From the NCBI GenBank assembly GCA_903882875.1, contig CAIRYQ010000117.1:1-64000 (forward strand): DNA of 64,000 nucleotides. Reading direction: 5' to 3'. Below the pieces are notes generated by a model. It was not told the origin of the DNA and did no database searches. It was given only the letters and a program-made list of their open reading frames with translations. This DNA comes from an uncultured Spartobacteria bacterium (GTDB lineage: Bacteria; Verrucomicrobiota; Verrucomicrobiia; Chthoniobacterales; Chthoniobacteraceae). Within the stretch, counting starts at the first letter, position 1. Each line of letters opens with the position of its first letter. This document shows positions 1 to 64,000 of the stretch, one piece after another. A program made the translations under genes and the position numbers.

Positions 1-582
1 GCGGACATCATCCGCACGGCGGCTTTGGCTCCGGCTGATCCTGGTGAGTTCACGTCGTTCCGGCGGACTCAAACGAAAGGGTGCTGGCATGAATCCAATC
101 ATACACCAATACCGTCACATCTCAACGTTACACTGCACTAGCCTGTGAAGACAATCCCTGATGATGAGAACGTCGCCCTCGATTTGAAACTACGAAGGAC
201 GCGAAAAAATGCCGTTCTGGCAGATCGTCCTCATTGAATCGCCTTCGTGTCCTTCGTAGTAAAATCCAAACGGAGCCTCACCTAGCCCACTGCCCTAAAT
301 TTGATGGCCGGGCCATCTCGCCCCGCTCCTGTTCAAACCAGCGCAGCCACGGACGGCTCCCGGCATCTAATTTCCATTCGCCCTCCGGGTGAGCAAGGCC
401 AGCAGCTCCCATGTTCAAGGTCGCCGCCTCCGTCCCACTTTTCGCTTCCGCGCACTCCGCAGCCCGCGGGGCGAACGCACAGGCGTCCGGCGAGAAAGAG
501 CGCCGAGAGAAGGCCGACGACTGGGGGCAGGCTTTGGGGCAGACCGGCAGCGGCCCCCGCTTCCTTCACTGACCCATTCTCC
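1..582. other. Gene-free left edge of the window
   Basis: I see no convincing gene here. An open frame runs in phase into the leucine-rich repeat gene from base 301, but its translation is rich in Arg, Pro and Ser with no recognisable domain, and a clear signal peptide begins only at 583. I therefore read this stretch as intergenic or as the tail of something outside the window. It contains an inverted repeat (189-260) described separately. Confidence 0.5.
189..260. repeat. Inverted repeat, 17-bp arms
   Basis: Arms at 189-205 (actacgaaggacgcgaa) and 244-260 (ttcgtgtccttcgtagt) are reverse complements with one mismatch that could still form a G-U pair in RNA. They are separated by 38 bases. 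The layout resembles a REP-type palindromic element; nothing shows whether it is transcribed. It lies upstream of the leucine-rich repeat gene. Confidence 0.55.
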
Positions 583-1824
583 ATGACCACTCTCCTTCGG
601 CTCGTTGTGCTCACCGCGTTGTGTGTACTTGCCCCGACCCTGCGCGCCCAAACTCTCCGTGTCTCAACCGATGATCTCGCGACATTGAAAAATCTCATCG
701 CCGCAGCGAACGCGTGGGATGCCCGAGGCAAGACCCGATTCGACTCCGGCCTCGCCGCAAGCCTCGAACAATCCTGGCGCTCGATCCGCGATCCTCTCCT
801 GCGCATCAAAGCCCGCGAACTCGTCCCATCGCTCGAACGCGCCGCACTCCTGCGCCCGCGCCTCACGGAAATCGCCGCCGCCGCCAAAACCGCGAAGGGA
901 GTCGCCGCGTTTGAATCCGGTGCCCCGCAATGGCTCGGCGACCTCGTCGGTGCGGACTCGCTGCGTGTGTTTGACCGGATCACCAGCGTCAATCTTTTCG
1001 ACGGACAGAACCCCCACGACAAATCCTACAAGCGGAACGAAACGCTTGTGGATGCCTGGCTCGATCGCCTCACAGACCTGCCGGATCTCGTGAGCCTCGA
1101 CCTCGCCAACACCGGCGTGCAAGGCCCCGGGCTGAAGGTGGTCGGCACATTGAAAAACCTCGAACGGCTCAATCTCACCCTCACTCCGATCACCGACGGA
1201 CACCTGCAACATCTCGCCGGGCTCACCAAGCTCCGCGTCCTCTCGCTTGCCTCCGCGAAATGCACCGGTGAAGGCTTCCGCTTCCTCGGCAACCTCGGGC
1301 AGCTTGAGAATGCGAACTTCCACTTCACTCCCGTCAACGACGCCGGGCTTGCGGGCATCAGCACCGTCACAAGCCTCGAACGCCTCGAGATCGTACACTG
1401 CCATTTCACCGACGCCGGAGCGCCGCACCTCGCGAAACTGGTGAATCTCGAACGTCTCCAAATCGGCAGCCTCGAAGCGACCGGCGCCGCCATCCAATCG
1501 TTGAGCGGTCTGGGCAGACTGCGTGAACTCGACCTCCACGACGGGCAGGCCACTGCCGAGGGCGTCCGCCATGCAAGCAAGCTGCCATCCCTCCGCGTTC
1601 TGCGAATCTACGGCGCGATCAAAGACGAGGGTGCGGAGCCCATCGCACAGCTCACCAACCTCGAAGTCCTCGTCGCCAACAGCGGCGGCCTCACCGACGC
1701 CGCGCTCGATCATTTCGCGCGGCTGCCCAGGCTCAGGATTCTCGACATCAAAGGCAACAAGATCACCGATGCCGCCATCGCCAAGCTCAAGCAGACGCTG
1801 CCCGCGCTCGAAGTCATTCGGTGA
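583..1824 (+). CDS. Secreted leucine-rich repeat protein
   Basis: Product of 413 residues. The chosen ATG at 583 is followed by a clean signal peptide (MTTLLRLVVLTALCVL, ending near an Ala-Gln cleavage site), whereas the longer open frame from 301 adds about 94 residues of low-complexity sequence. From about residue 140 to the end the protein consists of leucine-rich repeats of roughly 24 residues with phrases such as LVSLDLANTGV, LERLNLTLTPITD and LRILDIKGNKITDAAI. This repeat type is frequent in planctomycete and verrucomicrobial exported proteins and usually serves as a binding scaffold; the ligand is unknown. It is followed after 45 bases by the DUF1592 gene on the same strand and may be cotranscribed with it. 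Confidence 0.85.
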   Translation: MTTLLRLVVLTALCVLAPTLRAQTLRVSTDDLATLKNLIAAANAWDARGKTRFDSGLAASLEQSWRSIRDPLLRIKARELVPSLERAALLRPRLTEIAAAAKTAKGVAAFESGAPQWLGDLVGADSLRVFDRITSVNLFDGQNPHDKSYKRNETLVDAWLDRLTDLPDLVSLDLANTGVQGPGLKVVGTLKNLERLNLTLTPITDGHLQHLAGLTKLRVLSLASAKCTGEGFRFLGNLGQLENANFHFTPVNDAGLAGISTVTSLERLEIVHCHFTDAGAPHLAKLVNLERLQIGSLEATGAAIQSLSGLGRLRELDLHDGQATAEGVRHASKLPSLRVLRIYGAIKDEGAEPIAQLTNLEVLVANSGGLTDAALDHFARLPRLRILDIKGNKITDAAIAKLKQTLPALEVIR

Positions 1825-1869
1825 ATTGGAAACGGAGATGTCGTTCCCATTTTCTGCAAGAGTTCATCC

Positions 1870-4284
1870 GTGAATCATCGCCTCCATATCCTCGTGCTGA
1901 CCGCTGTGTCATGCCTCGCCGCTTCCGCAGCGGGTGAGACCGTCACTTTTGAAAAAGAGGTGCTGCCCTTTTTCAGGGAGCACTGTTTCCGGTGTCACGA
2001 TGAGAAGAAGCAGAAGGGCGACTTCCGGCTCGACACGCTGCCGCGAGACTTCGCCGAACTGCAAAGTGCCGAGCGCTGGGCGGAAGTCGTTTTTCGGATG
2101 AACTCCGGCGAGATGCCGCCGAAGAAGGAGAAGCAGCCGCATGCGGCGGACATCGGCAAGGCAGTGGAATGGCTCTCGGCGCGGCTCGATGAAGGGCGCG
2201 CGGCGCGCATGGCGAAACGCGGGCCGGTGACGCACTACCGGCTCAGTCGCGATGAATACGCGAATACCGTTTACGATCTCCTCGGCGTTCACTTTGATCC
2301 GAGCCTTCCGGGCGCGCTGAATGAGGATCCGCGCTGGCACGGCTTCGAGCGCATCGGCTCCATGCTGTCGCTCTCACCGTCGCATGTGGATCGCTTTTTC
2401 AAGGCCGCCGAGACCGTGCTCGAACGCGCGTTCCCCGAGCAGCAGGCGAAGCAGGTGCGGCAGAGCAAGACCGCCGTGGACATGCGCTATTCCACGATGC
2501 GCAAGCGGCTCGAGGAAGAGGGCATCGCGGACAAGGTGCGAGCCGTCGTGTGGCCCGGCGGCGGGCTCGGTGGCAGTGCGCCGCAGGGCAAGGAATCCGG
2601 CGTGTATCGCGCGCGCATCCGCCTCAGCGGACTGCCGGGGCTCGATGGCCGCGCGCCGCATCTCTCGGTGTGGCACAATGAACTCAAGCGATCGCTTTTC
2701 GATGAGGACATCCTCGCGCCGGAGGATCAGCCGGTCGTGATCGAGTTCGAGATCTTCCTCTCGATGCCCGCGAGCCTGACCTTGCAAAATGTCGTGCCCG
2801 GCGCGTTCAACGAGACGGGCAACCATACGCTCAATGTGCTGAACGGCGGCGGCAGCATCTTCACCAGCACGCGCGAAACGGGCCGCACGAACCCGACGGG
2901 CTACAAGCTTTTCGACGACGAGGGCCACGCGATCTACCCGGTGCTGCTCGTGGACTCCGTCGAGTGGGAAGGCCCGCTCGTGAGCGAGGCGGATTTGAAA
3001 AAGCGCGAGGGCCTGATTCCGCAAAAGAGTGGCGATCTCGCGGAAGCGCGTGAGTGCCTGCGGCGCTTTGCGGAGCGTGCATGGCGGCGTCCCGCGACGG
3101 AGGCCGAGGTGGCCCGCTATGTGAAGGTCGTCGAGGCCGAACTGGCCGCGGGCGAAAAATTCCGATCTGCCTACATGGCGGCGATGGTAGGCATCCTCAC
3201 GTCGAAAAATTTTTACTACATCGAGGAAGGCTCGGCCACGCAGCGGCGCGACAAAGTGAACGACTGGGAACTGGCCTCGCGGCTCTCGTATTTCCTGTGG
3301 GGCTCGATGCCGGACGAGACGCTTTTCGCGCTCGCACAAGCAGGCACGTTGCATGAGCCGGAGGTGCTGCGCGCGCAGTTTACGCGGATGATCGGCGATG
3401 CGAAGATCCGGCGCTTCACCGAGGCATTTCCGCAGCAGTGGCTGCAACTTTTCAAAGTGGGCATCTTCCCTCCCGACCCGAAGCTCTACCCAGGCTACGA
3501 CAAGTGGCTGGAGAAAAGCATGGTGCTCGAATCGCAGGGATATTTCACCGAGGTGTTCGCGAAAAATCTGCCGCTGCGCGAGTTCATCGCGTCGGACTGG
3601 ACGATGGTGAACCCGCGCCTCGCGCAGCACTACGGGCTGCCCGCATTGCAGAAATCCGGCTTCCAGCGCGTCGCGTTGCGGCCGGAGGATCATCGCGGCG
3701 GACTGCTCACTCAGGCGGGCATTCTCATGCTCACTTCGGATGGCACGCGGCACCGCCCGGTGCATCGCGGCGTGTGGCTCTCGGAGGCGATCTTTGCAAA
3801 GACGCCGCCTCCGCCTCCGCCGAATGTGCAGCCGATCGAGCCCATCCCATCGGACAAGCCGAAGACCAGTGTGAGGAAACAAATCGAAGCGCACGCGACC
3901 GATGCGAACTGCGCCTCGTGCCATCGGCGGATTGATCCGCTCGGGCTGGCGTTCGACAATTTCGACGCGATCGGCCAGTGGCGCACCGAGGAGATCGTGC
4001 AGGGCGGAAAAGGCGCGAACCCACCGGTGAATGCGACCGGCGCGCTGCCGGATGGCCGTGCGTTCGATGGCCCCGAGCAGTTCAAGCAACTGCTCGGACA
4101 GGACGGGGATCGTTTTGCAGAAGCATTCACCGAACAGCTCTCCACATTCGCATTGCGCCGTGTGATGACGATTGACGATGCCGCGCAAATCCGTGCCGTC
4201 GCGCTGGAAAGCAAGAAGGACGGGCACCGGCTCAGGACAGTGCTCGAAAACCTCGTGCTGTCCGACCTTTTCCAAAAACGCTAA
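1870..4284 (+). CDS. DUF1592-family exported cytochrome-like protein
   Basis: Product of 804 residues starting at a GTG, with a signal peptide ending around residue 22. A planctomycete cytochrome c-like domain follows with a CxxCH haem motif (CFRCH, residues 39-43). Then comes a DUF1587 segment (RLSRDEYANTVYDLLGV, around 119-135), a central carbohydrate-binding-like part, DUF1595 near 390-430, DUF1592 near 455-585, DUF1588 (GGLLTQAGILMLTSDGTRHR, near 615) and C-terminal DUF1585. A second CxxCH (CASCH) sits near residue 680. The order matches a known planctomycete/verrucomicrobial family that is nearly always encoded next to a DUF1552 protein, as here. The biochemical role of the pair is not established; extracellular electron transfer linked to polymer breakdown is only a guess. 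Confidence 0.9.
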   Translation: MNHRLHILVLTAVSCLAASAAGETVTFEKEVLPFFREHCFRCHDEKKQKGDFRLDTLPRDFAELQSAERWAEVVFRMNSGEMPPKKEKQPHAADIGKAVEWLSARLDEGRAARMAKRGPVTHYRLSRDEYANTVYDLLGVHFDPSLPGALNEDPRWHGFERIGSMLSLSPSHVDRFFKAAETVLERAFPEQQAKQVRQSKTAVDMRYSTMRKRLEEEGIADKVRAVVWPGGGLGGSAPQGKESGVYRARIRLSGLPGLDGRAPHLSVWHNELKRSLFDEDILAPEDQPVVIEFEIFLSMPASLTLQNVVPGAFNETGNHTLNVLNGGGSIFTSTRETGRTNPTGYKLFDDEGHAIYPVLLVDSVEWEGPLVSEADLKKREGLIPQKSGDLAEARECLRRFAERAWRRPATEAEVARYVKVVEAELAAGEKFRSAYMAAMVGILTSKNFYYIEEGSATQRRDKVNDWELASRLSYFLWGSMPDETLFALAQAGTLHEPEVLRAQFTRMIGDAKIRRFTEAFPQQWLQLFKVGIFPPDPKLYPGYDKWLEKSMVLESQGYFTEVFAKNLPLREFIASDWTMVNPRLAQHYGLPALQKSGFQRVALRPEDHRGGLLTQAGILMLTSDGTRHRPVHRGVWLSEAIFAKTPPPPPPNVQPIEPIPSDKPKTSVRKQIEAHATDANCASCHRRIDPLGLAFDNFDAIGQWRTEEIVQGGKGANPPVNATGALPDGRAFDGPEQFKQLLGQDGDRFAEAFTEQLSTFALRRVMTIDDAAQIRAVALESKKDGHRLRTVLENLVLSDLFQKR

Positions 4285-4309
4285 GCTCACTCAGCACAAC
4301 CGCCGCACC

Positions 4310-5665
4310 ATGAACATCCAACGCCAGACCTGGCTCCTCAACCGCCGTCATTTCCTCCGCGGAGTCGGAGTCTCCGTCGCACTGCCGCTGCTCGATGCGA
4401 TGCGCCCTCTGCACGCGCTCGCCGCCGACGACAAGGTGCTGAAGCCGAAGCGCAGCGTGTTCATTTACCTGCCGAACGGCGTGAACACGACCGCGTATCA
4501 GATCCGCGAGGCTGGGCCGGGCTACACACTTTCCGAGCCGTTGAAGTCGCTGGAAAAACATCGCGCGCACATCACGCCGTTCAGCGGACTGCATCATCCG
4601 AACGGCATGGGGCACCACCACAACTGCCAGAGCATCTGGCTCACCGGCGGAAAAATCGGGCCGTCCGTGCGCAACTCGATCTCGCTCGATCAGCTCATGG
4701 CGCAGATCACCGCGCCGATCACGCGTTACGCGTCACTCGAACTCAGCAACCAGGGCGGTTCGCTCGCGCGGAATGCCGACGGAATCCAGCTCCCAGCGCA
4801 GTCGAGCCCCGGCGGCGCGTTCCGCGAGATGTTCGAGGATCCGAAGGGCGGCATCGCGAAACAGCGGCGCGGCTATCAGCGGCGCGGCAGCATCCTCGAT
4901 GCGATCATTGACGAAGCGGACAGCCTCAACAAGCAGCTCGGCAGCGAGGATCGCGATCGCCTTGAGCAATATCTCACCGCCGTACGTGAGGTGGAGATCC
5001 GCACCGGGCGCTCCGACAAGTGGCTCGACACGCCGCGTCCGAAAATTGATCCCGCCGCCGTGCCGCACCTGAACCGCGACGTGTCGCTCCAGATGCTCGG
5101 CGATTATCTCCGCACAATGTACGATCTGATCGTGCTCGCCTTTCAGACGGACATGACGCGCGTGGCGACGTTTGTCACCGGCGTGGAAGGCCAGGGTCCG
5201 GCGGTGCCGGAGATCGGCATCCGGCAGGACCGCCATTCTCTGTCGCATCACAACGGCAACATCGAACTCATGCGGCAGCTCATGGAAAGCGACGCGTTCA
5301 ATATCGCGCAGTTCAGCTATTTTCTCGGTCGCCTCAACGAGGTGAAGGACGCCGACGGCCCGCTGCTCGACACGACGATGGCACTCTACGGCAGCGGCAT
5401 GGCGTACGGCCACAGCCACGGCAACGCGAGTCTCCCGCTCATCCTCGCCGGCGGCACGAAGCTCGGGCTGAAGCACGGCTCGCACGTGGACTTCAATCTC
5501 ACGAAGGATTTCCAAGGCTACGACAAGCACGCGGCCATCCACCACAAGCCGGTGAACGACAAGGCGCGGCTGAGCAATCTGCTGCTCACGATGGCGCAGC
5601 GCATGGACGTGCAGACGGAGAAATTCGCCGACAGCCTCGGCACGGTGTCGGAGGTGCTCGCGTGA
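4310..5665 (+). CDS. DUF1552-family Tat-exported protein
   Basis: Product of 451 residues. The ATG at 4310 lies 25 bases after the DUF1592 stop and yields a twin-arginine signal (NRRHFLRGVGVSVALPLLDA). The remainder is a typical DUF1552 protein: a FIYLPNGVN block near the N terminus, a His-rich GLHHPNGMGHHHNC region near residue 90 that could bind metal, and a C-terminal ALYGSGMAYGHSHG block. The Tat signal suggests that it folds, perhaps with a metal, before export. It is the usual partner of DUF1592 proteins, so the two genes are best read as one operon. The stop overlaps the GTG of the next gene (GTGA), which suggests translational coupling. The substrate is unknown. Confidence 0.9.
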   Translation: MNIQRQTWLLNRRHFLRGVGVSVALPLLDAMRPLHALAADDKVLKPKRSVFIYLPNGVNTTAYQIREAGPGYTLSEPLKSLEKHRAHITPFSGLHHPNGMGHHHNCQSIWLTGGKIGPSVRNSISLDQLMAQITAPITRYASLELSNQGGSLARNADGIQLPAQSSPGGAFREMFEDPKGGIAKQRRGYQRRGSILDAIIDEADSLNKQLGSEDRDRLEQYLTAVREVEIRTGRSDKWLDTPRPKIDPAAVPHLNRDVSLQMLGDYLRTMYDLIVLAFQTDMTRVATFVTGVEGQGPAVPEIGIRQDRHSLSHHNGNIELMRQLMESDAFNIAQFSYFLGRLNEVKDADGPLLDTTMALYGSGMAYGHSHGNASLPLILAGGTKLGLKHGSHVDFNLTKDFQGYDKHAAIHHKPVNDKARLSNLLLTMAQRMDVQTEKFADSLGTVSEVLA

Positions 5666-6840
5666 TCGGAATTGGCGGAATCCAAAGCGGGAATCGCGGC
5701 GCACGACCTCGCCATTCGTCATCCGTCATCCATCATTTCATCGCGCTGCTGATCAGCGCGACGCTGTGCTGCGCAGACGAAAAGGATCCCGTCCCGCAGC
5801 AGGGAAAATTTCCTCCGCCGAATTCGGGGCGCACCATCGCCGGCGAGCTTGTGTCGGTGGATCACGTGAACCGCCGCGGCGCGCTGCGGCTCGATGGCGA
5901 CGGCGAGGACGGCCGCTATCACACCGCGCCTAGCCATCAGTTCGCGATGCTCCCGTACGGTTCGCTGCGCTACCACGGCGCGCCAGCCGAACTGCGCGAC
6001 ATCCCCATCGGTACACATCTGCACGGCATTTTTTTCCTCCCGCCCGAGGGCGACACGACTTTCCCTGTGCCGAAAAAAGACGCGCGCTACGTGCTTCCGC
6101 AAAACCACGCGCTCACGCTGGAGGATGACTTCAGCTTTTACGCGCGGCGCGGACAGGCGTGGAAGAACACGTCGGTCGATCTCACGAAGGGCCAGCTCAA
6201 GGCGGCGCTCGCCGGGCCGCCTGCTCCCGACGGACTCAGTGGCGAAAAAATGTTCGAGATGGATCGCTCTACGCGCGTGTGGAAAGGCCGTGGCTTTGCG
6301 GAATTGGAGGACATCGCAGCGGGCCAAGTCGTGCAGCTCAATCTCACTTGGGCGCCGGATTGGAAGAACGGACAGTTTCACCTCGCCGACATCTGGCTCG
6401 ACGAGGACAGCCGGAAAACCGCCGCCGAACGGCAGCGGCAGATCCACTTGCGGTACGAGCATACCCGCTGGCTTGCAGGCTGGGTGGATCACGTCGAGCA
6501 CGAGCCGGGCGGCCGGGGCGTCGTCACGCTCACGCTGTTCGGCGGGATGGATCCGTCGCTCTACGACGAAGTCCGCAGTGCAAAGGCTGGTGCGATTGCC
6601 GCCGGGGAAAAAACGCTGCGCACTTGGTGGCAGGAACACGACAACAAAGGCGGCCCCGTGCTCGATTTCAAAGACCTCCCGAATCCGCCACCGGGCAGCA
6701 GCGGGCTGCAACTGCGCGTGCAAATCGCCGAACTGCTCGAAGGTTTCCGCCCCGGCCGCATCGTCCGTTTTCGCCCGAACGGCTGGCCAAATGTGAAGCT
6801 GCCGCCGGAGGAGCGCGTGAAAGACATGGATGATCGCTGA
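5662..6840 (+). CDS. Exported protein of unknown function
   Basis: Product of 392 residues starting at a GTG that overlaps the preceding stop codon. A hydrophobic stretch (HHFIALLISATLCCA, residues 25-39) looks like a signal peptide placed unusually far from the start; no better in-frame start was seen. The mature part contains two similar segments, roughly residues 55-130 and 205-240, with strand-turn-strand phrases (AGELVSVDHVNRRGAL, LAGWVDHVEHEPGGRG) that could be small beta-barrel folds. I recognise no catalytic motif. Translational coupling to the DUF1552 gene suggests that it works with that pair. Family membership is uncertain; a profile search would be needed. Confidence 0.7.
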   Translation: MIGIGGIQSGNRGARPRHSSSVIHHFIALLISATLCCADEKDPVPQQGKFPPPNSGRTIAGELVSVDHVNRRGALRLDGDGEDGRYHTAPSHQFAMLPYGSLRYHGAPAELRDIPIGTHLHGIFFLPPEGDTTFPVPKKDARYVLPQNHALTLEDDFSFYARRGQAWKNTSVDLTKGQLKAALAGPPAPDGLSGEKMFEMDRSTRVWKGRGFAELEDIAAGQVVQLNLTWAPDWKNGQFHLADIWLDEDSRKTAAERQRQIHLRYEHTRWLAGWVDHVEHEPGGRGVVTLTLFGGMDPSLYDEVRSAKAGAIAAGEKTLRTWWQEHDNKGGPVLDFKDLPNPPPGSSGLQLRVQIAELLEGFRPGRIVRFRPNGWPNVKLPPEERVKDMDDR

Positions 6841-6898
6841 GGCGATCCGCGAGGGATCGCGCCAATGCTTTCATCAGCAGCGGGGTTGCGTTTCCACG

Positions 6899-8518
6899 AT
6901 GAAAATCACCCCCGCGTTCCTCGCCCTCCTGCTCTTTGCCTCGCCGTCTGCACGCGCCGGCGAGACGCTCTACAATGGAATCACACTGCCCGACGCGTGG
7001 CCGCCGCACGAACCTGTGGCGAAGGCCGGCGAACCGATGCCGCTGCCGTACCTCGCGCATCCGCCCGCGGTGATCCCCATTGATGTGGGGCGGCAGTTGT
7101 TCACGGATGATTTCCTGATCGAACAGACCACGATGAAACGCGAGCATCACCTCGCGACGGCGTACGAGGGCAATCCGGTGTTCAAGGCCGAAACGGATGC
7201 GGAGCGCCGGGGCAAGTCGCCGATGGCGATGCCGTTCAGCGACGGCGTGTGGTTTGACCCGCAGGATCAGCTTTTCAAAATGTGGTACCTCGCCGGCTAC
7301 AGCAGTCACACGGCGTATGCGACTTCGCGCGACGGCGTGAAATGGGAGCGCCCGCAGCTCGACGTGCGCGCGGGAACGAATGTTGTGGAGAACGGCCCGC
7401 GCGATTCGTCCACCGTGTGGCTCGATCTCGAGGAGCGCGATCCGCAGCGGCGCTTCAAGATGTTCCGCATCCACAGCGAGAACAAAGTGTGGGCGATCTC
7501 CGTGTATTTTTCCGCCGACGGCATCCATTGGGGCGAGCGCGTCCTGCGCACCGGCCCGACCGGCGACCGCACGACGGTCTTCTGGAATCCGTTCCGCAAA
7601 GTGTGGGTGTACAGCATCCGCCACGGCTGGAGCGGCCCGCGCGCGCGGCGGTACTGGGAGGTGAAGGACATTCTCGCCGGCCCGCAGTGGGGCGCACTCA
7701 CCGATGCCGTGATGTGGACCGGCTCCGACCGGCTCGACCCGCCGCGCGAAGATCTCCAGGAGACGCCGCAGCTCTACAATCTCGACGCCGTCGCGTATGA
7801 GAGCGTGATGGTCGGCCTCTTCACCGTCTGGCGCGGCGACAAAAACATCCCGCCCGGAAGGCCGAAGCCGAACTCCATTTTCCTCGGCACCAGCCGCGAC
7901 GGCTACCATTGGGATCGTCCCGATCGCCGGCCATTCATCCCCGTGTCGGAAAAAGAGGGTGACTGGAATTGGGGCAACGTGCAGTCGGTCGGCGGCGGCT
8001 TCCTCGTGAATGGCGACAGGCTCTGGTTCTATCACAGCGGGCGAGCGGGCTCCGGCCCGACGAATCGCGACGGCAACGGCGGCACCGGAATCTCATTTCT
8101 TCGGCGCGACGGCTTCGCCTCGATGGATGCGAAGGAGGAAGCGACACTCACCATGCGCACCGTGAAATTTTCCGGCAGGCATCTCTTCGTGAATGTGGAC
8201 GCGCCCGCTGGTGAACTGCGCGCAGAAGTGCTCGGCGCGGACGGCAAAGTAATCGCACCATTCACAAAGGAAAACTGCGCGCCGGTGACGGCGGACACAA
8301 CACGCACCGCCGTGAAATGGCGCGGTGCCGACGACCTCTCGAAGCTCGCGGGCCAGCCGGTGAAGTTCCGCTTCACGCTGCGGAACGGCGCGCTGTATTC
8401 GTTCTGGGTGAGCCCCGATGCGAGCGGCGCAAGCCACGGCTACGTCGCCGCCGGCGGCCCCGGATTCACCGGCCCGACGGACACGACCGGCAGTGGTGCG
8501 GATGCAAAACAGAAGTGA
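6899..8518 (+). CDS. Secreted beta-propeller (glycoside hydrolase-like) protein
   Basis: Product of 539 residues. The ATG at 6899 gives a signal peptide (MKITPAFLALLLFASPSARA). Repeated blade-like phrases such as DPQDQLFKMWYLAGYSSHTAY, ATSRDGVKWERP, YFSADGIHWGER and GTSRDGYHWDRP are typical of five-bladed propellers related to the GH32/GH43/GH68 group. The repeated S-x-D-G-x-x-W pattern is clear. A C-terminal beta-sandwich-like part (near 420-520) follows. Such proteins are abundant in verrucomicrobial and planctomycete genomes beside polysaccharide-degradation genes, though many have no demonstrated activity. The catalytic acids cannot be assigned from sequence alone. It follows the unknown exported gene on the same strand. 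Confidence 0.8.
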   Translation: MKITPAFLALLLFASPSARAGETLYNGITLPDAWPPHEPVAKAGEPMPLPYLAHPPAVIPIDVGRQLFTDDFLIEQTTMKREHHLATAYEGNPVFKAETDAERRGKSPMAMPFSDGVWFDPQDQLFKMWYLAGYSSHTAYATSRDGVKWERPQLDVRAGTNVVENGPRDSSTVWLDLEERDPQRRFKMFRIHSENKVWAISVYFSADGIHWGERVLRTGPTGDRTTVFWNPFRKVWVYSIRHGWSGPRARRYWEVKDILAGPQWGALTDAVMWTGSDRLDPPREDLQETPQLYNLDAVAYESVMVGLFTVWRGDKNIPPGRPKPNSIFLGTSRDGYHWDRPDRRPFIPVSEKEGDWNWGNVQSVGGGFLVNGDRLWFYHSGRAGSGPTNRDGNGGTGISFLRRDGFASMDAKEEATLTMRTVKFSGRHLFVNVDAPAGELRAEVLGADGKVIAPFTKENCAPVTADTTRTAVKWRGADDLSKLAGQPVKFRFTLRNGALYSFWVSPDASGASHGYVAAGGPGFTGPTDTTGSGADAKQK

Positions 8519-8573
8519 CCCCGGCCCCTGTGCTGCGGAGCGCAGAGCATCCCGCAGGCGCGAATTTCAAAAT

Positions 8574-9551
8574 CTACGCGTCCACGATCCCGGACTCGGC
8601 GCGCACCTTGTCGAATGCGTCCCATTCATTTGCGTAAAACGGATATCTCACCGTGGTGCCGTGCGGCTTGTAGCGAAAGTGCTTGTAGGGCCAAAGCCAC
8701 AGGCCGGGATTTGCGCGGATGATCGGCTCGTAGCGGTTCCAGCAAAGTTGCGCGACCGTCGCGGGCGTCGCATCCGGCGGGATGTCGAGCGGCTCGAATG
8801 CCTGCAGAAGCACGCCGCCGTCCGGCTGCGACAGGCACACGGTGGGGACGACGAGCGCATTACCCCGCAACGCGAGCACGCCGTGCAGCACGCTCACGCA
8901 CATCTCCAGCGAAAATGTGCGGATGACCGCGCTCGCCTGATCCGGCGCGACAGTGAGATCCGCAAGGAATGCAATCGTGCCGCCGCGCTTCACACCGCGC
9001 AGCATCCGCAGCATGGATTTTTCCTGAGGAATGATCGTCTGCCCCGTCACTTCGCGCAGGCGTTTGAAAATCACATCGAGGTCTGGGTTCTTGAAATTTT
9101 CCGCGACCGCGAGCGACGGAAAGCCGTCCGCAGCGGCGGCAAGCGATCCCCATTCCCAGTTGCCGAAGTGCAGCGAGAGGAGCACCGCGCCTCGCTTTTC
9201 CCGATCCAGCCGTTCGCGAAGATATTCCCAGCCTTTCGTGCGCAGCCAGTGGCGGTTCTCCGGGCGCGCGACCACGGGCGACCAGAAGAGGTCCACCATC
9301 GTGCGCGCGAAATTACGGTAGCTTGCAAGCACGATCGCCTCGCGCTGCGCATCAGTGAGCGCCGGGCCGAGCGCGCAGCGGACATTCTCGATCGCCACCT
9401 CGCGCCCGCGTCGGTCGAGCATGAACGCGACCTGGCCGATGCCGTTGGCGAGATGGATGCAGCTCCGCCGGGTGAGATGCGGAATCCACCATTCGAGCAG
9501 GCGGCAGAGCGTGGTCTCGAAAAGGCGGCGGATTTTTTTGCAGACGGACAT
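8574..9551 (-). CDS. Lysophospholipid acyltransferase, LpxL/HtrB type
   Basis: Product of 325 residues resembling lipid A biosynthesis acyltransferases, which move an acyl chain from acyl carrier protein to a lipid A precursor at the inner membrane. The catalytic HxxxxE motif is visible as HFGNWE (His128, Glu133). Family blocks NFARTMVDLFW (near 80) and the C-terminal NPGLWLWPYKHFRYKP (near 285-300) are present. Length fits the family. It suggests an outer membrane with an acylated lipid. It lies alone on the minus strand, divergent from the aminopeptidase gene and convergent with the propeller gene. Which acylation step it performs cannot be told, so I give no symbol. Confidence 0.85.
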   Translation of the reverse strand: MSVCKKIRRLFETTLCRLLEWWIPHLTRRSCIHLANGIGQVAFMLDRRGREVAIENVRCALGPALTDAQREAIVLASYRNFARTMVDLFWSPVVARPENRHWLRTKGWEYLRERLDREKRGAVLLSLHFGNWEWGSLAAAADGFPSLAVAENFKNPDLDVIFKRLREVTGQTIIPQEKSMLRMLRGVKRGGTIAFLADLTVAPDQASAVIRTFSLEMCVSVLHGVLALRGNALVVPTVCLSQPDGGVLLQAFEPLDIPPDATPATVAQLCWNRYEPIIRANPGLWLWPYKHFRYKPHGTTVRYPFYANEWDAFDKVRAESGIVDA

Positions 9552-9555
9552 CAGC

Positions 9556-9657
9556 GGGGATCAGGAGTCAGAGGTCAGGAGTCAGGATTGGAAGTCTGCT
9601 GGCAAGGTGCGGCTGGACTGAATACTGATTTGCCGAGAACTGAGAACTGAGAACTGA
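9556..9657. repeat. Degenerate 7-bp tandem repeats
   Basis: Two clusters lie between the acyltransferase start and the aminopeptidase start. At 9556-9590 the units are GGGGATC, AGGAGTC, AGAGGTC, AGGAGTC and AGGATTG. At 9636-9656 the unit AGAACTG is repeated three times exactly, preceded by related TGGACTG and AATACTG. The 7-bp period is seen directly; it recurs elsewhere in the window. Confidence 0.7.
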
Positions 9658-9672
9658 CCCCGATTCCCAAAA

Positions 9673-10626
9673 ATGGACGCCTCCGACATCCTCTCCCTCG
9701 CACGCAGCATCCTCGCGCAGCCCACCGCGCCCTTTCACGAGGACGCCGTGCGCCGCGAAATCCGCGCGCTGCTCGCGGACTGCCCCCACGTCGCGCTGAC
9801 TGAGGATCGCTTCGGCAACCTCCTCGCGCACTACCGGCGTGGAAAATCCGCCGCACGCCTCGCCTTCGCCGCGCACATGGATCATCCCGCGTACGTCGGG
9901 CGCGAATTCCTCGGCGGCGTGCCGGAGCGGTATCTAAAAAAGAAACCGCCGGTGAAAAAGTTCGGCGCATTCCGCATGTGGGATCTGCCCGCGTGCGAAT
10001 TTCGCGCGGGCCGCATCCGCTCACGTGCGTGCGACGATCTCATAGGCTGCACAGCCATCGTCGCGATGCTCCGCGAACTCGAACGCACCGGTGCGGACTG
10101 CGCCGCGTGGGGCCTTTTCACGCGCGCCGAGGAGGTCGGCTTCGTCGGCGCGATCGAGCTGGCGAAAAGCGGACTGCTTCCGAAATCCGTCACCGTCGTC
10201 TCGCTGGAGACGAGCAGCGTGAAAGGCGGCCCGGTGAAAATCGGCGCGGGCCCCATCATCCGCGTCGGCGACCGCACAAGCGTCTTCGATTCCGTGGCGA
10301 CCGCGCAGTTGCAGGCCGCCGCGAAAGCCGCGGGCATCGCGCACCAGCGCGCGCTCATGCAGGGCGGCACCTGCGAGGCCACGGCGTACGCGCTCTACGG
10401 CTACCGCACCGCCGCGATGTGCGTCGCGCTCGGCAACTACCACAACTGCGGCCCCGGTGACCGCATCGCGCCGGAATTCGTGAGCCTCGACGACACGCTC
10501 GGCATGGCCCGCCTCTGCACCGCCGCCGCGACCTCCGCGGACACCGACCCGCACCGCGAACTCCGCAAATCGCTGGAGATACGCCTCACCGACCACCGCC
10601 GCTTTTTCCGCCGCTTGGAAAAGTAG
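9673..10626 (+). CDS. M42-type (M20/M28 clan) zinc aminopeptidase
   Basis: Product of 317 residues with the metal-site blocks of dinuclear zinc aminopeptidases in order: AHMDH (His68, Asp70), SRACDD (Asp121), RAEEVGFVGA (Glu153 catalytic base, Glu154 ligand) and SLETS (near 180). A late GGTCEA block (near 235) and LGNYHNCGPGD (near 255) follow. It probably removes N-terminal residues from peptides in the cytoplasm, since no signal peptide is visible. Length is slightly short compared with about 350 residues for typical M42 enzymes. Substrate preference cannot be read from sequence. It stands alone on the plus strand, downstream of short tandem repeats. Confidence 0.85.
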   Translation: MDASDILSLARSILAQPTAPFHEDAVRREIRALLADCPHVALTEDRFGNLLAHYRRGKSAARLAFAAHMDHPAYVGREFLGGVPERYLKKKPPVKKFGAFRMWDLPACEFRAGRIRSRACDDLIGCTAIVAMLRELERTGADCAAWGLFTRAEEVGFVGAIELAKSGLLPKSVTVVSLETSSVKGGPVKIGAGPIIRVGDRTSVFDSVATAQLQAAAKAAGIAHQRALMQGGTCEATAYALYGYRTAAMCVALGNYHNCGPGDRIAPEFVSLDDTLGMARLCTAAATSADTDPHRELRKSLEIRLTDHRRFFRRLEK

Positions 10627-10784
10627 CGATCCGGGACAGTTCGCAGCAGCGGCGAAACTCAGCGCGACCGAGCCAATGCCCCCCAAGCGACGCGGAGGCG
10701 ACGGAGCAGCCAGCATGACATTTCCGCGCAACACACAGCGCACAAGACACGGATGGCATCCGGGTTCACACTGACGTGACTTTC

Positions 10785-13700
10785 ATGCTGAACCAACTGC
10801 GCACCGCCGGAATCCTCGGTGCGGGAATCCCGCTCCTCGCGTGCGGCATTTCCGCCGCGGCGGAGCCTGCGGAGAGCGTGGAGTTTTTCGAGAAGCGCAT
10901 CCGGCCGGTGCTCTCGGAACAGTGCTACAAGTGCCACAGCTCGACTTCGGAAAAGCTCAAGGGCGGGCTGATGCTCGACAGCCGCGAGGCGTGGCTCAAG
11001 GGCGGCGACACCGGCCCGGCCATCACGCCCGGCGATCCGGAGAAGAGCCTGCTCGTCGAGGCCATCCGCTGGAAGAATACCGACATGCAGATGCCGCCGA
11101 AGAAGGCGCTCGCGCCGCAGCAGATCGCGGACATCGAGGCCTGGGTGAAGGCGGGCGCGCCGTGGCCGCAGACGGCGGACTCGCCGTCGCCGAACGCGGG
11201 CGCGAAGGTCGCGACGAAGAAAGTTTTCGATCTCCAGCAGCGCAGGCAGGAGCACTGGTGCTGGCAGCCGGTGGTGAATTCGCCGGTGCCCGCGGTGAAA
11301 AATTCCGCATGGCCGCGCACGGATGCCGACCGTTTCATCCTCGCGAAGCTGGAGGAGAAGGGGCTGAAGCCCGCGCCGGATGCTGACGCCGCGACTTTGC
11401 TCCGCCGTCTTACTTTCGCCATCACGGGCCTGCCGCCGACGCCCGAGGAAGTGGAGGCGTTCGTGCGCGAATACCAGTCACCAGTCACCAGTCACCAGTC
11501 ACTGCTCGAAGCGACGGTGGATCGCCTCCTCGCCTCGCCGCATTTCGGCGAATGCTGGGCGCGGCACTGGCTCGACCTCGTGCGCTACGCCGAGACGCGC
11601 GGGCACGAGTTCGATCCGGAAATTCCGAACGCCTGGCAGTATCGCGACTACGTCATTCGCGCGCTGAACAGCGACGTGCCCTACGACCGTTTCGCCGCCG
11701 AGCACATCGCGGGCGACCTTCTCCCGCCGCGCATCAACGCGCAGACCGGCGCGAACGAATCCATCCTCGGCACGGGCTTCTGGTTCCTCGGCGAGGAGGT
11801 GCATTCGCCCGTGGACATCCGGCAGGACGAGGCCGACCGCATGGACAACCGGCTCGACGTGATGGGCAAGACGTTCCTCGGCGTGACCATCGGCTGCGCG
11901 CGCTGCCACGACCACAAATTCGACGCCATCTCGCAGCGCGACTACTACGCGATGCAGGGCTACCTCATCAGCAGCGGCTACCGGCAGGCGCGCTTCGAGA
12001 CGCTGGAGCCGCACCGCGAAATCGCGCAACAGCTCGACCGCGTGCGTACCACGACACGCGCGGCGCTTTTGAAAAATGTGGCCGATGCGATCGAGCCGCG
12101 CATCTCGCGATTGGCTGATGCGCTCATGGCCGCGCGCGCCGTGCTGCGAGTCCCGAATGGCACGCCGCTGCCGGACGAAGGCGCGAACGATTCCGCATTC
12201 GTGGCGAGTCTCGCCGCTGAGCTGAAGGCTGCGAAAGCCGACGCGCAGAGTCCGCTGCACGCCTTCGCGGTGATCGCGACGGCTGCGAAGACGGATGAGG
12301 CGCAGATTTTTGCGAAGGCGTTCGCGCCGGTGCTTGCGGATTTGGAGAAGCGTGAGGCCACAGGTGCGATCAAGTTCTCGCCCGAGCAGATCGTCGCCGA
12401 CTACACGCGCGCCAATGCCACGCCGTGGATGCAGGATGGCTTCAGCTTCGGCCAGCGCCCGCTGCGCGCGGGCGATCCGATTTTCGGCAGCAGCGCCGAC
12501 CAGCCGCTGCTCGGCATCACCGTGCGCGGAGCAGCCGTGCGCGATGCCGCGTGGAAATCGCTCGCGGTAAAAAATGTCGAGCGCGATCAGGGCAAGCTCG
12601 GCGCGTGGGAGCGCTCCGAGCAGACACTGCGCACACCGGACGTGGCGCTCGCGGGCGAGCAGCTTTGGTATCTCGTGAAAGGCGCGGGTCGCGCGTATGC
12701 GGCGGTCAATTCGCACACACTGGTCCACGGCCCGCTGCACGGCGCGCTGTTCCACGAGTGGAAGGTTGACGGCGACCGCTGGCAGTGGGTCGAACACAAG
12801 CTGCCGAGCTACACCGGCCACCGCGCGCATGTGGAGTTCAGCCCCGCCGACGGCGGCGACTTTGCAATCGCGATGGTCGTGCAGTCCGCGGAAAAGCCGC
12901 CGCTGCCGGATGTCACGAGCGAGCGCCTGCTCGGCGCGCTGCACGATGCGAAGATCACATCGCCCGTCACACTCGCGGAGGCGACGCAGCGCGCACTCGC
13001 GGGCGTGTGCGAAAAATTACGCGCGGATCGAGTTGGCGACGAAGCGGCTCTCGCGGACTGGCTCGTGCGCAAGATCGAGCTATTCGCGCCCGCAGGCAGC
13101 CCGGCACGGCGGCAACTCGCCGAAGCCGCGCAGCCGCTCGTCACGCAGCAGACGGAGATCACCGCGAAGATCCGTCCGAACTCACAGACCGCGCCCGCGA
13201 TGTTCGACGGCAGTGGCGTGAATGAATTCCTGCTCGTGCGCGGCCAGACAAAGCTCGCGAGCACGCAGGTGCCGCGGCGCTTCCTCGAAGCCATCGCCGG
13301 CCCGAATCAGCCGGAACCCAAGAACGGCAGCGGACGGCTGGAGCTTGCACAGCGCATCACAGATCCCGCGAACCCGCTCACATCGCGCGTCATCGTGAAC
13401 CGCGTGTGGCATCATCTTTTCGGACGCGGCATCGTGCCGACGGTGGATAACCTCGGCGTGCTCGGCCAAGCGCCGTCGCACCGCGAACTGCTCGACCATC
13501 TCGCCGCGCGTTTCGTGAAGGAGCAGGGCTGGTCGGTGAAGAAGCTCATCCGCGATCTCGTAATCTCGCGCACCTACGCGATGTCCAGCGCGCCCGCGGA
13601 TGCCGCGGCCGAGCAGGCCGACCCGGAAAACCTCCTGCTGCACCGCGCCAACCTCCGCCGCCTCGAAGGCGAAGCGATCCGCGATGCAATACTCGCGATC

Positions 13701-14201
13701 TCGGGCCGGCTCGATCCGAAGCTCGGCGGCCCGCCCGTGCCGGTTTTTCTCAACGCATTCATGGACGGCCGAGGACGTCCATCGCGCAGCGGCCCGCTAG
13801 ACGGCGACGGACGCCGCAGCATTTACACCGCAGTGCGCCGCAATTTCCTCCCGTCCATGATGCTCGCGTTCGACACGCCGATTCCGTTCATGACGATGGG
13901 CCGCCGCAACGTCTCGAACGTCCCTGCACAGGCGCTGATCCTCATGAACGATCCATTCGTCGTGGAGCAGGCGAAGCTTTGGTCCAAGCGGCTGCCCGAA
14001 GACCCCGACGAGCCGCGGCGCGTGCGGCAGATGTATCTCGCCGCATTCAGCCGCCCGCCGACGCCCGAGGAACTCGCCGACGCCCACACCTTCCTCGCCG
14101 AGCAGCGCGCGCTCTACGGCGCAAAGGACGCCGACGCCCACGCATGGGCCGACTTCGCGCATGTGCTCTTCAACGTGAAGGAATTCATCTACCTCAACTG
14201 A
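10785..14201 (+). CDS. DUF1549/DUF1553 cytochrome-like exported protein (PSD1 group)
   Basis: Product of 1138 residues from the ATG at 10785; a GTG nine bases upstream is an alternative. A signal peptide (LGAGIPLLACGISAAA) is followed by a PSCyt1 domain with a CxxCH motif (CYKCH, residues 47-51). Next is DUF1549 (about 175-400) with the family's internal CARCHDHKFD block, and a C-terminal DUF1553 domain (about 845-1120) with SRVIVNRVWHHLFGRG and VDNLGVLGQAPSHRELLDHL. A region around 540-710 resembles a carbohydrate-binding insert. These proteins usually sit next to a DUF1501 gene; none is adjacent here. A four-copy 7-bp tandem repeat lies within the coding sequence near residue 230. Function is unproven. 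Confidence 0.88.
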   Translation: MLNQLRTAGILGAGIPLLACGISAAAEPAESVEFFEKRIRPVLSEQCYKCHSSTSEKLKGGLMLDSREAWLKGGDTGPAITPGDPEKSLLVEAIRWKNTDMQMPPKKALAPQQIADIEAWVKAGAPWPQTADSPSPNAGAKVATKKVFDLQQRRQEHWCWQPVVNSPVPAVKNSAWPRTDADRFILAKLEEKGLKPAPDADAATLLRRLTFAITGLPPTPEEVEAFVREYQSPVTSHQSLLEATVDRLLASPHFGECWARHWLDLVRYAETRGHEFDPEIPNAWQYRDYVIRALNSDVPYDRFAAEHIAGDLLPPRINAQTGANESILGTGFWFLGEEVHSPVDIRQDEADRMDNRLDVMGKTFLGVTIGCARCHDHKFDAISQRDYYAMQGYLISSGYRQARFETLEPHREIAQQLDRVRTTTRAALLKNVADAIEPRISRLADALMAARAVLRVPNGTPLPDEGANDSAFVASLAAELKAAKADAQSPLHAFAVIATAAKTDEAQIFAKAFAPVLADLEKREATGAIKFSPEQIVADYTRANATPWMQDGFSFGQRPLRAGDPIFGSSADQPLLGITVRGAAVRDAAWKSLAVKNVERDQGKLGAWERSEQTLRTPDVALAGEQLWYLVKGAGRAYAAVNSHTLVHGPLHGALFHEWKVDGDRWQWVEHKLPSYTGHRAHVEFSPADGGDFAIAMVVQSAEKPPLPDVTSERLLGALHDAKITSPVTLAEATQRALAGVCEKLRADRVGDEAALADWLVRKIELFAPAGSPARRQLAEAAQPLVTQQTEITAKIRPNSQTAPAMFDGSGVNEFLLVRGQTKLASTQVPRRFLEAIAGPNQPEPKNGSGRLELAQRITDPANPLTSRVIVNRVWHHLFGRGIVPTVDNLGVLGQAPSHRELLDHLAARFVKEQGWSVKKLIRDLVISRTYAMSSAPADAAAEQADPENLLLHRANLRRLEGEAIRDAILAISGRLDPKLGGPPVPVFLNAFMDGRGRPSRSGPLDGDGRRSIYTAVRRNFLPSMMLAFDTPIPFMTMGRRNVSNVPAQALILMNDPFVVEQAKLWSKRLPEDPDEPRRVRQMYLAAFSRPPTPEELADAHTFLAEQRALYGAKDADAHAWADFAHVLFNVKEFIYLN
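11474..11501 (+). repeat. Four perfect CCAGTCA heptamers inside a coding sequence
   Basis: CCAGTCA occurs four times in direct succession within the DUF1549/DUF1553 gene. Because 7 is not a multiple of 3, three units (21 bases) encode seven residues, producing an extra SPVTSHQ-like stretch between DUF1549 blocks. Gain or loss of one unit would shift the frame. Confidence 0.85.
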
Positions 14202-14257
14202 GACCGTATCAGACACGCGATCTGCCGACAATGACTGAGGCGTGGAGCCGCGAAGCT

Positions 14258-17200
14258 CTACGCTCGCAATTTGATCATCAGGTCACCGGCCTCCACCGCT
14301 TCGCCGACAGTGACGAGCACTTCGGCGACTGTGCCGTCCGCGGGCGCGAGCAGGTTCGTCTGCATTTTCATCGCTTCGAGCGTGGCGAGTTTGTCGCCTT
14401 TTGCGACGGCCTTGCCGACGCTGGCTTCGAGTGCGGTGATCATGCCGGGGATGGGCGCGCCGATTTGCAACGGGTCGCTCGCGGCGGCTTTCGGGCGCGA
14501 CTTCACTTCCTTTGAGATGCTCTTGTCGAGGACGGTGGCTTCGCGCGGGAGTCCGTTGAGTTCGTAGGTGATCACGCGGCGGCCGTCCTTGTCAGGCGTG
14601 CCGATGTTGATGAGCTTGATGATGAGCACCTTTCCCTCCTCAATGCTCACGGCGACATCCTCGCCGGGGCGCAGGCCGTAGAAAAATGCGGGCGTCGGCA
14701 GGCAGCTCACGTCGCTGAAACTTGCCTGAAATTTCGCGAAGTCCGCGAAGACCTGCGGATACATGAGGTGCGAATAGAGATCGTCGTCGCTCGCCTCGCG
14801 TTTGGTTTTCTCGGCGACTTCGGCGCGTGTGTCCTTGAGCTTCACGGGCTCGGGCTTCGTGCGTTTGATTTTCTTGTCGCCGAGCACGGCACGCACCACG
14901 TCCTTCGGGAAGCCGCCCATCGGCTCGCCGAGTCCGCCGCTGAGCATGTCGAGCACGCTCTCGGGGAATGCGATGCTGCCGGGCTCGAGGTTCACGACGT
15001 CGGCGGGCTTGATGCCGCGGGTGAAAAGGAACAGCGCCATGTCGCCGACGACCTTGCTCGACGGCGTCACTTTCACGATGTCGCCGAAGAGGTCGTTCAC
15101 CTCGCGGTAGCAGCGTGCGATTTCCGGCCAGCGATGCCCGAGGCCCATGCTCGCGGCCTGCTCGCGGAGGTTCGTGTATTGGCCGCCGGGCATTTCGTGG
15201 AGATACACTTCACCGCTGCCGGTTTTCGGCGCGGTGTCGAAGGGCGCGTAAAAATTCCGCACATGCTCCCAGTAGTCGGAAAATTCGTTGAGCGTATCGA
15301 GGTCGAGCCCCGTCTCGCGCGGCGTGTTCTGCAGCGCGGCGACGATACTGTTGAGGTTCGGCTGCGAAGTGCTGCCGCTCATGCTTGCGATGGCGAGATC
15401 CACCACGTCCACGCCCGCGTCGCTCGCCTGCAGCACGCTCGCCGCATTGATGCCACTCGTGTCGTGCGTGTGAAAGTGGACGGGGATGCTGATTTCGTCC
15501 TTGAGCGCCTTCACGAGCGCCTTCGCTGCGTACGGTCGGCAGATGCCGGCCATGTCCTTGATGGCGAGAATGTGCGCGCCCATTTTCTCCAACTCCTTCG
15601 CGAGCGAGACGTAGTATTTCAGCGAATACTTCGTGCGCGTCGGATCGAGGATGTCGCCGGTGTAGCACAGCGCGCCCTCGCAGATGCCGTGCGTGTCCTG
15701 CACGGCCTCCATCGCGGCCTTCATGTTTGCGAGGTCGTTCAGCGAATCGAACACACGGAAAATATCCATGCCTGCCTCCGCGCTGTGTTTCACGAAACCA
15801 GCGACGACATTCGCAGGGTAGCTCGTGTAACCGACGGCATTCGCGCCGCGCAGGAGCATCTGGAAGCAGATGTTCGGCACCGCCGCGCGCAGCGAACGGA
15901 GGCGCTGCCACGGGTCTTCATTCAGGAAGCGCATCGCAGTGTCGAAAGTCGCGCCGCCCCACATTTCGAGCGAGAAAAGTTCCGACGTGCGACGCGACAC
16001 GGCGGGCGCGATCGTGAGCATGTCCGCCGTGCGCACGCGTGTGGCCATGAGCGACTGATGCGCGTCGCGGAACGTCGTGTCCGTCACGAGCAGCCGTTTT
16101 TGTTTCAGCGTCCACTCGGCGAATTTTTTCGCACCGAGTTCGAGCAGCAAATCGCGCGTGCCTTTCGCGGGCACCACACGGCCATCCCATTTCGGCACGG
16201 GCGCCGGTTTCAGCGCCTGCTCGGGCTTGTAGCCTTTCGCGTGCGGGTTGCCATTAATGATCACGTTGCCGAGGAAATTGAGCAGCTTCGTCGCGCGGTC
16301 GCGGCGGAGCTTGAAGTCGAAGAGCGCGGGCGTTGTATCAATGAGCGTCGTCGTCGCCAGCCCGCTGCGGAACTGCGGATGCGCGATCACGTTTTCGAGG
16401 AAGGGCGTGTTCGTCTTCACGCCGCGGATGCGGAATTCGCGCAGCGCGCGGTCCATGCGGTCGAGCGCAGTGTGGAAAGTCGTGCCGCTCGTGGTGATTT
16501 TCACCAGCAGTGAATCGTAGAACGGCGTGATGACCGCGCCCGCGTCGCCCATGCCCGCATCGAGGCGCACGCCGTAGCCGCCTGCGCTGCGGTAGGTGAT
16601 GATCTTGCCGTAGCTCGGCGTGAATTTATTCGCCGGATCCTCCGTCGTCACGCGGCACTGCACGGCGAAACCGTTGCGCTGGATTTTGTCCTGCGCGGGG
16701 ATGCCCACCGTCTCGCTGTCGAGCGCGTGGCCCATCGCGATGAGGATCTGCGAGCGCACGAGATCGATCCCCGTGATCTGCTCCGTGACCGTGTGCTCCA
16801 CCTGGATGCGCGGATTCATCTCGATGAAAAACCACTCGTCCGTGTCGAGGTCCAAGAGGAACTCGACCGTGCCCGCGTTGTCGTAGCCGATCTCCGCCGC
16901 GATGCGCACGGATGCGTTGCACAACTCGTGGCGCACCTTGTCGGAAAGGCCGTAGCTCGGCGCGATCTCGACGACCTTCTGATGCCGGCGCTGCACCGAG
17001 CAATCGCGCTCGTGAAGGTGCACCGCATTGCCGTGACGGTCGCCGAGCACTTGCACCTCGATGTGCTTCGCGCGGCCGATGTAGCGTTCCAAAAACACCG
17101 CGCTGTTTCCAAATGCGCGTTCCGCCTCACCCTGCGCCTCGTCGAGCAGCGCATCGAGATCACCCGCCTTCTTCACCACGCGCATCCCACGACCACCGCC

Positions 17201-17728
17201 GCCGAACGCCGCCTTGATGATCAGCGGGAATCCGATCTCTGCCGCGACCTTGAGCGCGACTTTCCGATCACTCACCGGCTCCTCGGTGCCCGGCAGCGTG
17301 GGGATTTTCAGCTTCTGCGTGAGCGCGCGTGCAGCGACCTTGTCGCCCATGAGATCGAGCAGCTCCGGCTTCGGCCCAACGAACGTGATGCCTGCTTCCG
17401 CGCACGCCGCGGCGAACTTTGCATTCTCCGAGAGGAAGCCGTAGCCCGGATGAATCATGTCCGCGCCCTTCGCCTTCGCGAGCGCGACGATGCTTTCGAT
17501 GTCGAGATACGCGCCGACCGGCCCCTTGCCCTCGCCGACGCGATACGCCTCGTCGGCTTTGAATCGGTGCATGGAAAATTTGTCCTCCTCCGCGTAAATC
17601 GCGACGGTGCGCAGCCCGAGTTCCGTCGCCGCACGCATGATGCGGATGGCGATCTCGCTGCGGTTCGCGACGAGGAGTTTCTTCGCGTTCAAAATGGGAG
17701 GGCTCTGCTTGGCTGCGGACTTCGGCAT
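14258..17728 (-). CDS. pyc: Pyruvate carboxylase
   Basis: Product of 1156 residues, the usual length of the single-chain enzyme that carboxylates pyruvate to oxaloacetate using biotin, bicarbonate and ATP. Domains in order: biotin carboxylase (about 12-465) with the GGGGRGM ATP loop and EMNPRIQVEHTVTE; carboxyltransferase (about 545-830) with DTTFRDAHQSLMATRVR and the metal-binding HFHTHDTSG; the conserved carboxylase domain; and a C-terminal biotinyl domain with EAMKM, where Lys1121 carries biotin. It replenishes the TCA cycle. The gene is on the minus strand, convergent with the DUF1549/DUF1553 gene, and follows the nitrilase gene by 83 bases. All key motifs look intact. Confidence 0.97.
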   Translation of the reverse strand: MPKSAAKQSPPILNAKKLLVANRSEIAIRIMRAATELGLRTVAIYAEEDKFSMHRFKADEAYRVGEGKGPVGAYLDIESIVALAKAKGADMIHPGYGFLSENAKFAAACAEAGITFVGPKPELLDLMGDKVAARALTQKLKIPTLPGTEEPVSDRKVALKVAAEIGFPLIIKAAFGGGGRGMRVVKKAGDLDALLDEAQGEAERAFGNSAVFLERYIGRAKHIEVQVLGDRHGNAVHLHERDCSVQRRHQKVVEIAPSYGLSDKVRHELCNASVRIAAEIGYDNAGTVEFLLDLDTDEWFFIEMNPRIQVEHTVTEQITGIDLVRSQILIAMGHALDSETVGIPAQDKIQRNGFAVQCRVTTEDPANKFTPSYGKIITYRSAGGYGVRLDAGMGDAGAVITPFYDSLLVKITTSGTTFHTALDRMDRALREFRIRGVKTNTPFLENVIAHPQFRSGLATTTLIDTTPALFDFKLRRDRATKLLNFLGNVIINGNPHAKGYKPEQALKPAPVPKWDGRVVPAKGTRDLLLELGAKKFAEWTLKQKRLLVTDTTFRDAHQSLMATRVRTADMLTIAPAVSRRTSELFSLEMWGGATFDTAMRFLNEDPWQRLRSLRAAVPNICFQMLLRGANAVGYTSYPANVVAGFVKHSAEAGMDIFRVFDSLNDLANMKAAMEAVQDTHGICEGALCYTGDILDPTRTKYSLKYYVSLAKELEKMGAHILAIKDMAGICRPYAAKALVKALKDEISIPVHFHTHDTSGINAASVLQASDAGVDVVDLAIASMSGSTSQPNLNSIVAALQNTPRETGLDLDTLNEFSDYWEHVRNFYAPFDTAPKTGSGEVYLHEMPGGQYTNLREQAASMGLGHRWPEIARCYREVNDLFGDIVKVTPSSKVVGDMALFLFTRGIKPADVVNLEPGSIAFPESVLDMLSGGLGEPMGGFPKDVVRAVLGDKKIKRTKPEPVKLKDTRAEVAEKTKREASDDDLYSHLMYPQVFADFAKFQASFSDVSCLPTPAFFYGLRPGEDVAVSIEEGKVLIIKLINIGTPDKDGRRVITYELNGLPREATVLDKSISKEVKSRPKAAASDPLQIGAPIPGMITALEASVGKAVAKGDKLATLEAMKMQTNLLAPADGTVAEVLVTVGEAVEAGDLMIKLRA

Positions 17729-17811
17729 AAAAACGGGCGCGCCTTGTAGGACACAAACCGCCGGTGAGCGAGAGGAAGTTTCCGTGGCAACTTCGTATAT
17801 CGCTCGACGGC

Positions 17812-18792
17812 TTACTCCTCAAATTTGAGTTTGCGCACGTCACGCTCCATGCCCGTGGGCACGGTGAGCGGCGTGTAGAGTTCCGGGCGGCGCGCGCAGA
17901 TCCACTTGCGGCCCGTCGCATCCGTGAGCAGGCGCGAATCGAGATTGGCGACCACCATCGCGTCATCCGCCTTCCACGTCTCGGCGAGGATGCGGCCGTA
18001 CGGGTCGAGGATCATCGCGTTGCCGGTGCGGATTTCGTCGTCGTCCACGCCGACGCCGTTGCTAAAGATGAGGAAGAGCCCGTTGTCGTGCGCGCGGCTC
18101 GGCAGCCAGCGCATGAGCCAGCCGCGGCCCTTGTCGCTGCGAAACTCGCGCTCGATTGCCTCGGGATTTGCGCGGCGGTTTTCCCACAACGCGCGATCGA
18201 TCATGCCCATGAGATTTGGGTTTTTGCTGCGGACTGCGCCGGTCTGGTGCGGCGCGATGAGCACCTCCGCACCGCGCAGCGCGGTGATGCGCGCATTCTC
18301 GATCACGTTGCAGTCGTAGCAGATCAGCACGCCCGCGCGGAAACCGCCGGGCAGATCAAACACCGTGTAGTCCGTCCCGCTGCGGATGGCCGTGTGCTCG
18401 AATGCGTGCAGCTTGCGATGCCGGTGCCATGTGCCGTCGGGCAGCGCGACGATGTAGCTGTTGTGAAAGATGCCGCCGCCCGCGTCCTCGACGAGTCCCG
18501 CGCCGATTGTGATCTTATGCCGCCGTGCGAGATCGATCAGCCGCCGCGTACTCGGGCCATCGGGGATCGGCTCGGCAAGCGCGGCGAGCTGCGGCACGGT
18601 GAGATTGCGGATGAACCAGTAGCCGGTGATGCAGCACTCGGGGAAAACGAGCAGTTCCACGCCCTGCGCGACGGCCTGTGCCGTGAAAGTTTCGAGCTTG
18701 TGAAAGTTCGCGTCCTTATCGCCAGGCGCGCTTTCAAACTGCACTGCTGCTGCGCGCAGCGTACGTGTGGGCTGTTCCTTCGGGGCGTGCAT
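17812..18792 (-). CDS. Carbon-nitrogen hydrolase (nitrilase superfamily)
   Basis: Product of 326 residues from the ATG at 18792, where the conserved TLRAAAVQFES beginning of the family starts shortly after. The Glu-Lys-Cys catalytic triad is visible: Glu52 in FPE, Lys127 in HRKLHAFEH and Cys158 in LICYDCNVIENAR. Such enzymes hydrolyse non-peptide C-N bonds (amides, carbamoyl groups); the substrate is unclear and the match is closer to the amidase/carbamoylase side than to true nitrilases. A longer open frame reaches 18924, but its extra N terminus is not conserved-looking. It is divergent from the response regulator gene with about 115 bases between them. Confidence 0.85.
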   Translation of the reverse strand: MHAPKEQPTRTLRAAAVQFESAPGDKDANFHKLETFTAQAVAQGVELLVFPECCITGYWFIRNLTVPQLAALAEPIPDGPSTRRLIDLARRHKITIGAGLVEDAGGGIFHNSYIVALPDGTWHRHRKLHAFEHTAIRSGTDYTVFDLPGGFRAGVLICYDCNVIENARITALRGAEVLIAPHQTGAVRSKNPNLMGMIDRALWENRRANPEAIEREFRSDKGRGWLMRWLPSRAHDNGLFLIFSNGVGVDDDEIRTGNAMILDPYGRILAETWKADDAMVVANLDSRLLTDATGRKWICARRPELYTPLTVPTGMERDVRKLKFEE

Positions 18793-18907
18793 TTCGGTCG
18801 CGTAGCGCGCGGGTGAGCGGGTGTCGAGCAGCTTCCCGGTGCCGCGCGCCGCGGAGAAATCGTTCGCATTCCGTTGCAGGATCGCCATTTTTCCCGCACC
18901 TAGCGCC

Positions 18908-19585
18908 GTGAAAGTTCTCCTCATCGAAGACGAAGCGAAGATTTCCTCCTACGTGGCCAAGGCGTTCACGCGCGCAGGCCACACGGTGAATGCGATCACC
19001 GACGGGCAGGCGGGCCTCATCACGGCGACGAGCGATCCTTATGATGTGATCATCCTCGACCTCGGGCTGCCGGGGCGCGACGGGCTGGAAATCCTCTCCG
19101 CGATCCGCGGGCGCAGCATCAGCACGCCGGTGCTCATCCTCACTGCGCGCGGCGACGTGAAGGACCGCATCACCGGCCTGAACCGCGGCGCGGACGACTA
19201 CCTCGCGAAGCCGTTCTCGATGGAAGAGCTGCTGGCCCGCGTGAACGTGCTCACGCGGCGCAAGGGCGAGGATGCTTCGCCGCTGCTGCGCGTGGGCGAT
19301 CTCGTGATGAACGAGACGACGCACACCGTCACGCGCGACGGGAAGACCGTCCACCTTTCGCAGCGCGAATACGAAGTGCTCCACTTCCTCATGCTGAACG
19401 CGGGCAGGACCGTCACGCGCATGGATATCTGCGAGCATGTGTGGAAAAGCGTGCTGGCCAACGACACAAACGCCGTGGACGTGTACATCCAGCGGCTGCG
19501 CGTGAAGGTGGACGAGGATTTCCCGGAGAAGCTGATCCAGACCGTGCGCGGCACGGGCTACGTGATGGGAGCCGCAGAAAAATGA
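18908..19585 (+). CDS. OmpR-family response regulator
   Basis: Product of 225 residues from the GTG at 18908, where the receiver domain begins at once (KVLLIEDEAKISSYV). The phosphoacceptor is Asp51 in IILDLGLPG, with Thr79 in ILTAR and Lys101 in AKPFSMEEL completing the site. A winged-helix DNA-binding domain fills about residues 125-222 (YEVLHFLMLNAGRTVTR, VDVYIQRLRVKVD, TVRGTGYVMG). The stop overlaps the start of the histidine kinase gene (ATGA), so the two form a classical coupled two-component pair. The gene resembles the QseB/CusR branch; target genes are not evident, though the divergent nitrilase gene shares the intergenic region. Confidence 0.95.
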   Translation: MKVLLIEDEAKISSYVAKAFTRAGHTVNAITDGQAGLITATSDPYDVIILDLGLPGRDGLEILSAIRGRSISTPVLILTARGDVKDRITGLNRGADDYLAKPFSMEELLARVNVLTRRKGEDASPLLRVGDLVMNETTHTVTRDGKTVHLSQREYEVLHFLMLNAGRTVTRMDICEHVWKSVLANDTNAVDVYIQRLRVKVDEDFPEKLIQTVRGTGYVMGAAEK

Positions 19586-21012
19586 GGGCGCTGCCGCTGT
19601 CCGCGAAGATCGCGCTGTGGTCGTTCGTGCTCGCGTTGACGACCATCGGCGGCGGCTACTCCGTGACGGCCTACGTGCTGAAACAGGAAATGCTGTCCTT
19701 GATCGAGCAGCGGGCAGAGCGCATTTCCAAGGACATCCTCCTTGCCCTCGATCACCTGCCGGAAAAGCCGTCGGCGATCACCAAGGAAATGCTGCCGAGA
19801 TCTGCGGCGACCATCCCCGTGGAGATCATGACGGCAGACGGCGAGACGCTCTTCCGCGCGCCGTCCCTCAAAAACAGATCGCTCGCCGACGGCCCGGCGA
19901 CCCCGCATCAGACGATGATCGGCAAGATTTCCTACCATGTGGAGACCCGCGAACAGCGGGGCCTCACGCTGCGCCTCGCCCTTCCCCTCACGCAGGTGGA
20001 CACCTCGCTCCGGAGGTTGAAAATGGCGAGCCTCACCGCGCTGCCGATCATCGCAGTCCTCAGCCTCCTGGGAGGATACTGGGTCGCCGGGCGCGCGCTG
20101 AAACCCATGCGGAAAATCACCGAGGCCGCCGCGCGCATCACCGCGGAAGATTTGCACCGGCGCCTGCCGCTTCCCGTCGCACGCGACGAAATCCGCAAGC
20201 TCACCAACGTCCTCAACGACACCTTCGAGCGCCTCGAACGCAGCTACCTCCAGGCGGTCCGCTTTGCCTCGGACGCATCGCACCAGCTCAAGACGCCGGT
20301 CACCGTGATGCGAGCGGCGATCGAGTCGCTGCTGGCGGATCCGACGATACGCCCGGATCAGGCCGCGGTGCTGAACGACGTGCTCGACCAGACGCGCCGG
20401 CTCTCCTCCCTGACCGAAGGGCTGCTGCTGCTCGCTCGCGCCGACTCGGGCGGCATCAAGAGCTATCCGGACGAGGCGGACCTGATCCCGATCCTCACAC
20501 GCTGCATCGAGGACGCCGAAGTGCTGGGATCGAACTTGGAGATCAAAATCGAGCAGGAGCTTCCCGACTGCCTGCCCGCGCTCGCCGCACCGCAGCAGAC
20601 CGAGCAGATCCTCCTGAACCTCCTCGAAAACGCCGTGAAGTACAACCACCACGGCGGCACGATCCGCGTAAAGGCCGTCGAACGGCGGGACGGCGTGTTC
20701 ATCACGATCACGAACACCGGCACCCCGATTCCGCTGGATCGCATGCAGTGGATTTTCGACCGCTTCGCACGCGGCGACAGCGACGAATCGCGCGCAGGCT
20801 ACGGCCTCGGCCTGAGCATCGCGCGCGAACTCGCAGCCGCGCAAGGCGGAGACGTGCGCCTCGTGCGCTCGGATGCGGATACGACGGAATTTGAACTGCG
20901 CCTCGCGAAGCCCGCCGCAAAGACCGCGGACAATCCGCTCATCCCGCTGCTCACGCCCGCCCCGCGGCCCGCCCATCCGCGCCCGAGGGATGTCCTGACC
21001 TTGAGGCCGTAG
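19582..21012 (+). CDS. Sensor histidine kinase, two-component partner
   Basis: Product of 476 residues overlapping the response regulator stop by ATGA. Two membrane segments (about 10-32 and 150-171) flank a periplasmic sensor of roughly 115 residues without a recognised fold. HAMP follows (about 172-225). The dimerisation/phosphoacceptor domain carries His234 in FASDASHQLKTPV, then the ATPase domain has the N box EQILLNLLENAVKYN (341-355) and the G box YGLGLSIAREL (407-417). It autophosphorylates on His and passes phosphate to the neighbouring regulator. The C-terminal 30 residues are Pro-rich and not part of the kinase fold. The signal sensed is unknown. Confidence 0.95.
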   Translation: MRALPLSAKIALWSFVLALTTIGGGYSVTAYVLKQEMLSLIEQRAERISKDILLALDHLPEKPSAITKEMLPRSAATIPVEIMTADGETLFRAPSLKNRSLADGPATPHQTMIGKISYHVETREQRGLTLRLALPLTQVDTSLRRLKMASLTALPIIAVLSLLGGYWVAGRALKPMRKITEAAARITAEDLHRRLPLPVARDEIRKLTNVLNDTFERLERSYLQAVRFASDASHQLKTPVTVMRAAIESLLADPTIRPDQAAVLNDVLDQTRRLSSLTEGLLLLARADSGGIKSYPDEADLIPILTRCIEDAEVLGSNLEIKIEQELPDCLPALAAPQQTEQILLNLLENAVKYNHHGGTIRVKAVERRDGVFITITNTGTPIPLDRMQWIFDRFARGDSDESRAGYGLGLSIARELAAAQGGDVRLVRSDADTTEFELRLAKPAAKTADNPLIPLLTPAPRPAHPRPRDVLTLRP

Positions 21013-21063
21013 GATCCGAAGCTGCCTCGATGGGGCTTGCAGCCGTGGCGGAAGCGCAGCCTC

Positions 21064-21945
21064 TCAGTAAATCATCGCCTCCGCCGGCGGCTCGGCCTTT
21101 TCGATTTTCTCAACCTTCAGCACGGAAATGCGGCGGCCCTTTTCCACTGGGAATGTCGCGGTGCCGGTGATGCGCACCCACGTCATCTCGGGAAATGCGG
21201 GGAGCTTTTCCGCCTCGGCGAGCGTGGCGACCGGCCGGGCGTCGGCGGCGCAACAAGTCATGAACATGCGCACGGCCTTGAAGCGGTTGCCGGAGGCGTT
21301 GTTCGACGAGTCGGGCATGAACTGGCCGATGAGTTCCACGCTCTTTCCCTCGAAGTCCTTGCGGAGAAGATTGTCCTGCGCGGCGTAGAGAAGGTCGAGA
21401 ACTTCGGCGACGATGGTGCCGTCGGGTTTGCGCACGAGGTAGTCGGCGGTCTTGCTTTCCTCCGCGGCGGCTGGCTGCGAAGATGTGGCAGACTGGTTGC
21501 CGTCCTTGCTCGGGAGCGAAAGGCCCACGGGCTTGCGGTAGTCGGCTTTTCCATCCGCCGGGCGCGGCGCGGCGCTGCCGAGCTGATCGAGCGAAGTCGC
21601 GGTGCCGCGGTTCTCGACGAATGACTTGCTGAAACCGTCCTTCGGATCAAAGCGCGCAGCGACGACGATCGGCGCGAGCAGGATGAAAAAGGTGAGCAGC
21701 TTGCCAGCGGTGCGGCGGCTCAGGCCGTGACCGCATTCGCCCGAGGAGCAGCACGTGGCGTCGCCTTTGAATGCGACGAAACTCAGCGCCATCACGCCAA
21801 GCACGATCGCGGCGATGAGCGCATACACGCGGAATTCCGGCGCGAGCATCGCATTCATCCGCATCGAGAAATGGAAGTAGAGCAGCACCGCGCTCCAAGT
21901 CGCGAGCGTCGCAGCGGGCAGCCAGCGTGCGAAAAGGGATTTCAT
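21064..21945 (-). CDS. DUF1980/TIGR03943-type membrane protein (permease partner)
   Basis: Product of 293 residues from the ATG at 21945, three bases after the permease stop. The N terminus has two or three hydrophobic segments (about 9-27, 38-60, 81-97) and a Cys-rich stretch (CCSSGECGHG, near 65). The C-terminal soluble domain has a TCCAADARPV block characteristic of the YcgQ/TIGR03943 family. These proteins are encoded with UPF0718-type permeases, exactly as here, and the Cys residues hint at metal or thiol chemistry. Substrate is not established. Both genes run on the minus strand, convergent with the two-component pair. Confidence 0.82.
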   Translation of the reverse strand: MKSLFARWLPAATLATWSAVLLYFHFSMRMNAMLAPEFRVYALIAAIVLGVMALSFVAFKGDATCCSSGECGHGLSRRTAGKLLTFFILLAPIVVAARFDPKDGFSKSFVENRGTATSLDQLGSAAPRPADGKADYRKPVGLSLPSKDGNQSATSSQPAAAEESKTADYLVRKPDGTIVAEVLDLLYAAQDNLLRKDFEGKSVELIGQFMPDSSNNASGNRFKAVRMFMTCCAADARPVATLAEAEKLPAFPEMTWVRITGTATFPVEKGRRISVLKVEKIEKAEPPAEAMIY

Positions 21946-21947
21946 GG

Positions 21948-22988
21948 TCAGCAGGGTAGCGTCGTTTGAGCCGGCACGCAAACCGGCGGCGTGAAAAAGC
22001 CGCGGCCTTTTCCCGGCGCGACTTCAAGTCCAGCCCAGATCCAGCAGATGAATGCGATGATCGCGAAAAGTCCGATCGCCATGCACACGACGAAACGGCG
22101 GCGGAACACGAGGCCATAGAGCCAGAAGAGCTTCAGATCAAACACCGGGCCGAAGAGCAGGAAGGCGAGCTTTGCCGCCGGCGGGAAAATCGTGAGCTGC
22201 GTGGCGGCTACGAACGCATCCGTCGTGCTGCACAGCCCGAGCAGCGCGGCGAGCACCATGAGCGAGACGACGGAAAGGAACGGTGATTGCGCGAGCGGCG
22301 CGATGACTTCGCGATTTACGCCCACGGCAAACGCGCTCGTGATCGCCGTGCCGATGACGAAGAACACCGTGACATCCAGGAAATCCGCCGTGGCCGACTG
22401 AATCGCGAGCATCACTTTCCGCAGCGGCGAAGCCGACGCGACGATCTGCGAAAAATCCAGCGGCGCGGAATCCGCGCTCGATTCCGAGGAGATGCTCAGT
22501 CCAGTGCGGCGACGCGGCGCGGCATCGGCGGGATTCGGCTGCGCGACGAGCCTGCGCGGGAGCTGATGCACGACGAGCGCGACGAGCACCGCGATGGCGT
22601 AGCCGAAGCCCATTCGCAGCGTGAGCATGAGCCACGGATCCTGTTTGCTGAACGCCTTGAACGTGCTCAGCGCCACGATGGGGCTCACGATCGGCGCGGC
22701 GAGCATGTAGGCCGTCGCCACGCCGAGCGGCATGCCTTTGCGGATGAAGCGCCGCACGATGATCACGCTGCCGCATTCGCACATCGGAAAAATAAGCCCG
22801 AGCAGCCCCGCGAGGAAAATCGCCGGGCCGGGACGCGACGGCAGCAGCTTCGTGAAACGCTCCGCCGAAACGAACACATCCACAAACCCGGAGATGAGCG
22901 CCCCGAGCAGCAGGAACGGCGCGCCCTCGAACAGCACGCTGAGGAACGCCTTCGCAAAATCGCCGAACTCGATGTGGAACCAGTTCAT
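21948..22988 (-). CDS. Permease of the UPF0718/ArsP family
   Basis: Product of 346 residues from the ATG at 22988, where a membrane-inserting segment starts (FAKAFLSVLFEGAPFLLLGA). About eight membrane segments are visible in two halves, with the conserved FPMCECGSVIIVRRFIRKG block near residue 75 that carries paired cysteines, and a central charged cytoplasmic loop (about 165-195). Known relatives export organoarsenicals or act as permeases of unknown substrate; no arsenic genes are nearby, so I do not assign one. The stop is followed two bases later by the start of the DUF1980 partner. The two almost certainly work as one unit. Confidence 0.85.
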   Translation of the reverse strand: MNWFHIEFGDFAKAFLSVLFEGAPFLLLGALISGFVDVFVSAERFTKLLPSRPGPAIFLAGLLGLIFPMCECGSVIIVRRFIRKGMPLGVATAYMLAAPIVSPIVALSTFKAFSKQDPWLMLTLRMGFGYAIAVLVALVVHQLPRRLVAQPNPADAAPRRRTGLSISSESSADSAPLDFSQIVASASPLRKVMLAIQSATADFLDVTVFFVIGTAITSAFAVGVNREVIAPLAQSPFLSVVSLMVLAALLGLCSTTDAFVAATQLTIFPPAAKLAFLLFGPVFDLKLFWLYGLVFRRRFVVCMAIGLFAIIAFICWIWAGLEVAPGKGRGFFTPPVCVPAQTTLPC

Positions 22989-23055
22989 CGTGCGGCGGGA
23001 GGAATGGTCATGCCCATCATTCCACGCGAAGCGCACAGGCTTTGGGAGAAAATGT

Positions 23056-24540
23056 TCACGGCTTCAGCGAATGCGCGGCCTGCTCGCCGCCGAGAAGCTC
23101 CGGCGCCTGCAAGGAACGCGCACCCTGCTCCAGCGGCTTCAGCTCCTCGATGTCCTTGCCCGCATTCGCCGCGTGCAGTTCCTTGAATTTCCGCGCGGTC
23201 ACAAACACGCGCGTCTCCAGCGAGCGCGTCGCATCGTTGTACGCGTCCACCGCGCTGCCGAGATTGCGTCCGAGCTTTGCGAAATGCTCGCCGAGCTTTG
23301 CCAGCCGCTCGTAAAGCTCGCTGCCGAGATCGCTGATCAGCTTCGCATTTTCCGCGAGCTTCTCCTGCCGCCAGCCGTAGTGCACCGCGCGCAGCAGCGC
23401 GATCAAGGTCATCGGCGTCGTGAGCATCACGTTTTTCTCCGCGCTGAATTCGATCAGCTCCGGATCGTGCTCCACCGCCGCGCCGAAGAAAGTCTCCGCC
23501 GGCAGGAAGAGCACGACGAACTCCGGCGCTTCGCCGAACTGCTCCCAGTAGCTTTTCGCCGAGAGCGCCTTGATGTGCTCGCGCACCGCCAGCGCGTGCT
23601 CGCGATAGGCCGCGGTGCGCGTCACTTCATCGGTCGCGGAAATCGCGCGGTCGTACGCGCTGAACGGCACCTTGGAATCCACGACGATCGTCTTGCCTCC
23701 AGGCATCTTCACGAGCATGTCCGGACGCAGCCTGCCCCTGTCGCTATCTCCGACGCCGCTCTGTTGCTCGTAAAAATCGCAGTGATCCTGCATCCCCGCG
23801 AGTTCGACGACGCGGCGCAACTGGATTTCCCCCCAGCGCCCGCGCGCGCCCGTCGAGCGCAGCGCACTCGCAAGCCGGCCCGTCTCGCCGCGAAGCTCGC
23901 GCTGCGTCTCGATGAGCGACTTCACCTGCGTTGCGAGCCCTTCGTAAGCAGCGGCACGCGCTGTCTCGATGGCATTCATCTGCGTGTCCACTCGGGCGAG
24001 CGACTCGCGCACGGGCTTCAGCAGTTCCGTGATCGCCTGCTCCTTCTGCGCGAGATCACCGCTCGCCTTCTCCTGGAATTTCGCCAGCGTCTCATTCGCG
24101 AGCGAAAGGAACGCCGCGTTGTTGTTCTGGAGCGCCTGCGCGCTCAGCGCGTGAAAGGCGTCCGAGAGTTTTTTCTGCGCGTCATCGAGCAGCGCCAGTT
24201 TCTCCGCCGCCTGCTCGCGTTCCTCGGAAATCTGCATCTCCAGCGCAGCCACGCGCGCATCCACCTCGCCTTTCACTCTGCGCAATTCTTCCAGCGCACG
24301 CTCGCGCTCGCCGGCTTCGCGCTGGAGATCTGCGATGCGCGCGCGCGCCGCGGCATCGTTCGCCTCCGCGGTCGCGAGATTTTTTGAGAGCGACAGCTTT
24401 TCATCCGCGTGCGCGGCCTGCAGCCGCGCCTCGGCTTCCGTCACAGCCGCGGCGGGACGCTGACGGAGAAAAATCCAAGCGAGCACCGCGCCGAGCACGG
24501 CTCCGAGGATGGTCGCTGCGATGAGGATCGTTTCTTTCAA
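23056..24540 (-). CDS. rmuC: RmuC-family protein
   Basis: Product of 494 residues if translation starts at the TTG at 24540, which places the N-terminal membrane anchor (ETILIAATILGAVLGAVLAW) at the very start as usual for the family. An upstream ATG at 24594 would add 18 residues that look non-native. A long coiled coil (about 30-190) precedes the RmuC nuclease-like domain with GRWGEIQLRRVVELAGM, LVKMPGGKTIVVDSKVPF and VVLFLPAETFF. RmuC limits certain recombination events in Escherichia coli and is thought to be a PD-(D/E)XK-related nuclease. It is a single gene between the permease pair and the type VII-like operon. Confidence 0.9.
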   Translation of the reverse strand: MKETILIAATILGAVLGAVLAWIFLRQRPAAAVTEAEARLQAAHADEKLSLSKNLATAEANDAAARARIADLQREAGERERALEELRRVKGEVDARVAALEMQISEEREQAAEKLALLDDAQKKLSDAFHALSAQALQNNNAAFLSLANETLAKFQEKASGDLAQKEQAITELLKPVRESLARVDTQMNAIETARAAAYEGLATQVKSLIETQRELRGETGRLASALRSTGARGRWGEIQLRRVVELAGMQDHCDFYEQQSGVGDSDRGRLRPDMLVKMPGGKTIVVDSKVPFSAYDRAISATDEVTRTAAYREHALAVREHIKALSAKSYWEQFGEAPEFVVLFLPAETFFGAAVEHDPELIEFSAEKNVMLTTPMTLIALLRAVHYGWRQEKLAENAKLISDLGSELYERLAKLGEHFAKLGRNLGSAVDAYNDATRSLETRVFVTARKFKELHAANAGKDIEELKPLEQGARSLQAPELLGGEQAAHSLKP

Positions 24541-24730
24541 GACGCGGCATCCTGCGTGCGCAGGCGCACAGTGGCAAGGATCGGCGGCCTGCATGCAGAC
24601 ATGCGGTGAAAGATCATGCCATAGTGCGGACGGGGACCAGAAAGTAGCTGGCGCGATTTACCACAGGTTGAAAAGGCAAGCCGCTCACCAACTCACAGCG
24701 AGTGTCAGGGTTTCGCGGCCGTAGGTGCGG

Positions 24731-27700
24731 TCAGCGCGCTGCAAGCTGCGCGGCGGCCTTTTCGAACCATTCGCTGTCCGGTGCGGCGTAGGGGCGGAAG
24801 GTCTCCAGCGTGCCGGCCTGCTCGTTATGGAGCAACGCGCGGTGCAGTCCGAGGCTGCTGGCCTTGGGCGAATCAATGAGGCTCGCGGAGTCGTTCGCGC
24901 TCATCTGGAAGACGATCCGCATTTCAAATTCCGTGAGCGCCTTCCGGCTCATCGCGCGGTTCACATTGTTGTAGGAGTCCACCGTCGCGATGATGTGGAT
25001 GCCGAGCGCGCTGCCCTCGGTGATGATTTCGTTGAACGCCGCGCCGGGGCTCGCCTCGCCATCGCCGCCGCCGAAGCTGAATTCGTCCTCGTGGCGCAGC
25101 TTCTTGAATTTGTGCAGGCCGTGGATGAACACGAACACCGACGGCGCACCCGCGAGCGGAGTTTCGCCGCTGGCGCGCGCCTTCATCTCCGTGGCGAGAT
25201 TGCCGATCACGTCGGGAATCTCCAGCGCGGTCACGAGCGTGAGGCCATGCGGGATCGTCCTGGCAAGGCGCTCGAATTGTTCCGTCTCGGACGTGCCCGC
25301 CGCGGAAGCGTGAATCACAATGAAACGCGCGCTTCCCGCGGGATGCTGCGCGGCGAGCGCGACGACCGAGAGCAGGATCATCGTGAGCGCGGACTCCTCG
25401 CGCTGGCCGACGATGAGCAAGTGGTTCCCGCTCTGCCGGAGGAATGCCGCCTCGGTCGGGCCCTTGATCGAATTCGGCGCGCCGAACCAGCACAGCGGGG
25501 CGGGCGGCGCCTTGGGCGGTTTCGATTCGAGCGCGATCGCGAGCAGATCGTTCTCCTGCACATTCGCGGGCGCATTCCCCTCGAAGACGATCGCGCTGCG
25601 ATGCCGGTCGTGCCGCGCATCGGCGAGCGCGCGCACCTTGTCGAGATACGCGTCGCGCTCCTCGTCGGAAAGCCACACGACCTGGAACGGGCTGTTGCCC
25701 TCAATGGCTCCGGCGGAGTCGTTGTAGATGCCCTCGCCGGGACGCGAGAGCAAGCGCGGCGCGGAGTTGTTCTCATCCATGATGAGATACGCGTCGGCCT
25801 CATTGCACTGGAGCGCGACGCGGATGACCATCTGCCCCATCGTCGCGCGCGCGAGCGTGAACGCACCGCCGAGCGTCTGCGAACCGAGGATCACATGGAT
25901 GCCGAATGCGCGACCCTGCCGCACGATGCGGTCGAAGAGCAGCGACGCCGTCTGCGCGATGCTGTCGTCCTCGACGAAGAATTCCTGGAACTCGTCAATG
26001 AGCAGCAGCGAACGCGGCATCGGCTCCGTGCCGCCCGCGCGCTTGTAGCCCGCGACATCCTGCACGTTCAGCTTTCGGAAAAGGTCGCCGCGCCGTTTCA
26101 GCTCCTCGTCCACGCGCTGCAGGACGCTAAGCGCAAATTCCCGATCGCTCTCGATCGCCACGACGCGCGCGTGCGGCAGGCGCTTGTTCGCGTAGCATTT
26201 GAATTCCACGCCCTTCTTGAAATCAATCAGGTAGAACTCGACCTGATCCGGCGAGCATGCGAGCGCGAGGTTCGTGATGATGACGTGGAAGAGCGTGGAC
26301 TTGCCCGAGCCCGTCTTGCCCGCAAAGAGCGCGTGCTGTCGCGTGCCTTTGCCGATGGCGAGGTACTGCATCTTCGTCGCACCGGTGCGCCCGATCGGGA
26401 TTCGCAGCTCGTTCGTCGTCTCGTTCGTCCACAGTTCCTCGGGCTTCGGCGCAATTTGCTCAAAGGGCACCTGCACGCGGTTCGAGTCCACGCTGTTCTT
26501 GCCGATCTTGTGAACGAGGCTCTGTGCGAGCGTCGCATCCGGCGGCAGGTCGAGCACGAGCGCCGCGCCTGCCTCCGCCTGTTCGCGTCCCGCGGAAAAT
26601 GCGCCGCCGTCCGCACGCAGGCACACGCTGCCCCTGCGCAGCTCATCAATCGAAAACCCGTCCGGCAGTGCGTGGCGCTGATCCCAGTGGATGAGCGTGA
26701 ACACCCCGCAGCGCGGGCCGCTGATCGCGATGCTCTGCAGCCGCTGCGCCGAGGCTTCGCTGAAGCCGTTGGGGAAATCCGCGACGACGAGGAACAGGTA
26801 TTTTTCCGCGACCGTGCCGGCCTGCGCGTTGTAGGCTGTGATGTTCGCGTACTCGTTGCGCAGGTACATCTGGATGACCTTCTCTATGTGCGCGTTCAGC
26901 TCCGAAAGCCGCTCGTCAATCTGATCGCGCTGCGTCCAGATGCGGCGGTTGATGAGCGCCTCCTCGTAGTCGCCGAGGTGCATGAGCCCTGCGAAATTTT
27001 CACCGAGCCCGACCGGGTCAATGATCGTGAAGGCGACCTTCCCGGGCGGAGTCGTTGTGAGCAGGCGGAGCATCACGTTGTTCAGCACGCGCGTCGTCGC
27101 GCCGCCGCACGATTCCTTCGTCTCGAGAAGCAGCGAGCCCTGCTGCGGATACGTGAGCGCGAGCGGGATGCTCACCTGCGGAGCACCCGGCAGCGCGAGA
27201 CGTGAGACTGCAGTCGAGGCATCGGGCCGCTTCGCGAGGTCGAGCTGGAACTGCGCAAATTTCGTCGCGGGCGTGAAGTGCTCATACGGTTTCCATGCCT
27301 CGACAAACTGCGCGCTCCACTCGGGAAAATCCGGCGCGAGCGCGGAATTGAGGTCAGTGATTTCCGCAAAAACCGGCGTGATTTGCTCCTTCCACGCCGC
27401 GTCGAGCGTGTCCCACCGCTCCTTTTCGTTCGCCTGAATCACGGACATTTCGGCCTGGTGCGCGACGTCAATCTTCGCATGTTCGGCTGCGGCGCGATCC
27501 TTCAATTCCTTCGCCTTCGCATCCGCGCGCGCGCGGATTTTTGCGAGCTGATGGGTGAGGCGCGACTCCATTTTCTGAGTCATGCGCGGGAGCTGCGGCT
27601 CCAGTTTGCGCCGGCCTCTTTTTTCAAAATCCTCCTCGACGCCGTCCGCCTTTGCCCACTTCGCATCCACGTCCGCGCAGATCGCGTCGTATTCGTCCTG

Positions 27701-28615
27701 AATGCGTTTCTGTTCGGACTTGTGCCGCGAGTCCGCCGCGGCGAGCCCCGCGCGCATCGCCCGGTAGGCATCGAGGATCGCAGCCCCGGTGCGCGCGGCC
27801 TCGTCCCGCGCGCCATTTTTCCCGCTCACGTACATCGCGACGCAACCCGCGATGAGCAGCACGGCCACGATCGCACCCACAGCCCAGAGCGGCGACGAAA
27901 TGCCGCGCACAAAGCACGCCGCACCGCCGATCGCGGCCGCGAGGACGAGCCACACCGCGAGCGGCATCGCGCTGAAGAGCCGCGGCAGCAGGAGCGCGCT
28001 GAATCTCGCGAGCTGTTCGGCCGCCGCCGCGATCCGCGCATCGATTGCACCGAGGAAATCTTCCGCCGGCTCTTCTCCCGGCTTCCCGCTCTCGCTCTCC
28101 ACGAGTGCCTGCGCAAAGGAGCCGTAGCCTCTGAACGCCTTCATCGCCTGCGCTGTGAGAGAGTCGAGCACCGCTCTGTGCTGCGCGAGCGTATGCGAAA
28201 GTGCGGCATGTTCGGCGTCGTTGTGCCGCGTATTCGCGGCAAGCGCGCGGTCGGCCTGCAGCTTGCGCATCTGGAGTTTTGCGAGCCAGTTTCCCTTCGC
28301 GTCCGCGGCACGCTTCGGCAGCGTACGCGTGAGCAGGCCGTGCGCTCGCTGCACCCGGCCGAGCCGATGATCGCGGATTGCCTGCACGCGCTCGGCCCGT
28401 CTCGCGGCGACCGACTCCACCTCGGCGATCTCCGTGTCGAGCGCAGTGTCCACCTTGTGCGCCGCGTCGCGGTGCCGCCGGATTTCCTGGCGGCTCCTCG
28501 CCGAGAGCACGACCGTCAGCTCGGACTCCTTTCTGGCGAAATCCGCGACGGTGCCCGTAAGCTTCACCAGCAGCTCCGTCGCATGCGTGAATCGCAGATT
28601 CGTGCCGTTACTCAC
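24731..28615 (-). CDS. Membrane FtsK/SpoIIIE-type ATPase with three ATPase modules (EccC-like)
   Basis: Product of 1294 residues. An N-terminal coiled coil (about 20-205) leads to two membrane segments (about 214-236 and 243-263), then a second coiled coil (about 265-410). Three tandem ATPase-like modules follow. Module 1 is degenerate (LLLETKESCGGATT at 495-508; FLVVADFP at 608-615). Module 2 is canonical (Walker A GKTGSGKS, 766-773; Walker B LLIDEFQEFF, 871-880). Module 3 is degenerate (LLIVGQREESA at 1066-1076; FVFIHGLHKF at 1161-1170). This layout matches type VII secretion motors (EccC/EssC) more than DNA-pumping FtsK, which has one motor domain and a C-terminal gamma domain, absent here. 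It is the last gene of an operon with two WXG100-like proteins. A DNA translocase role is the alternative. Confidence 0.85.
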   Translation of the reverse strand: MSNGTNLRFTHATELLVKLTGTVADFARKESELTVVLSARSRQEIRRHRDAAHKVDTALDTEIAEVESVAARRAERVQAIRDHRLGRVQRAHGLLTRTLPKRAADAKGNWLAKLQMRKLQADRALAANTRHNDAEHAALSHTLAQHRAVLDSLTAQAMKAFRGYGSFAQALVESESGKPGEEPAEDFLGAIDARIAAAAEQLARFSALLLPRLFSAMPLAVWLVLAAAIGGAACFVRGISSPLWAVGAIVAVLLIAGCVAMYVSGKNGARDEAARTGAAILDAYRAMRAGLAAADSRHKSEQKRIQDEYDAICADVDAKWAKADGVEEDFEKRGRRKLEPQLPRMTQKMESRLTHQLAKIRARADAKAKELKDRAAAEHAKIDVAHQAEMSVIQANEKERWDTLDAAWKEQITPVFAEITDLNSALAPDFPEWSAQFVEAWKPYEHFTPATKFAQFQLDLAKRPDASTAVSRLALPGAPQVSIPLALTYPQQGSLLLETKESCGGATTRVLNNVMLRLLTTTPPGKVAFTIIDPVGLGENFAGLMHLGDYEEALINRRIWTQRDQIDERLSELNAHIEKVIQMYLRNEYANITAYNAQAGTVAEKYLFLVVADFPNGFSEASAQRLQSIAISGPRCGVFTLIHWDQRHALPDGFSIDELRRGSVCLRADGGAFSAGREQAEAGAALVLDLPPDATLAQSLVHKIGKNSVDSNRVQVPFEQIAPKPEELWTNETTNELRIPIGRTGATKMQYLAIGKGTRQHALFAGKTGSGKSTLFHVIITNLALACSPDQVEFYLIDFKKGVEFKCYANKRLPHARVVAIESDREFALSVLQRVDEELKRRGDLFRKLNVQDVAGYKRAGGTEPMPRSLLLIDEFQEFFVEDDSIAQTASLLFDRIVRQGRAFGIHVILGSQTLGGAFTLARATMGQMVIRVALQCNEADAYLIMDENNSAPRLLSRPGEGIYNDSAGAIEGNSPFQVVWLSDEERDAYLDKVRALADARHDRHRSAIVFEGNAPANVQENDLLAIALESKPPKAPPAPLCWFGAPNSIKGPTEAAFLRQSGNHLLIVGQREESALTMILLSVVALAAQHPAGSARFIVIHASAAGTSETEQFERLARTIPHGLTLVTALEIPDVIGNLATEMKARASGETPLAGAPSVFVFIHGLHKFKKLRHEDEFSFGGGDGEASPGAAFNEIITEGSALGIHIIATVDSYNNVNRAMSRKALTEFEMRIVFQMSANDSASLIDSPKASSLGLHRALLHNEQAGTLETFRPYAAPDSEWFEKAAAQLAAR

Positions 28616-28817
28616 AGTCGAGCTGCACCTTTCTAATCAGCGTCGCGATCTCATCCATCGCAGTCGAGGTGCGCGCCGTGAGATGCGGCAGCCGCTCGAG
28701 ATAGTTGTGCTCAAATTCCGCCGCCTTCACGTCGCGCCACGACTCCTTCGTGCGCTCCCAGCTTTGGTTCAGATCCTTGATCGCCTGAAGCAGCGACGCA
28801 TTCGATTCGTTGCTCAT
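28608..28817 (-). CDS. Small helical protein with WxD motif (WXG100-like)
   Basis: Product of 69 residues, predicted all helical from its heptad-like spacing of Leu, Ile and Ala. Around residues 27-39 it carries WRDVKAAEFEHNY, which has the pattern W-x-D-x-x-A-x-x-F-x-x-x-aromatic. The first gene of this operon (29424-29696) has the same pattern, WQDQEAEKFADEF. WXG100 proteins are about 100-residue helical hairpins with a Trp in the turn, exported by type VII systems; this protein is shorter and has D where G is usual. Its start overlaps the preceding stop (ATGA) and its end overlaps the ATPase start by 8 bases, so it is tightly coupled to both. Confidence 0.75.
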   Translation of the reverse strand: MSNESNASLLQAIKDLNQSWERTKESWRDVKAAEFEHNYLERLPHLTARTSTAMDEIATLIRKVQLDCE

Positions 28818-29362
28818 GGCGTCACTCCGGGTTCGGGCTGCGATGCGGGCTGCGCGTCCGCTGCCGCCGGTGCGGGCTTTTCCACGGGCGCGTTCCGCTC
28901 CGTGTAGGCGTCCAGGATTTCACGGGCGCGGTAGAGGAAGGTGATCGCATCGGGCATCTCCTGATCGAGATAATCGCGAAACCCGTCGAGCTTCTTCACG
29001 AGCGGATCCGCCGTCGCGTCGAAATTCTGGCTCCACTTTTTCACGTTGCGAAGCTTCGTCTGCGCCTCCTCCACCGCCGCCTTCGCCTTGCGCACCGCCG
29101 CCTCGCGGATCGCGATTGCGCCGGTCAGCTTCGTCAGCCGCGCGCTGTAGAAATCCTGCACGGCCTGATCGAGCTGCCGCTGCCTCCTGCGGATTTCACC
29201 CTCCCAGTGCATGCGCTGCTCGTGCTGGAGCCAGTTCCGCGTCCGCCGCACGCGGTCGCGCGAAGTGTCCACAGCCTCCCGCGCCTTCGTGACAAAAATC
29301 ACTAGGCTCGCGCGAAACGCATCCAGCGCATCAACGGACGTGATTCTGGCTTGCTGGCTCAT
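28814..29362 (-). CDS. Coiled-coil protein of the type VII-like operon
   Basis: Product of 182 residues of unknown family. Residues 8-120 are strongly helical and charged, with regular aliphatic spacing (for example AIREAAVRKAKAAVEEAQTKL) and several Trp residues (RNWLQHEQRMHWEGEIRRR near 42-60). Residues 155-182 form a Pro/Ala-rich tail. No signal peptide or membrane segment is visible. It lies between the two WxD-motif genes and overlaps the second by ATGA. Position suggests a chaperone, scaffold or secreted partner of the ATPase. The helical, LXG-like look makes it a possible substrate, but this is inference only. Confidence 0.75.
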   Translation of the reverse strand: MSQQARITSVDALDAFRASLVIFVTKAREAVDTSRDRVRRTRNWLQHEQRMHWEGEIRRRQRQLDQAVQDFYSARLTKLTGAIAIREAAVRKAKAAVEEAQTKLRNVKKWSQNFDATADPLVKKLDGFRDYLDQEMPDAITFLYRAREILDAYTERNAPVEKPAPAAADAQPASQPEPGVTP

Positions 29363-29365
29363 CGC

Positions 29366-29400
29366 GGGAATTGAGGATTGAGAGTTGGAGAAAGGAAAGG
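29366..29400. repeat. Degenerate 7-bp tandem repeats between operon genes
   Basis: Units GGGAATT, GAGGATT, GAGAGTT, GGAGAAA and GGAAAGG follow one another with a 7-bp period in the gap between the WXG100-like gene and the coiled-coil gene. The same periodicity occurs upstream of ftsZ and of the aminopeptidase. Confidence 0.55.
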
Positions 29401-29423
29401 CGCGGCCCGCCTCCGGAAACCGC

Positions 29424-29696
29424 CTACCGCTGATCGAGATACTCCTCGATGCGCTGCGCCTTGCGCAGGAGGTAAGGCGTGTGCTTCTCCGCGACTTCCA
29501 CGAATTTTTTCAGCACCTTCATGGTCGTGATGAACTCGTCCGCAAATTTCTCCGCCTCCTGATCCTGCCATGTGCTCCCGAGCGCCGTGAACCGCGCCTG
29601 AAGCGACCCCGCCTTCGCCTGCACATCGTCGTTGAACCGCTTCAGTTCCTTCGCAAATCGCCGCACTTCCTCGGGGTCAATGATTGCCTGTGCCAT
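29424..29696 (-). CDS. WXG100-like small protein, first gene of type VII-like operon
   Basis: Product of 90 residues from the ATG at 29696 (MAQAIIDPEEVRRFAKEL); the open frame extends 23 codons further upstream but that part is Pro/Arg-rich and unlike the rest. Two helices are separated by a turn with LGSTWQDQEAEKFADEF (about 43-59), the WXG100-type Trp turn with D in place of G, followed by a second helix ending IEEYLDQR. The opening IDPEEVRRFAKELKRFNDDV is typical of WXG100 first helices. Proteins of this fold are exported as dimers by type VII systems. It heads a four-gene minus-strand operon that ends in the membrane ATPase. Confidence 0.82.
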   Translation of the reverse strand: MAQAIIDPEEVRRFAKELKRFNDDVQAKAGSLQARFTALGSTWQDQEAEKFADEFITTMKVLKKFVEVAEKHTPYLLRKAQRIEEYLDQR

Positions 29697-29872
29697 GAAC
29701 GTGTTTTGCTTGGGGTTTGGAAAAAGCGGACGGGGGAACTGTAACGGGCGCCAGCGGCACTTCAATGCTCCTGTCGGCGAATAACAAAATCCTCAGGTGC
29801 GCGCGAACGCCGACGGTTCTGCCGACTCGCGCATGCGCGGAGCGCAGGAGTAGCGTGGCTCGTTGCTGTCGC
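29697..29872. other. Intergenic region upstream of the type VII-like operon
   Basis: No gene is supported here. Any promoter of the minus-strand operon should lie in this stretch, but I could not identify convincing -35 and -10 boxes or a strong ribosome binding site before the ATG at 29696. Confidence 0.4.
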
Positions 29873-30273
29873 CTACCACCCCACCCGACGGAGATCGGAT
29901 ATGCGATCAAAGTGCGTGTCCCGTGTGATCACCGGCAGGCCGTGCTGCCGCGCGAGGGCGGCGATCCACAAATCATTCTCCGGAATGGGAGTCCTTGCCT
30001 TTCGGAGTTCCTCACGCACATCGGCGTAGTGCCGGGCACTTTCGCTGTTCACGTCAAGCACGCCGTGCTTGGTACGGCGGATTCCACCTCCCCAAGCCAC
30101 GTCTCGCGGATCTTACGATCACGGGCCACCTTGATGCCGAAGCGGTATTCGCCAAGCACGATTGCCGGAAGGAACAGCGGTCGGTCGGCAGGCAGCACGG
30201 CCAGCAGCGCAGCATCCCCGTCGCACCATGCCGAGATGGCGTTCGTGTCGAGGATCACTTCCAGCTCTCGCAC
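29873..30273 (-). pseudogene. PIN-domain toxin (VapC-like), frameshifted
   Basis: Two overlapping frames together make one PIN ribonuclease. The first (start 30273) has ILDTNAISAWCDGD with the first acidic residue and AIVLGEYRFG with the second, then runs into a stop at 30049. The second frame (to 29873) supplies ENDLWIAALARQHGLPVITRD with the third and fourth acidic residues and ends SDLRRVGW. All four PIN acidic positions are therefore present, but in different frames. The switch is a -1 shift between about 30055 and 30100, as from one lost base. No slippery heptamer for programmed frameshifting is evident, so I call it a broken gene or a sequencing error. It overlaps the antitoxin gene. 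Confidence 0.8.
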
Positions 30274-30488
30274 TCCACCCGGCCAAATTCCCCCTCGATG
30301 CGCCGGGCGACGCGCTGCGACTCCGTCTTGCTCACCTTGGGTGGCGGTACCGGCCAGCGCTTGCGCCGGCCCGCGCCTGCGGCACCGGCCCGCACATGCA
30401 GCTTCGAGGACAAATGCCGTAACAGCTTCTGCTGCTCGCGTTGCGTCAGCGCGGCCACGGCATTTTCGATTTCAGTTAAGGTGCTCAT
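30255..30488 (-). CDS. Probable antitoxin of the PIN-toxin pair
   Basis: Product of 77 residues. The N terminus (EIENAVAALTQREQQKLLRHL, about 6-26) resembles the short helical segment of VapB/Phd-like antitoxins seen upstream of PIN toxins. The C-terminal half is basic and Pro-rich, and would be the toxin-wrapping tail. Its stop overlaps the toxin start by 19 bases, the usual coupling of such modules. If the toxin is truly broken, the antitoxin is a remnant. The family assignment depends mainly on position. Confidence 0.65.
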   Translation of the reverse strand: MSTLTEIENAVAALTQREQQKLLRHLSSKLHVRAGAAGAGRRKRWPVPPPKVSKTESQRVARRIEGEFGRVECESWK

Positions 30489-30533
30489 GCCCGCAAGGAT
30501 GCCTGAACTCCCGCGCTCCGCAATCGCTCCGCC

Positions 30534-31115
30534 TTACGCCAGCTTGTGCGCGATCTGCTCGTCCAAAATCTCGCGCACGGTGAAGGGGATGATGATGCGG
30601 TGCTCCTCGCGGAAGAAGCGCCCGATCTCCGTGAGCGCGTCGCCCGTGTAGTCGAAGCTCACAAAGACACCCTTCTCGCACTTCGCCCGGCGCATCGCGG
30701 TCTCGAAGGCGTCAATGTCCGGGCGTCCGGCCTTGTCCTTCTGCTTCACCTGCATCGGGAAAAAGCGCTCCTCCAGCGCGAGTTCGTCCGTGCCGGCCTT
30801 GCGCACGTTGTCCAGCGCGGAGACGGGGAAGATGCGCCCGTCTATCCCCTTGTCGCCCACCTGCGCCTTGTTCTTGCGCCCGCCGAGCGCGATGACGGCC
30901 CAGTTCTCAAACTCGAAGGGCGGCAGCTCGCGCAGCTTCTTCTCCGTCCACGGCAGGTCGCGCACGATGAAGCCGCGCCCGATCTTCCACAGCTCCTCCT
31001 TCTCGCGGATGCCGCAGATGTCCTGCAGCCGCTTGGCCATCACGCGGCAGGAGGTGGGCGAAATGTCTATGCCGATCCACTGGCGCTTGAGCTTCTGCGC
31101 CGCGACGAGCGCGGC
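30534..31115 (-). pseudogene. C-terminal fragment of DNA methyltransferase with Mrr-like nuclease domain
   Basis: About 193 residues continue in frame directly after the stop codon of the HNH gene. The first residues are ALVAAQKLKRQWIGIDIS, a block that in intact methyltransferases follows the SAM-binding DPFCGCGT motif; that motif is absent here. Downstream, GGRKNKAQVGDKGIDGRI and FFPMQVKQKDK look like an Mrr/restriction-endonuclease core (D...QxK). An internal ATG at 31043 or 31040 could still produce a nuclease-like polypeptide of about 169 residues. With the N-terminal fragment (31965-32207) it represents one interrupted gene. Confidence 0.8.
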
Positions 31116-31919
31116 CTACACAGCGCCCTTGTGAAATAGGTCGTGGCAGTTGCGACAGAGAACCAACAAATCATAGAATTGTTCTTGGCCGCGTCGCTCA
31201 TAATTCCGGTGATGGAGTTGCAACCTTGGGCCAGAAGCATTGCAGAGTTGGCAGCGGTGACCAACGCTATCGAGATGGCGCGTGCGTCGCTCCTGCCACT
31301 CGGGAGTCTGTAGATAATCAGCATACGGCATTCGGCGCAGCTCCCATAACCGCTTCTCTTGTGCTTCTAATTTCGCTTGCTCAGCGGCTGCCTGTGCATC
31401 TCGCTTCACTTGGCCCTCAGCGGAAAGCCGAGCATAGAATCTATTCCGAGATGCCACCGCTTCTTCAGCCTCCTTCGCTCGACAATCCGCGCAGACAAAA
31501 TGCCAACGTTCTTTTCCTCCCAGAAGCTTGTGTAGCTCCTCGCGCGTATGGCAGTGGACTTTACCCATCACTCCACATTGTTCGCAGACTGTTGGGATCG
31601 GCTTGTTCCACTTGCGTAAGAGGCTCGCATTCGCCCCGATTCGATCTTCAAGTCCATCAATGAGGGAACTGCTGGTGACTTCAGGGAGCATCCAATAGAT
31701 ATAGTTCGCTGCGGCCGATAGCTCCTGCTCAGTGTCTGCCTTCTCACGCACATTCCTGACCTCATCTTCGAGCCGCTTACGAAGGAACCGCAGAGAGTCC
31801 TCAACGTCCCGCATGTCGCGCACGATAGCATCAATCACATCGAGTAATTTTCCAGGTGGGCGTTCAATTGCGTTCGTCGCCGCCCATTCTCTGAGACGGT
31901 TTAGCATGGTCGTTGTCAT
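31116..31919 (-). CDS. HNH endonuclease-type protein inserted in a methyltransferase gene
   Basis: Product of 267 residues. The N-terminal half is helical and charged, a central Cys cluster (CEQCGVMGK near 111 and CADC near 145) could bind zinc, and the C terminus is an HNH nuclease (CQLCNASG, LQLHHRNYERRG, LVLCRNCHDLFHKG; about 223-265). The first LHH and the final CxxCH are intact. It lies between two in-frame fragments of a DNA methyltransferase gene. Four 60-base stretches counted by hand gave 50-58% G+C, against 68% in one flanking stretch, which suggests acquisition from elsewhere. A homing or phage-type HNH gene is likely; its target is unknown. Confidence 0.85.
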   Translation of the reverse strand: MTTTMLNRLREWAATNAIERPPGKLLDVIDAIVRDMRDVEDSLRFLRKRLEDEVRNVREKADTEQELSAAANYIYWMLPEVTSSSLIDGLEDRIGANASLLRKWNKPIPTVCEQCGVMGKVHCHTREELHKLLGGKERWHFVCADCRAKEAEEAVASRNRFYARLSAEGQVKRDAQAAAEQAKLEAQEKRLWELRRMPYADYLQTPEWQERRTRHLDSVGHRCQLCNASGPRLQLHHRNYERRGQEQFYDLLVLCRNCHDLFHKGAV

Positions 31920-31964
31920 CGCTTCCTGATTCTGCCGTTCGATGGGTGGTATTCCAGTCCTTTG

Positions 31965-32207
31965 CTACTCCACGCAGCGGGGGCGCATGGAATCAATGTA
32001 GGCCTTCGTGCTCTCGTGCCGGTCCTCGAAGCTGCGCTTCTCCTTGGTCTCGCCCCAGAAGACCTCGTAGTTGCGGTTCGAGTTGAACGGCGGATCAATG
32101 TAGATGAGGTCCACGCAGGCCGCGGGGAGCTTCTGCAACTGCTCCAAGTTGTCCCCGCAGTAGATGACGCGCGTATCCACGAGGGAGGAGGCTTTGGCCG
32201 GAGGCAT
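31965..32207 (-). pseudogene. N-terminal fragment of DNA methyltransferase
   Basis: About 80 residues starting MPPAKASSLVDTRVIYCGDN and containing the catalytic motif IDPPFNSNRNYE (DPPF, motif IV of N6-adenine/N4-cytosine methyltransferases), then EDRHESTKAYIDSMRPRCVE followed by a TAG stop. In intact relatives this sequence continues for well over 200 residues before the block found at 31115. The middle, including the SAM-binding motif, is missing. Both fragments and the HNH gene share one reading frame. Confidence 0.82.
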
Positions 32208-32282
32208 GGGCGCGGACGGTGCGGAACGCTGCGCAAGATGACAAGCACGGACGCCGCAGGTTGGCGTCATGTTGCTTGTCCC

Positions 32283-32900
32283 CTATCCCCCAAACGTCAC
32301 CTGCACAATATCACTCGCCTGCCCGACCTCGTTGTCACCGATGACGCCGATGGCCTCGTATTCGCGGGCCTCGGGGACGCCGGGGACTTTCAGCGGCGTC
32401 TGGTCGTCGAAGGGGAACTTCTTGCGCCGGATGCCCACGAGCGTCCACGCGGCGGTGCCGACGAGGCGCATGTAGATATTCACCAGCTCGGCGTAGTCCT
32501 TCGAGCCGGTGATGCGGACGTGGCCGGGCTGGGACTCGGCCTTGATTTTCGGCTTGGTCTGGGCGGGCTGGGGCGCGCCCGATTTCGTGAAAATCTGCAT
32601 GGCCGCGCCCATGCCGTCGGTGAACTTCGGGTTGGCCTTGAGGTTGTTGATGAGCGCGCGCAGCGGGTCGTTCTGCTGGGCGAAGAGCTGCGCCGCATTC
32701 GCATTGGCCGTGACGACGGTCTGCTCCGCCATGACGAGCGCCTGGTAGGCGGCGATCAGCGGATCGAGGATCGCATTCGCCGCCGCGAGCGCATTCGCGT
32801 CGAGGTTGAGCGCAGCGGCGTCGGCTGCGATCTGCTGCTTGAGGTTGATGAGGAACGCGAGCCGGTTCGCGTGGGAGTCTGGGATGATGTCTTGGGACAT
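32283..32900 (-). CDS. Protein of unknown function with Fn3-like C terminus
   Basis: Product of 205 residues without signal peptide. Residues 1-110 are helical and Ala/Leu/Asn-rich (for example LNLDANALAAANAILDPLIAAY), and residues 115-205 look like a small beta-sandwich of fibronectin type III type, ending with PEAREYEAIGVIGDNEVGQASDIVQVTFGG-like strands. Similar two-part proteins occur in many environmental bacteria without known function. The gene lies just upstream of the broken methyltransferase on the same strand and beside a 21-bp tandem array. I assign no role. Confidence 0.7.
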   Translation of the reverse strand: MSQDIIPDSHANRLAFLINLKQQIAADAAALNLDANALAAANAILDPLIAAYQALVMAEQTVVTANANAAQLFAQQNDPLRALINNLKANPKFTDGMGAAMQIFTKSGAPQPAQTKPKIKAESQPGHVRITGSKDYAELVNIYMRLVGTAAWTLVGIRRKKFPFDDQTPLKVPGVPEAREYEAIGVIGDNEVGQASDIVQVTFGG

Positions 32901-32983
32901 GATGCTGGTTGGGTTCGAGGGCTTGCTGCTGAAAGTCGTTTTTTACTCAAAATGAGCCATTTTCGCGGAAAACGGCCCATTCC

Positions 32984-33256
32984 GACTCTGAACTGGAGCC
33001 CTCCGGTTCCCAACTGGAGCCTTCCAAGTCTGAACCGGAGCCCTCCAGTTCACAACCGGAGCCCTCCAAGTCTGAACTGGATCCCTCCAGTTCGCAACCG
33101 GAGCCCTCCAAGTCCGAACTGGAGCCGTCCAGTTCGCAACCGGAGCCCTCCAAGTCTGAGCTGGAGCCCTCCAGTTCGCAACCGGAGCCCTCCAAGTCTG
33201 ATCCGGAACGCTCCGGTTCCCAGCCGGAACGCTCCATTTGAGGCCCGGAAACCTCC
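32984..33256. repeat. 21-bp tandem array of about 13 units in alternating A/B form
   Basis: Units all end in ctcc and alternate between aagtctgaactggagcc-type and agttcgcaaccggagcc-type sequences, giving a 42-bp higher-order period. Neighbouring units create palindromes: gaactggag-cc-ctccagttc is a perfect 9-bp inverted repeat, so the array could fold into a series of hairpins. Units are most alike in the centre and decay at both ends, as expected of a tandem array that expands by slippage or recombination. There are no unique spacers, so it is not a CRISPR array. Confidence 0.85.
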
Positions 33257-33337
33257 AGATGCCCTCTGGAATGGAAGACCGCGAAACCCGCGCCGTGTGC
33301 CCCAGCGCGGAATTGAGCCGTGGAGCCGAAGTTTGAA

Positions 33338-33427
33338 ACCGGATTTCGGAAACCGGAAACCGGATAGAATTCCGCCGCCGACTGTCCCTCCCTTTCCGGT
33401 ATCCGGTTTCCGCTATCCGGGATAGTT
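33338..33427. repeat. Two clusters of 7-bp repeats in inverted orientation
   Basis: Cluster 1 (33338-33365) reads ACCGGAT, TTCGGAA, ACCGGAA, ACCGGAT. Cluster 2 (33393-33420) reads TTTCCGG, TATCCGG, TTTCCGC, TATCCGG. The clusters are reverse complements of each other: cggaaaccggata (33354-33366) pairs perfectly with tatccggtttccg (33400-33412). The arrangement could form a long hairpin. Confidence 0.7.
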
Positions 33428-33575
33428 TGAGCCGTGAAGATCATTCGGGGAACTTTGGTTCGCCGACACGAAATGGAAATCCCCGCCAAAAGGCAAGCGG
33501 ATTTTTTTTGCGCCTTTCTTGGAGCATTTTAAGCAAAAGAGCAGTCGCAGTGGGCGGGGCAGTCACACGGGCGGT

Positions 33576-33669
33576 GCGGTGGAACGCGTCGCTCCGCGCG
33601 CGTTTCGGCGTGTATTGGAAGGCTTGCTTGCAGCCAAAAGAAGCGCGCACGGAACGACGCGCTCCACCG
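33576..33669. repeat. Imperfect inverted repeat, arms of about 26 bp
   Basis: The left arm (around 33577-33602, cggtggaacgcgtcgctccg followed by GC-rich bases) and the right arm (around 33643-33668, containing ggaacgacgcgctccaccg) are reverse complements with a few mismatches, separated by about 40 bases. The layout suggests a REP- or MITE-like element between accessory genes and lepA. No transposase is nearby. Confidence 0.6.
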
Positions 33670-33769
33670 GCGCTGCCGTGCCTTCATCCAGAAACGGCCA
33701 TGCCTTCACTGAAACCGCTCTAGCCTCCGGCTCGCAAACTATCCGGTTCTCCACTCACTCAGTCTGACA

Positions 33770-35572
33770 TCAGTTCGTCTTCAGCACCTCGATGAACGCC
33801 TCCTGCGGGATGTTCACGTTGCCGATCGCCTTCATGCGCTTCTTTCCCTCTTTCTGTTTTTCGAGGAGCTTGCGCTTGCGCGAAATGTCGCCGCCGTAGC
33901 ACTTTGCCGTCACGTTTTTCCGCATCGCGCTGACGCTTTCGCGGGCGATGATTTTTCCGCCGATGGCGGCCTGGATGGCGATTTGGAAAAGCTGCGTGGG
34001 GATGACTTCCTTGAGCTTTGCGGCAAGCGCGCGTCCACGGCTGTCGGCCTTGTCGCGATGCACGATGCACGAGAATGCGTCCACGATTTCGCCATTCACG
34101 AGCATGTCGAGCTTCACGAGTTTGTCCGCACGGTAGCCGGCGTGCTCGTAGTCCATCGAACCGTAGCCGCGCGTGATGCTCTTCATCTTGTCCACGAAAT
34201 CCACGAGGATTTCGTTCAGCGGGAGATCCACGCTGAGCATGACGCGGCGCGGGTCGAGCGTCTCCGTGTGATCCACGATGCCGCGCTTGTCCATGATGAG
34301 CTGGAGCATCGCCGAAATGTATTCGTTCGGGATCATGATGAAGCACCGCACGATCGGCTCGCGCGTCTCGGCGATGACGCTTGGGTCGGGGAGGTTTTCC
34401 GGATTGTCCACGCGCAGCACCTCGCCGTTCGTCTTCACGATTTCGTAAATGACGGACGGATAGGTGGCGATGATGTCCATGTTGAACTCGCGCTTGAGGC
34501 GTTCGATCACGATCTCCATGTGCAGCAGCCCGAGGAAGCCGCAGCGGAAGCCGAAGCCGAGCGCGACGGAGCTTTCCGCCATGAAATGAAACGCGGCGTC
34601 GTTGAGCTGCAGCTTGCCCATCGCGGCCTTGAGGTGCTCGAAGTCCGCCGTGTTGATCGGATAGATGCCGCTGAAGACCATCGGCTGCAGTTCCTGAAAA
34701 CCCGCGAGCGGCTCGGTCGCGGGCAGGCGCGTGGCGGTGAGCGTGTCGCCGACTTTCACTTCGGTGACCGTCTTCATGTTCGCGATCACGTAGCCGACGT
34801 CGCCGGGCCCGAGTTCGGGCTGCGGCACAAATTTGGGAGTCTGCGGACGGAAGATGCCGACCTCTTTCACCTCATAGGAACTGTTCGTCGCCATGAGGCG
34901 CACCATGTCGCCGGCCTTGATCGCGCCATCCACCACGCGCACGTACACGACCACTCCGCGATACGTGTCGAAGGTCGAGTCGAACACGAGGGCGCGCAGG
35001 CGTTCGTTGCGGTTGTCCGGCGGCGCGGGGATGCGCGCGATGACGGCTTCCAAAATTTCCTCGATGCCGATGCCCTGCTTCGCGCTCGCGAGGATCGCCT
35101 CCTCGGCGGGGATCGCCAAAATTTCCTCAAGCTGCCGCGACACGCTCGGCAGATCGGAATTCGGAAGATCGATCTTATTGATCACCGGGATGAGCTTGAG
35201 CTTCTGCTTTTCCGCGAGGTGGACATTCGCGACGGTCTGCGCCTCGACGCCCTGCGCGGCGTCCACGATGAGCAGCGCGCCCTCGCACGCGGCGAGCGAG
35301 CGCGAGACTTCGTACGCGAAGTCCACGTGCCCCGGCGTGTCCATGAGATTGAGCTTGTACGTTTTTCCGTCCTTCGCCGTGTACATCATCCGCACGGGAT
35401 GCGCCTTGATCGTGATACCGCGCTCGCGCTCAAGGTCCATCGCGTCGAGGAGCTGCTCCTGCGATTCGCGCTTCTGAATCGTCCCGGTGAATTCGAGCAG
35501 CCGATCGGACAGCGTCGTCTTGCCGTGGTCAATGTGGGCGATGATGCAGAAATTGCGCGTGTTGGCCGGCAT
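33770..35572 (-). CDS. lepA: Elongation factor 4 (LepA), ribosome-associated GTPase
   Basis: Product of 600 residues, the standard length. G1 is AHIDHGKTT near residue 13, G3 is DTPGHVDF near 78, and G4 is NKIDLP near 134. Domains II-V and the LepA-specific C-terminal domain follow, including GFGFRCGFLGLLHMEIV and the YGGDISRKRKLLEKQKEGKKRM block near the end. It binds the ribosome and influences initiation or translocation under stress. It stands on the minus strand, with the DCC-family gene downstream after an 86-base gap. Confidence 0.97.
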   Translation of the reverse strand: MPANTRNFCIIAHIDHGKTTLSDRLLEFTGTIQKRESQEQLLDAMDLERERGITIKAHPVRMMYTAKDGKTYKLNLMDTPGHVDFAYEVSRSLAACEGALLIVDAAQGVEAQTVANVHLAEKQKLKLIPVINKIDLPNSDLPSVSRQLEEILAIPAEEAILASAKQGIGIEEILEAVIARIPAPPDNRNERLRALVFDSTFDTYRGVVVYVRVVDGAIKAGDMVRLMATNSSYEVKEVGIFRPQTPKFVPQPELGPGDVGYVIANMKTVTEVKVGDTLTATRLPATEPLAGFQELQPMVFSGIYPINTADFEHLKAAMGKLQLNDAAFHFMAESSVALGFGFRCGFLGLLHMEIVIERLKREFNMDIIATYPSVIYEIVKTNGEVLRVDNPENLPDPSVIAETREPIVRCFIMIPNEYISAMLQLIMDKRGIVDHTETLDPRRVMLSVDLPLNEILVDFVDKMKSITRGYGSMDYEHAGYRADKLVKLDMLVNGEIVDAFSCIVHRDKADSRGRALAAKLKEVIPTQLFQIAIQAAIGGKIIARESVSAMRKNVTAKCYGGDISRKRKLLEKQKEGKKRMKAIGNVNIPQEAFIEVLKTN

Positions 35573-35658
35573 GGAGTGTCTTTGGAAAAAAGGGGGCGGA
35601 ATATGCTCGGCCTTTGCGTGCGCGTCAACGCCCCGCCGTCCGCATCTTCTTCACCCGA

Positions 35659-36072
35659 TCAGCGCACCTCGTCCTGCTCGCGTTTGCGGGCGGGGAGAAT
35701 GGAGCACGCCTCTTTGCAGCCGAAAATCCGGCTGAGAACTTTGCGGTTCCTCGCGACGAGATCGTATGCCTTTTCCGCGATCCAGATCACGCCGGGCACC
35801 CACAGCAGCAGTGCGAGCGGGACCAGCAGCGGCAGGCGCATTCCGACGAACCGGATGCAGCGCGCACCGCGATAGATTCGTCCGTCTCTTGCAACGCAGT
35901 GCATCGCGGCGAGGAGCTGCTCGCGGTCGAGCTGCGGCGCGGCCTGTTGCGCGCGAGGATCGGTGAGTGGGATGAGCGCAAGCGTGTTGAACCAGTCGAG
36001 CCATGTGAGCAGCCGCATCTGGAAAATGCAGAGCGGGCATTCGCCGTCGTAGAGGACGAGGTGTTGGTTCAC
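35659..36072 (-). CDS. DCC-family (DUF393) thiol-disulfide oxidoreductase-like protein
   Basis: Product of 137 residues. It begins with the family signature LVLYDGECPLCIFQMRLL, with a CxxC at residues 13-16, consistent with a thioredoxin-like fold. A hydrophobic segment (LPLLVPLALLLWVPGVIWIA, about 80-99) may anchor it. No substrate is known for the family. The gene starts nine bases after the stop of the prenyltransferase-repeat gene, suggesting cotranscription with it. Confidence 0.85.
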   Translation of the reverse strand: MNQHLVLYDGECPLCIFQMRLLTWLDWFNTLALIPLTDPRAQQAAPQLDREQLLAAMHCVARDGRIYRGARCIRFVGMRLPLLVPLALLLWVPGVIWIAEKAYDLVARNRKVLSRIFGCKEACSILPARKREQDEVR

Positions 36073-36081
36073 GCGGTGAAG

Positions 36082-36969
36082 CTACACGGTGAGATGCCCG
36101 AGCGCCAGCAGTCCGTAGAAGGTGTATTCCGCGTCGAGCGCGTCGTCGGCCCAGTGTCCGTGGAAGCCGCCTTCGGCACTCCAGAGCGTGTCCACAAAGT
36201 CGAGGCACTTCTCGCGCAGCGCGCCGGGCAGCGGACGGTCGAGGCACGCCAGCGCGTGCAGCGCAGTCGCGGTGGAAAGGAGATCGGGGATTGGCGCGCC
36301 TGGTACTGCGAGCCAGCCGCCGTCGCTGTGGATTTGCGCGAGGAGCCAGTCGCCGGCGGCCGCGTTGATCGGCATGCCGAGCTGATGCAGCAGCGTGATT
36401 GCCGCGGCGGTCGCGGGCACGGTGCCCGCGCGCATCCCTCGCATGTTGCCCCACGCGCCGTCGGGCGTTTCGAGAAACTTCAGGCACTGCACCATGCGCA
36501 GCGGCTCAGGGATTTCGCACTGCAAGTCCTGATACGCGCCGAGCGCGACGAAGCATCCGTAGGCATTGCCGTGCGCCGCGCCGGGCTTGACGTCGTAGCC
36601 GCCGTCGGCAGTGCGGAACTTTTCCAGCCGCGCGAGGATCCCGTCGGAGAAAACAGGCCGCCCATTTTGCAAACCGATCGCCGCACGGCACCGCGCGAGC
36701 GCGCCGAGATGCACGAAGTCGAGATGCTCGCCCGCGCCGAAACCATTCACGAACGGCTCCACGCGGGTCGTCGGGATTTCAGCCTGCAATGCGTCCAGCC
36801 CTGCGAGCACGAAGATCGTGTAGTAAAGATCAGGCCTCCCCGCGCGGTCCGCGCCACCGCCCTCGGGCGTGAGCTGCCGCAGCAGGAAATCGCGCACGAG
36901 CGACGACGAATCGCCGAGCGCCTTCTGCGCGACGCGCGCGATTTGCAGCATCTGGAGTCGGAGGCTCAT
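36082..36969 (-). CDS. Prenyltransferase/squalene oxidase-repeat protein
   Basis: Product of 295 residues made largely of alpha/alpha-barrel repeats with Gln/Asp-Trp-like turns: DGGYDVKPGAAHGNAYGCF, PDGAWGNMRG, DGGWLAVPGAPIPDLLST and EGGFHGHWADDALDAEYTFY. This repeat is shared by squalene-hopene cyclases and protein prenyltransferase beta subunits. The size is close to prenyltransferase beta subunits and much smaller than a full cyclase (about 600 residues). The DGGW(L) and CxxxH patterns that bind zinc in prenyltransferases are only partly evident, so enzymatic activity is uncertain. It precedes the DCC-family gene by nine bases. Confidence 0.78.
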   Translation of the reverse strand: MSLRLQMLQIARVAQKALGDSSSLVRDFLLRQLTPEGGGADRAGRPDLYYTIFVLAGLDALQAEIPTTRVEPFVNGFGAGEHLDFVHLGALARCRAAIGLQNGRPVFSDGILARLEKFRTADGGYDVKPGAAHGNAYGCFVALGAYQDLQCEIPEPLRMVQCLKFLETPDGAWGNMRGMRAGTVPATAAAITLLHQLGMPINAAAGDWLLAQIHSDGGWLAVPGAPIPDLLSTATALHALACLDRPLPGALREKCLDFVDTLWSAEGGFHGHWADDALDAEYTFYGLLALGHLTV

Positions 36970-37098
36970 GGGCGGTCGGTAGCGGTTCGCGCGCGCGGCG
37001 TCAAAGTCCGTAGCCGCCGACGGCAGCAGGCGGGCTGATCTCCACGCAGGACAGACGAAAAACAGGACTGCGCCTCGCCGTGGTTTTGCACGATGAAA

Positions 37099-38262
37099 TC
37101 ATCGCTGCGGCGGCTGTCGCACCGCCGCGCCGTCTTTCAAAAAATGAACAAGGAACGAGCACATCTGCTCCATCGCCTCGGGCGTCGGGCTGTGGCCGTT
37201 GCGGTGTGTCATTGCCACGCGCTTCGGTGCGCCGAGGAGTTCGCAAAGTGCGCGCGTGTGGTTCAGCGCGCGCCAGTGCCACGGCACGTCCTCCGAACCG
37301 CCGGAGACGAGAAACGGCCGCGGCGCCATGAGCGCGTGCAAGTCCACCATGTTCTCGCCGGCCTCGAACATTTTTCCGTAGAGCCCCGTGCGCGGCTTGT
37401 CTGCGTTCGGCACGCCGCGCGGCCGCACTTTTCCCGCCTCCCAGCCGAGATACCACGGCTCGTAGTAGTTGATGTTCGTATTCGTCTCATCGAAAACAAT
37501 CCCCGGATCGCACCACACAGCGGCGGCGAATTTTTCCCAGAGGCACGACGCGAACATCGCCCACTTGCCGCCGTATGAATGGCCGATGATGCCGATGCGC
37601 TTCGCATCCACATCGCTGCGCGCGGCGAGCGCGGTGTGGCAGTTTGCGGCGACGTAGGCGAGGTAGGTGAGCGGCTGGATTTTCAGTTCGTCACCAGCGG
37701 CGATGAGCAGCTCGCGCGTCTCCATGCCGGGATGATCGAGCGCGCCCGGCGTGCCGATGCTCAACGTGACGAATCCGCGTTGCACGAGCTGGTACGCGAA
37801 ATCCCGCATCTGCGATTTTGGGTTCAGTCCCGCGGCGGTCTCCGGCTCGTAGAAAACGGCGAGCATCGCGGGAAACGGGCCGCTGCCGTCCGGCACGAGC
37901 AGCCAGCCTTCGCACCGGCGCGGGCCGGGGCCGATGTCCACGCGCACCTGGTGCTGCGTGAAATTTTCACGGCGCTCCGTCACACGGATTTCGATGCGTG
38001 GCTTCTCCAGCAGCGCGGGCCATGCGCCGAGCCGCCCGTGCCACGACTTCAAGATTTCCGCGCGGCGCGCAGGCCACTCGGCGGCGGAATTCACGATGCG
38101 CCCATCGGCGAATTTCAGCGGCGACCGGTATTCACCGAAGTCACCCGCAAACTCGGGCGGCGGGGCGAAAAACGGAACGAGGCCCGGCGGAACCGTGCGC
38201 ACGACGTCATCGGAACGGAGCGGAGCCGCGAGCGTGCAGAGCAGGAGCAGAAAGATTTTCAT
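37099..38262 (-). CDS. Secreted alpha/beta hydrolase
   Basis: Product of 387 residues from the ATG at 38262, which gives a short signal peptide (MKIFLLLLCTLAAPLRSD). The nucleophile elbow is GHSYGG with Ser229, and a C-terminal His (HRNGHSPTPEAM, near 360) can complete the triad. The N-terminal part (residues 20-100) resembles that of acetyl xylan esterase or dienelactone hydrolase-like proteins of Planctomycetota and Verrucomicrobiota. An ester-cleaving role in carbohydrate breakdown is plausible but not shown. The gene lies on the minus strand downstream of a DUF1501 gene (131-base gap). Confidence 0.83.
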   Translation of the reverse strand: MKIFLLLLCTLAAPLRSDDVVRTVPPGLVPFFAPPPEFAGDFGEYRSPLKFADGRIVNSAAEWPARRAEILKSWHGRLGAWPALLEKPRIEIRVTERRENFTQHQVRVDIGPGPRRCEGWLLVPDGSGPFPAMLAVFYEPETAAGLNPKSQMRDFAYQLVQRGFVTLSIGTPGALDHPGMETRELLIAAGDELKIQPLTYLAYVAANCHTALAARSDVDAKRIGIIGHSYGGKWAMFASCLWEKFAAAVWCDPGIVFDETNTNINYYEPWYLGWEAGKVRPRGVPNADKPRTGLYGKMFEAGENMVDLHALMAPRPFLVSGGSEDVPWHWRALNHTRALCELLGAPKRVAMTHRNGHSPTPEAMEQMCSFLVHFLKDGAAVRQPPQR

Positions 38263-38393
38263 GGCAAGGACGGAACTGATGGAAACAGATCCCCCCGCAG
38301 GCTGCGAGAAAGCAGATGCCTCCATCACTAACCGCGATGTCCATGCACTTCGCGGGAAACGACGCCTCTTCGCCCACCGTGCGCGCAGTGCAA

Positions 38394-39842
38394 TCACGCA
38401 AGGATGTCCTTCACGACCTCGCCATACACATCCGTAAGCCGCATGTCGCGGCCGCTGAAGCGGAATGTGAGCTTCGTGTGATCCATGCCGAGCAAATGCA
38501 GCATCGTCGCGTGGAGATCGTGGATGGAGATCTTGTTTTCCACGGCCTTGTAGCCGTAGTCGTCGGTCGCGCCGTAGGTCACGCCGCCTTTCACGCCGCC
38601 ACCCGCGAGCCACACGGTGAAGCCGAACGGATTGTGATCGCGCCCGTTCTTTCCCTGCGCGAATGGCGTGCGACCAAACTCGCCGCCCCACACAACGAGC
38701 GTACTGTTGAGCAGGCCGTGTGATTTCAGATCGCACAGCAAGCCCGCGATCGGCTGATCCACGAAGCGCGCGTTTTTCTCGTGGCCGTCCTTGAGGTTCG
38801 CGTGCTGATCCCAGCGGTCGCCCGCGCCGTTCGGGCACGTGATCTCGATGAAACGCACGCCGCGCTCGACGAGCCGGCGTGCGAGCAGGCATTGCGCGCC
38901 GAAGGTCTGCGTCTGCGGCAGCGGGGCGTTGAGGCCGTAGAGTTCGCGCGTGACGGCGGACTCGCCCTTGAGGTCCATGAGTTCCGGCACGGCGGACTGC
39001 ATGCGGTAGGCGAGCTCGTAGTTGCCGATCGCACTTTCGAGCGCGTCGAGTTTTCCGAAACGCGAGACGACTCCGCGATCGAGTTTGCGCATCAGCGCGA
39101 GCTTGTGATTCTGCAACTCGGCGCTCGCCTCGGTCGGCGTGACGTTTGCGACGGCGTTTGCGCCGGTCTTGAAAATCGAGCCCTGATACGTCGCGGGCAG
39201 GAAGCCGCTGTTGAAATTGTCGAGCCCGCCCGGCGGGATGAGTCCGCCGTTCAGCACAATGAAGCCGGGCAGGTCCGCGTTCTCGCTGCCGAGCCCGTAG
39301 CCCGCCCACGCGCCCATGCTCGGACGCCCTTGCAGTCCGCTGCCGGTGTGCAGGAAATAATTGGCGTTCGTGTGCTCGGAAAACTCGCTCGTCATCGAGC
39401 GCACAATGGCGAGGTCATCCACGCACTGCGCGACGTGCGGGAAAAGATCGCTCACCGGCGCGCCACACTTGCCGTATTGCCGGAATTTCCACGGCGAGCC
39501 GAGCGTGCTGCCGTTGTTGTTGAACTGCGTCGCCTCCATTTTCATCCCAAACGGCCTGCCGTCCTCCGCGGTCAGCCGCGGCTTCGGGTCGAACGTGTCC
39601 ACCTGCGAAGGCCCGCCGTCCATGTAGAGGAAAATCACGCTCTTCGCCTTCGGCGAAAAATGCGGCGCACGCGGTGCGAGAGGATTCAGCGTGCTGGCCG
39701 ATTCGCCCGAGCGCACGACCCCGCCAAACGCCTTGTCCGACATCAGCGCGGTGAGCGCGAGCGCGCCGAAGCCATTCGCGCAACGCGCGAGCATTTCGCG
39801 CCGGGTGAGAGCGCGAGGAAGGAAATTTCCGCAGTGGTGCAT
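38394..39842 (-). CDS. DUF1501-family Tat-exported protein (first of two)
   Basis: Product of 482 residues with a twin-arginine-like signal (LTRREMLARCANGFGALALT). Family blocks: VIFLYMDGGPSQVDTFDPKP, the RSMTSEFSEHTNANYF region with conserved His, and the C-terminal VVWGGEFGRTPFAQGKNGRDHN with the metal-binding-like RDHN. The fold is related to alkaline phosphatase/sulfatase-type enzymes, but activity has not been shown. DUF1501 genes usually accompany DUF1549/DUF1553 cytochrome-like genes; here two DUF1501 genes follow each other without that partner. Confidence 0.9.
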   Translation of the reverse strand: MHHCGNFLPRALTRREMLARCANGFGALALTALMSDKAFGGVVRSGESASTLNPLAPRAPHFSPKAKSVIFLYMDGGPSQVDTFDPKPRLTAEDGRPFGMKMEATQFNNNGSTLGSPWKFRQYGKCGAPVSDLFPHVAQCVDDLAIVRSMTSEFSEHTNANYFLHTGSGLQGRPSMGAWAGYGLGSENADLPGFIVLNGGLIPPGGLDNFNSGFLPATYQGSIFKTGANAVANVTPTEASAELQNHKLALMRKLDRGVVSRFGKLDALESAIGNYELAYRMQSAVPELMDLKGESAVTRELYGLNAPLPQTQTFGAQCLLARRLVERGVRFIEITCPNGAGDRWDQHANLKDGHEKNARFVDQPIAGLLCDLKSHGLLNSTLVVWGGEFGRTPFAQGKNGRDHNPFGFTVWLAGGGVKGGVTYGATDDYGYKAVENKISIHDLHATMLHLLGMDHTKLTFRFSGRDMRLTDVYGEVVKDILA

Positions 39843-39878
39843 GGGGCGGTGGTGTTATTCGGTTGGTCGGAATGGCGC

Positions 39879-39971
39879 GGGCTTTCAGCCCTTTTGCAGA
39901 TATTGTCCAAGGGCTTCCTTGAGCTTTGCCCAAGGCTGATGTGGAGCGCGCCTTTGGCGCTCACGCACCGG
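39879..39971. repeat. Hairpin-forming intergenic sequences
   Basis: GGGCT-ttc-AGCCC followed by TTTT (39879-39895) could act as a plus-strand terminator but both neighbours are on the minus strand. A second stem, GAGCGC...GCGCTC, occurs near 39942-39960. They may be short palindromic repeats rather than regulatory sites. Confidence 0.35.
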
Positions 39972-39991
39972 CAGGCTTCCGAAATACACTA

Positions 39992-41383
39992 TCATGTGAA
40001 CAGCTCGTCAATCGGCGTGCCGGACGCGAGCACCGGATGCGGGCGGCCCGTGTGGTCTTCGTATTGCGCACTCGTGTCTATCCCGAGGTGCCGGTACATC
40101 GTCGCGAGGACATCCTGCGGCGACTTTGGATTGTCAGCGGGCTCGCCGCCGATCGAGTCGGATGCGCCGATGACACGTCCGCCGCGGATTCCGCCGCCGG
40201 CCACCGCTGCGCTGAAGACGCCCGGCCAGTGGTCGCGTCCGCCGGTGGTGTTCACCTTCGGCGTGCGGCCGAATTCGCCCCAGGCGATCACCATCGTCGA
40301 GTCGAGCATCCCGCGTTCGTGAAGATCTTCGATGAGCGCGGTGTAGGCCATGTCCCAGCGCGGGAGGAAGCCGTCGCGCATCGTCTCATAGCCCTTCACG
40401 TGCGTGTCCCACCAGCGGCAGTCCACGGTGACGAGGCGCACGCCGGATTCCACGAGCCGCCGTGCGAGAAGGATGCGCTGGCTCCACGCGGGGACGCCGC
40501 AGCGGTCGGGCGTCGGCGCGACGAATTCGGGCATGAATCCGTAGCGGTCGCGGATTTTCGCGGGCTCGGCGTCAAGGTCGAATGCCTTGCGCGCCTCGCC
40601 GCCGGTCACGATTTCCCACGCCTGCCGCTGAAATTGATCGAGGGCGTCGAACTGCCCGGTGTTGTCCGCCTCGCGCTGGAGATGGTCGAAGCCGAGCATG
40701 AGATTTTTCCGATCCGTGATGCGATCCACGGAAAGCCCCTCCGCCATCGCAAAATCCGGCACGCTGAACGGGCCCGGCTTCGCGGGATCCGCGCCAGTCT
40801 CCAGCGCCGCATATTTGCTCCCAAGATAGGCTGCGCCGGTGCCGGGCATGCCTCGCGGGATGACGACGTAGGCGGGCATCTTTTCGTTCAGGTGCTGCTT
40901 CTGCTTCGCGACGATCGAGCCGCAGCTCGGGTAGTAGTTCTGGCTGTCGCTCTGCCCCGGCGGATAGCCCGTGAAGCAAATCTGGTCGCCGCGCGAGTGC
41001 CCGGCGTCGCTGTGGTGAAGGCTGCGGATGATGGACCACTTGTCCATGATGCGCGCGCTGCGCGGCAGCAGGTCGCAAATCTGGATGCCGGGGACTTTCG
41101 TGGACATCGCGCCGAACGCGCCGCGGAATTCCGCCGGCGCACCGGGCTTCGGATCCCACGTCTCGTGCTGGCTCGGCCCGCCACGCATCCACAAAATGAT
41201 CACCGACTTCTCGCGCGACACGGATTTTCCCGCCACGCGCGCCGCCTGCTCCGCGCGGAGCAGCGCCGGGAGCGAGAGCCCGGCCATGCCGAGGAAGCCA
41301 GCCTTCACAAAGCCGCGCCGGCTCAACGCGAGCGTGCGGCGGAAGTCGGCGCATCCAAGTCTGCTGGCTCGTTCGGAATTCAT
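39992..41383 (-). CDS. DUF1501-family Tat-exported protein (second of two)
   Basis: Product of 463 residues from the ATG at 41383; a longer open frame reaches 41506 but its start lies within an octamer repeat. The twin-arginine signal is LSRRGFVKAGFLGMAGLSLP. Family blocks are VIILWMRGGPSQHETWDPKP, IRSLHHSDAGHSRGD and MVIAWGEFGRTPKVN with GRDHWPG. It differs substantially from its neighbour at 38394-39842, so the two are not a recent duplication. Probable periplasmic location; activity unproven. Confidence 0.9.
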   Translation of the reverse strand: MNSERASRLGCADFRRTLALSRRGFVKAGFLGMAGLSLPALLRAEQAARVAGKSVSREKSVIILWMRGGPSQHETWDPKPGAPAEFRGAFGAMSTKVPGIQICDLLPRSARIMDKWSIIRSLHHSDAGHSRGDQICFTGYPPGQSDSQNYYPSCGSIVAKQKQHLNEKMPAYVVIPRGMPGTGAAYLGSKYAALETGADPAKPGPFSVPDFAMAEGLSVDRITDRKNLMLGFDHLQREADNTGQFDALDQFQRQAWEIVTGGEARKAFDLDAEPAKIRDRYGFMPEFVAPTPDRCGVPAWSQRILLARRLVESGVRLVTVDCRWWDTHVKGYETMRDGFLPRWDMAYTALIEDLHERGMLDSTMVIAWGEFGRTPKVNTTGGRDHWPGVFSAAVAGGGIRGGRVIGASDSIGGEPADNPKSPQDVLATMYRHLGIDTSAQYEDHTGRPHPVLASGTPIDELFT

Positions 41384-41446
41384 GAGGTGCTCTAGCGGGT
41401 GATTCGGGCGGGGTTGCCCCGCATGTAAAATCACCCAGGGCCGGAC

Positions 41447-41478
41447 TCCATAGTTCCATAGTTCCATAGTTCCATAGT
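41447..41478. repeat. Four perfect TCCATAGT octamers
   Basis: TCCATAGT is repeated four times in succession between the ftsZ stop and the start of the DUF1501 gene. The unit is eight bases, not seven as in the other short arrays. Confidence 0.85.
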
Positions 41479-41568
41479 TTGGCGTGGCGATCAGCGCATC
41501 AGGCATCGTCAGATGCGTGCGATGCGACAGCCGAACCGTTTCGGAACACGCCAGGACGTGCCCCGTCG

Positions 41569-42924
41569 CTACTTCACCTTCAGATTCTTCCGCAAAAATG
41601 TGGGAACATCAAGATCCTGGCCGTCCACAATCGTCGGCTCAGACTTCTCGAAGCGCCCGCGGTTTGCGGGCTCGAGCGTCATCTGTTCAGCCTTCTCCTC
41701 CTTCTTCGCCGCGGCCGCTTTTTCCGCCGCAGGCTTGCGGTAAGTCTGCGCAGGCGGCGCGGTCTTCACCGCCGCGACCGGCGCGGGCTCGGGTTTCGCG
41801 GCGGGCAGCAGCTCCTCCTCGTCCACGTCGTCGGGTAGAAGTTCGGCAGCCTCTTCTGCGACAGGCGCGGGCGCTGCAGTCGTGCGCTTCGGCGGCTGCG
41901 TGGACGCGGGCACCTCGCGCGGTGGTGTACGCCGCACGCCCACAGACTCCGCGACAGTCTCGGGAGCACCGGTTGAACTGAGGATCGTCACGCACAGCCT
42001 GCGCCCGAGCTTTGCATCCGTCGCGAGGCCGAAATCAATCCGCGTGTCGTCGCCGATGTGCTTGTTGAATTCGTCCATCAGCGAGGTGATTTCCTGCACA
42101 GTTACGTCCGGGCCGCCCGCGATGTGGATCATCACGCTGTGGCAGTCCGCGAGCATCTTCCCCTTCCCCATCAGCGGGCTCTTCAGCGCACGGGCGAGCG
42201 CCTCGTGCGCGCGGTTCACGCCGTCGCTCTCGCCGTGGCCGAAGAGGCAGCGCGGATGCGAACGGCGCAGCGCGGCTGCAAGCTCATCGAGCCCCGTCGG
42301 GATGATCCCGCCGCGCCGCACGAGCGATGCGATGGCCTGGATCGAACTGCTGAGAATCTGATCCGCCGCGACGAACGCATCCTGCACGCCCGCGTTGTGC
42401 GGCGCAGTCTCCCCGAGGCGATCGTTTTCAAAACACACGACGAGATTCGCCTGCGCCTCGATCTGCGCGAGGGATTCCGCAGCCTGCGTGCGCCGCCTTT
42501 TTCCCTCAAAGCCAAACGGCATCGTGACAAATGCGACGACCACCGCACCCGCCGCGCGCGCCATGTGCGCGATGAGCGGCGCCGCGCCGCTGCCCGTGCC
42601 GCCTCCGAGCCCGGTGCAGAGGAAAATCATGTCCGCTCCCTCGACGACGGACTTGATTTCGTCCGCCGCCTCCTCCGCCGCCTGGTAGCCGATCTCGGGA
42701 TCGCCGCCCGCACCGAGCCCGCGCGTCACCGTGCGGCCGAGCTGGATTTTGTGCGGCGCGACGCAGCCGTTCAACGCCTGGACATCAGTATTCGCTGCGA
42801 CGAGGGCGACGCCTTCCACGCCATCGAGCATGAGCCGGTCGAGCGCGCTGCCACCCGCACCTCCGAGGCCGAGGACTTTGATGACCGGCGCTGCCGGAGT
42901 GGTGGAGCGTTTGAGTGGGATCAT
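41569..42924 (-). CDS. ftsZ: Cell division GTPase FtsZ with atypical T7 loop
   Basis: Product of 451 residues that polymerises into the Z ring. The tubulin signature GLGGGTGSG is intact at 105-113, with GAGG loops near 22 and 72 and the guanine-contact NDRL region near 167. The C terminus ends in a canonical partner-binding peptide (DVPTFLRK), preceded by an acidic Pro/Ala linker of about 100 residues. By hand alignment the T7 synergy loop, usually N-x-D-x-x-D, reads GIIPTGLDEL (206-215): Asn becomes Pro209, the first Asp becomes Gly211, and the second becomes Glu214. GTP hydrolysis may therefore differ. Last gene of the dcw cluster. Confidence 0.95.
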   Translation of the reverse strand: MIPLKRSTTPAAPVIKVLGLGGAGGSALDRLMLDGVEGVALVAANTDVQALNGCVAPHKIQLGRTVTRGLGAGGDPEIGYQAAEEAADEIKSVVEGADMIFLCTGLGGGTGSGAAPLIAHMARAAGAVVVAFVTMPFGFEGKRRRTQAAESLAQIEAQANLVVCFENDRLGETAPHNAGVQDAFVAADQILSSSIQAIASLVRRGGIIPTGLDELAAALRRSHPRCLFGHGESDGVNRAHEALARALKSPLMGKGKMLADCHSVMIHIAGGPDVTVQEITSLMDEFNKHIGDDTRIDFGLATDAKLGRRLCVTILSSTGAPETVAESVGVRRTPPREVPASTQPPKRTTAAPAPVAEEAAELLPDDVDEEELLPAAKPEPAPVAAVKTAPPAQTYRKPAAEKAAAAKKEEKAEQMTLEPANRGRFEKSEPTIVDGQDLDVPTFLRKNLKVK

Positions 42925-42930
42925 GGCGGA

Positions 42931-43025
42931 GGTCAGGCTCAGGATTCAGAGGTCAGCATTCGGAATTCGGGAGTTTGACGGCAGGAGATCCACCGACTTC
43001 TGAGTTCCTGATTTCTGCTCGTCAG
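42931..43025. repeat. Degenerate 7-bp repeats between ftsA and ftsZ
   Basis: The 117-base gap, the longest inside the dcw cluster, carries repeating tCAG/tCGG marks seven bases apart (at 42946, 42953, 42960 and 42967). A second cluster of TTC-containing units (GACTTCT, GAGTTCC, TGATTTC) lies at 42995-43015. They resemble the repeats at 9556-9590. A separate ftsZ promoter could also lie here, but none was identified. Confidence 0.5.
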
Positions 43026-43041
43026 TCTTCATGGCGTGTTC

Positions 43042-44238
43042 CTACCGGAACCATTTCTTGAACCAGTCGAACCACCCGCCCGAGTCGTCCTCGAGCGTGG
43101 CCTGCGCGTACTTCACGAGGCCGATCGCCGTGGAGTACTGCGGATTTTCAAAGGCGCTGGTCACACCCGTGACATTCTGCGCGCGGCAGACCTGCACGGG
43201 CATCTGGAAGATTTCCTCCGCGACCTCCTGGATGCCGCGCAATGCGGAACTGCCGCCCGTGAGCACCATGCCGGCGCCCGCGTATTCGGCGTAGCGGCCC
43301 TTGTCGAGTTCACGCTTCAGCAGCTCGAAAGTCTCGCGCACGCGCATGTGGATGATCGTGTTCAGCATCTCGCGCTCGATCTCCCGGCCCGCGAACCCGT
43401 GCTCGTCCTTCATCACGACGGCCTCGCCCGGAATGGTGCCGCCGACCGCGCAGCTTCCCTCGTCAATCTTCAGCCGCTCCGCCTTGCCCATCGGAATGCG
43501 CAGGCCGAGCGAGAGGTCGTTCGTGATGTGGTCGCCGCCGATGCCGAGCACGCCGCTCTGCTTCACCGCGCCGCCCGCGTACACGATGTAGCCCGTCGTG
43601 CCGCCGCCGATGTCCACCATGATCGCGCCCGCGGTCTTCTGGTTCGCATCGAGCACCGCCTGCGCGGCGGCATACGGCGTGAAGACGATGTCCTCGATCT
43701 CGATGTCGAGATCGATCATGCACTGGATGCTGTTGCGGATGCGGTTGGCGACGCCATGGACGATGTGAAAATCCGCCTCCAGCTTCCGCCCGTGCATGCC
43801 GACGGGGTTCAGCACTCCATCCTGCCCGTCCACGTAGTAGTGCTGGAGAATCGTGTGGACGAACATGTTCTGCGACGGAATCGGCGACGTCCGCGCCGCC
43901 TCCTGCACGCGTGCAAAATCACCGCTGTCAATCTTCTCGCGGTCCTCGGGCAGCGTGAATGAGCAGCGGTTGTTGTAGCTCACGATGTGCGCGCCCGTGA
44001 TTCCGAGATACACGTTCTTGATCATCACGTCGCTCTTCTCCTCCGCGTCCGCAAGCGCCTCGCGGATGCACTTGCCGCACGTCTCGATGTCCACGATCTC
44101 GCCCTTGCGCACGCCGCGCGACGGCGCCTCGCCCACGCCGAGGATCTGGATCGTCCCGTCGCGTTTCAGCTCCGCGGAGATCGCGCACACCTTCGATGTG
44201 CCGATTTCAAGCCCGACGACAATTTGATCCTTGGGCAT
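43042..44238 (-). CDS. ftsA: Cell division protein FtsA
   Basis: Product of 398 residues of the actin-like family that anchors FtsZ polymers to the membrane. It starts IVVGLEIGTSKVCAI (phosphate 1 loop), has the GGGTTGYIVY phosphate 2 block near 205 and the GGSSALRGI adenosine block near 340. The C-terminal amphipathic membrane-targeting helix is obvious as WFDWFKKWFR. Its start shares one base with the ftsQ stop (TGATG), so translation is likely coupled. Downstream, 117 bases separate it from ftsZ. Confidence 0.96.
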   Translation of the reverse strand: MPKDQIVVGLEIGTSKVCAISAELKRDGTIQILGVGEAPSRGVRKGEIVDIETCGKCIREALADAEEKSDVMIKNVYLGITGAHIVSYNNRCSFTLPEDREKIDSGDFARVQEAARTSPIPSQNMFVHTILQHYYVDGQDGVLNPVGMHGRKLEADFHIVHGVANRIRNSIQCMIDLDIEIEDIVFTPYAAAQAVLDANQKTAGAIMVDIGGGTTGYIVYAGGAVKQSGVLGIGGDHITNDLSLGLRIPMGKAERLKIDEGSCAVGGTIPGEAVVMKDEHGFAGREIEREMLNTIIHMRVRETFELLKRELDKGRYAEYAGAGMVLTGGSSALRGIQEVAEEIFQMPVQVCRAQNVTGVTSAFENPQYSTAIGLVKYAQATLEDDSGGWFDWFKKWFR

Positions 44239-45317
44239 CAGGCGGTGGCGCGGAAAGGTTTGAGAAGTCCGTTCCCGTCGCTCTTCGGCGGCCTCGGCGG
44301 GTCGGCGCGTCTGCCTGCGGGCCTGCTTCTTTCCCTCGCGGGAGGGGAAGGCGCGGCCTCCGTGCCTGTCCTCGCCCTCACCGGGATCGCGCGCGGGATC
44401 GCCGCCGGCTCCGAAGCGTCGTCGCTTTCCATGGGTTCCGGCTGCATGAAGGTCACGGGAATGTTCCGCACCGGAATCAGATTGATCGTCGCGATTTCCT
44501 GCCCGATCAGCGCCGCCTCATTCCGCACCGCGCCGAGCCGGTCCATCTGCCCCGCGATGTCGTCAAGGCCAAATGTGATCTGCGCGCGCTTCTGATCCGT
44601 CGCGACGATGAAACAGCCCTTCGAGACATCCACCGTCGTCACCTTCACCGAACCCGCTTCGCGCGTGCGCTTCAGAAGATCGAGCGCCGCGAGCACCTCG
44701 GCCTTGTGGATTTTTTTGCCGGGCTCGAGATCCTCCGTCTGCACGCCCGCGATCACCGGCAGCGATTTCACCTCGTTCAAAATCACGCGCGGCTGGAAAA
44801 CGACGCCGTTCGCATCGAGCAGATGCGTCGGTTTCGGCGCGGCGGATTTTTCACCCGGCGCGGCGGCGAGCCACGCCGTCGGCTTGCGCTCCTTCACCGT
44901 GATCTCGATCCGGTTCGGCAGGTAGCGCGCCACCTCCACGCTCTCGACCTGCGGCAGCGTGAGCAGCGCATCACGAATCGGCCCGGTCTTGTAGGAATAG
45001 ATGTTCGCACCCGGCTTGATCTTCGCCACCGCGCGCACCTGGTCGCGCGTGAGCGTGCCGTCCGTCGCAAACGTGATGTCCGCCAGTGCGTAGTCGGGGT
45101 TCTGCCAGAAGAATTTTTTCCAGCCCACCGTCGAGCCGTAGCCGATGCCGCCGAGCAGCGCCAGCAGCACGCACACTTTCACGAGCCGCCATGTCCAGCG
45201 GCAGAACGCGAGCCACGTTTCGTTCGTCCCTCGTTTCACCACTCCATGTACGAAATACTTTTTCCGGCGGTCGCGGTCGGAGGTCAGGCGCTGGTTGCTG
45301 GGATGTTTGCGTTTCAT
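44238..45317 (-). CDS. ftsQ: Cell division protein FtsQ
   Basis: Product of 359 residues from the ATG at 45317, which overlaps the ddl stop (ATGA). A basic cytoplasmic segment (1-42) is followed by one membrane helix (about 43-64) and a POTRA domain (about 76-145, LADITFATDGTL through NRIEITVKERKPTAWL), then the beta domain. FtsQ links FtsL/FtsB to the rest of the divisome. The C-terminal extension (about 300-359) is long, Pro/Arg-rich and probably disordered. Identification rests on domain order and position between ddl and ftsA. Confidence 0.9.
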   Translation of the reverse strand: MKRKHPSNQRLTSDRDRRKKYFVHGVVKRGTNETWLAFCRWTWRLVKVCVLLALLGGIGYGSTVGWKKFFWQNPDYALADITFATDGTLTRDQVRAVAKIKPGANIYSYKTGPIRDALLTLPQVESVEVARYLPNRIEITVKERKPTAWLAAAPGEKSAAPKPTHLLDANGVVFQPRVILNEVKSLPVIAGVQTEDLEPGKKIHKAEVLAALDLLKRTREAGSVKVTTVDVSKGCFIVATDQKRAQITFGLDDIAGQMDRLGAVRNEAALIGQEIATINLIPVRNIPVTFMQPEPMESDDASEPAAIPRAIPVRARTGTEAAPSPPARERSRPAGRRADPPRPPKSDGNGLLKPFRATA

Positions 45318-46264
45318 GGGCTGGCGTGGCGGACTGCGAGCGAGAGTTCGATGATGCGGCGGCAAAGTTCGGCGTAGCTGATCCCCGCGGCGGCGGCGGC
45401 CTCGGGGAGGAGCGACACCGGGGTCATGCCGGGGATGGTGTTCACCTCGAGCACAAATGGCAGGCCTGCGTCGGTGAGGAGAATGTCCACCCTCGAATAA
45501 ATTTCAAGATCGAGCGCGCGATGCGCCGCGAGCGCCGTGTCCTGCACGAGTTTCGTCGTCGCGGCATCGAGCGGCGCAGGACAGAAATGATCCGCACCCG
45601 CCGCGTTCGGGTTCAGGAAGGGATACTTATTGTCGAAATTGTAGAAGTCCTTCTTCGCGCGGATCTCGATCACCGGCAGCGCGAGATCGCCGACGATGCC
45701 GACCGTCAGCTCGCGGCCCGCGATGAATTCCTCGACGAGCAGTTCGCCGCCAAATTTCCACGCCTGCGCGAGCGAAGATGCGAGTTCGTCCGGCGACTTC
45801 ACGATGTACACACCCACGCTGCTGCCTTCCTTCGGCGCCTTGATCACGAGCGGCAACGGCAGAGTTGGCACGGCACCGCCGCGGATGATTTCCGATTTGG
45901 CCGTCGGCACGCCGCACTCCACGAAGCGCCGCTTCGATGCGATCTTGTCAATCGCCAGCTCCGATCCGCGCACACCCTCGCCCGTGTACGGAACGCCGCG
46001 CGCCTCGAGGGCACGCTGGATCTGCCCGTCCTCACCATATGTTCCATGCACGACATTGAACGCGACGCGCGTGCCCGCCGGCACTGCAAAATCCGCACCC
46101 GTGACATCCACCGGCGTGACAACCGCCCCGATCGAACGCAGCGCATCCACGACGCCCTCGCCGGATTTCAGCGAGACTTTGCGTTCGGAGCCAGGCCCGC
46201 CCATGAGGACGGCGACGGGAATGTTGGTGAGATCAAATGGCATGGAATTGGTGTGCGTTTTCAT
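45314..46264 (-). CDS. ddl: D-alanine--D-alanine ligase
   Basis: Product of 316 residues of the ATP-grasp family that makes the D-Ala-D-Ala dipeptide for peptidoglycan. Visible blocks: VLMGGPGSERKVSLKSGEGV (near 20-40), the ATP-binding VIKAPKEGSSVGVYIV (near 140-155), EEFIAGRELTVGI and the Mg-binding VLEVNTIPGMTPVSLLP (near 270-285). A second ATG eight codons in is an alternative start. It is 53 bases downstream of the murC-murB fusion and overlaps ftsQ. Confidence 0.95.
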   Translation of the reverse strand: MKTHTNSMPFDLTNIPVAVLMGGPGSERKVSLKSGEGVVDALRSIGAVVTPVDVTGADFAVPAGTRVAFNVVHGTYGEDGQIQRALEARGVPYTGEGVRGSELAIDKIASKRRFVECGVPTAKSEIIRGGAVPTLPLPLVIKAPKEGSSVGVYIVKSPDELASSLAQAWKFGGELLVEEFIAGRELTVGIVGDLALPVIEIRAKKDFYNFDNKYPFLNPNAAGADHFCPAPLDAATTKLVQDTALAAHRALDLEIYSRVDILLTDAGLPFVLEVNTIPGMTPVSLLPEAAAAAGISYAELCRRIIELSLAVRHASP

Positions 46265-46317
46265 CGCAAAGGATACGCGGCGGGCGTGCGCATTCTTTCG
46301 GGGCGATGGAAAAAGTT

Positions 46318-48618
46318 TCAGACATAAACGGGCTCCTCCTGTCCAACGATCTGCACCTCCGTGTGCAATTCGATTTTTCGCGCGGCGCGCGCGCTCTCCT
46401 GAATTTGTGCGATGAGCGCGAGCACGTCGCCCGCGGTCGCACCGCCCTCGTTCACGATGAAGTTCCCGTGAATCTCCGACACACGCGCACCGCCGACTCG
46501 TGCGCCCTTGAGTCCCAGTTCATCAATGAGCTTCCCCGCCGGCACTGTCTCCGGATTTTTGAAAATGCAGCCCGCGCTCGATTCCTTCGGCTGGCTCGTG
46601 CGTCGCTTTTGCTGGCTCGCGTCGAGCCGAGCCGCGATGTCCGCCGCCGCCGCGGGTTCGCCGCGGAAGGTCGCGCTCACCGCGTAATTTTTCGCAAGCG
46701 TCGGCACATCGCGGTAATGCACTTCGAGATCGCCCGGAGTGCGCGTGTGGAATTCGCCGTTCGCATCCACGAAACGCACGCTCACGACCTGCCGGAAAGT
46801 CTCGCCGCCCATCGCGCCCGCATTCATCCGCAGCGCGCCGCCGACATTTCCAGGGATGCCCTCGAACCACTCGAAACCGCCGATGCCCGCGTCGCGCGCG
46901 GCGATCGCCAGCTCGCGCTGCCTCACGCCGACGCCCGCGCTGATGTGCGCGCCGTGGACTTCGAGCCGCTTGAATTCGCCGCGCGAAAGCCGCACGACCA
47001 TGCCGCGGATGCCGCCATCGCGCACAAGCAGATTCGAGCCACGGCCCATCACGAAAATTGGAATTTTCCGCTCCGTCGCAAAACGCACGAGCCGCGCGAA
47101 ACCTTCCTCCGTCTCCGGCTCCGCCCAAATCTGTGCGGGCCCGCCGACTCGCATCGTCGTGTGCTTCGCGAGCGGTTCGTAGAGCCGTGCGATGCCGGGG
47201 CCCATCACGTTCAGGATGCCATCGAGCACCGCCGCGTCGCGCGCGAGCACGCTGCCCTGCTCGTGAATGTCGCCCGCTCCGAGAGAGAGAATGAGATCGC
47301 CCGGCTCCAACATGCGGCCGATGTCGAACGCGATTTTCCTCCGCTCCGGCTGGAAGCTCACTCCCTCCTGCGCAGTGTGCTCCGCGATTGCGTCCGCAAT
47401 CGTCTGCCCGGTCACGCCGGGGATCGGCGTCTCGCTCGCGGGATAAATGTCCGCCAGCACGAGCACGTCCGTGTCCTCGAATGCGCGGCCAAATTCATCG
47501 CGCAGCGCCTGCGTGCGCGTGTAGCGGTGCGGCTGGAACATCGTGAGCACGCGCTTGCGTCCCGTGCCGCGCGCGGTCGCGAGCGTCGCGCGGATTTCGC
47601 TCGGGTGATGCCCGTAGTCGTCCACGATCATGAACCGCTCCGAACGGTGCTTGATCTCAAATCGCCGCCGCGCGCCGCGGAACGATTCGAGCGCCTCCGC
47701 AATTTTCGAAAAGGGCACGCCAAGCTCCGTCGCCAGCGCGATCACGCTCGTCGCATTGCTCACGTTGTGACGGCCGGGAACATTCAGCGTGACCGCGCCG
47801 AGCGGCTCGCCGCGCCGTGTGACGACGAAGTGCGTCTGGAAATCCTTTGGATGCACATCCTCGAACCGGTAATCCGCACCCGCAGACCCGCCGTACGAAA
47901 TTGCCCTCGGATGCTCGGCGCAGATTCGCGCGGCGTGCTTGTCGTCCGCGCAGTAAAAAACGCCGCCGGTCGTCTGCCGCAGCAGTTGCGCGAACGTGCG
48001 CTCGATGTGCGCGAGGTCCGCGTAAAAATCCAGGTGCTCCTCCTCGATGTTCAAAATGATCGAGTGCTCCGGGTGGTAGTTCACGATCGTCCCGTCGCTC
48101 TCGTCCGCCTCCGCGATGAACCATTCGCCCGCCGCATCCCACAGCGCATTCACGCCGAGGATCGGAATCTCCGCGCCGACGTAGTGCGACGGATGCAGCC
48201 CGGCCTCGCGCAGCACGTGCGCGCCCATCGAGCTCGTCGTCGTCTTGCCGTGCATCCCGGCGACGACGATTCCTTTTTTCTGCCGCATGATCGCCGCAAG
48301 CGCATCCGCACGGCGAACGATTGGCAGCCCGAGCTTTGTCGCGCACTCGTAGTCGGGGTGCAGCGGTTTGATCGCCGAGGAAAAAATCACCAGCTCGGAA
48401 TCGCGGACTTTTTCGGGATTTGCGGGCGAGGAAAAATCGAGACCGAGAGTCTGCAAACGATCCGTCTCGACAGTCCTCGCCTTGTCACTGCCGCTCACGC
48501 GATGCCCGAGAGCAAGGCACAGACCCGCGATCCCGCTCATGCCGGAGCCGGCGACGCCGATCAAATGGACTCGGCGTCCGCCTCCGGTGAGGAATTTCGC
48601 GAGCTGTGCGCCGTCCAT
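46318..48618 (-). CDS. murC-murB: Fused MurC-MurB: UDP-MurNAc--L-Ala ligase and UDP-enolpyruvyl-GlcNAc reductase
   Basis: Product of 766 residues. Residues 1 to about 455 are MurC, with GVAGSGMSG (21-29), the ATP loop GMHGKTTTSS (121-130) and DDYGHHPSEI (near 333). Residues about 470-766 are MurB, with the FAD-binding GRGSNLLVRDGGIRG (525-539), GIPGNVGGALRMNAGAMGGE (587-606) and SAGCIFKNP (681-689), where Cys stands at the proton-donor position held by Ser in many MurBs. No stop or frameshift separates the halves, so one chain should catalyse both the reduction that yields UDP-MurNAc and the following L-Ala addition. It starts one base after the small membrane protein's stop. Confidence 0.96.
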   Translation of the reverse strand: MDGAQLAKFLTGGGRRVHLIGVAGSGMSGIAGLCLALGHRVSGSDKARTVETDRLQTLGLDFSSPANPEKVRDSELVIFSSAIKPLHPDYECATKLGLPIVRRADALAAIMRQKKGIVVAGMHGKTTTSSMGAHVLREAGLHPSHYVGAEIPILGVNALWDAAGEWFIAEADESDGTIVNYHPEHSIILNIEEEHLDFYADLAHIERTFAQLLRQTTGGVFYCADDKHAARICAEHPRAISYGGSAGADYRFEDVHPKDFQTHFVVTRRGEPLGAVTLNVPGRHNVSNATSVIALATELGVPFSKIAEALESFRGARRRFEIKHRSERFMIVDDYGHHPSEIRATLATARGTGRKRVLTMFQPHRYTRTQALRDEFGRAFEDTDVLVLADIYPASETPIPGVTGQTIADAIAEHTAQEGVSFQPERRKIAFDIGRMLEPGDLILSLGAGDIHEQGSVLARDAAVLDGILNVMGPGIARLYEPLAKHTTMRVGGPAQIWAEPETEEGFARLVRFATERKIPIFVMGRGSNLLVRDGGIRGMVVRLSRGEFKRLEVHGAHISAGVGVRQRELAIAARDAGIGGFEWFEGIPGNVGGALRMNAGAMGGETFRQVVSVRFVDANGEFHTRTPGDLEVHYRDVPTLAKNYAVSATFRGEPAAAADIAARLDASQQKRRTSQPKESSAGCIFKNPETVPAGKLIDELGLKGARVGGARVSEIHGNFIVNEGGATAGDVLALIAQIQESARAARKIELHTEVQIVGQEEPVYV

Positions 48619-48619
48619 G

Positions 48620-48817
48620 CTAGCGGCCCTGGCCTCCTCTGCTGCGCGATGCGCGCAAGGTGAAAAATATGACCGCCGCGAAGACGACGAAGACCCAGTT
48701 CCAGACGTGTTCGGCGGTGGTCTCGCGGATTCTCAGTTCGAGAAAATCCGCGCGGAGCGAGTGCGCCGTCGCGAGGACGAGCGCGAGCGTGAATGCGATT
48801 CGGTGGGATGGTTTCAT
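48620..48817 (-). CDS. Small membrane protein inside the dcw cluster
   Basis: Product of 65 residues with an N-terminal signal-like hydrophobic stretch (IAFTLALVLATAHSLRA, 7-23) and a second membrane segment (WNWVFVVFAAVIFFTLRA, about 39-56) followed by a basic tail. The family is unknown to me. It starts eight bases after murG and its stop lies one base before the murC-murB start, so it is very likely translated as part of the operon. A division- or wall-related helper is the obvious guess from context only. Confidence 0.7.
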   Translation of the reverse strand: MKPSHRIAFTLALVLATAHSLRADFLELRIRETTAEHVWNWVFVVFAAVIFFTLRASRSRGGQGR

Positions 48818-48825
48818 CGGTTGGA

Positions 48826-49920
48826 TTACGGGTTGGGTTTGCAGGAATTCAGCACGACATCGGCGACACGTTCCGCCGCAGCGTCCGGCGCGAGCGCTCG
48901 GCTCTTGCGCGACATCTCGGCGAGGCGCGCGGGATCCGCGATCAGCGCGGAGATTTTTTCCGCGAGCGCGTCCGGCGTCGCGGCGGATTCCTTCATCAAC
49001 ACACCAGCTCCCGCGTTTTCAAAAATCTTCGCGTTTGCCGTCTGATGATCGTCCGCGGCGAACGGATACGGGATCAGGATCGAGGGCAGGCCGAAATGCG
49101 AAAGCTCCGCGAGGCTCGCCGCACCGCTGCGCGCGATGGCGAGATCCGCGGCGCCGTAAGCCTCCTCCATTTTGTGATGAAACGCCGCGACCGCCGCGGG
49201 CACACCCTCGCGTTGGTAAGCGTCATGCATCCGCTGCTCGTCCTGCGCGCCGGCGAGATGGATCACCTGCCACGAGCACGATTTCAATTTCGCCGCAGCG
49301 CCGCCGACTGCGAAATTAATCCCGCTCGCGCCCTGGCTGCCGCCCATCACGAGCAGCGTCGTGCGTCCGGGCTTCAGACCGAACGCCGCGAGCGCCGCGG
49401 TCTTGTCCACTGCGCCCGTGAGCGCGGAGCGGAGCGGCGTACCGGTCACTTCGCACTTCGCCTTTGGAAAATGGCTCGCGCACTCCGCAAAGCCGAGGAG
49501 CACCTTCGTGACGTAGCGTGCATTGAGCCGGTTCGCACGGCCGGGGATCGCGTTCGACTCATGCACGAAGGCCGGGATTTTTCGCGAGCGTCCCGCGAGG
49601 ATCGGCGCAGTGGATGTGAAGCCGCCCATGCCGAGCACCGCCGCCGGCTGCCACTCGCGGAAGAGCGCCTTGCACCGCCGCAGCCCTTTCCAAAAGCGGA
49701 ACGCAAAGCCGAAGATCGCCGGCGAAAAAAGTCTCGGCATGCCGATGCCCGCGAGCTTCTCGATGCGGAATTCCTTCCGGCCCTGCGTGGCCGTCGCGTC
49801 AATTTCCTTTTCCGAAATCAGCAGCATTACCTCGTGTCCGCGCGCGAGCAGGATTTCCCCGACCGCGAGGCCGGGGAAAAGATGGCCGCCTGTGCCTCCT
49901 GCTGCGATGACGAATCTCAT
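48826..49920 (-). CDS. murG: MurG, UDP-GlcNAc transferase to lipid I
   Basis: Product of 364 residues from the ATG at 49920, directly followed by the N-terminal FVIAAGGTGGHLFPGLA glycine loop of the GT28 fold. HESNAIPGRANR (near 117-128) and VMGGSQGASGIN (near 183-194) are conserved. The C-terminal nucleotide-sugar site has IARSGAASLAEL (near 265-276) and LIPYPFAADDHQTANA. It makes lipid II on the inner face of the membrane. A longer open frame upstream lacks family sequence. The start overlaps the stop of a possible 53-residue ORF. Confidence 0.96.
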   Translation of the reverse strand: MRFVIAAGGTGGHLFPGLAVGEILLARGHEVMLLISEKEIDATATQGRKEFRIEKLAGIGMPRLFSPAIFGFAFRFWKGLRRCKALFREWQPAAVLGMGGFTSTAPILAGRSRKIPAFVHESNAIPGRANRLNARYVTKVLLGFAECASHFPKAKCEVTGTPLRSALTGAVDKTAALAAFGLKPGRTTLLVMGGSQGASGINFAVGGAAAKLKSCSWQVIHLAGAQDEQRMHDAYQREGVPAAVAAFHHKMEEAYGAADLAIARSGAASLAELSHFGLPSILIPYPFAADDHQTANAKIFENAGAGVLMKESAATPDALAEKISALIADPARLAEMSRKSRALAPDAAAERVADVVLNSCKPNP

Positions 49921-50078
49921 GCGGCGCGCGAAGGGCGGAGCGGTGAACTGACGGTGATCACATTCGCAACGGGGCTGCGAAAAGGCACGCCTCGCAGTCC
50001 GCCCGATGCGGGATCGCACCGCGGCGCGGAGTCATTCGCGGGCTGCGGTCTGTGCGTGCGACGGTCGTCCTTTTTCAT
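49917..50078 (-). CDS. Possible small ORF between ftsW and murG
   Basis: A 53-codon frame starts ATG at 50078, four bases after the ftsW stop, and ends in a TGA that overlaps the murG ATG (ATGA). The product is basic and Pro/Arg/Ser-rich (MKKDDRRTHRPQPAND) with no domain or membrane segment. The coupling geometry is the same as at the real junctions of this cluster, which is the only evidence for it. It may just be a leader that brings ribosomes to murG. Confidence 0.35.
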   Translation of the reverse strand: MKKDDRRTHRPQPANDSAPRCDPASGGLRGVPFRSPVANVITVSSPLRPSRAA

Positions 50079-50082
50079 GGAG

Positions 50083-51252
50083 CTAGATGCGGGGCGTTTT
50101 CCGGTGCTTGAGCTTGAGATTGAAGTTCACCCCTTCGGGATCGGGTTTTTCGCCAAAGCCGCGGCGGTAGATGCTCACGAGGATGCCGATGCTCGCGAGG
50201 CAGAACGCGAGGCTCGATCCGCCGTAGCTGATGAATGGCAGCGGCAGTCCCTTGTTCGGCAGCACCATCGTCACCACGCCGACATTCATCGCCGCCTGCA
50301 ACGCGATGAGCATCACGATGCCCACGCCGAGCAGCCGCCCGAAACGGTCGCTCGCGCGCATCGCGATCACCGTGCCGCTCACGAGCACGATGAGGAAGCA
50401 GAGCATGATCACGAGCGTGCAGACGAGGCCGAGTTCCTCGGCGGTCGCCGGCAGGATGAAGTCTGTGAATGAGAACGGCAGGTAGCCATGCTTCTCACGG
50501 CCATTGCCAAGCCCGAGCCCGGAGAGGCCGCCGGAACCAAATGCGATGAGGCCATGCGCCTGCTGATAGACTTCCTTCGCATACTTCGGATCACCCGGAT
50601 GCAGGAACGCCATAAGCCGGTCCAATCGCTGCGGCATGACGTAAATCGCGAGCGCGAGTGCGCCGACCACCATGCCCGCGCTAAGGACGAGATATGGCAT
50701 CCGCGCACCGGCGATGAACATGAGCACCATCGTCGTGCAGAGCAGGAGCGTCGAAGTGCCGAGATCCACCTCGGGGACGATAAGGGCGACGATGAACAGG
50801 ACGATGCCGAGCGGATACACGTAGCCGCGGAGGAACTCGCGCGGCTGCATCTTTTCCCGCGAGTACCACCACGCGAGCGTGACGGGCACCGCGAGCTTCG
50901 CGATTTCGGACGGCTGGAGCGTCATGCCACCAAAACCGAGCCAGCGCCGCGAACCGTTGATTTTTTTGCCGATGTGCGGAACGAGGCACAACGCGAGCAG
51001 CACCACTGCGATCGCGTAGAGGATCCACCACCGATCCTTCATCCAGCGGTAGTCGATCAGTGCCGCCGCCACGCACGCGCACGCACCGACGCACAGCCAC
51101 ATGAGCTGGCGCGAGAAGTAGTAGTTCGGATCGCCCTTGTTATCCTGCGCGTAGGCGCCCGTGCTCGTGAGCATCACGATCCCGATCGTCAGCAGCGCCG
51201 CGACGGCGAGGACGAGGAGGAAGACGTTGATTACGACGAATCGCTTTTGCAT
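50083..51252 (-). CDS. ftsW: FtsW, SEDS-family septal peptidoglycan polymerase
   Basis: Product of 389 residues with about ten membrane segments. SEDS family marks: INGSRRWLGFGGMTLQPSEIAKL (near 98-120), the acidic PEVDLGTSTLL block (near 160-170) with the catalytic-type Asp, and LPLPFISYGGSSL (near 342-354). The length and dcw position favour FtsW over RodA. It polymerises lipid II together with the class B penicillin-binding protein of the same cluster. It begins 15 bases after the LysM gene. Confidence 0.95.
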   Translation of the reverse strand: MQKRFVVINVFLLVLAVAALLTIGIVMLTSTGAYAQDNKGDPNYYFSRQLMWLCVGACACVAAALIDYRWMKDRWWILYAIAVVLLALCLVPHIGKKINGSRRWLGFGGMTLQPSEIAKLAVPVTLAWWYSREKMQPREFLRGYVYPLGIVLFIVALIVPEVDLGTSTLLLCTTMVLMFIAGARMPYLVLSAGMVVGALALAIYVMPQRLDRLMAFLHPGDPKYAKEVYQQAHGLIAFGSGGLSGLGLGNGREKHGYLPFSFTDFILPATAEELGLVCTLVIMLCFLIVLVSGTVIAMRASDRFGRLLGVGIVMLIALQAAMNVGVVTMVLPNKGLPLPFISYGGSSLAFCLASIGILVSIYRRGFGEKPDPEGVNFNLKLKHRKTPRI

Positions 51253-51267
51253 CGGGAAGGTTTTTGC

Positions 51268-51870
51268 TCAGCCGTTTTTCACAGGGATTTTCAGCGGCTG
51301 GCCGATCTGGATTTTCTTCGGATCCTTGATGTTGTTCAGCTTCAGCAGATCCTCGTACGAGCAGCCGTGGTCGCGCGCGATTTTCATCGCGGTTTCGTTT
51401 TTGCGGACGATGTAGATTTTCGGCGTCTTCTTGTCCGCAGGCGTCGGCGAGGTCTTCTGCGCGGCGGTCTGAGGGGGCTTGTCGGTCGGAGCAGGCGTGC
51501 CGGGGGCACTCGCGGGTTTGGGCGTGGGGTGCGGTGTAACGGCAGGGTTCGCAGCCACGATGGATGCCGCCGGTGCAGGAGCGGGTGCTTTCACCACCGG
51601 TGGTTTCGGAGGCGTGGTTTTTGGCGCAGACGTCTGCGTGGTGTTGCCCTGCGGCGAGTTTATCTTCCGGCTTTCCTTGATCCTCGCAAATGCAAACACG
51701 CCGACGACCGCGATGACGTGGAGCACAAGCACGATGATGAACGCGCCGGAGAGTCGTGTGCTGTCCGCGTCGTCATCGGCCGGCATCTGGGTCGTGGCCC
51801 GTGCGGCGGCGGCGTTGAACGTCCGGCTGCGGACGAAGAAACGGCGGAGTTTTTGCATTGGGTTTTTCAT
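51268..51870 (-). CDS. Membrane-anchored LysM protein in the dcw cluster
   Basis: Product of 200 residues from the ATG at 51870, which overlaps the murD stop (ATGA). A cytoplasmic segment of about 40 residues, one membrane helix (GAFIIVLVLHVIAVVGVFAFA, about 42-62) and a Pro/Ala/Thr-rich spacer (about 75-145) lead to a C-terminal LysM domain (YIVRKNETAMKIARDHG to IQIGQPLKIPV, about 150-197). LysM binds GlcNAc-containing glycans, so the protein probably spans the periplasm to touch peptidoglycan near the divisome. Such a gene is not part of the classical dcw set. Its position between murD and ftsW suggests a division role. Confidence 0.88.
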   Translation of the reverse strand: MKNPMQKLRRFFVRSRTFNAAAARATTQMPADDDADSTRLSGAFIIVLVLHVIAVVGVFAFARIKESRKINSPQGNTTQTSAPKTTPPKPPVVKAPAPAPAASIVAANPAVTPHPTPKPASAPGTPAPTDKPPQTAAQKTSPTPADKKTPKIYIVRKNETAMKIARDHGCSYEDLLKLNNIKDPKKIQIGQPLKIPVKNG

Positions 51871-53207
51871 GGCTGGGATTGCTTTGGAGTGAGTGACTGG
51901 ACGATCTGGCGAAACTGGTTTCCGCGGTCGGCGTAGTTGCGGAACATGTCGAACGACGACGTGCCGGGGCTGAAAAGGACGATGTCGCCGCTGCGCGCCT
52001 GCGAACGCGCGGTGTGCACTGCCTTCTCGAGCGAGCGTCCGGCATTCATGCACGGCACGCGCCGGGACCACAGGCGCTCGATGCGCTCCGCCATTTCGCC
52101 AAGCAGCACGGCGCAGCGGCATTTCTCCGCGACGAGATCGGTCACGCTGTCGAATTCAAAGCCCTTGTCCTTGCCGCCCGCGATGAGAACGACCTTGCGC
52201 GTCTCGCCGGCGAGTGCCTTCTCGAGGGAGTCGAGGTTGGTGGCCTTGCTGTCGTTCACAAAGTCCACGCCATCGAGCGTGCGGACGAGTTCGCAGCGGT
52301 GCGGCAGCGCGCGGTATTCGCAGAGCGGCGGGAGCATCTGCGCAAAGTCGAGCCCGCGCGTGAGGCCCACGGCGAGCGCGGCCATGAGGTTTTCGGCATT
52401 GTGCGAGCCGCGCAAAGTCGTGTCGCTCAACTTCAGCACGGGCTTGCCCTGAAAATGGATCACTGCATCGCGCAAATCGAAATCGCCGCCACGCTCATAC
52501 GCGCTGAACGTGATGCGCCGCGCCTTCAGCGGCGGGAGCTTGTCGAGCAGGTTCACGACAGCCCAGTCGTCCGCGGTCTGGTTTTCAAAGATGCGCGCCT
52601 TCGCGTCGAAATACGACTGGAGCGTCGGGTAGCGATCGAGGTGATCGGGCGCGAAGCCGAGCCACACCGCCACAGTCGGGCGGAACGTGCGGATCTCCTC
52701 AAGCTGGAAGCTGCTGACCTCGACGGTCATCACATCCATCGCGCGGCCCTCGCGGACTTTCGCGGAAAATGCGGGCCCGATGTTGCCGCACGCGACGGTC
52801 TTCACGCCGCAGCCGAGCAGCATCTTTTCGACAAGCTGCGTCGTCGTCGTCTTGCCATTCGTCCCCGTGATCGCGATGACCGGGCGCGCACAGAGCACGA
52901 AGGCAAGCTCGAGTTCGCCGACGATTGCGATGCCGCGTGAGAGGAAATTTTTCACCAGCGCCGTGGCCGGATCGATCCCAGGGCTGAGGATCGCGAGATC
53001 GTATTCGCCCATGTCGGAATCCGCCACAGCACCCGCAATCACGCTCGCGCCGTCCGTCTTCAATGCGCCGATTTTTTCGCGCAACGCCACAGGATCGCCG
53101 CTGTCGAGCACGGTCACGCGCGCGCCTTCCGCGAGCAGCAGGCGCGCGGCCGCCGCGCCGCTTTCGCCTGCGCCGAGGACTGCGATGTGCTGGCCTGTGA
53201 TCTTCAT
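51867..53207 (-). CDS. murD: UDP-MurNAc-L-Ala--D-Glu ligase
   Basis: Product of 446 residues from the ATG at 53207, where the typical start HIAVLGAGESGAAAARLL follows. The Mur ligase ATP loop is ITGTNGKTTTTQL (near 110-122); NLDSLEKAL and SPGTSSFDMFRNYADRG close the C-terminal domain. It adds D-glutamate to UDP-MurNAc-L-Ala. The upstream neighbour mraY ends two bases before its ATG and the downstream LysM gene overlaps it. Confidence 0.95.
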   Translation of the reverse strand: MKITGQHIAVLGAGESGAAAARLLLAEGARVTVLDSGDPVALREKIGALKTDGASVIAGAVADSDMGEYDLAILSPGIDPATALVKNFLSRGIAIVGELELAFVLCARPVIAITGTNGKTTTTQLVEKMLLGCGVKTVACGNIGPAFSAKVREGRAMDVMTVEVSSFQLEEIRTFRPTVAVWLGFAPDHLDRYPTLQSYFDAKARIFENQTADDWAVVNLLDKLPPLKARRITFSAYERGGDFDLRDAVIHFQGKPVLKLSDTTLRGSHNAENLMAALAVGLTRGLDFAQMLPPLCEYRALPHRCELVRTLDGVDFVNDSKATNLDSLEKALAGETRKVVLIAGGKDKGFEFDSVTDLVAEKCRCAVLLGEMAERIERLWSRRVPCMNAGRSLEKAVHTARSQARSGDIVLFSPGTSSFDMFRNYADRGNQFRQIVQSLTPKQSQP

Positions 53208-53209
53208 TT

Positions 53210-54346
53210 TCACCGGAGCTTGAGTGTGGCGAGCCCGAGCAGGGCGCAGATGAAAGAGACGATCCAGAAGCGCGTGACGACGGCCGTTTCCTTCCAGCCC
53301 GAGAGCTCGAAGTGATGGTGCAGCGGCGCCATGCGGAACACGCGCCGGCCCTGGCCATATTTCCGCTTCGTGAATTTGAAATAGAACCGCTGGATGAGAA
53401 CCGACGCCGCCTCGACGACGAAGACACCGCCGACGACAAGCAGCACGAGCTCCTGCTTCACGCAGATCGCAACCACGCCGATCGCGCCGCCGATCGCGAG
53501 CGAGCCCGTGTCGCCCATGAACATTTTTGCCGGATGCGCGTTGAACCACAGGAAACCGAGTGACGCTCCCGCGAGCGCCATGCAGAAGACGGTGAGCTCA
53601 CCCGCCTGCGGATAAAACGGCACCTGCAGATAGTGTGCGATGGAGTGGTTTCCAGCGGCGTAGGCGAACACCGCGTACGCGAAGGTGACGGTGAGCGTGC
53701 AGCCGGTGGCGAGGCCGTCGAGGCCGTCGGTGAGGTTCACCGCGTTCGACGTGCCGAGGATGATGCCGGAGAAAAACAGGAACGTGACGACGAGGCCCAT
53801 GTTCGAGATGAGCACCTTCTTGTAAAATGGCACGTAAAGCGCACTGGCCTGCCGCTGGAGCCGCGGGTCGGTGAGGAAGAAATACGTGACGCCCACCGCG
53901 ATGAGAAGCTGCACGAGGATCTTTGTGCGCTCGCTCACACCGGTGGAATTTTTCTTCGAGACTTTCAGGTAGTCGTCCGCAAATCCGAGCGCGCCCGCGG
54001 CGATCATCGCACCGAGCACAAGCCACACGAACGAGTTATCCGGCCGCGCCCACAGCAGCGTGGAGACGACTGTCGTGCCAAGGAGCAGGATGCCGCCCAT
54101 CGTCGGTGTGCCGGCCTTCTGGCCGTGCAGCTCGGCGAGCTTGTGGACTTCGTCGGCGTTGCGGATCGGCTGGCCGAGTTTCAACGAAAGGAGTTTGCGG
54201 ATCGTGAAATTGCCGAGCGCGAGCGAGAGGATGAATGCGGTGAGCGCCGCGCCCACGGCGCGAAACGTCACGTATTGAAAGACGTTGAACGCCTTGAAAA
54301 AGTCGCCTGTGGCGTGATCGGAGAGCCGCTCGAGATAATAGAGCAT
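53210..54346 (-). CDS. mraY: MraY, phospho-MurNAc-pentapeptide translocase
   Basis: Product of 378 residues with about ten membrane segments. Conserved blocks: KAGTPTMGG (near 74-82), the catalytic FADDYLKV (near 121-128) with the Asp pair, NAVNLTDGLDGLA (near 201-213) and GDTGSLAIGG (near 279-288), plus the C-terminal HHHFELSGWKE. It transfers phospho-MurNAc-pentapeptide to undecaprenyl phosphate, forming lipid I. The start codon shares one base with the murF stop (TGATG). Confidence 0.97.
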   Translation of the reverse strand: MLYYLERLSDHATGDFFKAFNVFQYVTFRAVGAALTAFILSLALGNFTIRKLLSLKLGQPIRNADEVHKLAELHGQKAGTPTMGGILLLGTTVVSTLLWARPDNSFVWLVLGAMIAAGALGFADDYLKVSKKNSTGVSERTKILVQLLIAVGVTYFFLTDPRLQRQASALYVPFYKKVLISNMGLVVTFLFFSGIILGTSNAVNLTDGLDGLATGCTLTVTFAYAVFAYAAGNHSIAHYLQVPFYPQAGELTVFCMALAGASLGFLWFNAHPAKMFMGDTGSLAIGGAIGVVAICVKQELVLLVVGGVFVVEAASVLIQRFYFKFTKRKYGQGRRVFRMAPLHHHFELSGWKETAVVTRFWIVSFICALLGLATLKLR

Positions 54347-55719
54347 CAGCAGTTCCTCCCTTCCATCGCCTGCACGATGCGCTCGAGGCGCGCGGAGCGG
54401 CTGGCTTTCACGAGCACTGTGTCGCCGGGCTTCGCGATGCCGTGCAGGATGCGCGCGGCGGAATCGGTGTCGGTGGTGCGGATGACTTCACGCACGCCGG
54501 AATTTTCCGCCTCCTCTGCAATCCATCGCGCCGTTTCACCGACGGTAATCACACAGGAAATTTTTTCGCGGCCCGCAATTTCGCCGACGCTGCGGTGGCC
54601 GCGCTCGCTTTCCTTTCCAAGCTCGCCCATGCCCCCGAGCACGGCAATCCGACGGCCCAGACCGGGCATGCGCGCGAGTGTGACAAGTGCCGCACTCATG
54701 CTGTCGGGGTTTGCATTGTACGTGTCATCAAGGATGCGGATGCCGCCGACGGTTTTCTGCGTGAGACGCCCGGCGGTGAGATCCAGCGCGCGCAGTCCGG
54801 CGGCGCATTCTTCGAGTGAAAGGCCGAGCGTGATCCCGGCGGCGCAGGCGAGAAGCGCATTGCGGACCATGTGCTCGCCGGGAACCGGCAGTTCCGCTCC
54901 CACGCTCTGCCCGGTCGCGTGGATGCGGAACTTTGTTCCCTCGCGAAGATGCTCGATGTCCGTCGCGCGCACGTCGCCGTCGCACAGCCCTGCGGTCACC
55001 ACGCGGGCACGGGTGCGCTTTGCGATCGAGGGTGTGAACTCGTCGTCCGCATTCAAAATCACGGCGCCCTTTTCGCCCACGGCCTCGGCGAGCATCCCCT
55101 TCTCCTGCGCAATCGCCTCGCGCGTGCCGAGGAATTCGATGTGCGCGCAACCGATGTTTGTGATGATCGCGATGTCCGGCCGCGCGATGGCGGCGAGCGG
55201 CGCGATTTCGCCCGCGTGGTTCATCCCGATCTCGAAGACGCCGACATCGTGCGTGCTGTCCGCACGAAGGATCGAAAATGGAAGACCGAGGTGGTTGTTC
55301 AGATTGCCAATCGTGCGCGTGACGCTGAATCGCTGCGCGAAGACGGATGCGCAGAGATCCTTCGTGGAAGTCTTGCCGTTGCTGCCGGTGATGCACGCCG
55401 AGGTGAGCCGCAGCGCCGAACGGTACGCGGCCGCGAGCGAATGCAAGGCGAGCACGGTATCCGCGACGACGATGAGCGCGAATGCCGGCGCCAGCCCCGC
55501 AATTTCACGCCCGACGATCGCGCCAGCCGCGCCGAACCGCGCGACGTCGGCGAGAAAATCGTGGCCGTCAAATTTCTCCCCGCGGATCGCGATGAAAAGA
55601 TCGCCGGCATTCAGTGCGCGCGAGTCGGAGGTGACGTTCGTGATCGCCTGCGCGGGATTTCCGCCGACGAGCCGTCCACCGGCCCACGCCGCGATTTGGG
55701 AAAGCGGCAGGGCGTTCAT
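54346..55719 (-). CDS. murF: UDP-MurNAc-tripeptide--D-Ala-D-Ala ligase
   Basis: Product of 457 residues. The N-terminal substrate domain is followed by the ATP loop CITGSNGKTSTKDL (near 106-119), the NLNNHLGLP block near 140, EIGMNHAGEI near 162 and DTYNANPDSM near 330, all typical of MurF. It adds the D-Ala-D-Ala made by Ddl of the same cluster. The ATG overlaps the murE stop (ATGA). Confidence 0.96.
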   Translation of the reverse strand: MNALPLSQIAAWAGGRLVGGNPAQAITNVTSDSRALNAGDLFIAIRGEKFDGHDFLADVARFGAAGAIVGREIAGLAPAFALIVVADTVLALHSLAAAYRSALRLTSACITGSNGKTSTKDLCASVFAQRFSVTRTIGNLNNHLGLPFSILRADSTHDVGVFEIGMNHAGEIAPLAAIARPDIAIITNIGCAHIEFLGTREAIAQEKGMLAEAVGEKGAVILNADDEFTPSIAKRTRARVVTAGLCDGDVRATDIEHLREGTKFRIHATGQSVGAELPVPGEHMVRNALLACAAGITLGLSLEECAAGLRALDLTAGRLTQKTVGGIRILDDTYNANPDSMSAALVTLARMPGLGRRIAVLGGMGELGKESERGHRSVGEIAGREKISCVITVGETARWIAEEAENSGVREVIRTTDTDSAARILHGIAKPGDTVLVKASRSARLERIVQAMEGRNC

Positions 55720-57245
55720 TGGCGACGTCCCTCCGGGTTTTCGCGCGGCTGACGCGGGCGTGGCGACGGAGCCTCGATCTCCGAGCGTGAACTGAGCGCG
55801 CCGGCGGCGATGGCGGCGTCATCGAACGGCACGGTGTGATCCGCAAATTCCTGATACGTCTCGTGGCCCTTGCCCGCGAGGAGGATGATGTCGCGCGGCT
55901 GCGCCATCGCGATGGCGTGGAAGATCGCCTCCCTGCGATCCGGCACGCAGTCGGGGCGCAAGCGGCGGAAGCCGGGCCTGATGTCCTCGATGATCGCGAT
56001 CGGATCTTCCTTGCGCGGATTGTCGCTCGTGATAATCGCGTGATCGGCGAGCGCATCCACGGCGGCGGCCATCTTCGGGCGCTTCGCGCGGTCGCGGTTT
56101 CCACCGCAACCGAAGACAACGATGAGCCGCGCGGGGTTCAGCTCGCGCAGCGTGCGCAGGACGTTCGTGAGCGCGTCGTCGGAGTGCGCGTAGTCCACGA
56201 AGACGCGGAACGGCTTCTGCGCCGGAATCGCCTGCAGGCGGCCCGGCACTGCGGGCGCGGATGCGAGCGAGTGCACCGCGCTGCGCACGCTGACGCCGAG
56301 TGCATGTGCGGTCGCAAGCGCGGCGAGCGAGTTGTACACGTTGAACATGCCGATGAGCGGCATGCGGACGAGGTAGGTCTTTCCGACCGCTGAGAGCTGG
56401 AAAGTCGTGCCGCCGAAATCCATCTTCACGTCGCCCGCGCGGAACTGCGCGTCGCGGCCCAGGCCGTAGGTAATCACTTCCATGTCGCGCGAAAACCGGT
56501 CGGCGAGTTTCGCGCCGTGGCGGTCGTCGCCGTTGATGATTGCCCGCCCCTTTTTCTTTTTCTGGTCGCGGATGCCGGAGAAAAGCGACGCCTTCGTCTC
56601 GAAATACGCATCCATCGTACGGTGAAAATCGAGGTGATCCTGCGTGAGATTTGTGAAGACGCCGGCGTCGAACTCCACTCCGCGCACCCGATCCAGCGCG
56701 AGTGCGTGCGAGCTGACTTCCATCGCGCAGCTCTTGCACCCCGCGGAACGCATCTGCCAGAGCAGCTCATGCACGTCGGCGGATTCGGGCGTGGTGCGCG
56801 TCGCGGGCAGCTCGCGCTCGCCGACGACATAGCGCACGGTGCCGATGAGGCCGCAGCGGAGAAAATCCGTGTCGAGGATGTGCTTGATGAGAAAGGTCGT
56901 TGTCGTCTTTCCATTCGTGCCGGTGACGCCGACGACTTTGATCTTGTGCGAAGGCTGGCGGAAATATGCGGCGGCGAGATCCGCCAGGGCATGACGCGCG
57001 TTTGTGACTTCGATGGCCGCGGCCCGCGTGGCCAGGCCGGGCTTTTCGCTCACGACGGCCGCGGCGCCGCGATCGATCGCGGAGTCAATGAACTGCGTGC
57101 CGTCCGCCTTCTCGCCCGGCAGCGCGACAAAAAGCGCGCCTTCGACAACCTTGCGCGAGTCGTAACAGATCGCGGTGATGTCGCGGTCCAGCGAGCCGCC
57201 CACCTTCACCGGCTGGATCGCTTTGAGGAGAATTTGGAGATTCAT
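55716..57245 (-). CDS. murE: UDP-MurNAc-tripeptide synthetase, meso-DAP type
   Basis: Product of 509 residues. The ATP loop is GVTGTNGKTTTTF (106-118); TTPESADVHELL and NLTQDHLDFH are conserved. The residue-three selectivity motif is DNPR (408-411), which in known MurE enzymes goes with meso-diaminopimelate rather than lysine. Thus the cell probably makes DAP-type peptidoglycan. The C-terminal 30 residues are Pro/Arg-rich and extend beyond the usual end near GKGHE. It begins three bases after ftsI. Confidence 0.96.
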   Translation of the reverse strand: MNLQILLKAIQPVKVGGSLDRDITAICYDSRKVVEGALFVALPGEKADGTQFIDSAIDRGAAAVVSEKPGLATRAAAIEVTNARHALADLAAAYFRQPSHKIKVVGVTGTNGKTTTTFLIKHILDTDFLRCGLIGTVRYVVGERELPATRTTPESADVHELLWQMRSAGCKSCAMEVSSHALALDRVRGVEFDAGVFTNLTQDHLDFHRTMDAYFETKASLFSGIRDQKKKKGRAIINGDDRHGAKLADRFSRDMEVITYGLGRDAQFRAGDVKMDFGGTTFQLSAVGKTYLVRMPLIGMFNVYNSLAALATAHALGVSVRSAVHSLASAPAVPGRLQAIPAQKPFRVFVDYAHSDDALTNVLRTLRELNPARLIVVFGCGGNRDRAKRPKMAAAVDALADHAIITSDNPRKEDPIAIIEDIRPGFRRLRPDCVPDRREAIFHAIAMAQPRDIILLAGKGHETYQEFADHTVPFDDAAIAAGALSSRSEIEAPSPRPRQPRENPEGRRQ

Positions 57246-57248
57246 CGC

Positions 57249-59144
57249 TCAGTTTCGCCCGGACTTGGCGAGGATGAGGTTCGGATTCTTTTCCTGCTGG
57301 AGCAGCGCCGGATCGGGCGCGACTCCGAGGTAGGCAAGCGATCGTTCCGCGATTGTGCGAAAAATCGGCGCGGCGACGAGACCGCCCACGTCCTCGTGCC
57401 CCGACACCTTGGCCTCGTCCACGATGACCAGCAGACAGAACGCGGGCTTCTCCGCAGGCACGAAGCCGACGAACGACGTGACGTGCTTGTCGTGCGAGTA
57501 GTATTTTTTTCCGGTCTTCGGGTCCTCGAGGAGTTTCTGCGCGGTGCCCGTCTTGCCCGCCGTGTTGTAACCGGGAATGTGCGCGGCCTTCGCGGTGCCC
57601 TGCTTGCCGGTTACCTTGACGAGCGCGTCGCGCATCTGCCCGGCCGTGGTATCAGTGATCACCGAACGGATTTCCTGCGGCTTGTAGCTCGCGAGGACTT
57701 CGCCGTTGTCGGCGCGAATCTCGTGAATGAGCTGCGGCATCATCAGCTTCCCGCCGTTCGCGATGGCACAGGTGGCGGTGATGATCTGCAGCGGCGTTGC
57801 AGCGACCTCGTGCCCCATCGCGACACGAGTGATCGAGACCGGCTGCCATTTCGATCGCGGATGCAGGATGCCACGGACCTCACCGGGAAGCGCGATGCCG
57901 GTCTGCTGCCCGAAACCGAAATTGCGAACCCAGTTGTAATATCGCTCCTGGCCCATCTGGAGTGCGAGTTTCGCCGCGCCAATGTTCGAGGAATGTTCGA
58001 TGATCTGCGAAACCGTCAGTGTGCCGTACGGATGATGATCGTGCAGCACCAGTCCACCGTAGGCCCACGCGCCATTCTCGCAGTAAATCTCGGTGCGCGG
58101 CGTGACGAGGCGGTAGTTTAGCGCGCCTGCGGCTGTCACGGCTTTGAAGGTCGATCCCGGCTCGACTGTGCCGGCGATGGCGAAGTTGAAACGCGACTCG
58201 GGCTTCGCATTTTTCGCATCGTTCGGATCGTACGTCGGACGGTTTGCGATCGCGAGAATTTCACCGGTCTCAGGCCGCATCATGATCACCGTGGCCTTCT
58301 GCGGGCGCAGGCGTTTGCACGCGGCCTCGAGTTCGGACTCGACGATTTGCTGGAGGTTCAGATCCACCGTCAGACGCACGCTGGCTCCGTGGCGCGGCGC
58401 ACGCTCCTCACCGGCGAGGTTCATCAGTTCCTTGCCGCGTCCGTCCTTTTCAAAATAGCGCCAGCCGGGCTGCCCTGCGAGCCAGTTGTCCATCGATCGC
58501 TCAATGCCCTCGATGCCGCGAAAACTGCCGACTGCCTTCTCGGTTTTCGGTTTCGCGCCGTCGGGCTCTACCGTGTTCGGCTCGCTGTTTGTCGCTTCGC
58601 CTTTTTCCGGATTCGCCTCGGGCTTCGCATCCTCATAGCCGTAGAAACCGACGACGTGGCAGAGCATCTGGTGCGCAGGATAAATGCGCTCGAAATTCTG
58701 CTCGAACGTGACGCCCTTGATCCCCGCAGCCTGCACTTTCCTGTCGAGTTCCGCCGCGAGATCCTCGGAGATCTTCTTTTTCAAAGGAACGTACATCCGT
58801 TCCGGATTGATGCGCGAAATGACATCATCCGGCGCTAGGCCGAGCGGTGCAGCGAGGATGTCGGCGATCTCCGCGGGAGTCTTCGCGTGCTTGCCGCTGG
58901 TGAGCAGGCGGCCGTCGAGGACGACATTTTTCAACGGCTCATTCCGCGCGAGGGAATTGCCGTTCACGTCCTGAATCTCGCCACGCCGCGCCGGGATGAG
59001 CACCTTTGAGATGTAGCTCTTGTGCGCGATCATCGCGTATTTGTCGTGCTGGTTGATCGCGAGGAAGATCAGCCGCGCCGATAGTGCGGTGAAAATGGTG
59101 CCTACACCGTAGCAGGCGAGACAGGCGCGCGACTTGAGGGACAT
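57249..59144 (-). CDS. ftsI: Class B penicillin-binding protein (FtsI/PBP3 type)
   Basis: Product of 631 residues from the ATG at 59144. One N-terminal membrane helix (about 12-30), a dimerisation domain starting RRGEIQDVNGNSLA (53-66), and a transpeptidase domain. Active-site motifs are STFK (Ser331), SSN (385-387) and KTG (531-533). It cross-links septal peptidoglycan with FtsW. A low-complexity insert rich in Glu, Pro and Lys (about 173-203) separates the subdomains. There is no PASTA domain. It starts two bases from the end of the ftsL-like gene. Confidence 0.95.
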   Translation of the reverse strand: MSLKSRACLACYGVGTIFTALSARLIFLAINQHDKYAMIAHKSYISKVLIPARRGEIQDVNGNSLARNEPLKNVVLDGRLLTSGKHAKTPAEIADILAAPLGLAPDDVISRINPERMYVPLKKKISEDLAAELDRKVQAAGIKGVTFEQNFERIYPAHQMLCHVVGFYGYEDAKPEANPEKGEATNSEPNTVEPDGAKPKTEKAVGSFRGIEGIERSMDNWLAGQPGWRYFEKDGRGKELMNLAGEERAPRHGASVRLTVDLNLQQIVESELEAACKRLRPQKATVIMMRPETGEILAIANRPTYDPNDAKNAKPESRFNFAIAGTVEPGSTFKAVTAAGALNYRLVTPRTEIYCENGAWAYGGLVLHDHHPYGTLTVSQIIEHSSNIGAAKLALQMGQERYYNWVRNFGFGQQTGIALPGEVRGILHPRSKWQPVSITRVAMGHEVAATPLQIITATCAIANGGKLMMPQLIHEIRADNGEVLASYKPQEIRSVITDTTAGQMRDALVKVTGKQGTAKAAHIPGYNTAGKTGTAQKLLEDPKTGKKYYSHDKHVTSFVGFVPAEKPAFCLLVIVDEAKVSGHEDVGGLVAAPIFRTIAERSLAYLGVAPDPALLQQEKNPNLILAKSGRN

Positions 59145-59145
59145 C

Positions 59146-59502
59146 TCAACGCCCCTCCTCCGCGGAAAACACCGGAGCGCTAACGGCGACACGGGCGGCA
59201 GAGACAGTCACGACCATGGAATCCTCGATCGGCTTGAGCTTGATGACGCCATCGGCGATCGCATTTTTCAGCGAAGTGATCGAGATGAGCTGCTCCTTCT
59301 TCGTGCGGAGCGACTCGTTGCTGATGGTCGCGGCGCTGATTTTTTTCCGAAGGACGGAGAGGTGCTCCGCGCCCTGCTTGATCTGCTGCTTGAGCATGAG
59401 CACACGGATTCCGAAGGTGGCCGCGCAGATGAGCACGGCGACAAAAATGCAGATGTATGCGATGGGGACGGCTTGGGCGTAGCGGCGTTGGTTAGCGGGC
59501 AT
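59146..59502 (-). CDS. ftsL: FtsL-like division protein
   Basis: Product of 118 residues from the ATG at 59502. A short basic N terminus, one membrane helix (AVPIAYICIFVAVLICAATFGI, about 11-32) and a periplasmic coiled coil (about 35-80) match the FtsL/FtsB topology. Primary sequence of these proteins is poorly conserved, so the call depends on topology and on its place between rsmH and ftsI, where ftsL normally lies. It overlaps rsmH by 11 bases. Confidence 0.8.
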   Translation of the reverse strand: MPANQRRYAQAVPIAYICIFVAVLICAATFGIRVLMLKQQIKQGAEHLSVLRKKISAATISNESLRTKKEQLISITSLKNAIADGVIKLKPIEDSMVVTVSAARVAVSAPVFSAEEGR

Positions 59503-60493
59503 GGGGCAGGCGTTCGGCAACCCGAAGTTTTGCCGACCTCGCCCTCGGGTTGTCCTTTTGCTCATCTGCGGATGCGATGAGCGGGCGGGTGGTGAGCAGA
59601 CGGAAGATGTGATCGGGATTGCGGCGCGGCGCGGGCCACTCTGGGCGGTCGTGCCACTCGGTGGCACGCTCCCTCATGAAATTTTTTACGATGCGATCCT
59701 CGCCGCTGTGAAAGCTGATCACGGCGAGACGGCCCCCGGGTGCGAGGTGCCGCGTGATTTCGCCAAGCACCTCCGCGAGCACTTCGAGTTCGCGGTTCAC
59801 GGCCAGGCGCAGCGCCATGAAGACGCGCGTGGCGGGATGCGTGCGGCCCTTGCGCGGAGTCACACTGGCGACGAGATCGGCGAGCTGGAGCGTGCGCGTG
59901 ATCGGCACACGCGCGCGCTCACGAATGATGCGCGCGGCGATGCGCCGTGCCGCAGGCTCGTCGCCGTATTCGTGGAAAATGCGCGCGAGATCCTCCTCGC
60001 CTGCGGTGTTCACGATGTCGGCCGCGCTCTGCGGCACGTCGGGTGCCATGCGTGCGTCGAGCGGGCCGTCGTGCTGCAGCGAAAAGCCGCGCTCCGGCGT
60101 GTCGAACTGGTGCGAGCTCACACCGAGATCGAACAGCGCGCCATCGAGCGAAGTGATGCCGAGTTCCGCGAGGATGCGGCTGACTTCTGAAAAATTCGCG
60201 CGGCGCAGGATCAGCCGTGAGCCGTAGCCGGCAAGCTTTTCACCGGCCTCGGCGATTGCCTCCGGATCCTGATCGGTCGCGATGACAGTCGCACCCGCTT
60301 CAAGCAGCGCGCGGGTGTGCCCGCCACCGCCGAGCGTGCCTTCAAAGAAAACCTTCCCCGGCGCGGGCAGCAGATGCTCGACACATTCCTCCAGCAGCAC
60401 GGGACGGTGGTAACCCGACGAATGTGGATCGGCAGACATGGCGAATTCCTCCGGTTCGGTTGCGGTTTCGGCGGTGAGAAAATAGTCGCTCAT
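59492..60493 (-). CDS. rsmH: 16S rRNA (cytosine1402-N4)-methyltransferase RsmH
   Basis: Product of 333 residues from the ATG at 60493, which overlaps the mraZ stop (ATGA). Family blocks: HRPVLLEECVEHL near 29, the SAM-binding EGTLGGGGHTRALLE near 50-64, FDLGVSSHQFDTPERGFS near 120-137 and ISFHSGEDRIVKNFM near 275-289. It methylates C1402 of 16S rRNA in the decoding centre. Its place directly after mraZ is conserved in most bacteria. Confidence 0.97.
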   Translation of the reverse strand: MSDYFLTAETATEPEEFAMSADPHSSGYHRPVLLEECVEHLLPAPGKVFFEGTLGGGGHTRALLEAGATVIATDQDPEAIAEAGEKLAGYGSRLILRRANFSEVSRILAELGITSLDGALFDLGVSSHQFDTPERGFSLQHDGPLDARMAPDVPQSAADIVNTAGEEDLARIFHEYGDEPAARRIAARIIRERARVPITRTLQLADLVASVTPRKGRTHPATRVFMALRLAVNRELEVLAEVLGEITRHLAPGGRLAVISFHSGEDRIVKNFMRERATEWHDRPEWPAPRRNPDHIFRLLTTRPLIASADEQKDNPRARSAKLRVAERLPHAR

Positions 60494-60972
60494 ACGCCGA
60501 GGAATTTCTTCACGTCCATGTGCTCCTTGCCCTTCGATTTCGGCGATGCCTGCCGGCGCTTCCAATCTTTGAAGGTATCGGGCCGCCAGATTTCAAAGCC
60601 CGTGATTGCGCCGACGAAAACCATGCTCGGCTCCTCCGCGCTGATCTCAATTTCCTCGCACAGATCCGACGGAACCGTGAGCCGCCCGGCGGAATCCAGC
60701 GTCACCTTCTGGCACTGCGAACCGAGGCTGCGCAGGTGCGAATTTTTCACCTCACGCGACAGCGAGGGGTCGTTCATGATCTCCGCGACTTTGCTCTCGT
60801 AATCCGCGCGCGGCATCGCTTTGATGTAGGACTCGGCGGAGCCTGAGATCAGGTAAAATTCCGTGATCTGCAGGCTCCGCCAATCCTTTGGCAGGCTGAC
60901 GCGCAAGGCCGAGTCCAGCGAGCGAGGGTGCTCGCCAGTGAACATCGGCAGGGTGGGCGCGGCAGCGGTCAT
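60490..60972 (-). CDS. mraZ: Transcriptional regulator MraZ, first gene of the dcw cluster
   Basis: Product of 160 residues with two AbrB-like half-domains. The first has LDSALRVSLPKDWR (19-32), where the usual KGR is ALR. The second has LDSAGRLTVPSDL (92-104). MraZ forms a ring that binds TGGGN repeats upstream of its own operon and usually represses it. Four such boxes lie 41 to 75 bases upstream of this ATG. The C-terminal tail is basic (KRRQASPKSKGKEH). It overlaps rsmH by four bases. Confidence 0.95.
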   Translation of the reverse strand: MTAAAPTLPMFTGEHPRSLDSALRVSLPKDWRSLQITEFYLISGSAESYIKAMPRADYESKVAEIMNDPSLSREVKNSHLRSLGSQCQKVTLDSAGRLTVPSDLCEEIEISAEEPSMVFVGAITGFEIWRPDTFKDWKRRQASPKSKGKEHMDVKKFLGV

Positions 60973-61012
60973 CGGGTGTTAGTGGTGGCTCAGGGTCGGC
61001 ATTGGGCTGTCT

Positions 61013-61047
61013 TCCCAGAACGCTCCAAATCGTCCCAAATTGGCCCA
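61013..61047 (-). promoter_or_regulatory. Four MraZ boxes with exact 10-bp period
   Basis: On the minus strand the boxes are TGGGC (61047-61043), TGGGA (61037-61033), TGGAG (61027-61023) and TGGGA (61017-61013). Each is separated by five bases, which is the known MraZ operator layout of TGGGN repeats with 5-nt spacers. The third box deviates in its fourth base. They lie between the candidate promoter and the mraZ start, so autoregulation of the whole dcw operon is expected. Confidence 0.88.
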
Positions 61048-61056
61048 CAGAGTCAA
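61029..61056 (-). promoter_or_regulatory. Candidate dcw promoter
   Basis: A minus-strand TTGACT (61056-61051) matches the -35 consensus in five of six positions. Sixteen bases downstream GACGAT (61034-61029) is a weak -10 match. MraZ boxes overlap the -10 and spacer, consistent with repression. No start site is known. Confidence 0.45.
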
Positions 61057-61251
61057 TCCCAATCGCAGCGTTACGAGCGATTTTTTACGATCGTGTGACG
61101 GCGCAAAAAAATGACGCCAGCGGCAGACCGACGACGCACCCCGTAGCCGCAGCAGTAAAGTGCAGGCCGATCTTTTCCCGCCCGACTCAGGACGTTTGAA
61201 CAGTCCGCACTTTCACAAGCGCGAATTCATGAAGCCACTCCGGCTGCAGCC

Positions 61252-62997
61252 TCAGCTTTTCTCCGAGAGAAAGCTTCCCGCGCACAGCCGTGCGTACACG
61301 CCGCCCATCGCGAGCAAATCGTCATGCGTGCCGCGCTCCGCGATGCGCCCGCGCTCCAGCACGAGAATGAGATCCGCGTGCCTCACCGTCGAGAGCCGGT
61401 GAGCGATCACAAAGCACGTCCGCTTTTGCATGAGCCGGTCCAGCGCCTGCTGGATGAGCCGCTCGGTCTCCGTGTCCACGCTCGCCGTCGCCTCATCGAG
61501 CACGAGGATCGGCGGATCCTTCAGCAGCGCGCGCGCGATGGAGATGCGCTGCTTTTCGCCGACGCTCAGCTTCACTCCGCGCTCGCCGACAATGGTGCCG
61601 AGTCCCTCGGGCATCCGCTCGACGAATGCTTTCGCATTCGCATCCGCGAGCGCCCGCCACATTTCATCGTCGCTCGCAGTCGGGCGTCCGAGGCGCAGGT
61701 TGTCTTGCACGGTGCCGTTAAAAAGAAAACTCTCCTGCGTGACCATGCCCACCGCGCTGCGCAGCACGGCGCGCGGGAGGTCTGGCAGCGGTGTGCCGTC
61801 AATACGGATCTCGCCGTCGTCGTATTCATAAAATCGCGTGATGAGATTCACGAGCGTGCTTTTTCCTGCGCCCGTTGGCCCGACGAGCGCCACAGTCTCG
61901 CCGCGTTTTGCGCGCAGTGAAATGTGACGCAGCGTCGGCAATTCCTCGCTGTAGGAAAAGCTCACGTCCTCGAATTCCACATCGCCGCGAACGCTGACCG
62001 CCGGTGCGTGCTCCGCCTCGTCGGCCTCGGGTTTCTCGTCGAGGATTTCGAGGATGCGCTCGCCTGCCGCGCGGCCCGACTGCACGAGCTGATTCAGCGA
62101 ATGCAGCTTCCCGATCGGATCGTAGAGAAATCCCACGAGCAGCAGAAACGCGGTGAATTCCCCAAAACCCAGCCGTCCCGCAACAACTTCCTGCCCGCCG
62201 AATCCAAGCACGAGTACCGAGCCGACCGCCGCGAGAAAAGTCATCGAAGGATTGTAGATCGCCCACACATGCATGATGCGCAGCGAGGCATCGCGCGACT
62301 TGCCGCTCACGTCGTTGAACCGCGCATGTTCCTCCTCTTCGCGGACGAAAGTTTTGATCTGCCGGATGCCCGCGAGATTGTCGTGCAGCAGCGCATTCAT
62401 CGCGGATGCCGCCTTGCGCTGCGCACGGTAGCGCTTCGGCGCGGTGAGCGTGTAGGCCAGCGCGCCCGCCGCGAGAAACGGAATCGGGATCAGCGCGAGC
62501 CACGCGAGTTTCGCGTGGTAGTGAAACAGCATCGCGCCAACGATGACGATTTGCAGCACTGCGATCGCGCCTTGCTCGATACCGTCAATCAGCATCCGCT
62601 CGACGGCCGTCACATCCTCAAGCAGTCGCGTCATGATATCGCCCGTCGCGCGATCATCGAACCACCGCAGCGGCAGACGCTGAATGTGGGAATACAGATC
62701 GCTGCGCAGATCGAAAATCACACGCTGCTCGAAACTGTTGTTCAAAATGATCCGCAGCCCGTTGAACGCATCGCGCAGAAAAAACGCCGCGGTACCGATG
62801 CCGACTAGCCACCACAGCCGGTCGCCGCGCCCGCTGCGAATGTCATTCACGACAAGCTGCGTGACCTTCGGGAAAACCGTCACCATCAGCGTCGAAACGA
62901 TCGCGCACAGCATCGTCCCCGCCGCCATTCCAGGATGTCGGCGCAGGTAGGCAAAGACTCGGGCAACGGTGCGCATCGCATCAATGTGTTGATTCAC
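61252..62997 (-). CDS. ABC exporter, fused permease and ATPase (MsbA-like)
   Basis: Product of 581 residues, the length of a homodimeric type IV ABC exporter. Six membrane helices occupy about residues 25-310. The ATPase has Walker A GPTGAGKST (near 372-380), the Q loop VTQESFLFNGTV, the signature LSVGEKQR (near 480-487), Walker B ILVLDEATASVD (near 500-511) and the switch His in IAHRLS. The resemblance to lipid A flippases fits the acyltransferase gene in this window, but the substrate cannot be told from sequence. An internal ATG at 62976 is an alternative start. Confidence 0.9.
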   Translation of the reverse strand: MNQHIDAMRTVARVFAYLRRHPGMAAGTMLCAIVSTLMVTVFPKVTQLVVNDIRSGRGDRLWWLVGIGTAAFFLRDAFNGLRIILNNSFEQRVIFDLRSDLYSHIQRLPLRWFDDRATGDIMTRLLEDVTAVERMLIDGIEQGAIAVLQIVIVGAMLFHYHAKLAWLALIPIPFLAAGALAYTLTAPKRYRAQRKAASAMNALLHDNLAGIRQIKTFVREEEEHARFNDVSGKSRDASLRIMHVWAIYNPSMTFLAAVGSVLVLGFGGQEVVAGRLGFGEFTAFLLLVGFLYDPIGKLHSLNQLVQSGRAAGERILEILDEKPEADEAEHAPAVSVRGDVEFEDVSFSYSEELPTLRHISLRAKRGETVALVGPTGAGKSTLVNLITRFYEYDDGEIRIDGTPLPDLPRAVLRSAVGMVTQESFLFNGTVQDNLRLGRPTASDDEMWRALADANAKAFVERMPEGLGTIVGERGVKLSVGEKQRISIARALLKDPPILVLDEATASVDTETERLIQQALDRLMQKRTCFVIAHRLSTVRHADLILVLERGRIAERGTHDDLLAMGGVYARLCAGSFLSEKS

Positions 62998-63057
62998 TCG
63001 CCGCCGCGGCGAGCGCGAAAGCGCGGAAACTCGCGATGGACTGAATTTCCGATCGTA

Positions 63058-64000
63058 CTACGCGAGCCCGAGCTTTCTGAACGTGTCGTCCACCCAGCGA
63101 AAGTGGTGCTCCAGCGAGCAGAGCGCGGCGATTTCGGCGGGCGGAATCTTCGCGGTGATTTCCTCCTCGGTGACGAGGTTTTCGAGCAGCGGCTTGTCGC
63201 CCTGCCACGTTTTCATCGCGGCGCGCTGGACGGCTTCGTAGGCGGTCTTGCGTTCGAGGCCTCGCTCGGTGAGCTTCAGCAGGATCGTCTGCGAATGGTA
63301 GAGGCCGCGCGTGATCTCGAGGTTCCGCTTCATGTTGTCGGGATACACGATGAGCCGGTCCACGAGCTTGCGCAGAAGCACGAGCATGTAGTTCACGAGA
63401 ATGCACGAGTCGGGGAAGATGACGCGCTCGACGGACGAATGGCTGATGTCGCGCTCGTGCCACAGCGCCACGTTTTCCAGCGCGGCGACAGCGTTGCCAC
63501 GCACGAGACGTGCGAGGCCGCTGAGTTTTTCACCGGTGATCGGGTTGCGCTTGTGCGGCATCGCGGAGCTGCCCTTCTGCCCTGCGGAGAAGTATTCCTC
63601 CACCTCGAGAACCTCGGTGCGTTGCAGATGACGGAACTCGGTGGCCCAGCGATCAATCGAGGACGCGATCAGCGCGAGCACGGTATGAAATTCCGCGTGT
63701 CGGTCGCGCTGCACTACCTGCGTCGCGAGCGTCGCAGGCGTGAGGCCGAGCGTCTTGCAGACCTTTTCCTCGACGTGCGGATCGAGGTGCGCGTGCGTGC
63801 CGACTGCGCCGCTGATTTTCCCCACGCGGATGCGCGGCTGCACCTGCTCCAGCCGTTCCAGCGCGCGACCGAATTCATCATACATCAACGCGAGCTTCAG
63901 CCCGAACGTGATCGGCTCCGCGTGGATGCCGTGGCTGCGTCCGATCATCGGGGTCATCTTGAATTCCTTCGCACGCTTCGCGATCACCTCGCGCAGTTCG
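63058..64000 (-). CDS. purB: Adenylosuccinate lyase, partial at window edge
   Basis: The C-terminal 313 or so residues of the enzyme that splits adenylosuccinate and SAICAR in purine synthesis; the 5' part lies beyond base 64000. The fumarase-superfamily signature GSSAMPHKRNP is present, and the upstream RSHGIHAEPITFG carries the catalytic His region. VERVIFPDSCILVNYML and the C-terminal GLA end fit PurB. Its stop lies 60 bases before the ABC exporter start on the same strand. The apparent GTG at 63987 is internal, not the gene's start. Confidence 0.95.
   Translation of the reverse strand, partial: ELREVIAKRAKEFKMTPMIGRSHGIHAEPITFGLKLALMYDEFGRALERLEQVQPRIRVGKISGAVGTHAHLDPHVEEKVCKTLGLTPATLATQVVQRDRHAEFHTVLALIASSIDRWATEFRHLQRTEVLEVEEYFSAGQKGSSAMPHKRNPITGEKLSGLARLVRGNAVAALENVALWHERDISHSSVERVIFPDSCILVNYMLVLLRKLVDRLIVYPDNMKRNLEITRGLYHSQTILLKLTERGLERKTAYEAVQRAAMKTWQGDKPLLENLVTEEEITAKIPPAEIAALCSLEHHFRWVDDTFRKLGLA

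Follow-up and report, generated by a model that had tools for sequence, protein, structure and literature searches.

The four genes described here lie in a 64,000-nucleotide stretch of DNA (the window) from the 5.78-Mb genome of an uncultured member of Verrucomicrobiota. A check of open reading frames (ORFs) placed them on the minus strand between positions 24731 and 29696, encoding, in this order, a WXG100 protein of 90 amino acids, a helical protein of 182 amino acids, a hairpin protein of 69 amino acids, and an ATPase of 1294 amino acids. The genes for the 182- and 69-amino acid proteins overlap by 4 nucleotides (28814–28817) and those for the 69-amino acid protein and the ATPase by 8 nucleotides (28608–28615), as expected from the preliminary description of four minus-strand genes with two overlapping junctions. 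The host is a soil bacterium with two membranes; two matches to Omp85 over the cut-off in the genome fit the diderm cell assumed in that description.

Table 1. Window coordinates of the four genes and of two features of the ATPase
Feature	Position	Strand	Remarks
WXG100 protein, 90 aa	29424..29696	(-)	ATG start internal to a longer frame
Helical protein, 182 aa	28814..29362	(-)	Charged, coiled-coil-like by reading; tail mostly Pro/Ala-rich; no known domain; no TM
WXG100-like hairpin protein, 69 aa	28608..28817	(-)	W-x-D in turn; predicted fold
EccC/EssC-like ATPase, 1294 aa	24731..28615	(-)	GTG start; helical at the N-terminus, then TM hairpin, further helical region and three ATPase modules
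TM hairpin of ATPase, residues 206-267	27815..28000	(-)	By hydropathy; clean deletion in 8/82 cassette ATPases
Walker A GKTGSGKST of central module, residues 766-774	26294..26320	(-)	Invariant, 21/21

The four genes form a conserved unit. The window and neighbourhoods from 20 genomes of the same order gave a sample of 21 loci, each of which contains all four with identical order and strand. A scan of named genomes, from which the best 80 of 184 relatives were kept, with a consequent skew to close ones, yielded all four genes in 72 of 80 further loci, again with the same order and strand in 72 of 72. Allowing for six repeats, 87 distinct loci keep the arrangement, which is thus well beyond chance; conserved linkage had been proposed as a check on the secretion reading of this locus. 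Of the eight incomplete loci, five are cut off by a contig end that falls within the unit (L059, L060, L068, L078, and L111), two (L057 and L092) have neither a 90- nor a 182-amino acid gene beside the ATPase, and one (L101) has no 90-amino acid gene; the genomes of the last three each contain a WXG100 gene elsewhere, outside the examined locus. No further ORF cluster was common to more than six of the 21 loci over approximately 7 kb upstream and 2 kb past the ATPase end, and neither a toxin nor an immunity gene belongs to the conserved unit. Flanking genes, called with a home-made codon score, provided 114 proteins from the 21 loci; at E ≤1e-5, flank families occurred in at most three (Pfam) or two (PADLOC) of these proteins without any pattern, and a defence-island setting was rejected. 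The distribution of the cassette is patchy. The ATPase was found at E <1e-100 in 26 of 213 genomes of the order (10/10 in the genus of the window), and the WXG100 profile matched 23 of 387 genomes in a sample of the phylum, 22 of them at 118 bits or higher. The remaining genome (G402) scored only 55.7 bits, with the gene located beside an ATPase (L168) that groups with CoCoNuT-type rows. No relative was detected in the viral contigs searched.

The 90-amino acid protein matched Pfam family PF06013 at 38.4 bits, over the cut-off of 27.3, and was the sole match to this family in the genome, which bears out its original designation as WXG100-like. Its score against NCBIfam TIGR03930 was 31.8 bits, below the cut-off of 44.85. 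The turn reads W-Q-D rather than W-x-G in all 21 loci of the order, and the length, counted from the ATG that we selected, is 90 amino acids in each of them. The best sequence matches of the family in the PDB were HP0062 of Helicobacter pylori (3fx7, 9.2e-9) and EsxB. A C-terminal YxxxD/E export signal was present in neither the 90-amino acid proteins (0/21) nor the 69-amino acid proteins (0/21), and the extended HxxxD/ExxhxxxH pattern given in the consulted part of PMC3935865 fits 20 of the 21 90-amino acid proteins only with a permissive definition of "h" of our choosing. Mean pairwise identity was highest for this protein (0.79), compared with 0.56 for the ATPase and 0.48 for both the 182- and 69-amino acid proteins.

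A structure model of the 69-amino acid protein obtained with AlphaFold2 (pLDDT of 91.9) shows two helices, at residues 2–26 and 30–68, with W27-R-D29 in the turn; the helical hairpin anticipated for a small protein of the locus was thus predicted, in WXG100-like form. The seven best matches of this model in a Foldseek search of the PDB were Esx chains (CFP10-ESAT6, EsxEF, and EsxA:EsxB), with a best E value of 0.34 and none at or below 0.001, and the match at rank 8 was unrelated. W27, D29, F35, and C68 do not vary among 76 sequences. Pfam returned no family at E values up to 1, so that PF06013 was not matched. Among 32 proteins from plasmid loci, the profile of the 69-amino acid family matched WXG100 proteins at E values of 8.6e-7, 1.5e-4, and 4.8e-4 as well as a 144-amino acid helical protein at 8.9e-4, and in a whole-genome search it matched one WXG100 gene (G003:C40, 5.9e-4). 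Homology of the 69- and 90-amino acid proteins was not accepted on the basis of profile-profile comparison, which was weak (probability of 5.8%). The pattern W-x-D-x-x-A-x-x-F-x-x-x-aromatic, initially reported as shared, is indeed found in the 90- and the 69-amino acid protein of the window, and W-x-D and F are conserved in the two families, but the alanine is conserved in neither. The predicted fold suggests that the 69-amino acid protein is a second WXG100-type hairpin, and it and the 90-amino acid protein probably form a heterodimer.

The 182-amino acid protein matched no domain family of Pfam or NCBIfam over its cut-off and contains no transmembrane (TM) stretch. Its length is 165 to 192 amino acids in all 21 loci of the order, with no known domain, and the toxin-free form is therefore the rule; in the 72 four-gene loci, the frame extends past the profile of this protein by at most 67 residues (L083), with the next longest extension being 48. 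A search for remote effectors carrying the domain revealed a second copy in none of eight genomes. Given that the unit contains no toxin or immunity gene and these eight genomes no second copy, the small proteins of the cassette itself are the sole candidate cargo observed.

The ATPase is encoded by a single copy in the genome, the only other match being a 940-amino acid frame (L003) that groups with FtsK in the tree described below. Its NH2-terminal half is helical and charged by reading and includes two hydrophobic stretches, according to hydropathy, within residues 206–267. Three modules with an ATPase fold follow, at residues of about 431–720, 721–985, and 986–1294, and the structure model of residues 420–1294 had a pLDDT of 85.6 and a pTM of 0.73. 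Only module 2 carries the motifs of Walker A (GKTGSGKST) and of Walker B (LL.IDE), which all 21 sequences have; neither motif occurs in module 1 or module 3. The protein had first been presented as an ATPase with two membrane helices and three ATPase modules; the hydrophobic stretches and the three folds agree with this account, but only the central module has the Walker motifs. Column conservation was also highest in module 2 (0.91), followed by module 1 (0.72), module 3 (0.68), and the NH2-terminal half including the hairpin (0.43–0.48).

Sequence searches with the ATPase ranked EccC and YukB above FtsK. Scores for the NCBIfam models EccCa, EccCb, and EssC (121.9, 108.2, and 103.3 bits, respectively) were far below the corresponding cut-offs (509, 347, and 778), and the best match among PADLOC models was SspH (91.9 bits), with mad8 (68.5 bits) and, weakly, HerA models (26.7 bits) also matching. 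We constructed a tree of the central module with 52 rows, including EccC, FtsK, and SspH but not HerA; it was rooted at the midpoint and has long end branches, some of which meet. The 30 cassette rows fall on one side of a branch with support of 99/96, and the group is extended to ten outside relatives at 100/95. Cassette rows, these relatives, and EccC are together parted from FtsK and SspH at 100/96, and so, in this tree without HerA, the ATPase groups with EccC and not with FtsK. The ten relatives do not form a clade, with Rhodococcus L158 being placed weakly beside the cassette (90/43). In a Foldseek search with the ATPase model, the eight best matches were EccC or EssC chains, the first two of which aligned along the whole model, and FtsK motors appeared from 1.1e-13. 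The match to EccC 4nh0 had an E value of 1.7e-29 but a TM-score of only 0.38, owing to a different placement of the modules. Modules 1–3 may correspond either to D1–D3 of EccC or to DUF-D1-D2: the structural alignment extends along D1–D3, whereas the module-2 profile scored highest against the first of the three ATPase modules in four EccC-type proteins.

The TM hairpin was examined in the window and 81 loci (79 distinct frames among the 81) of 86 considered, with ATPase frames of ≤1150 amino acids or containing X being dropped. Hydropathy revealed one or more TM-type stretches upstream of residue 420 in 73 of the 82 cassette ATPases. L124 has none by the TM criterion, yet two moderately hydrophobic stretches are readable, which would make it the 74th. 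The hairpin is cleanly deleted in the other eight (L085–L088, L090, L092, L094, and L096), leaving frames of about 1227–1229 amino acids. Two of these ATPases are included in the tree and form a pair within the cassette clade (100/100); both have retained the central module. All four genes are kept in seven of the eight loci, L092 being the exception. Among the ten nearest outside relatives, seven ATPases have no TM stretch and the other three have one weak stretch each. The clean loss in eight loci makes it doubtful that the ATPase's own TM segment is an indispensable export pore, and it is the strongest evidence that speaks against such a role. A hydrophobic ORF of about 240–263 amino acids, located upstream on the opposite strand in six of nine loci examined of the hairpin-less group and matching no Pfam family, tempers this evidence; given its presence, replacement of the hairpin by another membrane protein is possible. 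An upstream gene shared by hairpin-less loci was also considered as such a replacement and was discarded, given that it encodes a PSD1/PSCyt protein.

A match to the WXG100 profile lies beside nine of the ten ATPases of the outside relatives (weak for L160 and L164), with L161 having none. The locus on a Caballeronia plasmid (L159) comprises genes for vWA, WXG100, a 436-amino acid helical protein, small proteins, FtsK, CARF, vWA, PP2C, and a kinase; the COOH-terminus of the 436-amino acid protein reads like a D-ExK nuclease, with Pfam giving nothing. A Rhodococcus plasmid (L158) has FtsK, proteins of 314 and 73 amino acids, WXG100, and TerD, and the nearest plasmid ATPases also include those of Deinococcus (L160) and R. 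pseudokoreensis (L161), the latter with Hsp70 and GrpE as neighbours. A Helicobacter plasmid (L162) encodes WXG100, WHH nuclease, SUKH, a 77-amino acid protein, and FtsK: the gene next to that for WXG100 encodes a WHH nuclease domain at its end, and a gene of the SUKH family comes after it, with both matches exceeding the Pfam cut-offs. The portion of PMC3482391 consulted lists toxins of the WHH type with SUKH immunity proteins under export by type VII and other routes. Some Verrucomicrobiota have, in addition to the cassette, a second locus with a CoCoNuT/TerY-P-like appearance (L163 in G003, L166 in G418, and L167 in G558).

According to excerpts of the 2024 CoCoNuT paper (PMC11090510), EssC homologues of Type III-A CoCoNuTs have three ATPase domains, of which only the central one is predicted to be active, together with NH2-terminal coiled coils and no TM segment; they are found together with a coiled-coil nuclease and a pair of WXG100 proteins, defensive secretion was proposed, and a mechanism different from that of EssC was thought likely. 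The same excerpts credit a stand-alone version to Anantharaman et al. 2012, and the string "Verrucomicrobi" is absent from the main text of the paper. The cassette resembles these CoCoNuT/TerY-P modules in having three ATPase domains with Walker motifs in the central one only, a helical NH2-terminal extension, the nearest rows in the tree, and a WXG100 protein with a second WXG100-like protein, a helical protein, and a small gene adjoining that for the ATPase. It differs from them in its TM hairpin, its stand-alone position, and the lack of a nuclease on the helical protein, of a DNA-mimic gene, and of vWA, kinase, or phosphatase neighbours. With type VII secretion systems it shares a related motor, three modules, a WXG100 partner, and a TM anchor, whereas its motor has one catalytic module and a helical NH2-terminal half, its small proteins lack YxxxD/E, and the conserved unit contains no gene of the EccB/D/E or EssA/B/EsaA type; secretion by the cassette is putative. 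The genome gave no match to the EccD/YukD family, for which a B. subtilis control was positive, and none to EccB, for which the control genomes gave no match either. The H. pylori "minimal T7SS" of HP0062 and HP0066 is similar in combining a W-x-D hairpin protein with an FtsK/SpoIIIE protein in a Gram-negative organism; the parts of PMC3397514 and PMC4978471 consulted describe HP0062 as a hairpin dimer with a WRD motif that is clustered with an FtsK/SpoIIIE protein. The Helicobacter L162 locus, by comparison, differs from the cassette in its 823-amino acid ATPase, WHH nuclease, and SUKH gene. Designation of the cassette as a reduced type VII-like system is supported in part, namely by the predicted hairpin of the 69-amino acid protein, the EccC-side motor, and the linkage, but the ancestry implied by "reduced" is probably wrong: the closest relatives appear to be the WXG100/EssC-like modules of CoCoNuT/TerY-P-type loci, not a canonical system stripped of EccB, EccD, and EccE.

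We consider secretion plausible, with export across the inner membrane being the single most likely reading, one that we hold with middling confidence. The cassette would then be a stand-alone, membrane-anchored member of a family of WXG100/EssC-like ATPase operons that pushes a small-protein complex into or across the inner membrane, a view to which we attach about even weight for and against. The 90- and 69-amino acid proteins would pair as an Esx-type heterodimer, by which the 182-amino acid protein would be carried or recruited to the motor. The ATPase would be a hexamer anchored at the inner membrane by the hairpin, its central module using ATP and modules 1 and 3 serving in regulation or docking, and would push the complex into or across this membrane; crossing of the outer membrane is not accounted for by the four genes. 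The linkage in 87 loci, the grouping of the ATPase with EccC in the tree, its structural matches to EccC and EssC, the PF06013 match, the second hairpin, and a TM stretch in 73 or 74 of 82 ATPases make export plausible, as may, by analogy, the WHH nuclease and SUKH pair of the Gram-negative relative L162. Evidence against export comprises the eight clean losses of the hairpin with the ATPase conserved, the seven of ten outside relatives without a TM stretch, the lack of YxxxD/E in either small protein, and the restriction of candidate cargo to the cassette's small proteins, together with the missed NCBIfam cut-offs for EccC and EssC, the matches to the defence models SspH and mad8, the lack of YukD/EccD, and the weak comparison between 69- and 90-amino acid profiles. 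The 90-amino acid protein is, moreover, the most conserved of the four, which is unusual for a secreted effector.

Much of this contrary evidence would suit a motor that does not secrete. An EssC-like ATPase might act within the cytoplasm or on the inner side of the membrane, with the WXG100 pair as an adaptor for the 182-amino acid protein or another partner and the hairpin as an optional anchor, a reading that we regard as a serious rival, although less likely than export. Deletion of the hairpin in eight ATPases and its general lack in the outside relatives, for which type of protein the CoCoNuT authors (PMC11090510, in the excerpts consulted) favour a mechanism other than that of EssC, are in its favour, as are the related modules in CoCoNuT/TerY-P-type loci, the missing YxxxD/E signal, and the failure to find a further effector in the eight genomes. 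Retention of a TM-type stretch in the great majority of the ATPases, flanks without a defence-island pattern, and the toxin and immunity-type pair of the Helicobacter relative speak against it, and the hydrophobic ORF of the hairpin-less group, which could encode a replacing membrane protein, weakens it slightly. A broader proposal, which we advance only tentatively, is that the WXG100-pair/EssC-like machine is not basically secretory: in Verrucomicrobiota it may act on a helical partner of its own, either at the inner membrane or inside it, with a dispensable hairpin, and type VII secretion might be a specialised application of a more ancient WXG100-ATPase machine, which would serve diderm cells as well.

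Two further readings are much less probable. The 182-amino acid protein might correspond to the half responsible for delivery in the coiled-coil nuclease fusions of CoCoNuT-type, Caballeronia, and Helicobacter loci, in which case the cassette would be a conflict system without its toxin. Gene position and helical make-up are alike, but homology to the fusions was rejected, with a profile-profile comparison with their NH2-terminal parts being weak (probability of 16.5%, E value of 0.0015), and the length of the protein and short extensions past its profile indicate that a toxin-free form is the rule; we regard this reading as unlikely. A DNA-pumping translocase of the FtsK/HerA type with unrelated small partners is the least probable. 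The cassette shares the central ATPase fold with FtsK, SspH, and HerA translocases, and VIA-align, in which absence of a family from the match list carries no weight, placed an FtsK motor first for the central part (Z of 30.0 over 273 residues), with EssC 4lya at 27.6 over 488 residues, EccCb1-D2 at 27.1, and EccC 4nh0 at 26.9 over 735 residues; the weak PADLOC matches to HerA models also fit such a translocase. The tree, constructed without HerA, nevertheless puts FtsK and SspH on the other side of the 100/96 branch, and the three tandem modules, as in EccC, and the WXG100-type partners argue against DNA pumping.

The cassette has precedent, in that both WXG100 proteins in Verrucomicrobia and WXG100-FtsK pairs in Gram-negative bacteria have been published. 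In the parts of these articles consulted, PMC3935865 states that WXG100 proteins are found almost only in Actinobacteria and Firmicutes; PMC6471051 credits their recognition in Verrucomicrobiae and other Gram-negative bacteria to Sutcliffe 2011; and a 2023 review (PMC10765036), which also cites Sutcliffe 2011, mentions WXG100 proteins beside an FtsK/SpoIIIE-family protein in certain Gram-negative bacteria, unconfirmed as secretion systems. Among the literature matches listed, which covered few subscription papers, the four-gene cassette is undescribed. New here are a version that stands alone, lacks a toxin, and has a membrane hairpin in its motor, and the eight loci in which this hairpin has been cleanly lost. 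Detection of exported proteins would mean that few parts suffice for type VII-like export in a diderm, and a lack of export that an EssC-like motor has a nonsecretory role. With four genes, no toxin, a stand-alone position, natural hairpin-less variants, and a cultured host, the cassette offers a clean test case; the cultured species is Chthoniobacter flavus Ellin428 (G019; L122), which belongs to the same family as the source genome.

Loci resembling the CoCoNuT and TerY-P types, the nearest relatives of the cassette, are present in Verrucomicrobiota (L163, L166 and L167), and a further locus in this phylum, L168, probably belongs with them. The gene content of L163, L166 and L167 comprises a vWA gene, a WXG100 gene, a gene for a long helical protein, small genes, an EssC-like ATPase gene, and vWA and kinase-like genes. 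Three Verrucomicrobiota genomes possess such a locus as well as the cassette. Related ATPases of a Deinococcus plasmid (L160) and of a Verrucomicrobium (L164) formed a separate, deeper branch in the tree (100/99), and their genes also adjoin those for long helical proteins. The Helicobacter plasmid locus L162 is likely a toxin-bearing relative of the cassette in a Gram-negative bacterium.

Features of related and variant loci and of the regions flanking the cassette
Feature	Location	Strand	Detail
WXG100, WHH nuclease, SUKH gene, 77-aa product, FtsK/SpoIIIE	L162 9098-13500		Helicobacter plasmid
Hydrophobic ORF upstream of hairpin-less cassettes	L086 3215-3967, L087 1999-2733, L088 3350-4141, L090 4096-4812 (-)	opposite	238-263 aa
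Additional gene 3' of ATPase gene	L039 8920-9201, L041 7316-7597, L042 12148-12456	same	93-102 aa
Fragments that match the cassette ATPase at its C-terminal end only	L170 9417-9866 and 11957-12370 (-)		
RmuC family protein	window 23056-24594	-	PF02646, 338.9 bits
Antitoxin-like ORF and two PIN-domain-like half ORFs	window 29873-30488	-	Sequence reading; immediately upstream of cassette
Mrr-like restriction endonuclease domain	window 30534-31043	-	PF04471 above cut-off
HNH-like ORF	window 31116-31919	-	By reading
ORF resembling beginning of DNA methyltransferase	window 31965-32270	-	By reading

The hydrophobic ORF found upstream of cassettes whose ATPase has lost the transmembrane hairpin matched no family in a Pfam scan; it could encode a membrane partner or else be a chance frame.

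On the upstream side of the cassette in the window, the two PIN-domain-like halves are, by reading, out of frame with each other, and the antitoxin/PIN-domain pair is probably broken, judging from its sequence. Two of the three small ORFs here were scanned against Pfam, with no match for either. Farther upstream, the restriction-like genes, among which the HNH-like ORF gave no match in a Pfam scan, may be the remnant of a restriction module; ORF-cluster comparison of 21 loci showed that they are not common to other cassette loci.

Downstream, the RmuC family gene adjoins the ATPase gene on the same strand, and its product has, by reading, a hydrophobic stretch near the NH2-terminus. This gene is a non-conserved neighbor of the cassette among the 21 loci compared. 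Of the additional genes that follow the ATPase gene at three other loci, the one in L039 showed no family in a Pfam scan.

At one cassette locus, L083, approximately 0.9 kb of additional sequence (3060-3966) separates the 182-aa gene from the 69-aa gene, and a 111-aa ORF within this insert corresponds to no family in Pfam. The fragments in L170 are perhaps what is left of a decayed cassette.
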